From an uncultured bacterium (lineage in GTDB: Bacteria > Chloroflexota > Anaerolineae > J036 > Brachytrichaceae): a stretch of 35,902 nucleotides of DNA. Each line of letters opens with the position of its first letter. Positions within the stretch are counted from its first letter, which is position 1. The stretch is taken from NCBI GenBank assembly GCA_903921365.1, contig CAIXPS010000141.1:1-35902 (forward strand), written 5' to 3'. This document shows positions 1 through 35,902 of the stretch, piece after piece. The translations under genes were made by a program, and so were the position numbers. A model generated the notes under the pieces. That model was given only the letters and a program-made list of their open reading frames with translations. It was not told the DNA's origin and did no database searches.

Positions 1-175
1 GTCTGGAAGGATCGGGGAGGACGCTGAGCGGAAGCCCTGGTTGCTTTCTGGCGCCAAGTAGATTTTGAATCGTGCCAGGCAACTGGTAATAGCAGTAAGA
101 ATCATAGAGCGGCCGAACGAAACCATCCGCATAGGTCGCGCCATTCACCGCGTTGATAGAGTCTTGATTAACCAT
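1..175 (-). CDS. Alkaline phosphatase family protein, N-terminal part (runs off left edge)
   Basis: The minus strand opens with ATG at 175; the codon just before it is an in-frame TAG, so this is the first possible start. The 58 visible residues include NAVNGATYADGFVRPLYDSY, then a Tyr-Cys-Tyr-Tyr stretch and LPGTIQNLLG. I recognise this as the N-terminal region of Chloroflexota-type alkaline phosphatase/phosphodiesterase superfamily proteins, where a 'YDSYCF..IP.T...LL' segment precedes the catalytic domain. The metal-binding and nucleophile motifs lie outside the window, so activity cannot be judged. No Shine-Dalgarno sequence fits, because the hairpin terminator of the preceding gene ends only a few bases upstream. 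The family call rests on a short stretch and memory of the family. Confidence 0.55.
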   Translation of the reverse strand, partial: MVNQDSINAVNGATYADGFVRPLYDSYCYYQLPGTIQNLLGARKQPGLPLSVLPDPSR

Positions 176-178
176 CTA

Positions 179-219
179 ATAAAAAACAACCGGCGCGCAT
201 GGCTTGCGCACCGGTTGTT
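179..219 (-). terminator. Rho-independent terminator after the NERD-like gene
   Basis: On the minus strand a stem of about 15 bp (AACAACCGG.GCGCA against its complement, one mismatch) with a 5-nt loop is followed by a T-rich run. It sits just after the stop at 228 of the NERD-like gene and ends only a few bases before the ATG at 175. Confidence 0.85.
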
Positions 220-227
220 GATGAGCG

Positions 228-980
228 TTATTTGCCCTCAGGCGTTTTCTCCCCGGAAGGTAACTCCGGGGCATTGAGAGCGGCGCGAATCTGCCGCTGG
301 ATTGACTTGGGCACTTCTCTGAGTTTGCCATCTCCGCGCAGATACTCCTTTAATGCAGGTGACCGCAGCACCTTGATTGCAGAGGGTTCGAGATCAAGTT
401 CAGCCTTGGGGTTTGAAAACACAATCACTGCGCGCACGGATATTTTGATATCCGGTAATTTTTCCGTGAAAATCTTGTTAATCTTTGCCATGGAGTCGAT
501 TGCTTCCTGATCAGGGTTGCCAAGAGGTTCATCGCGACCCATCCAGAATGCCAGCACGCCCTGGCGCGACTTCCACTTGCCGCCTTTGTACTCAAGCTTA
601 CCCGCCTGGGTTTTCATAATGAACACCGTGACGCCTCCGGGTTCAATCAGGTAGTAATCCACTGGCTGCTGGAACACCATCAGCGTGAAGGTGCGCTCCA
701 TGCCCTTGAGACACTCGCGCAGAATCATTTCGGGGCGCGTGGCCGCAAGATAACGGTTGCCATAGTACATGCCGACGCGTGAAATGCCAAAGCCTAAAAT
801 CAGGATGACGGTATAGAGGATATAGAACATCCCAAGGTTATCGAGACTGAACAGGCCGATCTGCTGTCCGAACAGGGTCAACAGCAACCCGCCGACCAGA
901 ATGGCGAGTGAGCCGAACAGGGCGATGCGCCCGATCAAGGCCTGGCGTTTTACTTTCTTTTCGTCAATATAGATTCGCAT
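228..980 (-). CDS. Membrane-anchored NERD-like (nuclease-related) domain protein
   Basis: This is a 250-residue protein with two predicted transmembrane helices (about residues 17-40 and 50-70) followed by a soluble domain. The soluble part follows the NERD layout: a strand pair with GGVTVFIMKTQAGKL, a Trp after a short linker, an Asn-Pro plus Gln helix start (NPDQEAIDSM) and a later strand VRAVIVFSN. In typical NERD domains the first strand carries an Glu-x-Lys nuclease pair; here the Lys remains but the Glu position reads Ile/Met. The domain is therefore probably catalytically dead or used for binding (inference). It is the last gene of the plsX-fabF operon, 28 nt after fabF, and is closed by the terminator at 179-219. 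The specific function is unknown. Confidence 0.6.
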   Translation of the reverse strand: MRIYIDEKKVKRQALIGRIALFGSLAILVGGLLLTLFGQQIGLFSLDNLGMFYILYTVILILGFGISRVGMYYGNRYLAATRPEMILRECLKGMERTFTLMVFQQPVDYYLIEPGGVTVFIMKTQAGKLEYKGGKWKSRQGVLAFWMGRDEPLGNPDQEAIDSMAKINKIFTEKLPDIKISVRAVIVFSNPKAELDLEPSAIKVLRSPALKEYLRGDGKLREVPKSIQRQIRAALNAPELPSGEKTPEGK

Positions 981-1008
981 GATTTGTACGCTTTACTGCT
1001 CTGAAGAG

Positions 1009-2289
1009 TCAATCGCGCTCACGCTGATGAGTGAGCGCCGTGTTGGGGTCTACATACTTGCTGAACAAGATGCAGGCGTTTTGTCCGCCCAAACCGAATG
1101 AGTTGGACATGGCGATGTTAACTTCCATTTTGCGCGCTACATTAGGAATATAGTCCAGATCACACTCCGGGTCCAGCGTATTGAGGTTTATCGTCGGTGG
1201 AATGATGCTGTGTTTAATGCTCATCACGGTGCTCAGCGCCTCAATGGCGCCCGCCGCGCCCATCGCATGCCCGACCATCGATTTAGTGCTGCTGACTGGT
1301 ATCCTGTAGGCGTGTTCGCCCATTACTTTCTTTATCGCTGTGGTTTCCAGTGGATCGTTTGTCTGGGTGCCTGAACCATGTGCATTGATGTAATCGATCT
1401 GGCGAGGAGTCACCCTTGAGTCTTCGAGCGCCCATTGCATCGCGCGTATGGCGCCGCCGGCTTGTGGATCGGGTATCGCGATATGATACGCGTCAGACGA
1501 GAGTCCCATTCCGAGGACTTCGGCGTATATCTTTGCGCCGCGAGCGAGCGCGTGCTGTAGTTCCTCGAGAACCAGGATGACGCACCCTTCGCTGTAGACA
1601 AATCCATCGCGCGTCTTGTCAAAAGGTCGACCGGCCTGCTGGGGCTGGTCGTTGTGATGGCTGCTTAACACACGCATGAGAGAGAAGGCCACGATAGCCC
1701 CTTCGATCACCGTTGCTTCTACACCGCCAGCGAAGACAACCTCTGCTTTGCCCAGTTTGATTAACTCTGCGCCATCGCCAATCGCCTCGGTGCCAGAGGC
1801 GCATGCGGCCACCGGCGTCTTGAGCGGGCCCTTGGCGCCTAGATAGGTGCTGACGTGATGACTGGGGGCGTTTGGCAGTGCGGCAGGCAAAGCAAACGGG
1901 TTGGTGCGCTTGTAGCCGAATTGGCGGTAGTCCAGCATCCCGGCATCAATCGTTTCAAACCCGCCGAGAGCAGTTCCAATCACGACGCCTGTGCGTTCGG
2001 CCTTCACTTCCTTGCCAATAACAAGCCCTGCATCATGGCATGCTTCCTTGGCCGCTGCCACGGCAAAGTGCGAACACCGCGCCATGCGGCGCGCCTCTTT
2101 GGGCTCCAGATACTTCAGCGGGTCGAACCCCTTTACCTCGCCCGCAATGTGCACCGGCAATGGGCTTGAGTCAAACTGGGTGATGAGGCCAATCCCGCTG
2201 CGTCCTTCGACCAGCCCTTGCCAGGTGGTCGGAGTGTCGAGTCCAAGATTAGTAATTGCCCCGATGCCGGTAACAACAACCCGGCGCAT
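1009..2289 (-). CDS. fabF: 3-oxoacyl-[acyl-carrier-protein] synthase II
   Basis: Condensing enzyme of type II fatty-acid synthesis that extends acyl-ACP with malonyl-ACP in the cytoplasm. From the ATG at 2289 it has 426 residues. The thiolase-fold triad falls at the classical positions: Cys163 in AACASGTEA, His304 in NAHGSGTQTNDP and His341 in VGHAMGAAGA, with Lys336 nearby. The frame stays open upstream to 2439, but the extra 50 residues are Arg-rich and unlike FabF, and the family normally begins at MRRVVVTGIG, so I use 2289. The gene lies 173 nt after plsX and 28 nt before the NERD-like gene. No fabD, fabG or acpP is adjacent. Confidence 0.93.
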   Translation of the reverse strand: MRRVVVTGIGAITNLGLDTPTTWQGLVEGRSGIGLITQFDSSPLPVHIAGEVKGFDPLKYLEPKEARRMARCSHFAVAAAKEACHDAGLVIGKEVKAERTGVVIGTALGGFETIDAGMLDYRQFGYKRTNPFALPAALPNAPSHHVSTYLGAKGPLKTPVAACASGTEAIGDGAELIKLGKAEVVFAGGVEATVIEGAIVAFSLMRVLSSHHNDQPQQAGRPFDKTRDGFVYSEGCVILVLEELQHALARGAKIYAEVLGMGLSSDAYHIAIPDPQAGGAIRAMQWALEDSRVTPRQIDYINAHGSGTQTNDPLETTAIKKVMGEHAYRIPVSSTKSMVGHAMGAAGAIEALSTVMSIKHSIIPPTINLNTLDPECDLDYIPNVARKMEVNIAMSNSFGLGGQNACILFSKYVDPNTALTHQRERD

Positions 2290-2462
2290 TTGAGGGGCGC
2301 CCCCGTTACGCGCGCCACGATTTGCGCGCTGGCGCCATATTGTGTAATTCTTGCGCGCGCGGCGCACTTTATCACTTGCGAAGGAGGCGAGGCCGCCAAA
2401 CCTGCGCCTTACACCGGAGAATCTTTTTGCTCGTGCCATAATGCTGAATCAGCCCGGCGCCG

Positions 2463-3494
2463 TTAAACGGATGCGCCTTTGGCCTTATCTGTTATCCCTG
2501 TTTGTGGTAATGCGGCTAAACCTTTCTCAATCGCGTCTACGACGCCTTTATCGACTGCGTTAGCCGCCACACGCAGGGCTGAGCGGACAGCGCGCGCATT
2601 GCTGCGTCCATGTCCAATAATGACAACACCATCCACGCCCAAAAGAGGCGCACCCCCGATCTCCTCGTAATCGGTGCGCTTCTTCATGCGTTTAATTGCA
2701 TCCTTAATCAAGAGGCCGCCGAGTTTGCCCATCGATGTGCGCATCACTTCTTCGCGCAGCATTGTCTGGACCATGCTGGACATCCCTTCGGAGAGCTTAA
2801 TGATGACATTCCCTGTGAAGCCATCGGTGACATACACGTCAGCGTAACCAGTCGGGATGTGGCGCCCCTCGGCGTTGCCGATGAAGTTAATCGGACTGCG
2901 TTTCAGGATCTGGTGGACTTCCTGGACAAGCTGGCTGCCTTTCGTCTCTTCTTCGCCGTTTGATACCAGGGCGACTGTGGGGTTGCGGATACCGAGCACA
3001 CGCTCGGCATAAATGCTGCCCATCAGCGCGAATTGAACCAGATACTCGGGTTTGCAGTCCGTATTCGCCCCGACATCCAGGATCAGGCACCAGCCATGCA
3101 CCGTAGGGTACACTACCGACAATGCTGCCCGGTGAATCCCCGGAATGCGACCCAGCCTGAGCAGGGCGGCGGCCATGGCTGCGCCCGTATTACCCATCGT
3201 GACGAACGCATCGGCTTCGCCGCGCTTTACCATCTCCATGCCCACGACTATCGAACTGTTCTTTTTTGACTTTACGGCGGCAGCGGGATGTTCGTCCATC
3301 TCGATGACGTCCGGGGCGTGAACGATTGGCAGCGTAAGGTTTGCCGTGTTGTGCTGAACGAGCAAAGGCCGGAGCACTTCTTGTCGTCCGACCATCACAA
3401 TCTCATATCCAAACTCGCGCGCGGTGTTGACCGCGGCTTCGACATTGACGGCGGGCGCAAAGTCGCCGCCCATCGCATCCAGTACGATTTTCAT
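2463..3494 (-). CDS. plsX: Phosphate acyltransferase
   Basis: PlsX converts acyl-ACP plus phosphate into acyl-phosphate, the donor for PlsY in membrane phospholipid synthesis. The 343-residue length is normal. The start MKIVLDAMGGDFAP is the family signature; DVGANTDCKPEYLVQFA and NPTVALVSNGEEETKG are further conserved blocks. The ATG at 3494 follows the LON-domain gene by 18 nt and has only a weak GGGAAA ribosome-binding site, so translation probably depends on operon context. Pairing with fabF is common in bacteria and supports a lipid-synthesis operon. Confidence 0.95.
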   Translation of the reverse strand: MKIVLDAMGGDFAPAVNVEAAVNTAREFGYEIVMVGRQEVLRPLLVQHNTANLTLPIVHAPDVIEMDEHPAAAVKSKKNSSIVVGMEMVKRGEADAFVTMGNTGAAMAAALLRLGRIPGIHRAALSVVYPTVHGWCLILDVGANTDCKPEYLVQFALMGSIYAERVLGIRNPTVALVSNGEEETKGSQLVQEVHQILKRSPINFIGNAEGRHIPTGYADVYVTDGFTGNVIIKLSEGMSSMVQTMLREEVMRTSMGKLGGLLIKDAIKRMKKRTDYEEIGGAPLLGVDGVVIIGHGRSNARAVRSALRVAANAVDKGVVDAIEKGLAALPQTGITDKAKGASV

Positions 3495-3512
3495 CTGTGT
3501 TTCCCGGTGTTT

Positions 3513-4172
3513 TCAGTTAAGAGAGAAAATGGATTGGTCAATCTCCGCAGGAGGACGTATCGAGCCGTTCATGATTTGAAGGGCGAGCAGCTCGGTTTTC
3601 AGCATTTCGGCTTCCTCGTGCAAAAGATCACTGACGCTCTCTGTAGCAAGAAGGAGTTGTTTCTGCGGCAACGGGAGTTGCAATGCGATCGCAGCAAAAA
3701 TCGCCAGTGCGGTGCTGTCGCCGGGAAACTGATCGAATTTGAGCTTGACGTCGCTTAAGTTGGACAACAGCGTCAGATACTTGCGAAGCCTCGTCATGAC
3801 GCTGTGCGCCAACTCGGCAGATGTTTGCGTTTCTTCGGTGAATGGGTAGAAAACCGCGTTGCCAATCAGGTACTTGTCTTCGCCCTCATACACATTCTGA
3901 AGTATGAAGCGTTCTACGCCGACTGTGAGGATGTTCATGCGCCCATCGGGCAATCGCTCAACCTGCGTAATTCGGGCTGCGGTTCCAATAGTGTGCGGAG
4001 AGTTGTTGTCATCCTCATCAACCAGCACTACTCCGAAAGGCTGGCTTTGCTCGATACACCGCTGAATCATAATCCGGTAACGGGGTTCAAATACGCGCAA
4101 AGGCAGCGTTTGTCCGGGGAACAGGACAACGTTTAGCGGGAATAGCGGCAGGTCCATAATACCGGCTTTCAT
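3513..4172 (-). CDS. LON substrate-binding-domain protein (stand-alone)
   Basis: This 219-residue protein is built from the Lon protease N-terminal domain without the ATPase or protease parts. The hallmark is LPLFPLNVVLFPGQTLPL followed by RVFEPRYR near the start, and a helical C-terminal half. The open frame extends to 4295, but the upstream part is encoded by AT-rich repeat-bearing DNA. ATG 4172 has a good AAGGAG ribosome-binding site at 4180-4185, seven nucleotides away, so I use it. Such proteins are thought to bind substrates or partners; the exact role is not established. It is the first gene of the plsX-fabF operon and diverges from araB. Confidence 0.85.
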   Translation of the reverse strand: MKAGIMDLPLFPLNVVLFPGQTLPLRVFEPRYRIMIQRCIEQSQPFGVVLVDEDDNNSPHTIGTAARITQVERLPDGRMNILTVGVERFILQNVYEGEDKYLIGNAVFYPFTEETQTSAELAHSVMTRLRKYLTLLSNLSDVKLKFDQFPGDSTALAIFAAIALQLPLPQKQLLLATESVSDLLHEEAEMLKTELLALQIMNGSIRPPAEIDQSIFSLN

Positions 4173-4195
4173 CTCATCTCTCCTTAACCGTGGCA

Positions 4196-4201
4196 ATTCT
4201 A
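4196..4201 (-). promoter_or_regulatory. Possible -10 element for the LON-plsX-fabF operon
   Basis: On the minus strand a TAGAAT hexamer would place the transcription start near 4188, just ahead of the strong ribosome-binding site at 4180-4185. No convincing -35 box is seen at standard spacing, so this is tentative. Confidence 0.3.
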
Positions 4202-4228
4202 ACATTGTCATGCAAACTATCGCACAAT

Positions 4229-4237
4229 TGCTACAAT
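4229..4237 (+). promoter_or_regulatory. Possible extended -10 promoter for the araB operon
   Basis: TGCTACAAT fits an extended -10 (TGnTATAAT-like) on the plus strand. TTGTCA at 4205-4210 is too far (21 nt) for a normal -35. A transcript from here would carry the inverted heptamer arrays in its leader. Confidence 0.3.
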
Positions 4238-4247
4238 AAGTGTGAGA

Positions 4248-4341
4248 TATGAAGTGCGAAGTATGAAGTATGATCGCCCTGAGTTCATAACTCATAATTC
4301 ATGCCTCATACTTCATAACTCATACTTCGTACTTCATAATT
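4248..4341. repeat. Inverted pair of heptamer arrays
   Basis: From 4248 to 4275 the DNA reads as TATGAAG-type 7-mers (TATGAAG, TGCGAAG, TATGAAG, TATGATC). From 4286 to 4341 it reads as eight consecutive 7-mers of the opposite orientation: CATAACT, CATAATT, CATGCCT, CATACTT, CATAACT, CATACTT, CGTACTT, CATAATT. The two arrays can pair into a long imperfect hairpin. The same heptamer words recur at 12359-12426. Confidence 0.9.
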
Positions 4342-4362
4342 TCCTAATAAAGGAGCGTCTGA

Positions 4363-6036
4363 ATGTCATCTACTCGGTATGCCATAGGGGTTGACTTTGG
4401 GACGCTATCGGGGCGCGTGGTGCTGGTGCGCGTCGCTGATGGCGTTGAAGTTGCTTCATCGGTTTCTGAATACTCTCATGGAGTGATCGATGAGCGATTG
4501 CCGGAGAGTAATGTGGCGCTCGAACCGGACTGGGCCTTGCAGGACCCGGATGATTATCTGCGAGTGTTCGGGCAGGCCATCCCTGACGTTCTAGAGAAGT
4601 CGGGTGTGAAGCCCGAAGAGATTGTCGGGGTCGGAATTGATTTCACCGCCTGCACGATGCTGCCGGCTTTGCGAGACGGCACACCGCTCGCCAGAGTTCC
4701 GCAGTGGCGGGCGAACCCGCATGCGTGGGTAAAGCTCTGGAAGCATCACGCTGCCCAGCCAGAGGCGGACAAGATCAATCGGACAGCACAGGAGATGCAG
4801 GAGCCCTGGCTGCCCCGGTATGGCGGAAAGATTTCGTCTGAGTGGTTCTTTTCGAAGGCCTTGCAGATACTGGATGAAGCGCCAGACGTTTATGCCGCTT
4901 CCGACCGATTCATCGAAGCTGCGGACTGGGTGGTCTGGCAACTGACGGGTGTTGAAACGCGCAACACCTGCACCGCCGGGTATAAGGCGATCTGGTCGAA
5001 GCGCGATGGTTTCCCCAGCAATGCCTTTTTCGGGGCGTTGGATGCGCGCTTTGAACATGTGGTTGACGACAAGATGAGCCGGACGCTGACCCCAATCGGG
5101 TCGTGCGCCGGCGTGCTTACGCCTGAAGCTGCGGCGCTCACGCACCTGCTGCCCGGCACACCCGTTGCGGTCGCCAACGTCGATGCGCACGTGGCCGTGC
5201 CGGCCTGCACTATTACCACGCCGGGAAGCCTGGTCTCTATCATGGGAACCAGCACCTGCGATATGCTTCTATCGAATACCGAAGCGCAGATCGAGGGCAT
5301 GTGCGGTTACACCGAAGATGGGATTGTGCAGGGCTATCTCGGTTATGAAGCCGGCCAGTCATGCGTTGGCGATGGGTTTGGGTGGTTTGTCGAGAACGGC
5401 GTCCCTCCCCGATACTTTGAGGAAGCCCAGGCATCCGCACGGACAATCCATCAGGTGCTTGAGGCTTATGCTGCGCGACTGAAACCGGGTCAATCCGGAT
5501 TGATCGCACTCGATTGGTGGAATGGAAATCGTTCGATCCTGGTGGATGCAGAACTGAGCGCGGTCGTCGTCGGGATAACGCTCGCAACCACGGCGCCCGA
5601 CATCTACCGCGCCTGGCTTGAAGCCACCGCGTTTGGCCGGCGTGTGATCATCGAGAGCATGGTAAAGGGCGGTCTGGAGGTGAATGAGATCATCGCGTGT
5701 GGTGGATTACCTGAGCGCAACAAACTGTTAATGCAGATCTATGCCGACGTCACGGGTCTCCCGATTAAAGTGGCTGCATCCTCAAATGCTTCAGCGTTGG
5801 GGAGCGCAATGTTTGGCGCAGTGGCGGCGGGCAAGGTGAAGGGCGGTTATGATTCGATCCGCGAAGCGGCAGAGAAGATGGCGCACCTGAAAGAGGAGGT
5901 CTTCAACCCCGATTTATCCAACAAAGAGATGTACGACGCTCTGTATGCAGAATATGTTCGGCTGCATGATTATTTTGGTCGTGATTCGCACAGCACGGTG
6001 AAGCGGCTGCGTGAATTGCGCAAGAGCGTCGTTTAG
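4363..6036 (+). CDS. araB: L-ribulokinase (FGGY family)
   Basis: Phosphorylates L-ribulose to L-ribulose 5-phosphate in the cytoplasm. The 557-residue length matches AraB. Visible family blocks are GVDFGTLSGRVVLVRV (ATPase phosphate 1), GIDFTACTMLPA, PQWRANPHAWVKLWKHH, EAADWVVWQLTG, IMGTSTCDM (phosphate 2), ALDWWNGNRS and the C-terminal GGLPERNKLLMQ. The start has a good AAAGGAGCG ribosome-binding site. It is the first gene of a plus-strand run with a sugar isomerase/epimerase, lepB and araD. No araA (arabinose isomerase) lies in the window. Confidence 0.92.
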   Translation: MSSTRYAIGVDFGTLSGRVVLVRVADGVEVASSVSEYSHGVIDERLPESNVALEPDWALQDPDDYLRVFGQAIPDVLEKSGVKPEEIVGVGIDFTACTMLPALRDGTPLARVPQWRANPHAWVKLWKHHAAQPEADKINRTAQEMQEPWLPRYGGKISSEWFFSKALQILDEAPDVYAASDRFIEAADWVVWQLTGVETRNTCTAGYKAIWSKRDGFPSNAFFGALDARFEHVVDDKMSRTLTPIGSCAGVLTPEAAALTHLLPGTPVAVANVDAHVAVPACTITTPGSLVSIMGTSTCDMLLSNTEAQIEGMCGYTEDGIVQGYLGYEAGQSCVGDGFGWFVENGVPPRYFEEAQASARTIHQVLEAYAARLKPGQSGLIALDWWNGNRSILVDAELSAVVVGITLATTAPDIYRAWLEATAFGRRVIIESMVKGGLEVNEIIACGGLPERNKLLMQIYADVTGLPIKVAASSNASALGSAMFGAVAAGKVKGGYDSIREAAEKMAHLKEEVFNPDLSNKEMYDALYAEYVRLHDYFGRDSHSTVKRLRELRKSVV

Positions 6037-6041
6037 TTATC

Positions 6042-6074
6042 AATCCAGTTCGAATTAATAAATCCAGTTCAATT
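6042..6074. repeat. Short direct repeat in the araB-isomerase gap
   Basis: AATCCAGTTC followed by AATT (with one extra G in the first copy) occurs twice, at 6042-6056 and 6061-6074. Confidence 0.7.
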
Positions 6075-6103
6075 CAGTTTATTCCAAACAAGGACGACAA
6101 AAA

Positions 6104-6868
6104 ATGCGCAAGATAGCTTTGCAGCTTTACACGGTGCGCGAGATGGCGCAAAAAGACTTTATCGGCACATTAAAGCAGGTTGCCGCAATAGGATACAAGG
6201 GCATTGAGGCTGGCGGAACACTGGGCGGGCTGCCGGTCAAGGAACTCAGGGATATCCTTGATGACCTGGGGCTCATATTTGTAGGCGGCCACATTGGCGT
6301 TAACAACATCAACCATGGGCTGGAAGAAACGTTAAGTGATTATGCAGCCCTGGGCGCCCGGTATATTGGCACTGCCTGGCTGCCAGAAGAATATCGCAAA
6401 GATATAGTGAGTTGGCAGAGGGCGGGGCGGTTGATGGAGAAGGCGGCGACGATGTGCATCAAGCATGACCTCGTTTTCTTCCACCATAACCACAACATGG
6501 AATTCGTCAAATATGACGATGGCCGGTATGGCTTCGACGTATTACTCGACGCCACGGACCCCTACCTCGTCAAGGCGGAGTTGGATGTTTATTGGGCAAA
6601 AGTCGCGGATGTTGATCCAGTCGCCTACCTCAAGCATCTGAACGGACGCGCCCCGCTCGTGCATATCAAAGATATGACAGCCGATGAGAGCAGGACCTAC
6701 GAGATTGTCGGCGCGGGCGTCATCGATTTCCCAGCGATCTTCGCGGCGGGCGATCAGCTTGACGTTGACTGGTACATTGTTGAGCAGGACCAGACGCCCA
6801 AGGGAGAGATCGAGAGCGCGCGCGCCAGTTATAACAACATCGTCGCGCGAGGGTGGTTAGGGAAATAA
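6104..6868 (+). CDS. Sugar phosphate isomerase/epimerase, xylose isomerase-like TIM barrel
   Basis: This 254-residue protein belongs to the AP2Ec/xylose-isomerase-like TIM-barrel superfamily (COG1082). The opening IALQLYTVRE and the central FFHHNHNMEF are typical; ELDVYW, VHIKDM and the late IVEQDQ give further metal-site acid and histidine residues. AAGGA at 6090-6094 is the ribosome-binding site. Its place between araB and araD suggests a pentose or pentose-phosphate substrate, for example a 3-epimerase feeding AraD or a substitute for the missing AraA. That is inference, since this superfamily is diverse and sequence alone does not fix the substrate. Confidence 0.8.
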   Translation: MRKIALQLYTVREMAQKDFIGTLKQVAAIGYKGIEAGGTLGGLPVKELRDILDDLGLIFVGGHIGVNNINHGLEETLSDYAALGARYIGTAWLPEEYRKDIVSWQRAGRLMEKAATMCIKHDLVFFHHNHNMEFVKYDDGRYGFDVLLDATDPYLVKAELDVYWAKVADVDPVAYLKHLNGRAPLVHIKDMTADESRTYEIVGAGVIDFPAIFAAGDQLDVDWYIVEQDQTPKGEIESARASYNNIVARGWLGK

Positions 6869-6902
6869 GGCGCTGCGCGCCTGTGTGCGACAATTTGCCA
6901 CT

Positions 6903-7499
6903 ATGCAAGTGAATACGGACGTAGTTGCGGACAATGACCGCGAAAGACGGCAAGATATATCCGAAGAAGCGCCTCAGTCACGAGGTAAGGCTATCTTGCG
7001 CGATATCGTTGAAACGGTCGTGCTGTTTCTGGTAGTTTTTACCTTATCGCAGCTTTTGCTCGGGAATTTCATGATCGAACAGCGTAGCGCATGGCCGCAC
7101 TACATCCCCGGGGATCGAATTCTGGTGGATAAAGTGTTTTATCACCTGACCAGGCTGAATCGCGGCGACATGATCGTTGGCAAGTGGCAGTCAGACACCA
7201 CGGACGTGTTTAAGCGCGTGATCGGACTGCCCGGCGAAAAGGTGGAAATCGTCAACAACAAAGTGTTGATCAACGGCGCTGTATTGCCGGAGCCATACCT
7301 CGAACCAGGTGTATTTACGGCGTTACAGATCTCCGGCAAAAACACCTGGCAATTAGGTCCAGATGAGTACTTTGTCATGGGAGATAACCGCATCGAAAGC
7401 GGCGACTCGCGATCGCATGGTTCAATGCTGGCGAAGGATATTGTGGGGCATGCCTGGATCCGCTACTGGCCGCTAAACAAGTTTTCGCTCATCAAGTGA
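6903..7499 (+). CDS. lepB: Signal peptidase I
   Basis: Membrane-bound serine protease that removes signal peptides from exported proteins. From ATG 6903 it has 198 residues, with one transmembrane helix at about 35-55. The catalytic Ser is at about residue 62 in QRSAWPHYIPGD, which aligns with the usual SMxPTLxxGD but has Ala in place of Met. The catalytic Lys is at about 104 in FKRVIGLPGE, and the box GDNRIESGDSRSHG is complete. An in-frame GTG at 6885 is an alternative start; neither has a clear ribosome-binding site, and GACAAT eight bases before ATG 6903 could allow a leaderless start. Its position inside a pentose operon is unusual. Confidence 0.9.
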   Translation: MQVNTDVVADNDRERRQDISEEAPQSRGKAILRDIVETVVLFLVVFTLSQLLLGNFMIEQRSAWPHYIPGDRILVDKVFYHLTRLNRGDMIVGKWQSDTTDVFKRVIGLPGEKVEIVNNKVLINGAVLPEPYLEPGVFTALQISGKNTWQLGPDEYFVMGDNRIESGDSRSHGSMLAKDIVGHAWIRYWPLNKFSLIK

Positions 7500-7509
7500 A
7501 GTAATAGCC

Positions 7510-8154
7510 ATGTTGGAACAACTGAGACAGCAAGTTTATGACATGCACATGGAGCTCCCCAGGTATAACCTGGTGGTGTGGACGATGGGCAATGTCAGCG
7601 CGCGCGACCCCGAGACGGGCTTGATCGTGATTAAGCCAAGCGGTGTGCGATTTGAGGACCTTCACCCAGAGGACATGGTCATCATCGACATGGACGCGAA
7701 CGTGGTCGAAGGCAAGTATAAGTATTCGAGCGACACACTTACACATCTGTACGTCTATCGTCACCGCCCCGATGTGAACGGCGTCGTGCATACGCACTCC
7801 ACTTTCGCCACTGCCTTCGCCGCAGTGGGTAAGCCGATCCCATGTTTCCTCACGGGAATGGCCGACGAGTTTGGCGGGCCGATTCCGGTCGGCGGCTTCA
7901 GCTTGATTGGCGGGATTGAGATTGGAAAAGTGATCGTCGAGAGCATCGGCAGCAGCAAAGCGATCCTGATGCAGAATCACGGCGTCTTTACAATCGGTAA
8001 GACGGCAAAGGATGCCGTCAAAGCCGCTGTGATGGCCGAAGATGCGGCGCGCACCTCCTATTACGCCATGCAGCTTGGAACGCCGCTACCCATCTCAGCA
8101 GAGAACGTCGCCTCGCTGTATGACCGGTACAGCAATGTGTACGGGCAACATTAG
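7510..8154 (+). CDS. araD: L-ribulose-5-phosphate 4-epimerase / class II aldolase family
   Basis: Interconverts L-ribulose 5-phosphate and D-xylulose 5-phosphate, linking arabinose-type pentoses to the pentose phosphate pathway. The 214-residue protein has GNVSARD and IKPSGV phosphate-site motifs, Asp75 in SSDTLTH, zinc ligands His94 and His96 in VVHTHSTFATAFA, and a further His157 in MQNHGVF. The C-terminal YDRYSNVYGQ resembles the AraD tail with its catalytic Tyr. It begins 10 nt after lepB. Linkage with araB favours AraD over fuculose-phosphate aldolase or other class II aldolases. Its stop is only 5 bp from the stop of the convergent GNAT gene. Confidence 0.85.
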   Translation: MLEQLRQQVYDMHMELPRYNLVVWTMGNVSARDPETGLIVIKPSGVRFEDLHPEDMVIIDMDANVVEGKYKYSSDTLTHLYVYRHRPDVNGVVHTHSTFATAFAAVGKPIPCFLTGMADEFGGPIPVGGFSLIGGIEIGKVIVESIGSSKAILMQNHGVFTIGKTAKDAVKAAVMAEDAARTSYYAMQLGTPLPISAENVASLYDRYSNVYGQH

Positions 8155-8159
8155 CAGCA

Positions 8160-8645
8160 CTATATGTCAAGCCGATAGCGGCATTTCTGCCGTTCGCCTT
8201 CGCGATACATATCGAGGTCTGGCGGCAGATCGACAATTTCGACAAACTTCGCGCCGGCGAGTTCACAAGTGCGCCGTGACGCGAAGTTGTCGGGATTGCA
8301 GGTAATCCAGATCGTGTGCATCCCGTGTTTGCGCGCGAGCGGGATGAGCAGACGGCACGATCGCGCGGCGTAGCGATGGCCGCGATAAGGCGCGTGCACA
8401 CGGTAGCCGATATGTCCCGCGTACAGGTGGATGTAGTCGGTCTCACCGATGCGCAGTTCGATATTGCCAACTTCTTCGCTCGACCCGACGCCGGCGCTCC
8501 CAAAGACGCTCCGCGTCCCGGCCATCGTCATGTTGAAACGGTAAGATGGCGCCCAGTGACGAAGCTCGTCTCCCTGAAAACGCTGAGCTAAGACGAGATG
8601 CAACTCGCGGTCAATCAGTTTCCCCGGGTCATGAAAGGTCGTCAT
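8160..8645 (-). CDS. GNAT-family N-acetyltransferase
   Basis: A 161-residue protein with the GNAT core. The strand GNIELRIG leads to GHIGYRVHAPYRGHRYAARS, where RGHRYA is the acetyl-CoA pyrophosphate loop (R/QxxGxG/A type). A later NPDNFASRRTCELAGAKF is the usual Asn plus helix near the C-terminus. Closest in style are small predicted acetyltransferases with an unknown acceptor. It is the last gene of the minus-strand glycosyltransferase block, 18 nt after the NHL-fused protein, so it may modify a sugar or protein of that system (inference). Confidence 0.82.
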   Translation of the reverse strand: MTTFHDPGKLIDRELHLVLAQRFQGDELRHWAPSYRFNMTMAGTRSVFGSAGVGSSEEVGNIELRIGETDYIHLYAGHIGYRVHAPYRGHRYAARSCRLLIPLARKHGMHTIWITCNPDNFASRRTCELAGAKFVEIVDLPPDLDMYREGERQKCRYRLDI

Positions 8646-8663
8646 GCTGAAGTAACCTCGCTT

Positions 8664-11600
8664 CTATTTACCAACAAGTGCAAAATCACTAATGGCTCCG
8701 TTTTCTGCGTTTGTTACATACAGGCGATTGTCATGAACAGTCAGGCCGGTGGGCAGGCTGTCGGCGGGGAAGGTGACTCCGGGAAGGTCCACCGGTTTGC
8801 CGTCAAGCGAGTAGGCCAGCACCTGGCGAGTCATCGGACTGCTGATCAACAGTGTGTTGCCGTCCACCGCGAGGAAAGGTTTCTGATCCACAGACTGAAG
8901 TTCGCCCTGATCCATGCTCTGCCAGGCCGGGATGACCCACGCGCGCAGGAACTTGTACTGCGGGTCGAACACCTGAATGCGCTGGTTCCAGATGTCGGCC
9001 ACATAGACATTCCCGGTTGCGTCGACAGCCAGCCCAACAGGTTCGTTAAACTCCCCGTTGCCCGTGCCCGTTTGCCCGAATTGCGCCACGTAGTTTCCTT
9101 CACGATCAAAGACCTGGATGCGTTTATTACCGGTATCTGAGACCAGCAGATGACCATTGTTGTCGAAGATGATCGCGCGCGGGCCGAAGAAGACAGTGGA
9201 GCGCTCGCTGCCTGGATCCGCGCTGACGCCGGGCGTGCCCCACGAGAACAGGAAGTTGCCGCTCGCATCGAACTTTTGAATCCGGTGGTTAAACGTGTCC
9301 GCGACGAAGATGCTCCCATCGGTGTCGACGGCAATCCCCCATGGATCGTTGAATTTGCCGTCGCTGTTGCCAAATCCACCGAATGTGCTAATCGGATTGC
9401 CTTTCGGGTCGGTCTTAACCACCCGGTTGGCTTTGTGATCGATGATGAAGCGCTCGCCATTCGACGCGAAGGCGAGATTCGTTGACCCCTGGAGCTTTAT
9501 GGCCGGGTTGACCGCAGCGTTGCTGCCCGATGCGACCGCCCCAACGCGGTAACTCCAGACTTTCGTTGCAACGTCATTGCGGATGAAAACCGTGAAGCGG
9601 TGTCCAGGCGACCATTTGTCGGGCGTCAGGCTTGTTTTGTTGAAAACCTGCGAGTAGCGAGTAAAGTCGCGATTGAGGATGATATCCCACAGCGCCGCGC
9701 GAGCTTGTGGATTCGTCAAAGAGTACGATATCCGATCCCACGTGAGATCGAAGTAGTCCTGCATCGGCCACCACACCAGCATGTAGTTGAACTTGGTGTA
9801 GTTGTCCTGAAGTTTCGTCTCGTTCTCGGTGCGCTTTGGATTACTGTCTCCGATCATAATCACTTCCTGATCGGAGTAGTTGTCTGGCAATCCGTCGCCA
9901 TTGAAACGGGCATTGGGGAATTCGCGCATATACCACGACATCGGCCAGCTGACGTCGCTGTCGTACCCGACTTTGAGCGACATATCGCCGTAAATGCTCT
10001 TCGAGAGCTCATCGATCTGGTTCAGCGCAATCTTCGTGCCCGGCGCGCCGTGGGCGTAGAACAGGAATTCTTTGGTGTAGTCGTAGTTGATATAGGTCAC
10101 CATGAACGCTGTCCGAATGGTCAAGATGCTCAGGAAGCCGAATGTTGCAAGGATCAGCGCCCGACCCAGATGTGCTTTGCTTATGCGACGAGTGAGATAG
10201 ACGACAAAGGCGATACCTGCGACGGTGGCAAGCACGCCCGCCGCCAGTCGGATCATGCCTATCGTGTCGCCGGGTTGAATATCCAGACCGCCGATTAACG
10301 ACAGGACACGGACACACAGCAACACGATGATCAGTGACAGTCCGCCCAGGGCCACGATGCTCCTGAGGGGGAGGGGTGGGGTCGCGGGGTTGGAAGGGCC
10401 GGAGGGCAATCGTAAAGCGTCTGGCGCGCCCACGGAGGGCAACCGTAAAGCGCCCGGCGTGCCCCTACCAAGAAACTCTGGCGTGCCCCTGCGTGGCGAC
10501 AGGACGTGATCGAGGAACCAGCCGGTGAGTAAGGCCATGGGTAGCGCAAAGTGCACGGTTAGCCAGGGCATTTTTTCGCCAGCCACGCTATAGATAATCC
10601 AAGTGGCGAATGTCCACCACACCAGGAAGAGCGGGAACAGCTTGGTCGGGTTCACAAACGCCCGGCCAATGGGTGTGTCCATGAATCCCTTCCCGGAGGC
10701 GCTCTGGGTCCAGGCAGCTTTATCGATGGCAGGCTGTTCGAGTTTCGCCACAGGCTCAACTAGCGAGACGCCGGGCGTGTCAGAAGGACCTGTTACGTCA
10801 GACGAAAACACGTCCTGCTCTGATTCGCTGGCGTCACGAGGCGCCCCCGATAACGGCGCGCCAGGCGCTGTGTTGTTGTCGTCTATGTTGCCCGGTTCTT
10901 CGGGACTGGCAACCGGCGCCGCCAGCAACTGGCCGGCGCGATAGGCGATATAAAAAATAGCGCACAGTGCGCCTATCACAAGCATGTATTCGTACAGCGG
11001 CACCAGCAGGGCGTAGTAGTAAGGTGGCTGGCTGCCGCGCTTTACATCTTGCTGTGCCATCCAATAACCCAGTTGTCCGACGAACCCCGTGCCGATTCCG
11101 GCGGCATTCGTGAAAACCGTGGTGAATAATGTCATCGTAATCGCGAGGAAGACCCCGGTAATGGGCAGCCAGCGGCGCCAGTTCCACGCGATCCCGATTG
11201 CGGCGCTGACCGCAACCAGCGCCATGCTCAGCGAAAACATGGTGGTGATCATCGACGCGTTGTTGAGCAGGTTGGCCATATCGCCAAGCAGGCTGATCTT
11301 GGCGAGTTCGGCGCCGGTGGTTAGTTGCCAGAGCGGGTTCAGGATGAGCAACAACGCGGGCGACGCCATGAACATGGTTGTGGTCAGAAAGACGATGAAC
11401 AGGCTGAATGCTGGCGCTACGGCAGTGGTGAACCGCAGCCACGCGCCAAAGAAACGCATGAACGCGTAGCTGACGGCTACACAGACGAGCGCCGTCAGCA
11501 GAAGTAAGACGCCGGCATAGACGAGTGTGCGGCCATCGATATTCAGCGTGAGCGGGTTTAGCTGAGTGACGATAGAACTGAGGTTCAGCGCTGACGAAGT

Positions 11601-12350
11601 GAGCTGGCTCACTAACTCAAAGATCAGGCTGGCAACCAGCATCACACCCGCAAGCACTGCGCCAAACCCGGCTGCTTTGAGGACATCACTCACCCGTCGC
11701 CGCGCGTTGTACAACTGAAGTAATGCCAGCGGCACAAGGAACATGAGGAACACCGCAACATTTAGAAACGATGTTGACTTGTCCGCCGCGTGAAATGCGA
11801 GCACGGCCGCCAGACCCACCAGCCAGCCGTATTGCCGGGTGACAAGGTAGCGCCACATGCATAACACCGTCAAGGTTGTCCAGACGAGGATGAATTCCTC
11901 CTGCCGGATGTAGCGGGCATGATAGAGGATGGATGGCGAGATCAGCAATGCCAGGGAAGCCACCAGCGCGCCTCCGCGCCCCAGCCAGCGCCTGAACAGG
12001 TAGGGCAGGGCAACGAGCAATACGCCGAAGACCGCAGTCGGAATGCGCGAGGTGAAGTCACTGTCGCCAAACAGGAAGTAACTCAGCGCGGTGATGTGGA
12101 ATAAGAAAGGCCCGTGCATTAACGGGGTATGCGCAAATCCTTTGCCTGTCGCGAGGTTGTAGGAGAAGTAGGTATGCAGGCTTTCATCGTGGCTCATGAC
12201 GCGCGCGCCCAGGTCCCAGAAGCGCGACACGACTGCGATCAGGATCAGCGCGATATAGAGGATTTTCTCCCAGTCCAGGGCGGCCAGCACAGGCATGTCC
12301 AGCCAGCTAAGGCGCGCGCGGCGGTTTACGTTGTCGGGTTGCTCATCCAT
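8664..12350 (-). CDS. Agl23-like (TIGR03663-type) GT39-fold membrane protein with C-terminal NHL repeats
   Basis: A 1228-residue polytopic membrane protein. The N-terminal half resembles dolichyl-phosphate-mannose/GT39-like transferases of the TIGR03663 (Agl23) type: first helix at about 28-45, then the extracytoplasmic acidic pair Asp55-Glu56 in MSHDESLHTYF, and HGPFLFH in the same loop. About ten further hydrophobic segments follow. Residues from about 960 to the end are soluble and carry at least three NHL units (DPWGIAVD, VADTFNHRIQKFD, EPVGLAVD, VADIWNQRIQVFD), expected to form a beta-propeller outside the membrane. A likely role is transfer of a lipid-linked sugar at the cell surface. 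Around residues 630-665 a loop is encoded by repeat DNA (10366-10505). No ribosome-binding site is seen; the gene follows the AT-rich heptamer array. Confidence 0.82.
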   Translation of the reverse strand: MDEQPDNVNRRARLSWLDMPVLAALDWEKILYIALILIAVVSRFWDLGARVMSHDESLHTYFSYNLATGKGFAHTPLMHGPFLFHITALSYFLFGDSDFTSRIPTAVFGVLLVALPYLFRRWLGRGGALVASLALLISPSILYHARYIRQEEFILVWTTLTVLCMWRYLVTRQYGWLVGLAAVLAFHAADKSTSFLNVAVFLMFLVPLALLQLYNARRRVSDVLKAAGFGAVLAGVMLVASLIFELVSQLTSSALNLSSIVTQLNPLTLNIDGRTLVYAGVLLLLTALVCVAVSYAFMRFFGAWLRFTTAVAPAFSLFIVFLTTTMFMASPALLLILNPLWQLTTGAELAKISLLGDMANLLNNASMITTMFSLSMALVAVSAAIGIAWNWRRWLPITGVFLAITMTLFTTVFTNAAGIGTGFVGQLGYWMAQQDVKRGSQPPYYYALLVPLYEYMLVIGALCAIFYIAYRAGQLLAAPVASPEEPGNIDDNNTAPGAPLSGAPRDASESEQDVFSSDVTGPSDTPGVSLVEPVAKLEQPAIDKAAWTQSASGKGFMDTPIGRAFVNPTKLFPLFLVWWTFATWIIYSVAGEKMPWLTVHFALPMALLTGWFLDHVLSPRRGTPEFLGRGTPGALRLPSVGAPDALRLPSGPSNPATPPLPLRSIVALGGLSLIIVLLCVRVLSLIGGLDIQPGDTIGMIRLAAGVLATVAGIAFVVYLTRRISKAHLGRALILATFGFLSILTIRTAFMVTYINYDYTKEFLFYAHGAPGTKIALNQIDELSKSIYGDMSLKVGYDSDVSWPMSWYMREFPNARFNGDGLPDNYSDQEVIMIGDSNPKRTENETKLQDNYTKFNYMLVWWPMQDYFDLTWDRISYSLTNPQARAALWDIILNRDFTRYSQVFNKTSLTPDKWSPGHRFTVFIRNDVATKVWSYRVGAVASGSNAAVNPAIKLQGSTNLAFASNGERFIIDHKANRVVKTDPKGNPISTFGGFGNSDGKFNDPWGIAVDTDGSIFVADTFNHRIQKFDASGNFLFSWGTPGVSADPGSERSTVFFGPRAIIFDNNGHLLVSDTGNKRIQVFDREGNYVAQFGQTGTGNGEFNEPVGLAVDATGNVYVADIWNQRIQVFDPQYKFLRAWVIPAWQSMDQGELQSVDQKPFLAVDGNTLLISSPMTRQVLAYSLDGKPVDLPGVTFPADSLPTGLTVHDNRLYVTNAENGAISDFALVGK
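10366..10505. repeat. Imperfect GC-rich repeats inside the NHL-fused gene
   Basis: On the coding (minus) strand the words GGGGCACGCC and GGGCGCGCC recur with CGCTTTACG and TTGCCCTCCG, giving two near-identical units of about 33 bp and a partial third. They encode GTPEFLG, then RGTPGALRLPSV and GAPDALRLPSG. The unit looks like an intergenic GC-rich element read through in frame, in a loop between two membrane segments. Confidence 0.8.
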
Positions 12351-12358
12351 ATTAAAGA

Positions 12359-12426
12359 AATTATGAATTAGAAATTATGAATTGGGAATTGTGAAGTATG
12401 AAGTATGATTTTCATAATTCATACTT
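12359..12426. repeat. Heptamer array with inverted heptamers
   Basis: Seven consecutive 7-mers (AATTATG, AATTAGA, AATTATG, AATTGGG, AATTGTG, AAGTATG, AAGTATG) cover 12359-12407. After a 5-nt spacer, two inverted 7-mers (CATAATT, CATACTT) cover 12413-12426. The array fills the gap between two glycosyltransferase genes and uses the same words as 4248-4341. Confidence 0.92.
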
Positions 12427-12431
12427 AGTAT

Positions 12432-14252
12432 CTACTGAACGCCGCTGGCTCTGTTTGCAGTGTCGCTGCTGAGCCACAGAATCCACTTCGTTACTAATTT
12501 CTCGTCGACAGTGCGTTTGGTGTACCAACGCACTAATGGAAGACAGTTGAGCTGGTTCGAACCAGGCGCGGGCGCGGCAGGTTGGCAACGCAGTTCAGCG
12601 AGCGTTGCGCCTGACGTAATGCGAAAAGCGGAACCCACATACACGCCTGTGCTTTCCGGCTTCACGTTAGTGGGCGTCAGTGCCGCCGCGCCATCAGTCA
12701 AGCGTGACACATAAGTGACGCCCAGTTGATTTCTGAGCGCCCAGCGTAATGCCGGCGGCGCCGCGTCGAGCACTTGCAGGGGCATCACGTTGGGATCGCC
12801 ATTGGCTCTCAGGCTGGTGGTCTCAATCGTTTGCACCAGATGATCGATGCCCGCGTCAGTCGCTTCAGCCACGTAGGATTCTGCGGGGTTGGTTGAGCGC
12901 ACTTGTGTCAGCTGGAACCCTGCGCCGAATGTGTAGATGACCATGCAGATGCCATACGCGAGCGCGATGCTGCGTAAGGCGATGCGCGTGCCCGAGTCGA
13001 CCAGCAGCGTGCATACAATGCCGGCGCCGACAATCATGATGCCTGCCAGCAGGATACTCAGGAGCGACGCGGGCTGTTGTTGTTCCGCGTAAAGGCTCAA
13101 ACCCAGGTAAGCATAGATCAACATCACAATCGTAACGCCGCAAACAACGGCGCCTATGACACGGGAAGGAGAGAGGGGGAGCAGGGGAGAGGGGAGAGGC
13201 ACAAGCAGTGCCTCGACCCAGAGATGGGTTGCCAGGCCGGCGCAGCCGATCATCAAGGGCAGCATGTCTGCAACTTCGCGGGATTGGTCGACGAGAAGCA
13301 GCAGCAGCCCGGCTGCGACCCATACCACCCAGATTGCGTCAATCTGGGTGAACTTCTGCTGGAAGACGAGCAGGGTGATGCTGATGATAGCGCTCAGCAT
13401 CAGCAATGGCTCATAGGCGATCAATCCCGAAACGACGCGCAATAGCCCCAGATTACCGGGCGTGACAAGTGTCGAAAACCAGGTCGCGATTCCGTTGAAG
13501 GCATCGCCCAACCCGGAAGGCCGCCAGAGAAACATGGTGCTGGCTAGAACGAAGGCGATGATGGCGCTTAACACGTCCATGAATGAAGGCATAAGCGTTG
13601 CGCGGGCAGCTCGCGATTTGTTGTTCAACACCACGATCAGCCCGCTCACCGCGATGACGAGCAGCGGGCTGATGGCATCCTGACCACAGGCCAGCAACAA
13701 GCCGGCACAGATTGCTGTCGCGGCGCGGCCTCGATTTCGCATAAACGTGAGTACAGCAGTTCCGGCAAGCGCCCAGGCGAGCATGTTCCCTTCCGCTTGC
13801 CGCGATGCAAACCAGAGGGTGGGTGACAGCGTCAGCAGGAGTGAAAAGACCAGAGCGCGACCTCGCCCCAGTTGCGCCCGCGCCAGAAGTGGCAGAAGGC
13901 AAATCCAGACGCCGGCCAGGGCTGTGACCAGCCGCGCCGTGAAGTTGGTTGCGCCGAATATCGACATGAGCATCGATTGAATGCCGCTGAAAAACGGGTC
14001 TGGGGACGTCAGGGCAGTGCCGCGCGCGAGGCTGAGACTGTCGAGTGCAATGCGGGACTCGGTGTTGGTCAGCGGCGTCGCTCCCAGCGCCCATACCCTC
14101 AGGGCGACAACCGCCAGCGCAATGAGCGCCCATAGACAGGTTTCGCGCGTGATGTTCATTCCTAAAGGATGCACAAGCCAGCTCGCGAGCTGAGGCAGGG
14201 ACGACGTCCCCATTCCTGTGTCATCCGCGATGTAAAGTTTATTTCTGGTCAT
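12432..14252 (-). CDS. GT39-like polytopic membrane glycosyltransferase
   Basis: A 606-residue membrane protein from ATG 14252; the frame is open to 14369 but the upstream part overlaps a decayed gene. About a dozen hydrophobic segments are followed by a soluble tail of about 150 residues. After the first helix comes the loop TPLTNTESRIALDSLSLARG, where a single Glu stands where GT39/GT-C enzymes normally have an acidic pair. PDPFFSGIQSMLMSIFGATNFTARL continues the family pattern. It resembles the N-terminal half of the neighbouring NHL-fused protein, so the two may share ancestry. A function as a lipid-linked sugar transferase is inferred; the reduced acidic motif leaves catalysis uncertain. 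A G/A-rich repeat lies within the frame at 13156-13200. Confidence 0.72.
   Translation of the reverse strand: MTRNKLYIADDTGMGTSSLPQLASWLVHPLGMNITRETCLWALIALAVVALRVWALGATPLTNTESRIALDSLSLARGTALTSPDPFFSGIQSMLMSIFGATNFTARLVTALAGVWICLLPLLARAQLGRGRALVFSLLLTLSPTLWFASRQAEGNMLAWALAGTAVLTFMRNRGRAATAICAGLLLACGQDAISPLLVIAVSGLIVVLNNKSRAARATLMPSFMDVLSAIIAFVLASTMFLWRPSGLGDAFNGIATWFSTLVTPGNLGLLRVVSGLIAYEPLLMLSAIISITLLVFQQKFTQIDAIWVVWVAAGLLLLLVDQSREVADMLPLMIGCAGLATHLWVEALLVPLPSPLLPLSPSRVIGAVVCGVTIVMLIYAYLGLSLYAEQQQPASLLSILLAGIMIVGAGIVCTLLVDSGTRIALRSIALAYGICMVIYTFGAGFQLTQVRSTNPAESYVAEATDAGIDHLVQTIETTSLRANGDPNVMPLQVLDAAPPALRWALRNQLGVTYVSRLTDGAAALTPTNVKPESTGVYVGSAFRITSGATLAELRCQPAAPAPGSNQLNCLPLVRWYTKRTVDEKLVTKWILWLSSDTANRASGVQ
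13156..13200. repeat. G/A-rich heptamer array inside the GT39-like gene
   Basis: The plus strand carries GGGGAGC, AGGGGAG, AGGGGAG as successive 7-mers with flanking variants. On the coding strand this reads as PLPSPLLPLSPS, a proline/serine/leucine loop between hydrophobic segments. Confidence 0.8.
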
Positions 14253-14277
14253 CGAATTCTTAAGTATGACGCTATTA

Positions 14278-14764
14278 TCATAGCAATTGTGCCTGACCCT
14301 GTTGGGTCGCGCCGACTTCACGCGCCAGACGCATGATCTCCGGCCACCTTTGCGCCAGTCCGTAAGCACCGGAAGTTTGCCCCACGCCAGACAGAACTTT
14401 GGACAGGATTAACAGGAGAAACAGGAAGGACAGGAGTAACAGGAAGGGAGAGACTGTCTAGTCTTTCTTCCTCTAAATCCTCTAAATCCTCTAAATCGTG
14501 TAAATCCTGTCCTCCCCTCCGATCCTGTTCTTCCTGTCTAAATTCTGTGTCTTTGCCAAACATCTGTTGGCGTGATTCAGGGTTGACCGGTGGGCGGCCG
14601 GTGAATTTGGGCGGGATTTCGGTCATCGCCTTGTTGATCAGCACCGCCACAGGGTTGAGGGCACTGGCGCACGCTTCCAGCCCAAGGCGCTGCGCTTCGA
14701 GCGGCAGGGCGACTTCGATGAGTTTTTTGGGCAGCCCCAAAGGGACTCCAAGCCATTTAGTCAT
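14278..14764 (-). pseudogene. Decayed DUF1156-type DNA methylase remnant
   Basis: On the minus strand the fragment begins [19 protein letters not shown] then [17 protein letters not shown] is the start signature of DUF1156 methylase-type proteins. It continues directly as [20 protein letters not shown], a segment that in full-length members belongs after the catalytic 'GG.IPLEA' motif, and then [17 protein letters not shown]. The join at PLEA suggests an internal deletion between two stretches that both encode PLEA. After 14560 the frame enters an iterated array (14401-14546). Beyond that, 14400-14278 in another frame reads [20 protein letters not shown] and ends at TGA 14278-14280, possibly the original C-terminus. 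Full-length members are many hundreds of residues, so this is non-functional as a methylase. Confidence 0.7.
14401..14546. repeat. Nonamer arrays within the decayed methylase
   Basis: The first part has 9-mers TAACAGGAG, AAACAGGAA, GGACAGGAG, TAACAGGAA. The second has four exact-period 9-mers at 14471-14506 (CTCTAAATC three times, then GTGTAAATC). The third part (CCTGTCCTCC... CCTGTTCTTCCTGTC) is roughly the inverse of the first, so the whole can fold on itself. Confidence 0.9.
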
Positions 14765-14767
14765 TGT

Positions 14768-17344
14768 TTACCCGCATTGATACACAATACTCTGACCCGC
14801 CTGATGGGCAATCCGGCACAGGGTTGTGAACTTTGCCAGGCCTTCGGGGGTGTATCTTGATAGTTCCTGTTGCCCGACAATGACGTAACTGACGTTGAAC
14901 TGCCGCAGAATCTGGCTGGCGACGGTTGTGTCGGTTGTGTTATAGAGCGTCTCGATCAGCGGCTCGCGTCGCGCGGGTTCATCGTAATTGCCGCGCCACT
15001 GGTGCTCATGCCCACCCCAGCCGAGCAGGGTCGGCAGGCCGGTAAAAGCCGAGATGCGACCGTTGTACTGATAAGCGGCATAGTGATCTCCGGGCGATTC
15101 GACGATCACCGGAGCGCCGCGCACGTTGATATTGAGCCACTCAATCAATTTCGCGTCCTCGGGTCGAGCCTGCAACAGATAGGCGGATCCATCCAGGGTC
15201 GGCTTGCTCGTGAAGCCGCCAGCCTTGGAAAATGCGGCATACAGCGGGTACAACATCCCGGCTAGGATCAGGGCGCCAACGACGCCCAGACCTATCTTCG
15301 AGCCTATTCCCGGCGTGGCGCTCAACGCCATGAGCCCGAATGCTGCCGCGATTGCCCAGACAGTCCACGCCTGGTAATAGAACTTGAAGACGGTGTTCAT
15401 GCGCGTGCCAAACAAGTCTTGCAGGAAGATAAACTCCACTGCGAGGGTCAGCAGCATGCCGCCGAGGAAGAGAAGCAACACGAATTTGTCGATGAGGGGA
15501 GCGGGAGAGCGGGAGAGCGGGGGAGAGGAGAGGAGAGCGGGGGAGAGGGGGCGGGTCAGGATGAGGGTGGCGGCGAGGCTGGCGCAGATTGCAAGCAGCA
15601 GCACAACCCAGGGATCGCTGATGCGGGTGAGCAGCCTGCTGGTGATCGTGTCACGAGTCACGCCCATGATGTTGCCGGTCGTGGTGAACTCGGTCACATA
15701 CCCTCGGATCGTGGGCGATACCACGGCGATCATCACCAGCGCAAGTAGCCCAATAACAAAACACCCCGCCAATAGTCCGAGGGAAGTTTTCAATATCTGA
15801 GGAAGAGGTATGCCAGCCGTGCCGCCTAAGCGTTTCTGCACGACCAGGGATCGCGCGATGTGGATCACGAGCGTAACCAGCAGCGGGGCGAACATCATGA
15901 AGAACTGGATGAACCGGGTGCCGTTGAACAGGTTCACGCCGATGCCGCGCGCCTGGCTGGCAAATGTGCTGTAAAACGGGAGATACAAAAGATATCCCAC
16001 GACGAAAAATGCAGCCCCTTGAATGATCGCGGGAAGTAACGAATCATGGGTTGTCCACCGGCGTATGAGAATCGCTCCGATGACCACGGCGCCATACACG
16101 GGAAAATCCCACGTGTTCATGAACGATAAGCCGCCGAGCACAAATGCCGTCAGGAGGATATCGGGCGCATTGCGCGTAAACCATTTCAAAGGCGGCAGAC
16201 CATCCAGCGAAAACTGACGCTCCGACCCTGGAGGGTGAGCGGGTTTCTCTTCCTGACGCGTGAGATAGAAAAGCGCGATGCCCACGGCAAGCAGGACGAA
16301 CGGCAGGTTCATCACATGCGGATGGTTGTCGCCCAGGATGAAGCTGAACGATGGCATCTCGGTGATGACTTCCTGATCCGTGCCCACGGGGGTGTAGTCG
16401 TGGATCACGCGCGACCAGTCCCACCACCAGTAAAAGCGGGTAGGGACGATACCGGCACATTCGACCGGCTTTGTGTCGAGTGCGCGCACATCCAGCCACT
16501 TCCAGAATGACGTTGGCGCCAAGTTAGTGCAGCGAACCGACTCCATGAACCCGCCCATGTTGCCCATAATCCCCAGCATGCACGCAGTCAGCAGTCCCGC
16601 AACGATCGCTCTCCCCCTCTCCCCTCTCCCCTCTCCTCCTCTCTCCTCTGCTCCTCTGCTCTCGCTTGGCGGCTCCCCTGCTCCTCTGTACGCCGCCCAC
16701 AGGTTATACCCGACGCTAAAAGCGCTGGTGAGTGTCAAGGCGAAGAAATGCGCGCCGCCCAGGTTGAAGCCGATGCCGGGCAGGACGCCGCTGATCTTCG
16801 TCACCATCGCAACGAGGATATAGCCGAAGTAGTAATAGCTGATCGAGAATCCTGCCAGCCATGCGTCATTTGGCGGGAAAGTGGGGCTGCGCAGGATGGC
16901 GTTGATGTACATGGATTCCATGAACTTCTCGCCGCCAGCCTCAACGATCTCAGGGTTGTAGGCGCGGTAGACGGCGCACAGGATGAACGAAACGGCGAAC
17001 AGAACCTCTACGGTCACAATAGCCGGAAGAATGTCGCGCGTTATTGGGTAATCTTTGCGCCTTCTGTTTTGGCCGTCCACAGGGGATGCAAAGCCATAAT
17101 GCCACCGCAGGATCAGGCCAATGGCGGCAACCAGAACGAGCGCCATCAGGACGGCGCCCGGTTCGTTGCGCGCCAGCCCGAGTGTGACGATGATCCAATA
17201 GAGGAATCCACCCAGCAACAGGCCGAAGGCCTTGCTCAGGCCGTACCCGCGATCGGGCAATGGGCGCAACCACTGCGCTGTGACCAGCAGGCCGCAGAAC
17301 GCAAACACCTGCGCCCAGATGTACCAGATAACGACATCGATCAT
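14768..17344 (-). CDS. DUF2298 ('YYY' domain) polytopic membrane protein
   Basis: An 858-residue integral membrane protein of the DUF2298/TIGR03662 type. After about five N-terminal hydrophobic segments comes the family signature: GEKFMESMYINAILRSP, TFPPNDAWLAG and the tyrosine run SYYYFGYILVA. The loop GDNHPHVMNLPF lies further on, and near the C-terminus are FGTRMNTVFKFYYQAW and the acidic, His-bearing loop with ESPGDHY. Members are found in Chloroflexota and archaea next to Agl23-like genes. A GT-C-like role with lipid-linked sugars is suspected but unproven. Two G/A-rich arrays lie within the frame (15497-15557 and 16606-16690). It ends 8 nt after the 1757-residue fusion gene begins its downstream neighbourhood, so the two are tightly co-transcribed. 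Confidence 0.82.
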   Translation of the reverse strand: MIDVVIWYIWAQVFAFCGLLVTAQWLRPLPDRGYGLSKAFGLLLGGFLYWIIVTLGLARNEPGAVLMALVLVAAIGLILRWHYGFASPVDGQNRRRKDYPITRDILPAIVTVEVLFAVSFILCAVYRAYNPEIVEAGGEKFMESMYINAILRSPTFPPNDAWLAGFSISYYYFGYILVAMVTKISGVLPGIGFNLGGAHFFALTLTSAFSVGYNLWAAYRGAGEPPSESRGAEERGGEGRGERGRAIVAGLLTACMLGIMGNMGGFMESVRCTNLAPTSFWKWLDVRALDTKPVECAGIVPTRFYWWWDWSRVIHDYTPVGTDQEVITEMPSFSFILGDNHPHVMNLPFVLLAVGIALFYLTRQEEKPAHPPGSERQFSLDGLPPLKWFTRNAPDILLTAFVLGGLSFMNTWDFPVYGAVVIGAILIRRWTTHDSLLPAIIQGAAFFVVGYLLYLPFYSTFASQARGIGVNLFNGTRFIQFFMMFAPLLVTLVIHIARSLVVQKRLGGTAGIPLPQILKTSLGLLAGCFVIGLLALVMIAVVSPTIRGYVTEFTTTGNIMGVTRDTITSRLLTRISDPWVVLLLAICASLAATLILTRPLSPALLSSPPLSRSPAPLIDKFVLLLFLGGMLLTLAVEFIFLQDLFGTRMNTVFKFYYQAWTVWAIAAAFGLMALSATPGIGSKIGLGVVGALILAGMLYPLYAAFSKAGGFTSKPTLDGSAYLLQARPEDAKLIEWLNINVRGAPVIVESPGDHYAAYQYNGRISAFTGLPTLLGWGGHEHQWRGNYDEPARREPLIETLYNTTDTTVASQILRQFNVSYVIVGQQELSRYTPEGLAKFTTLCRIAHQAGQSIVYQCG
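15497..15557. repeat. G/A-rich octamer array inside the DUF2298 gene
   Basis: The plus strand has GAGCGGGA, GAGCGGGA, GAGCGGGG as successive 8-mers and then GAGAGGAGAGGAGAGCGGGGG. The coding strand gives LSPALLSSPPLSRSPAPL in a loop between membrane segments. Confidence 0.8.
16606..16690. repeat. C/T-rich array inside the DUF2298 gene, opposite orientation
   Basis: On the minus (coding) strand the array contains AGAGGGG three times in a row, GAGGAGCAG words and GGGGAGC. It encodes SESRGAEERGGEGRGERGR, a charged loop. Its purine strand is opposite to that of the array at 15497-15557 in the same gene. Confidence 0.8.
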
Positions 17345-17351
17345 AATTTCC

Positions 17352-20300
17352 TTACTGGACGAAGGCGGACGCGCTAGAGAGTGGTGAAACCATCTGGTCG
17401 TTCACCTCATATACCGTCGTGCCTGTATTCTGGTAGGCGATGCGCAGGAATCCATTCTGAACCATCTCGTCGAACTTGGGCAATCCTGCCGGGTTGTAGT
17501 AACTCTTCTCAAGCATCCCAAGGATCACGTATTTCGCGTTATAACGACGGATCATCACCAACGCCTGCTGTATGTCCGGCGTGCTGTAAAACGTATCCAG
17601 GTCGGCGTCGCGATCATAGACGATGCGGTCGTTTAACGCAGCGCGTTGCTGGCGCTCGTGCCATTGCCAACCCACGACCGCGGGCAAACCGGTATAAATT
17701 GAGAAGCGATTGCCCCATAGATACAAGTCGCCGCCCGTTGTTCCTTCGATGATGACGGGCGATCCTTTCACATGATCCTGCATCCACTTAATCGCCTGCA
17801 TATCATCCACAAGCGGGAAGTCGTTAACCTGATTTTGCTTGCCCTCTGTTCGCGTCGCCGTAGCCATGTAGGCCATTCCGTCCAGGCCGCGAGGGGCAGT
17901 ACTGACGTAACGATCCGCCAATTTGGCCGGAATGGCAAAGATCGGGTAAAGTGCGGCGAGGAATACAACGACAGCGGTGGCCATGATGAAGACCGGTCGA
18001 ACGACGTGCCTGGCAACCTTCGCAACCTTAATGGACTGGTGTGTGAGTTCCTCGATGCGGTCGAAGACCCACATCAGAAGGACGGCTGAGGTAACACCGA
18101 GTATCAGCCAGGCTTGTATGTAGAACTTGAACAATGTATTCATGCGCCCGATGTCGCCCTTTAGCGTAAAGAATTCCACAAAGAGCGTCAGCACAAATGC
18201 GCCGGCAGTGAGTAACCACAAGATGCGCGTCTGCGGCGCCGTGCCGGGCATGATCGCAGCGATGAACGCGATTGCGGCCAAAGGCACGACGACCACTGCG
18301 ATTTGCACGCCTCGAAGCGCCAGGATGATCCCAATCACGAACGCAACCAGGGCGACACCCCAACCCAGCACGCCTTTACGAGTTGAGAGACCCAGGTTGC
18401 GCCAGACGCCCAAAGCCAGAAATGCCACAATCGGCACGAGGAACAAGCCATAGATCGTCAGGTAAACGTCCAGCGGCGTGCGTTCAAACACCCATGGTTC
18501 AACGCTGTTGTAGGCTGAGCCGTAGTTTTCGAGATAGGGGATAAAGAATGCGCGCGTCAGAATCCCGAACACGATAATCGCCGGCGCAACGCGCAGGAGA
18601 CTGGCAACGACATTACTTAACGAGGGTTTGTCACGAGCTTCCTCCAACGCGCTGATGACCAGTGCGCCGACACAGACCAGCAAGTAGACGGGATAATCCC
18701 ATGTGTTGGTAGGCCAGAGCGATCCAACCGCAATTGCGCCCAGCACCACCCCCGGCCATTTTCGCGCGCCCATCACAAACGCAAGCGCAAACGCAAGCGC
18801 CAGGAAGGCGATGGGCATCGCCATCATGTGCGCGTGCAGATCGGCATACAGGAATGTGAAGATTGGGAACTCGGCAATCTGCACGGAATCGACCGCGGTT
18901 CCGGCGGTCGGTCGGGTTGGATTCCAGTACGCCCAGTTGGGGTAGACCGGAAGTTGTGCGCCGGTCACCCATTTGACCAGACCATCGAAGGTCGCCTGCA
19001 CAGGCGCGACGCCGGTTTTCACGCCGCCGAGTTGCTGCCAGGCAGGAACCAGCGTATCGATCTCGCGCAGATTACCCAGCACACACACGAATAGGGCGGC
19101 AATGCACCCGGCCATGATCGCCCGTGTTACACGTAAGCGCGACTCGGTCAGGTAAGAACTCTTCGATCCAAGGCGGGCGTTCAGCGTAGCGCCGATGCCA
19201 AACGCCCCGGATGCTGTCAAACCGAACAACATGGGCAGGACGATGTTGTACGCGATGCTGGGATCGATGCCAAGCGCCTTGATGGGCGTGCTGACGATCA
19301 CAAACCCGAAGTAGTAATAGTTGATGTACCCGCCGCTGAACCACGGGTCAATCGGTGGGAAGTAAGTCGAGCGCAGCACCGCATTCAAGTAGGCGAAGTC
19401 CATCGGTTTTTCGCCGCCCATGTAGGGATGCCACAAGTCAGGATTGCTGCTGCGGATCAGGAGGAACAAACCGAATGCGACCAGAAACACTATTTCAGAC
19501 GCCAGGATGATTGCGAAGCGCTTGTTCACAAGGGCGAGCATCATTGCTTGATTGCGGATGAACACAATGATTCCAACCGCCACAACGACCGTAATCACTG
19601 CCCATAACTCAAGCGGGGTGTACTGGGCGATCTTCGTGCTGCTCAACCACCAGGCAATAACCGCCACCAGCAGCAGCGCCAGTATCTTGGCGAATGAATA
19701 CCCGCCGTCGAGCAGAGGGTGTATGAGGGAGCAGGGGAGAGGAGTAGAGGAGGAGAGGGGAGCAGGAACGGCGCCGCCTTGCGTCTGCCCCTCTGTTCCC
19801 TCTTCACCGCCGTTGCGGGCAGCCCGCAACGTCCGTCCCGTCTTCTTCCCCTGTGCAGTCGCGACGGCAATGATCGGGAATGTCGCGATGCCGAGCACCT
19901 CAATCAACAATATCCACGCAATCACCGCGAGCGGTTGGGACTGATTCAAAGGCGAATCGCGGCGGAACAAATCGCTCCATGTGCCACCGGCCTCCTGGGC
20001 GGCGCGAGTGGTGTCGTCGAACAACATCCCGCGTGGCGTGTTGATGGCCGCAAGCGGTGTCTGCTGAATTGTGCGCGTCAGGTCATATTTGCCAAGCACC
20101 TGTTCCGCAAGCGCGCGCGAATAAGCCGGCGTTTTCTTAAAGATCAATACGCGCGGATGATCGTAGACAGAAAAGGCTTCCTCGGCGTAGGGATATGGGA
20201 CCTGAATGCCGGGCGGCGTGCCTTGTGTATTGGGAGTGCGACGCAACGGCTGCGCCATCTCCTGATCATTAAAGGTAAACGGGCCCAGCCGTGTGAACGA

Positions 20301-22625
20301 GTTGAAGTCTGCGACCAGCTCGAAGCCTAACTCGCCGTTGAACATGGCGCGGTAATACTCGGTCGTCATCGGGAAGCGCCAGGGCAGGCGCGGGATCGCG
20401 CCATACAGGCGGTTGCTGGACATGACCAGGTAGTCTGCTTCGTCGAGCCAGTTCAGAACGTTGGGTTGCTTCTCAGGGATGTCTTCGGCGTAATTCTGGA
20501 TTTGCCCATCGCTGCTGGATTTCAAACCCGTATAGTAGTTTCCATAGGGGTCCTTGCCGTCAACGGGTTGTGGCACGGCGTCATCCCAGTGCTCGTTTGC
20601 AACGACGTTTGTCCGGGCCGTCACGCCTGAGCCGCTCTGCAATTGGAAGGTCAGACCGTATTCCTCATTGGTGAGCAGCTTGCCAGACCCGACCGGAATC
20701 ACCGTGTGATTGGCGTCCACCTGCAGCTGTGCCGTCTGGAGCAAGACGCCCCCATCCGGTGTGGTCAAGCGGACTTCGAGCAGGCCATCGCCTTGCACAT
20801 GGTTTAACTCAATCTCCAGGTTTGACACGATCCTGGGTTTTTCCAGATCGAGATGGAACTGGATGGACTGGAAGGCGCCCGTCTTGATATCCAGCTTCGT
20901 GAGTGGAAGCTCAAGATGGTTGATCTCTCCGGTTGGCTCTTTCCATCGCAGCGTGACCGCAGTTGGGATGTTGTCGAAAACCCAGTGAGATGCGGTAATA
21001 CGAGTCACGGGTTCGTCATAGATTTGTGTGAAGGCGACTGCCCAGAGCAGGTTGCCAACCAGGACGGCCCCCACGATGATGGGTGGGCCGACGCGTGCCA
21101 GCAGAGAGGGGACAGAGGCCCACTTGAAGTGACCTCTGGCTACTGCGCCTTTCCCCTGTCGCCATAATGCCACGAGTGCGACAGCCGCACACAGGCACAG
21201 GGTAGGGTAAATGGGCAGGAGATACCGCATGGATTTTGTCCACTGCGTTGATTGATACAGGAAATAAAGACCGCCCCAGGTCACCGGGATGATATAAGCA
21301 GTCCAGCGACGCCGGCGCAGCACCTGTCGCAAGCAATACAGGAAACCCAGGCACGCCGCAAGCCCCAGCGGAATGCCCATCCCCCAGAAAACCAGGTTTA
21401 CCAGCGGAAATACGATGGGCGTGCGATTCGCCCATTGATGCGCAAATGGCGGGCTATTCGACCCATCCATCAGCGTCTGGGCAAGCGTTAGCTGTTCGAT
21501 CCACCGTGATGACGGCGCGATAATCTCACGCACAAACTTCGGCAACTGCGCCCCGATTGCGCATATTTTGGTAAGCGCGCTGGCGTCAACTGCGTTGCAC
21601 TGTTGGAGCGTTAACGCGAATTCCGAAGCGCTATTCCCAACGAATGAATAGGGTTGAGCGACACGAAAACTGGCAAATGTGCCGACGCCGGCAAGGATCA
21701 GGGCTATCGCCGCGGACAGCAGTGGAACAAGACCGCCTCGCCGATCGCGAATCAGCGCAACGGCGACGCTCAGGATGATCAGTGGAACCAGCGGCCAGAC
21801 GCTGATCTTGCTGGCAATCCCGCAGCCGGCAGATATCCCAGCGAGTAAGCCGTACAAGGCGAAGCGTGACTCACTCAACCCCCAGCGCATCAGACTGGCA
21901 GGGCGCCAGCGGGTCTGGTCGGTTACAAGCAACACGCAGAAATAGATGGTGAGTGTGACAAAAAGATTGGCGGTGCTGTCAACGGTGAAGAAGTGGCTGG
22001 ACTGTATCTGCATCACCGCGAGAGCGCACAAAGCGGCCGCCAGGAGTCCAACTCGCCAGCCGAAAAGTCTGCGACCGATCAAGTACAGAACAAATACGGA
22101 TATCAAGTCCGCCAGCGCGGACCAGGCGCGCCCGATGATCACAAGCTTATCGTAGAAGGTTATCGCGCCGGAGAGACATTTTGAGCTATCCGGCCCGAAC
22201 AAAAGTGCATTTAGTAATACGGGTAGCGCTGCCGGTTTTGTGCCGAGCAATGCATTTGGCGCGCATCCGGTATCAAGAAACTGACCAATATAACGTGGGA
22301 TGAAGAGCGGAAGCGTTCCATAGACATAGCCGCGCCCCCAGTCGGTGTTATATGGATTAAGCGTGGACTTGCCAGAATCAAAGTATGCCGTCAGGTCGCC
22401 GGGAGGTCGGATCTGACCTGCGAGCACGGCGATATAACGCTCATCTGGATGAAGCAACCGTCCTTCGTCCCAGTTGAGATTATTGAACCTGAAAATCGCT
22501 CCGATCAAAATGACGAGAACGACGGCAAGAGGATGCCAGAAGCGCCTGAACTGCGAAAGGTTGACGGCTTTTGCGCGCTCCACATTCAGGATTGTTTTCT
22601 GAGGGCTATTCGGGTTACTTATCAC
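17352..22625 (-). CDS. Giant fusion: GT39-like glycosyltransferase plus DUF2298 membrane protein
   Basis: A 1757-residue protein beginning at GTG 22625 with GGAG nine bases upstream. Residues 1 to about 560 look like a GT39/PMT-type transferase: first helix at about 31-47, then the acidic pair Asp61-Glu62 in LLHPDERYIAVLAG and a string of hydrophobic segments. About 560-900 is a soluble, beta-rich extracytoplasmic region. From about 960 on is a complete DUF2298 unit with LNAVLRSTYFPPIDPWFSGG, INYYYFGFVIVS and, near the end, GRMNTLFKFYIQAW and KGSPVIIEGTTGG. Residues near 950-965 are encoded by a G/A-rich array (19719-19772) just at the join. The downstream DUF2298 gene starts 7 nt after its stop, so this half is effectively duplicated in tandem. 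Confidence 0.83.
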   Translation of the reverse strand: MISNPNSPQKTILNVERAKAVNLSQFRRFWHPLAVVLVILIGAIFRFNNLNWDEGRLLHPDERYIAVLAGQIRPPGDLTAYFDSGKSTLNPYNTDWGRGYVYGTLPLFIPRYIGQFLDTGCAPNALLGTKPAALPVLLNALLFGPDSSKCLSGAITFYDKLVIIGRAWSALADLISVFVLYLIGRRLFGWRVGLLAAALCALAVMQIQSSHFFTVDSTANLFVTLTIYFCVLLVTDQTRWRPASLMRWGLSESRFALYGLLAGISAGCGIASKISVWPLVPLIILSVAVALIRDRRGGLVPLLSAAIALILAGVGTFASFRVAQPYSFVGNSASEFALTLQQCNAVDASALTKICAIGAQLPKFVREIIAPSSRWIEQLTLAQTLMDGSNSPPFAHQWANRTPIVFPLVNLVFWGMGIPLGLAACLGFLYCLRQVLRRRRWTAYIIPVTWGGLYFLYQSTQWTKSMRYLLPIYPTLCLCAAVALVALWRQGKGAVARGHFKWASVPSLLARVGPPIIVGAVLVGNLLWAVAFTQIYDEPVTRITASHWVFDNIPTAVTLRWKEPTGEINHLELPLTKLDIKTGAFQSIQFHLDLEKPRIVSNLEIELNHVQGDGLLEVRLTTPDGGVLLQTAQLQVDANHTVIPVGSGKLLTNEEYGLTFQLQSGSGVTARTNVVANEHWDDAVPQPVDGKDPYGNYYTGLKSSSDGQIQNYAEDIPEKQPNVLNWLDEADYLVMSSNRLYGAIPRLPWRFPMTTEYYRAMFNGELGFELVADFNSFTRLGPFTFNDQEMAQPLRRTPNTQGTPPGIQVPYPYAEEAFSVYDHPRVLIFKKTPAYSRALAEQVLGKYDLTRTIQQTPLAAINTPRGMLFDDTTRAAQEAGGTWSDLFRRDSPLNQSQPLAVIAWILLIEVLGIATFPIIAVATAQGKKTGRTLRAARNGGEEGTEGQTQGGAVPAPLSSSTPLPCSLIHPLLDGGYSFAKILALLLVAVIAWWLSSTKIAQYTPLELWAVITVVVAVGIIVFIRNQAMMLALVNKRFAIILASEIVFLVAFGLFLLIRSSNPDLWHPYMGGEKPMDFAYLNAVLRSTYFPPIDPWFSGGYINYYYFGFVIVSTPIKALGIDPSIAYNIVLPMLFGLTASGAFGIGATLNARLGSKSSYLTESRLRVTRAIMAGCIAALFVCVLGNLREIDTLVPAWQQLGGVKTGVAPVQATFDGLVKWVTGAQLPVYPNWAYWNPTRPTAGTAVDSVQIAEFPIFTFLYADLHAHMMAMPIAFLALAFALAFVMGARKWPGVVLGAIAVGSLWPTNTWDYPVYLLVCVGALVISALEEARDKPSLSNVVASLLRVAPAIIVFGILTRAFFIPYLENYGSAYNSVEPWVFERTPLDVYLTIYGLFLVPIVAFLALGVWRNLGLSTRKGVLGWGVALVAFVIGIILALRGVQIAVVVVPLAAIAFIAAIMPGTAPQTRILWLLTAGAFVLTLFVEFFTLKGDIGRMNTLFKFYIQAWLILGVTSAVLLMWVFDRIEELTHQSIKVAKVARHVVRPVFIMATAVVVFLAALYPIFAIPAKLADRYVSTAPRGLDGMAYMATATRTEGKQNQVNDFPLVDDMQAIKWMQDHVKGSPVIIEGTTGGDLYLWGNRFSIYTGLPAVVGWQWHERQQRAALNDRIVYDRDADLDTFYSTPDIQQALVMIRRYNAKYVILGMLEKSYYNPAGLPKFDEMVQNGFLRIAYQNTGTTVYEVNDQMVSPLSSASAFVQ
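19719..19772. repeat. G/A-rich array at the fusion joint of the 1757-codon gene
   Basis: The plus strand reads AGGGAGC, AGGGGAG, AGGAGTA and then GAGGAGGAGAGGGGAGCAGG. On the coding strand it gives APLSSSTPLPCSLI, in the linker between the GT39-like and DUF2298 parts. Confidence 0.8.
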
Positions 22626-22645
22626 AGATAATGACTCCGCTCGTA

Positions 22646-23389
22646 TTACTTTGTGGCTTCTATTATGTAGCGATATGCGAAAAGTTTGAAGAATGGGAGG
22701 TTGCCGATCCGGTCGTTGATCTCGCTGGCCTGCGGCAACCGGTTAAAAAACGGACGCGGCAGGAATCCCAACCCGGTGATCTGAATCTGGCTGAACCCAT
22801 GCTTCTTGAGTTTTGCAGTCAGGTAAGGAATGTTCGTTGTCACAAGCCTCTTCTCTGCTTTCCAACCGACAAATAATGTTACGAACAGATACCAGCTTGG
22901 GTTAAAGGCGCCAGGCTCTGTAAAAACGATTCTCCCGCCGGGGCGAAGCGTTTTGTAGATCATCGGCAGGTACTCATCCAGCGGGACGTGGTGGAGAATA
23001 TCAGCCCCAACCACTGCCGAATATTGGCTGTTCTGCGGCAATGTTACGGATACTTGATCCAGCGCCAAGGAAAGACCCGCCGCAAACGCCTGCAGGCGTT
23101 TGAGCGATTCCTCGCTGACATCAACGGGCAACACATGCAATCCTGCCTGCAGCAAGGGAATGGTTAATCGACCGGTGCCTGAGCCGAAATCGACAACACG
23201 CGGAGCGTCGTGAGATCGCACTCCCAAAGCGCCGAGCCGTCCGCGTTCAAGCAGTTTGTTGACGACGAGCTGCGTTTCACTGGCGGTATGCATTGGCGGA
23301 TGAAGAATCAGTTCCTGCTGGTATTGCTTGTCCGGCTGGTCGAAGACTTCGCGCTGTAGGTCTATGCCCGAATTGGTCATCTTAATCAT
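22646..23389 (-). CDS. Class I SAM-dependent methyltransferase
   Basis: A 247-residue Rossmann-fold methyltransferase. Motif I is VVDFGSGTGRLTIPLL, the acidic residue after strand 2 is in LPVDVSEES, and the later DILHHVPLDEYLPMIYKTL and RPGGRIVFTEPG are typical motif-IV to VI blocks. The substrate is unknown. The start ATGA overlaps the stop of the 660-residue glycosyltransferase by 4 bp, and the 1757-codon gene begins 20 nt after its stop, so it is embedded in the glycan operon. Methylation of a sugar or lipid intermediate is a reasonable inference. Confidence 0.88.
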   Translation of the reverse strand: MIKMTNSGIDLQREVFDQPDKQYQQELILHPPMHTASETQLVVNKLLERGRLGALGVRSHDAPRVVDFGSGTGRLTIPLLQAGLHVLPVDVSEESLKRLQAFAAGLSLALDQVSVTLPQNSQYSAVVGADILHHVPLDEYLPMIYKTLRPGGRIVFTEPGAFNPSWYLFVTLFVGWKAEKRLVTTNIPYLTAKLKKHGFSQIQITGLGFLPRPFFNRLPQASEINDRIGNLPFFKLFAYRYIIEATK

Positions 23390-25368
23390 TTTCCCACAAA
23401 AGTCGTGAACACTACGAAATGCTTCTCACTACATAGAGAGCCAGTGATCACTTGAGCTATTCCATCGGGGTAACGGGCTTGAAGCCGGCTGACTGACTCT
23501 TTGTCATCCTCATTGAGCGCAAACCAACCGGGTTGTTCATGCAGATCAACAGCAGCAGCGTCGATGGCCCCGATACCGGCGCCCACAGTGTTGGAGAAGT
23601 TAATGTCGCCGATCCAGACGCCTACAGCGCGCGAGTCCACCCAGTAGGGATAGCCAACGACATAGGCGTTATTCCGGTTGTGCCCGCTCGAAATCCATGC
23701 ATTCATCTCGTTCCCAATGTCGCTGGCATTTTGTGAACGCGGACAATAGGAGGCTGGATATTCCACAAAAACGCGTGAGATATTCAGCCCGACAACAGCC
23801 ACACAGACCACTGCTACCAACGCGCCTCCCGGCAATACCCATTTCCGATCATCGAGCAACGAGCCGGGAATATAGGCGCACACGCACATCAACAATGGAA
23901 TTGCGCCTCCGGTGCGCAACACGCTGGGGTTTTCGTGTGGGAACGCGATTGCAATAGCCGACGGCAACAACATGATAAATCCGGCCGAAAGCATCACCAC
24001 CGGCCAGGGGTCGCGCTTTTTGATGCTCAGTGCGATGACGCCGGCTGCCCCGATGACCAGTAAACCGCCAAGCACCTCATCCATCGCCGGTTTGTCCACG
24101 AGATTGGCCACCCACACTTCATCTTTTGTGTAGTTGAACGAAAGCACTACGTTCTTCACGTTGTCGATGAAGATATCCGCAATATTGCCTTCAATAGGAG
24201 TTTCAAGGCTGGTCACGCGTGTGGCTGCGCGGTAGAGAAACTGGTCGAGGTTCTCAGTGATGTAACGCAGCAATGGCATAAATACAAGCACTGCCATCAC
24301 CAGCGACAACGCCCCATTCAGCAGCGCATAACGCGCCAGGTGCGGCTGGCGATGGACGTACTGCCAGACGACCCACACCCCGATGGCGATAACGTAAACA
24401 ACGATCATTGCGCGGAACGGGATGTAGCCTTGTAACCCGATCCCAAGACAAACCCCTGCGGCCAGCATGGAATTGCGCTCGGAACGCCGCAGACCGCGCA
24501 CGAGAAAGTACATCGTCCAGGCGACGGCGCACGGGTTTAGACCGTGACGCAAGCCGAAGCGGCCTGCCAGCACGCCCCAACTTGCGACAGCGGCGAATAG
24601 CGTGGCAATTAATGCGGTTTTCAGGCCAAATACTTCACGGGCGAGCAGAAAGACGCCTGGCAGCATGATGAGGCTGATGAGCGCCGTGCCAATCTTGAGC
24701 GCCATGAAGTCGGGTCGCAGGTTGAACAGCTTGATCAGCATGACAGTCCAGTAGAACTGCCATGGCTCACGCCCGGTGTTGCGTTCAAAGAAAACGTGCG
24801 GCGTTCCGTTCAGGACATCAGTGATGTCCAGCAGTTTTTCTGTGTGATCGCTGTTCATCTCGCGCGGGTTGTCGTACAGGTTGATGAACCGGAACCCGGC
24901 GCCCAGCGCCAGAATCAACCCAAGGATGACAACCGGCGCGAATTGTGCATGGCTTGTGCGTGTGCCTTGAACAAAGGACAACTTCTGCTGTTGTCTGACA
25001 GACCATACAAGCCACCAGCATACGATACTGATGATCCAAAGGATGACGCCATGGATTGTGTACAGGTTGCCCGAACTAAAGACAAATGCCCCCGCGCCTG
25101 CCGCGAGCGAGACAACCAGCAATATGACGCGCGCCTTAAACGGGAGTCGCGGGGATGAACGCGTTTGCAGGATCGGCGCTTGCGCTTGCGGTTTTATGCT
25201 GATGACGGCGCAGGCGGCGGCGATGATGAAACAAGCGACGCCCAGCCCTGCCATGTCGGCGGCAATGGCTAGCTGTGCGGCAATACCGACCACTATTGCC
25301 GTAACAGTCAGCATGTTCCTGTAAATGCTAAAATCGCCTTTCGATGAATCAACTTGACCGACACTCAT
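23386..25368 (-). CDS. GT39-like (ArnT/PMT-type) membrane glycosyltransferase
   Basis: A 660-residue polytopic membrane protein and the first gene of the minus-strand glycan block. Four hydrophobic segments precede the GT39-like part. A helix at about 144-160 leads to the loop RFINLYDNPREMNSDHTEKL with acidic residues near 174-177, the position of the catalytic acidic pair in this fold. It continues PWQFYWTVMLIKLFNLRPDF, then many membrane helices and a soluble C-terminal domain from about 530. The ATG at 25368 has a strong AGGGAGCG ribosome-binding site. It overlaps the divergent methyltransferase start by 25 bp. Confidence 0.83.
   Translation of the reverse strand: MSVGQVDSSKGDFSIYRNMLTVTAIVVGIAAQLAIAADMAGLGVACFIIAAACAVISIKPQAQAPILQTRSSPRLPFKARVILLVVSLAAGAGAFVFSSGNLYTIHGVILWIISIVCWWLVWSVRQQQKLSFVQGTRTSHAQFAPVVILGLILALGAGFRFINLYDNPREMNSDHTEKLLDITDVLNGTPHVFFERNTGREPWQFYWTVMLIKLFNLRPDFMALKIGTALISLIMLPGVFLLAREVFGLKTALIATLFAAVASWGVLAGRFGLRHGLNPCAVAWTMYFLVRGLRRSERNSMLAAGVCLGIGLQGYIPFRAMIVVYVIAIGVWVVWQYVHRQPHLARYALLNGALSLVMAVLVFMPLLRYITENLDQFLYRAATRVTSLETPIEGNIADIFIDNVKNVVLSFNYTKDEVWVANLVDKPAMDEVLGGLLVIGAAGVIALSIKKRDPWPVVMLSAGFIMLLPSAIAIAFPHENPSVLRTGGAIPLLMCVCAYIPGSLLDDRKWVLPGGALVAVVCVAVVGLNISRVFVEYPASYCPRSQNASDIGNEMNAWISSGHNRNNAYVVGYPYWVDSRAVGVWIGDINFSNTVGAGIGAIDAAAVDLHEQPGWFALNEDDKESVSRLQARYPDGIAQVITGSLCSEKHFVVFTTFVGK
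25326..25334 (+). promoter_or_regulatory. Extended -10 placing a leaderless start for the divergent methyltransferase
   Basis: TGCTAAAAT matches an extended -10 element. It ends 9 nt before ATG 25344, so transcription would start at or very near the start codon. This suits a gene that has no ribosome-binding site. No good -35 box is seen. Confidence 0.45.
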
Positions 25369-26243
25369 ATCGCGCTCCCTATATCAACTCGACTAAGAGT
25401 GAGTTTGCTCCAAAAGATCAGTCCCACGGGCGCTCTGCGTCCGAGCATTCCCACGGGGACTCAAAGCAGACTGATTATCTATGGAATCAGCTTGCAGAGT
25501 TGCCCTATTTCCGCGCACTCTTGCGAGCAATAGAATCACGCTTCTATGAAGACCTGCCCGTGGTCGCGCCAGTGCTCGATCTGGGTTCAGGAGATGGGAG
25601 CTTTGCCGTTCAAACGTTTTCTCGACCGCTGGATGTCGGGATAGACCCATGGTGGGCGCCAACTGAAGAGGCGCGCAAGGTCAATGCGCATAAGCTGCTC
25701 GCCCTGTCGGAGGGAGCGCGCATGCCGTTTCCCGACAACTCATTCCAGACGGTTGTTAGCAACTCGGTGCTGGAGCACATCCCCGACCTCGATCCAGTCA
25801 TCAGCGAGGTGGTGCGCGTCTTGCGCCCCGGGGGCTACCTGTTGTACTGTTCGCCTTCCGATCACTTTACGGATTGGTTGCTGGGGGCGAAGATTCTGGG
25901 CGATAGTTACCGGCGCTGGTTTGACCGAATCTCACGCCATCAGCATTGTGACAGCCCGGCAGTGTGGACAACGCGGCTGGAGCGGGCGGGGCTGAGTGTG
26001 GAGAAAATCTGGTATTACTTCTCGCCGCATGCGTTGCAGACCTTGGAACTGGGGCACTACTTCGGGCTACCCAATCTGGTCACGAAGAAGTTGTTTGGGA
26101 AGTGGGTGTTATTCCCGACAAAGAGCAACCCGTTCCTGCGATTTCTCGATGCGACATTGCGACCGATCTATAACGAACCGCTGGGAGAGACTGGCGCATA
26201 TCTGTTTGGGGTTGCCCGGAAACCACTACATCCCGGTTTGTGA
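25344..26243 (+). CDS. Class I SAM-dependent methyltransferase (Methyltransf_11 type)
   Basis: A 299-residue methyltransferase with motif I VLDLGSGDGSFAVQTF, the second-strand acidic residue in VGIDPWWAP, then NSVLEHIPDLDPVISEVVRV and LRPGGYLLYCSPSDHF. Such proteins often sit in polysaccharide loci, but the acceptor is unknown. The first 40 residues are hydrophilic and variable. No ribosome-binding site precedes ATG 25344; the extended -10 at 25326-25334 suggests leaderless translation. It is divergent from the 660-residue glycosyltransferase and overlaps its start. Confidence 0.85.
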   Translation: MNQLDRHSYRAPYINSTKSEFAPKDQSHGRSASEHSHGDSKQTDYLWNQLAELPYFRALLRAIESRFYEDLPVVAPVLDLGSGDGSFAVQTFSRPLDVGIDPWWAPTEEARKVNAHKLLALSEGARMPFPDNSFQTVVSNSVLEHIPDLDPVISEVVRVLRPGGYLLYCSPSDHFTDWLLGAKILGDSYRRWFDRISRHQHCDSPAVWTTRLERAGLSVEKIWYYFSPHALQTLELGHYFGLPNLVTKKLFGKWVLFPTKSNPFLRFLDATLRPIYNEPLGETGAYLFGVARKPLHPGL

Positions 26244-26268
26244 CTTTGTATGCACCCATAGCAGATGG

Positions 26269-26370
26269 CTCTCACCAAGATCACAAAGCACACAAAGGTA
26301 TGAGGAACAGCGCCAGGGTCAGTTAAGTGTCGTTCATTCCGCTTTGTGATCTTTGTGTGCTTTGTGAGAG
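26269..26370. repeat. Inverted pair of CACAAAG nonamer arrays
   Basis: The left arm 26269-26298 and the reverse complement of the right arm 26341-26370 agree at 24 of 30 positions. The right arm is three 9-mers (CTTTGTGAT, CTTTGTGTG, CTTTGTGAG); the left contains ATCACAAAG and CACACAAAG. It lies between convergent genes, and the right arm is inside the rnhB frame. There is no T-run, so it does not look like a standard terminator. Confidence 0.92.
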
Positions 26371-26985
26371 ACCAATCATGGTTTTTATCGGCGCATAGGA
26401 GCGCCTGTGAATCCGGGAAACCCCGTGTTCTGCAAGGGCACTTTGATGCAGGCGGGTTCCATATCCTTTGTGCTTGCCAAACCCGTATCCAGGGATCTCG
26501 GCGTCCAGGTCTTTCATGTAACGATCACGGCTTGTTTTCGCAATGATGGATGCTGCAGCAACGGATAGGCTGATTGAGTCCGCAAAGAAGAATACGTCCT
26601 GGCGGATACTCAGGGCGGGCAGCCGGACTGCATCAATGACCAGCGCGTCGGGTTGAATCGATAGTGACAAGACTGCCCGCTGCATTGCCAGCCGCGTCGC
26701 AGGCACGATTCCCAGTTGGTCTATCTCGGCACATGTGGCGCTGCCTTCGCCAATGGCAAGCGCTGTTTGTTCAATCAGCATGCGGCATTTGTCTCTCCTG
26801 GATGCACTCAACTGTTTCGAGTCGTTGACAACCGCAAGAAACTCGGCACATGCAACGCTGAGCGGCAATATCACAGCCGCCGCGGTGACCGGGCCGGCCC
26901 ACGCGCCTCGGCCGGCTTCATCGATTCCCGCTATAGCGCTGAAACCCTCGGCGGCTAGACGATACTCATGGTCGAAAGATGGCAT
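26323..26985 (-). CDS. rnhB: Ribonuclease HII
   Basis: Cuts the RNA strand at ribonucleotides in RNA/DNA hybrids. From ATG 26985 it has 220 residues. The catalytic Asp-Glu pair is in GIDEAGRGAWAGPV, a third Asp in VIDAVRLPAL and the fourth in FADSISLSVAAASIIAKTSRD; HKGYGTRLH and RRSYAPI close the domain. The frame upstream to 27132 lies inside the GT2 gene, so the conserved start is used; it is 5 nt after the GT2 stop. The last residues (GLSQSTQRSQSGMNDT) are encoded by the repeat at 26341-26370 and its loop, so the normal C-terminus has been replaced or extended by repeat DNA. Confidence 0.9.
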   Translation of the reverse strand: MPSFDHEYRLAAEGFSAIAGIDEAGRGAWAGPVTAAAVILPLSVACAEFLAVVNDSKQLSASRRDKCRMLIEQTALAIGEGSATCAEIDQLGIVPATRLAMQRAVLSLSIQPDALVIDAVRLPALSIRQDVFFFADSISLSVAAASIIAKTSRDRYMKDLDAEIPGYGFGKHKGYGTRLHQSALAEHGVSRIHRRSYAPIKTMIGLSQSTQRSQSGMNDT

Positions 26986-26990
26986 AGTCC

Positions 26991-27986
26991 CTAAACCAGC
27001 CCCGATTTCAAAACCTCGATATACGCTTTCATCCGCTGCATGCGCATGTCGCGTTTGTGCCCCGCCAACCACTTCAAGCCTTCGAGGATGGTTTGCTCGG
27101 CATACAAGGCCAGTAACACGATTCTCAAACAAGCTGCTTGCGCGTTGCCATGATGCTTGCGCATATAACGCACCTTGCTGGTATTGAAATAAACGGCGCG
27201 CCTGACAGATACCTGCGCACTGCTACGCGCCTCGTAGTGGATGACCTGCGCTTGCGGCAGATAGACAACCCGCCAGTGCGGCGAAGCAGGATCTTGCCCA
27301 TTGATCGGTGTATTTTTGATCCGTTTACACCAGTCCATTTCTTCTGAGTACATGAAGAATGTCTGTTCGTCCAGGCCACCGCACTGCAGGTATGTAGACC
27401 GCCGCACTAGCATTGCTGCCCCATACACCCAGTCCACATCACAGACTTGATCGTCTGGCTTTTCGCGCATATAGAAAGCATTGAGCAGTCCTTTTGGCGC
27501 ATAGCCCTGTAACCAAGTGCTCTCAAAGAATGCGGTGCGTAGATCAAGGAAACGCCGTCGGGATGACTGGATCGCGCCATCCTCGTAAAGCAGTTGAGGG
27601 CCGATCAAACCGACATCAGGATTTGCGTCGGCAAATGCCAACAGGGTGTCGAGTGCGCCCGGTTTTACCACCGTATCCGGGTTTAGCAGGAATAGATAGG
27701 AGGATTGTGGATCCTCATCCTTGAGCAGCAACTCGGCAGCCGCGATGCCGTCGTTATTCCCACCTGTGAATCCACGGTTGCTCTGGTTTGCAACGAGCGT
27801 CACATCTGGGAAGCGCTCACGAACCATAGCCACGGTGTCGTCAGACGAGGCATTATCGACGACGACGATGCGTTGGCGATGCGGCGGCGTCACCGAATTG
27901 CGTTGCAACGACTCGATGCATTCCTGCAGGAGCGCGCACACGTTCCACGACACGATGATGACGGCAATATGTGCAGGAACCGCCAC
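26991..27986 (-). CDS. GT2 family glycosyltransferase (rhamnosyltransferase-like)
   Basis: A 331-residue cytoplasmic GT-A glycosyltransferase. It opens with HIAVIIVSWN, followed by VVVDNASSDDTVAMVRE, NRGFTGGNNDGI and LLNPDTVV, the nucleotide-sugar and metal-binding block. VDWVYGAAMLVRR and FMYSEEMDWCKRI form the acceptor/catalytic part. This layout is common in rhamnosyltransferases of surface polysaccharide loci, which suits the upstream gmd-rmd pair. The start is GTG 27986, one nucleotide after the polyprenyl synthase stop, so the two are translationally coupled. Confidence 0.88.
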   Translation of the reverse strand: MAVPAHIAVIIVSWNVCALLQECIESLQRNSVTPPHRQRIVVVDNASSDDTVAMVRERFPDVTLVANQSNRGFTGGNNDGIAAAELLLKDEDPQSSYLFLLNPDTVVKPGALDTLLAFADANPDVGLIGPQLLYEDGAIQSSRRRFLDLRTAFFESTWLQGYAPKGLLNAFYMREKPDDQVCDVDWVYGAAMLVRRSTYLQCGGLDEQTFFMYSEEMDWCKRIKNTPINGQDPASPHWRVVYLPQAQVIHYEARSSAQVSVRRAVYFNTSKVRYMRKHHGNAQAACLRIVLLALYAEQTILEGLKWLAGHKRDMRMQRMKAYIEVLKSGLV

Positions 27987-27987
27987 G

Positions 27988-29064
27988 CTATTTGTCGCGT
28001 TCGATGGTGTAATCGGCCAGGTCGATTAACGCATCACGATACACGCTCGATGGGAAGATCATCAACGCCTGTTTCGCCTGTGCGATGAGATCAGCTGCCT
28101 CGGCGATGGCATTCCTGATCGCCTCTGACTGGCGGATGCGCGCGACGATTCTGTCGTAGGTTGCGGAATCGCATTCGCCGCGGAATGCGCAGGCAATCTC
28201 AGGATCATCCACATGGGCTTCAGCATAGATGATCGTAGGCAACGTAATCAAACCGTTGCGCAGGTCGCTGCCCACTGGTTTGCCGACATTAGCCTGCTCA
28301 CCCGTGAAATCAAGGATGTCATCCATGATCTGAAACGCCAGCCCGAAATTGTGACCGTACACGCCCAGAGCATTGATCTGTTCCTCAGTGCAGTCACTGA
28401 CAACGCCAATCGCCGATGCTGCGAGAACAAACATCGATGCTGTCTTGGCGTATATCCGGGCGAAGTAGTCGTCACGGGTGCCGCGTTTGGCCCAATCGGT
28501 AAACTGCTGGCGCAACTCACCAGCGACGATGACGCCCAGCGTGTCGGCGAAAATCTTCATCACGCGCACGCTGTCTGTGCTGGCTGCCAGCCCAGCCGCA
28601 ATACCAAAGAGGTAATCGCCAGTGAGTACGGTAGCGGCCGGCGTCCAGACCGCGTTGAGCGTAGAGGCGCCCCGCCGCATCAATGACCCGTCGATCAGGT
28701 CGTCGTGCACAAGCGTTGCGGTGTGGAGCATTTCCACTGCGCTCGCAAGCGATATCACCCGTTGCTCGTTTTTGGCGCGCGCCGCGGCCGCGGCGGCTTT
28801 AAGCGCCGGGTGAGTAAGCATAGCGGCGATCAGCAAGGAAACGGTGGGGCGGATGCGCTTTCCGCCGCTGCTCACGATCATTTCCACCGCTTTACGCAGG
28901 TCTGGCGGTTGTATGTCAGGCAGACGCAATAACGTCGCCTCAACTTCAATGAGCTTGTCCTTTACCAACTCCAATGCGTTATTTACCGATACTGTCCCCA
29001 GGGCGCTCTGCGTCCGAGTAGTGTCAAGTTGCTGGCCTTTTAACCAGTTCATCGTCTCTGTCAT
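27988..29064 (-). CDS. Polyprenyl (trans-isoprenyl) diphosphate synthase
   Basis: A 358-residue enzyme that elongates allylic diphosphates with isopentenyl diphosphate. The first Asp-rich motif is LVHDDLIDGSLMRRG and the second is FQIMDDILDFTG; GGKRIRP and KTASMF are further substrate-binding blocks. Chain length cannot be read with certainty. Products of such enzymes serve as quinone side chains or lipid carriers. Its place between tatD and the GT2 gene, with gmd-rmd upstream, makes a role in supplying a glycan carrier lipid plausible, but a menaquinone role is equally possible. Confidence 0.9.
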   Translation of the reverse strand: MTETMNWLKGQQLDTTRTQSALGTVSVNNALELVKDKLIEVEATLLRLPDIQPPDLRKAVEMIVSSGGKRIRPTVSLLIAAMLTHPALKAAAAAARAKNEQRVISLASAVEMLHTATLVHDDLIDGSLMRRGASTLNAVWTPAATVLTGDYLFGIAAGLAASTDSVRVMKIFADTLGVIVAGELRQQFTDWAKRGTRDDYFARIYAKTASMFVLAASAIGVVSDCTEEQINALGVYGHNFGLAFQIMDDILDFTGEQANVGKPVGSDLRNGLITLPTIIYAEAHVDDPEIACAFRGECDSATYDRIVARIRQSEAIRNAIAEAADLIAQAKQALMIFPSSVYRDALIDLADYTIERDK

Positions 29065-29069
29065 ATCAT

Positions 29070-29849
29070 TTATGCTGCCATGTTATATGTTAACCCGAAA
29101 AGTGCACAAGCATTTGCTGTCGTGATGTCTGCAAGCTCATCAAGACCGATTCCGCGTATTTCCGAGACCCTTGTTGCGGTCAGCAGCAGGTATGCCGGTT
29201 CATTGCGCTTGCCACGATGGGGGTGGGGGGCCAGATAGGGCGCGTCAGTCTCCAGAACCATGCGCTCAAGCGGAATCTGGCTCACGATAGCGCGCAACGT
29301 GGTCGCATTCTTAAAAGTAACTGGCCCGCCGATGCCAAAATAAAAGCCGAAGGTGAGCGCTCTTTCCGCGTGTCGGGGGGCGCCCGCAAACGAATGGAGC
29401 AGCACTTTGACTCGTGAAGCGTACTGCCCCAGGATGTCGAGTGTGTCATCGTATGCGTCTCGGCAATGGATGATGACCGGGAGTCCCAGTCGAACCGCCA
29501 ATTCCAACTGCTGGATGAATGCGGTTGACTGTACTTCTTTTGGGAATTTATTCCAGTAGTAATCCAGGCCAATTTCCCCGATCGCGGCGACTCTGTTTGA
29601 TTGTGCAAGCGAGTGCAACTCGGCAAGCGAGGTTGCGTTTAACTCACCGATGTCATTTGGATGTATGCCGACAGCCGCTGTTACATCAGGGTGAGTAGTT
29701 GCCATGGTTACTGCGCGGCGACTGCTGGCAATGTCATAAGCAGGATTCAGAAAGCGCGTCACATGCGCGGCGTAAGCGCGTTCGAACACGCTTGCGCGAT
29801 CTGAGTCAAACGACTCGACATCCAAGTGGCAGTGTGTGTCAAAAAGCAT
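29070..29849 (-). CDS. tatD: TatD-family metal-dependent DNase
   Basis: A TIM-barrel metallohydrolase of about 259 residues. Metal ligands are visible in FDTHCHLD, GEIGLDYYW, IIHCRDAYDDTL, LLHSFAG and ETDAPYLAPHPHRGKRNEP. The family shows 3'-5' DNase or D-aminoacyl hydrolase-like activity. I use ATG 29849 because the family starts MLFDTHCHLD. A GTG at 29861, directly after the mutase stop, would add four residues and is also possible. It lies 5 nt before the polyprenyl synthase start. Confidence 0.9.
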   Translation of the reverse strand: MLFDTHCHLDVESFDSDRASVFERAYAAHVTRFLNPAYDIASSRRAVTMATTHPDVTAAVGIHPNDIGELNATSLAELHSLAQSNRVAAIGEIGLDYYWNKFPKEVQSTAFIQQLELAVRLGLPVIIHCRDAYDDTLDILGQYASRVKVLLHSFAGAPRHAERALTFGFYFGIGGPVTFKNATTLRAIVSQIPLERMVLETDAPYLAPHPHRGKRNEPAYLLLTATRVSEIRGIGLDELADITTANACALFGLTYNMAA

Positions 29850-29861
29850 TCGTAGTTGCAC

Positions 29862-33222
<3,361 letters not shown>

Positions 33223-33242
33223 AATGTTTACACCAGTGCGTG

Positions 33243-33248
33243 ATTATC
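33243..33248 (-). promoter_or_regulatory. Possible -10 element for the rmd-gmd operon
   Basis: GATAAT on the minus strand would start transcription about 14 nt before rmd ATG 33222. No clear -35 box is present, so this is weak. Confidence 0.25.
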
Positions 33249-33314
33249 GCATGGTATTGGACGGTCTCTGCAGAACGGAAAACGAAGCGCTAATTCCAGT
33301 GGATCCTTTGGATA

Positions 33315-33890
33315 TTATGGAATCGCTGTTGCGATTGCGGTGGGGAGGGCGCGCGGCACAAATACAGAAGTGAGCATTGTCGTTGTGCCAAAAGCGAGGG
33401 AACCGACAATTAAGAGCAGCACGAGCGCAACAAAGCCGATGCCGCCGGCGATACCTATCCACGAAAGGACGCGCGCCTGATCGGGATTGCTTGCGCCGCG
33501 CGACCCGGCGAGGCCGATCCCACCCAGCAATAAAGGGAGCAGCGGAAGCGGCGGCACGCATAATGCAATGCCGACGCCGAAGCACGTGGCCATGGACAGG
33601 ACGCCGCTAATTCCTGCCAAGAGTGCAATCAGGTCGTTGCCATTACGATGTTGGGTGTTCAAGGGCGGGGGTTCAGGAAGGCGCGGCAACTGAGCGGCGG
33701 CGCCAAGCTGGTCGAGATAAAGAGATGGAGGATGGACAACGACGCCTTCCGCGGCAAGAAGCCTGGCTGTGCGCTCGCACACACGGCGTCCATCTTCGGT
33801 GTACCACAGGCAACCCGCGCAAAGCGGAATACCCGTGATCTCGCAATTTTCAACCGCTTCGTTTAAGCATTCCGCGCATCGCGTTGCCAT
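33315..33890 (-). CDS. Small zinc-ribbon/B-box-like membrane protein
   Basis: A 191-residue protein of unknown function. The first 40 residues carry Cys5, Cys8, Cys16, Cys24, Cys27 and Cys38 in two CxxC pairs with spacing like a B-box or treble-clef zinc site (TRCAECLNEAVENCEITG). A proline-rich linker follows at about 57-80, then two to three hydrophobic segments (about 87-125 and 145-168) resembling DUF4190-type tails. It begins 10 nt after the 3' end of tRNA-Ser on the same strand, with no ribosome-binding site. Confidence 0.7.
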   Translation of the reverse strand: MATRCAECLNEAVENCEITGIPLCAGCLWYTEDGRRVCERTARLLAAEGVVVHPPSLYLDQLGAAAQLPRLPEPPPLNTQHRNGNDLIALLAGISGVLSMATCFGVGIALCVPPLPLLPLLLGGIGLAGSRGASNPDQARVLSWIGIAGGIGFVALVLLLIVGSLAFGTTTMLTSVFVPRALPTAIATAIP

Positions 33891-33900
33891 TTAAGTAAGG

Positions 33901-33989
33901 CGGAGAGAGTGAGATTCGAACTCACGGTGAGGAAAAATCCCCACAACGGTTTTCGAGACCGTCCCATTCAACCACTCTGGCATCTCTCC
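33901..33989 (-). tRNA. tRNA-Ser (anticodon CGA)
   Basis: The minus strand folds as a class II tRNA of 89 nt. The acceptor stem is GGAGAGA/TCTCTCC with discriminator G; the anticodon stem ACGGT/ACCGT encloses CTCGAAA, giving anticodon CGA for UCG. A long variable arm (GTGGGGA/TCCTCAC) and a T-arm with GTTCGAATC are present. The 3' CCA is not encoded (the genome continues CCT). Confidence 0.95.
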
Positions 33990-34010
33990 ATGTCCTCCAG
34001 ACTACAAACT

Positions 34011-34016
34011 ATTTTA
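34011..34016 (-). promoter_or_regulatory. Possible -10 element for tRNA-Ser
   Basis: TAAAAT on the minus strand lies 21 nt upstream of the tRNA 5' end, a fitting distance for a short processed leader. The -35 region is not clear. The rest of 33990-34198 shows no gene apart from a five-codon leader frame next to the sigma factor. Confidence 0.35.
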
Positions 34017-34198
34017 CCTCAAACTGACGGGTTCGTCCGGCAGTCCTAAACGCGGAGCATGCACAAGCTATAGTGCGCTTGTTCCCTGCCAGCGCGGCGC
34101 CACGGATATACTATGGTCAATCCAGCCGAAAATGGCGCAGTAGTGTAATATGCGTCTAAAGGTTGTGCTTTGGCAACATTAGATATGAGTAGTGCCCG

Positions 34199-34747
34199 GT
34201 GACCACAAGTTCCGAACAGGATTTAATTGAGCGCTTGCGCCAACAGGATACCCATGCTTTGAGCGAGCTATACGACTTATTTAGCTCACGCGTCTATTCT
34301 CTGGCGGTGGCGATACTTGGCGACACTATGGCGGCTCAGGAGGTGACGCAGGATACCTTCATGAAGGTCTGGAAAAACCCGCACCTCTACCATCGTGACG
34401 AGGGCCGCTTTGCCGGCTGGTTGCTCACAATCACTCGTCGCCTGGCCATCGATCATATTCGGCATGAGAATCGGCGCAGCGGGAAATCATTTTCGCTTGA
34501 TGATGAAAACTTGCCGGAATTGCGCGACCCGTGGCAGGATGAGCAGGCAAGGTGGCGTGATTTGAAACACATGATGGATGAATTGCCTCTTGAGCAACGC
34601 GAAGTAATTGTCCTGGCCTATTACCGTGGGATGAGCCAGAGCGATATTGCGCTGTACCTTGACACACCTTTAGGCACCGTCAAGACTCGCCTGCGTCTTG
34701 GCATGGAGAAACTGCGAGCCGCTTTTGTTGAGACTCGCAACATTTAG
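34199..34747 (+). CDS. ECF-type RNA polymerase sigma factor
   Basis: A 182-residue sigma-70 family ECF factor. Region 2 runs from ALSELYDLFSSRVYSLAVAI through QEVTQDTFMKVWKNP to GWLLTITRRLAIDHIR; region 4 contains LPLEQREVIVLAYYRGMSQS and LGTVKTRLRLGMEKLR, a helix-turn-helix for the -35 box. The start is GTG 34199; an in-frame stop lies 9 nt upstream and there is no other start before region 2. It is followed by an RskA-type anti-sigma factor 95 nt later, the usual arrangement for stress- or envelope-responsive control. Confidence 0.93.
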   Translation: MTTSSEQDLIERLRQQDTHALSELYDLFSSRVYSLAVAILGDTMAAQEVTQDTFMKVWKNPHLYHRDEGRFAGWLLTITRRLAIDHIRHENRRSGKSFSLDDENLPELRDPWQDEQARWRDLKHMMDELPLEQREVIVLAYYRGMSQSDIALYLDTPLGTVKTRLRLGMEKLRAAFVETRNI

Positions 34748-34824
34748 TCAAAGAGACAATTGGACAAAGTCACTGCGTGGGGTTGAATCCGTTCTGGCGA
34801 GTTATGACGTTTAATGATTAGTGA

Positions 34825-34851
34825 TTGAGTGAATTGAGTGAAATGAGTAAG
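34825..34851. repeat. Nonamer array at the anti-sigma factor start
   Basis: Three 9-mers TTGAGTGAA, TTGAGTGAA, ATGAGTAAG; the third contains the ATG chosen as start. The period keeps the frame open, so upstream TTG codons remain possible starts. Confidence 0.8.
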
Positions 34852-35616
34852 TTAACTTGTGCTGATGTTATTGAGTCATTGCCTGCATTGGCATTGGGCG
34901 CACTGGATGATCATGAGCGCCTGGATGTCACAGCACATATCGACGCGTGTTCTGGCTGCCAAACGCAGTATAGACAGTATGTTGATATCTCGCGCGGTCT
35001 GCTGGAGACTGTTCCTCAACGGTTCCCGCCCGCAGCATTGAAACGATCGTTGATGCTAGCCATCGACCCGCCAAAGAAGAATCGGGCAACACAGGTTCGC
35101 GCATGGTTCACTGGCGCCCAGTCGCTGCCAAGGTGGGCCTGGGGCAGTGCAATACTGGCTGTGTTGCTCGTCTTCAGTTTGCTCGGTGTTCGTTATGTGA
35201 GTATGCTTGACCAGCAAAACGGGCTGGCGCAGCAACTTCATGAACAGCAGGTAACGATTTCGGTCCTGACCGGAAATGAGAAGCAATCTATCGCGATGCT
35301 CGGAACTGCAAACGCCAAAGGGGCTACCGCAACTCTGATGTTCGATTCTCAGTCGGCAACGGGCGTCTTATTGCTTCACGATCTCCCAGTATTACCTGAT
35401 ACTCAGTCATACCAATTATGGTTGGTTGACTCGGCGGGTAAACGAGACAGTGGCGCGGTTTTTAACGTGTCGCCGGATAGTAATGGCGTGGCAACGCTGG
35501 TCATTTATGCGCCGCAGGCGCTGAAAAATTATGTCAAGTGCGGCGTCAGCATCGAGCCGCGCGGCGGTAGCCCAAAACCAACCGGCCCGGCAGCGCTAAC
35601 CGGAACGTATAGTTAG
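34843..35616 (+). CDS. Anti-sigma factor with zinc-binding N-terminus and RskA C-terminal domain
   Basis: A 257-residue single-pass membrane protein. The cytoplasmic part has the anti-sigma zinc motif HxxxCxxC (His32, Cys36, Cys39 in AHIDACSGCQTQY). A transmembrane helix spans about 98-119. The extracytoplasmic RskA-type domain has YQLWLVD and ends IEPRGGSPKPTGPAALTG. It is expected to hold the upstream ECF sigma factor inactive until regulated proteolysis. The frame also permits TTG starts at 34825 and 34834 in the nonamer array; ATG 34843 is the conservative choice. Confidence 0.9.
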   Translation: MSKLTCADVIESLPALALGALDDHERLDVTAHIDACSGCQTQYRQYVDISRGLLETVPQRFPPAALKRSLMLAIDPPKKNRATQVRAWFTGAQSLPRWAWGSAILAVLLVFSLLGVRYVSMLDQQNGLAQQLHEQQVTISVLTGNEKQSIAMLGTANAKGATATLMFDSQSATGVLLLHDLPVLPDTQSYQLWLVDSAGKRDSGAVFNVSPDSNGVATLVIYAPQALKNYVKCGVSIEPRGGSPKPTGPAALTGTYS

Positions 35617-35647
35617 CAGTCTCCATTGACGGAGATTTGCTCTTTTT
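35616..35647 (+). terminator. Rho-independent terminator after the anti-sigma factor
   Basis: GCA.TCTCC and GGAGA..TGC pair around a 6-nt loop with a small internal mismatch, followed by TCTTTTTC. It begins at the stop codon of the anti-sigma gene. Confidence 0.7.
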
Positions 35648-35734
35648 CAAATACATCCAAAACTCCAGAACTCAACGTTACTTGTACAGGACGTGATAAC
35701 CACAAGCGTCAGAGTGGTGAAGTGTCCGGTTACT

Positions 35735-35761
35735 AACGTTGTTAGTGTTGTTAATGTTGTT
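35735..35761. repeat. Nonamer array at the branching-enzyme breakpoint
   Basis: AACGTTGTT, AGTGTTGTT and AATGTTGTT follow one another exactly, and the truncated branching-enzyme frame begins within a few bases. The stretch 35648-35734 before it shows nothing recognisable. Confidence 0.9.
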
Positions 35762-35902
35762 CGCGAGTTATTTTAGGAAAAACAGAAGTACAAAGGTTTT
35801 TGCTTTCCAACATCAGGTTCTGGATGAAAGAATTTCACTTTGATGGATTCCGGTTTGATGGTGTTACCTCCATGCTTTATTTTGATCACGGCTTTCGCGA
35901 CA
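35755..35902 (+). pseudogene. 5'-truncated glycan branching enzyme fragment (runs off right edge)
   Basis: After an in-frame TAA at 35752-35754 the plus strand reads [17 protein letters not shown], then [20 protein letters not shown] and FDHGFRD at the window end. This is the region-II block of 1,4-alpha-glucan branching enzymes of the GH13_8 (eukaryote-like) type; the Asp of GFRFDGV is the catalytic nucleophile position. In intact enzymes several hundred residues precede this block; here they are absent and no ATG occurs before the Met of WMKEF. GC is low: 51 of 132 bases from 35771, about 39%, below the neighbouring genes. I judge it a headless remnant, but the part beyond the window is unseen. 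Confidence 0.72.

Follow-up and report, generated by a model that had tools for sequence, protein, structure and literature searches.

The window, by which we mean the whole stretch of 35,902 nucleotides that was analysed and which is the entire contig (C141) of a 6.88-Mb genome assembly in 603 contigs, encodes a 1757-residue protein that probably combines two GT-C membrane glycosyltransferase units in tandem. The protein descends from an old fusion, a free paralogue of its second half is encoded next to it, and it would transfer sugars outside the cell. Predicted models of both halves matched GT-C structures, and each half carried acidic residues in its first external loop; two GT-C cores are therefore most likely present in the fused protein, and DUF2298, the family of the second half (here YYY), is most likely a GT-C family. 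DUF2298 has two old paralogues, F (fused) and S (free), and the window genome has one of each. The genes and units concerned are as follows.

17352 to 22625, minus strand: fusion gene of 1757 codons with a GTG start and without internal stop, N-terminal GT-C unit (predicted) plus F-type DUF2298/YYY unit
19902 to 22625, minus strand: N-terminal AglB/ArnT/Pmt-like GT-C unit, residues 1-908 including the linker (PMT_2 above cut-off, model and fold matches)
17400 to 19928, minus strand: F-type DUF2298/YYY unit, residues about 900-1742 (profile scores, alignment and model)
14768 to 17344, minus strand: free S-type DUF2298/YYY gene, 858 aa, starting 7 nt past the fusion-gene stop
22440 to 22451, minus strand: HPDE acidic motif of the N-terminal unit, residues 59-62

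As shown by profile searches, TIGR03662 scored 512.1 bits in the fusion protein (residues 961-1741) and 500.8 bits in the free protein against a cut-off of 300.25, and PF10060 (DUF2298) scored 370.5 bits (residues 986-1509) and 369.5 bits against a cut-off of 27.8. The free 858-residue protein matched DUF2298 along its whole length. Both translations contained YYYFG, an instance of the motif YYYxG, which we take to be the signature of TIGR03662 and the source of its name; each of the three tyrosines and the glycine was kept in 90 or 91 of 91 aligned YYY rows. In the first half of the fusion protein the PMT_2 match was weak (30.7 bits against a cut-off of 26.1, residues 167-311). As to CAZy GT39 versus another GT-C family for this unit, PMT_2 was barely above its cut-off, and the matches to AglB, ArnT and Pmt4 were all strong. 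The first-pass annotation had described a fusion of two families and a second DUF2298 gene within 7 nt; the first is borne out by frame, profile scores and independent assemblies, and the second by the 858-codon gene. An AAGGA stretch, similar to a Shine-Dalgarno sequence, overlapped the fusion-gene stop ahead of the free gene. Together with the 7-nt gap it makes co-transcription of the two genes plausible at this locus, as had been proposed for two YYY units from one transcript, but the adjacency was not fixed in relatives: a free DUF2298 gene lay at most 200 nt downstream of 31 of 85 fused units, some loci being cut by contig ends.

AlphaFold models were built from alignments of the window and named-locus proteins and were then compared with known structures. 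The YYY model (pLDDT 89.2, pTM 0.92) matched STT3 with a Z score of 19.1, AglB with 16.7, Pmt4 with 15.7 and ArnT with 15.6. GT-C chains and chains with a GT-C domain covered Z scores from 19.1 to 8.3 and the first unrelated chain followed at 4.6, so the predicted model has a GT-C fold. Over 119 residues its C-terminal part matched the domain at the C-terminus of AglB (2.4 A, Z 11.6), and three extra helices were predicted ahead of the GT-C core. The model of the N-terminal unit (pLDDT 84.7, pTM 0.87) matched AglB (Z 29.1), ArnT (28.1), Pmt4 (26.7) and Pmt1-Pmt2 (26.2). Foldseek alone, at E <= 0.001, returned one match for the YYY model versus 24 for the N-terminal unit. When the two halves were compared with each other by profile-profile alignment, the probability was 92 and E was 6e-7, over 89 columns only. 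A sequence search of the PDB with the free YYY protein gave no matches, and a PDB search with the YYY profile returned no GT-C structure, its weak matches being triosephosphate isomerases and others at E 0.13-0.81. The N-terminal profile retrieved ArnT at E 0.067 and one unrelated match from the PDB.

According to the accessible text of PMC6801728, the first external loop of GT-C enzymes carries an acidic motif, DxD or DD, with E allowed in place of D. Such a motif was present in the N-terminal unit: in a structure alignment of the window unit with 37 of 38 listed N-terminal units (L192 left out), D61 was found in 38 of 38 rows and E62 in 37, both in the first external loop. The YYY structure alignment comprised the two window rows and 89 of 98 listed YYY units. 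E1072 together with an acid (D or E) at position 1076 was present in the first external loop in 89 of the 91 rows, and D1093 also belonged to the acidic set of this loop. The YYY motif is therefore E-x3-D/E, with a spacing unlike the usual DxD, DD or DE. E1072, H1264, R1494, K1500, H1656 and R1672, from several external regions, were invariant in all 91 rows. These are candidate catalytic residues, and they come with a testable enzyme class for a family that the libraries call 'uncharacterized membrane protein'.

Three neighbouring genes belong to the same cluster.

23386 to 25368, minus strand: 660-codon PMT_2 gene upstream of the fusion gene, part of the recurring cluster
12432 to 14369, minus strand: 645-codon Agl23-like gene, TIGR03663 68.2 bits, under the cut-off of 126.25
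8664 to 12350, minus strand: 1228-codon Agl23 (TIGR03663) gene with an NHL propeller, 251.3 bits against the cut-off of 126.25

The gene order PMT_2, fused F gene, S gene, small Agl23-like gene and large Agl23-like gene with NHL recurred in relatives, and a homologue of the 645-residue protein in the same position at locus L034 scored 131.6 bits for TIGR03663. An Agl23-like gene was present in 60 of 141 YYY loci, many of them cut short, and it often stood directly after the S gene. In a Binatia locus (L146) the NHL propeller was on the fused protein instead. No canonical STT3 was detected in 61 Chloroflexota genomes at E <= 1e-15. The accessible text of PMC11182771 describes Haloarcula Agl23 as a putative hexose-P-dolichol flippase, the purified protein of which moved lipid-linked oligosaccharide; in that of PMC8756737 a DUF2298 gene is merely listed beside PMT2 genes.

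The cluster with its Agl23-like genes most likely glycosylates surface molecules from polyprenyl-phosphate sugars. Sugars would be put on polyprenyl phosphate inside the cell and the loaded carriers would be flipped outward with the help of the Agl23-like proteins. The GT-C units would then transfer the sugars outside the cell, onto surface glycans or proteins, and the fusion may hold two transfer steps close together. No activity of any DUF2298 protein was reported in the papers found. The YYY units could also be non-enzymes of GT-C fold that assist the N-terminal transferase and the Agl23-like proteins as subunits for sugar-lipid translocation or scaffolding, a reading to which we give perhaps one chance in a handful or slightly better. 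It is consistent with the missing canonical DxD/DE in YYY, with a neighbour, Agl23, that is itself flippase-associated, and with the S genes that often directly precede Agl23-like genes. The fold matches also included GPI transamidase subunit U (Z 10.2), a transfer-inactive GT-C fold that we take to be non-enzymatic. However, the charged residues that are invariant throughout the YYY alignment lie in external regions and resemble an active site, which argues for transferase units.

The history of the two paralogues was followed in trees of 121 of 190 complete YYY units, in an enlarged tree of those plus the units of loci L074-L103, and in hand-picked sets of 60, 57 and 41 rows; units with incomplete profile cover had been left out beforehand. 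Clade F held all fused units of the 60-row tree (SH-aLRT 99). Two fused proteins from outside the phylum, from Binatia (L146) and Thermoanaerobaculum (L192), fell elsewhere in the 121-unit tree. F adjoined archaeal genes in the 60-row tree, some of which are tandem pairs (L129, L150); the 57-row tree gave this placement no support.

In family f40, lone N-terminal genes were found in at least 15 genomes among the matches listed, and in all 7 loci fetched they lay 57-317 nt ahead of a YYY gene; five other f40 genomes retained the intact fusion. Before these five were added, the adjacent YYYs fell with S in the 121-unit tree and were about equally distant from F and from S in the enlarged tree, and AU tests on the 60-row set were compatible with a placement beside F (p 0.778) as well as beside S (p 0.887). 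In the 57-row tree, whose fused f40 rows also include three rows of f34, f42 and f59 and whose lone-unit rows include one f42 row, the YYYs adjoining lone N-terminal genes nested among the f40 S genes with support of 100. In the 41-row tree the lone N-terminal units were interleaved with fused ones, again with support of 100, and with one mixed pair at 99. Because the adjacent YYYs nest with S and the lone units interleave with fused ones, these sequence trees indicate repeated loss of the F half in f40, the N-terminal half staying beside S. Fission as the source of the lone N-terminal genes was rejected, as the adjacent YYYs were of S type once the five fusion-keeping genomes were included, and the loci and trees examined contained no simple fission, in which two separate genes would still encode the two halves. 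The reverse loss was seen in genome G200, which had an F-type YYY without the N-terminal half. Genome G048 carried both a fused N-terminal unit and a lone one of 628 aa (L227 6521-8407), which shows that, in addition to losses, there are lone paralogues.

The fact that the F half was repeatedly lost in one family, with the N-terminal half kept, indicates that the fused pair is not indispensable. It weakens the earlier suggestion that the fusion implies physical cooperation of the two families. The annotation had also called for split versions in relatives: separate halves do exist, through loss of the other half, but no pair of both halves as two genes was seen. The repeated losses within one family offer natural comparisons for what the F half does. 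It is also conceivable, though rather unlikely in our estimate, that the fusion is a covalent GT-C heterodimer, with two different active cores packed in the membrane that carry out two transfer steps in succession on a single lipid-linked glycan, and that the free S-type YYY replaces the F half where it is lost. Tandem GT-C chains, with two cores here and three in the double form, would in that case constitute an organisational class of their own among membrane glycosyltransferases.

The joint of the tandem could be located apart from the G/A-rich array that lies near it.

19917 to 19988, minus strand: true joint, a conserved linker, residues about 880-903, from alignments (36 fused proteins, 22 free ones)
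19710 to 19856, minus strand: variable loop between YYY helices 1 and 2, residues 924-972, 4-49 residues long in 36 fused proteins
19723 to 19771, no strand assigned: G/A tract in the variable loop, residues 952-968
15494 to 15556, no strand assigned: G/A tract within the free YYY gene, in one of its loops
16603 to 16667, no strand assigned: tract of C/T, which reads G/A on the coding strand, in a different loop of this free gene
13158 to 13205: G/A tract in the 645-codon Agl23-like gene

The YYY unit of the fusion started near residue 900, after a linker that reads AGGTWxxLFxRxSPLNQ in near relatives, as determined by alignment with the 22 free YYY proteins. Helix 1 of this unit (residues 897-920 in the model) aligned with helix 1 of free DUF2298 proteins. 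The array was past this helix, in the loop that leads to helix 2, and not at the joint, where the first-pass annotation had placed it. This loop was 4 residues long in 17 of the 36 fused proteins, 5-34 in 18 and 49 in the window protein. It was of low confidence in the YYY model and is probably cytoplasmic, because its start carries positive charges.

The window contained exactly four G/A tracts versus none in each of 60 first-order Markov simulations, and three of the four were outside the fusion gene, two in the free YYY gene and one in the 645-codon gene. None was found in 23 loci of the window's own family. Elsewhere in the same genome, tracts lay in frame within dnaX-like, cheR-like and pgi-like genes (L206, L215 and L217 on contigs C412, C520 and C586; named by reading translations, not by search). 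The array does lie within about 60 codons of the joint, but we regard the suggestion that it records how the fusion arose as very improbable: the array is inside the YYY unit, in a loop that spans only 4-5 residues in 20 of the 36 fused proteins, and of 85 fused and 107 free YYY genes 2 each carried a tract, so that tracts are not confined to fused forms. Position and distribution thus rule out a fusion scar. Since it is off the joint, in few fused genes and also in unfused and unrelated genes, the array is a dispersed low-complexity insert of the window's genome that is tolerated in a flexible loop, and the case is a warning against taking such inserts for fusion scars. A perfect palindrome with 9-base arms in the variable loop (19812-19830) was considered as a repeat element and rejected: with up to 1 mismatch allowed, the genome has one copy of it. 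Elsewhere in the window, at 4284-4341, 12356-12408, 14403-14508 and 34820-34848, there were short tandem arrays whose period was 7 or 9 bases.

The fusion was widespread. In a search of 40 genomes of relatives, own genome included, DUF2298 was present in 38 and absent from 2; 27 had both an open frame of at least 1300 aa and one of 700-1000 aa, and 11 had other or cut frames. Across the phylum Chloroflexota, DUF2298 was found in 194 of 300 genomes and the N-terminal unit in 188 of 300 at E <= 1e-20. The loci read in detail, a non-random sample in which the 80 named loci are the best 80 of 562 confirmed matches, held 190 complete YYY units: 101 free, 79 fused singly and 10 in five double proteins. 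The single double protein that was scanned (L118) had two YYY units and TPR repeats. Isolate records with the fusion included Thermomicrobium sp. CFH 73360 and, with a double protein, Oscillochloris sp. ZM17-4. The results indicate that the fusion is old in Chloroflexota and that its architecture is ordinary for the phylum. That a mis-assembly or frame error joined two genes, which the annotation had itself considered and for which one could cite a window that is one contig among 603, is practically ruled out by the identical architecture in numerous independent assemblies, among them isolates and genomes in a single contig. Outside Chloroflexota, an N-terminal unit fused to YYY was observed in Binatia (L146 11375-16210, with NHL) and in Thermoanaerobaculum (L192 5442-9074). 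The genome of Haloferax volcanii also gave a match to DUF2298. Free YYY genes were observed in Lachnospiraceae (L072, L124, L125 and L126), one of them on a plasmid among polysaccharide genes, and in the relative G016 (L064 3979-6493) the free YYY gene was split into two overlapping frames.

Both window genes are members of TIGR03662 and PF10060, well above the cut-offs, and the libraries give no function for either family. TIGR03662 presumably comprises proteins with one copy and a second class that has two copies, an additional N-terminal region and TPR repeats. The double protein L118 belongs to this second class, whereas the window protein, with the N-terminal region and one copy, represents the commonest fused form (79 single versus 5 double). 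The architecture is standard for the family; what is informative is the assignment to GT-C and the history of F and S. In the literature covered, we recognised no paper on the function or fold of DUF2298 (TIGR03662, PF10060). Among the Agl23 neighbours, the 1228-residue protein is above the TIGR03663 cut-off and, unlike Agl23 of Haloarcula hispanica, carries an NHL propeller; the 645-residue protein scores below it. In comparison with the GT-C enzymes AglB/STT3, ArnT, Pmt4 and Pmt1-Pmt2, both halves match in predicted fold, and each has acids in the first external loop, those of YYY in an altered motif; YYY also differs in its three extra front helices. PMTs function as dimers of two GT-C chains, according to the accessible text of PMC7759382, whereas the window protein would have two GT-C units on one chain.
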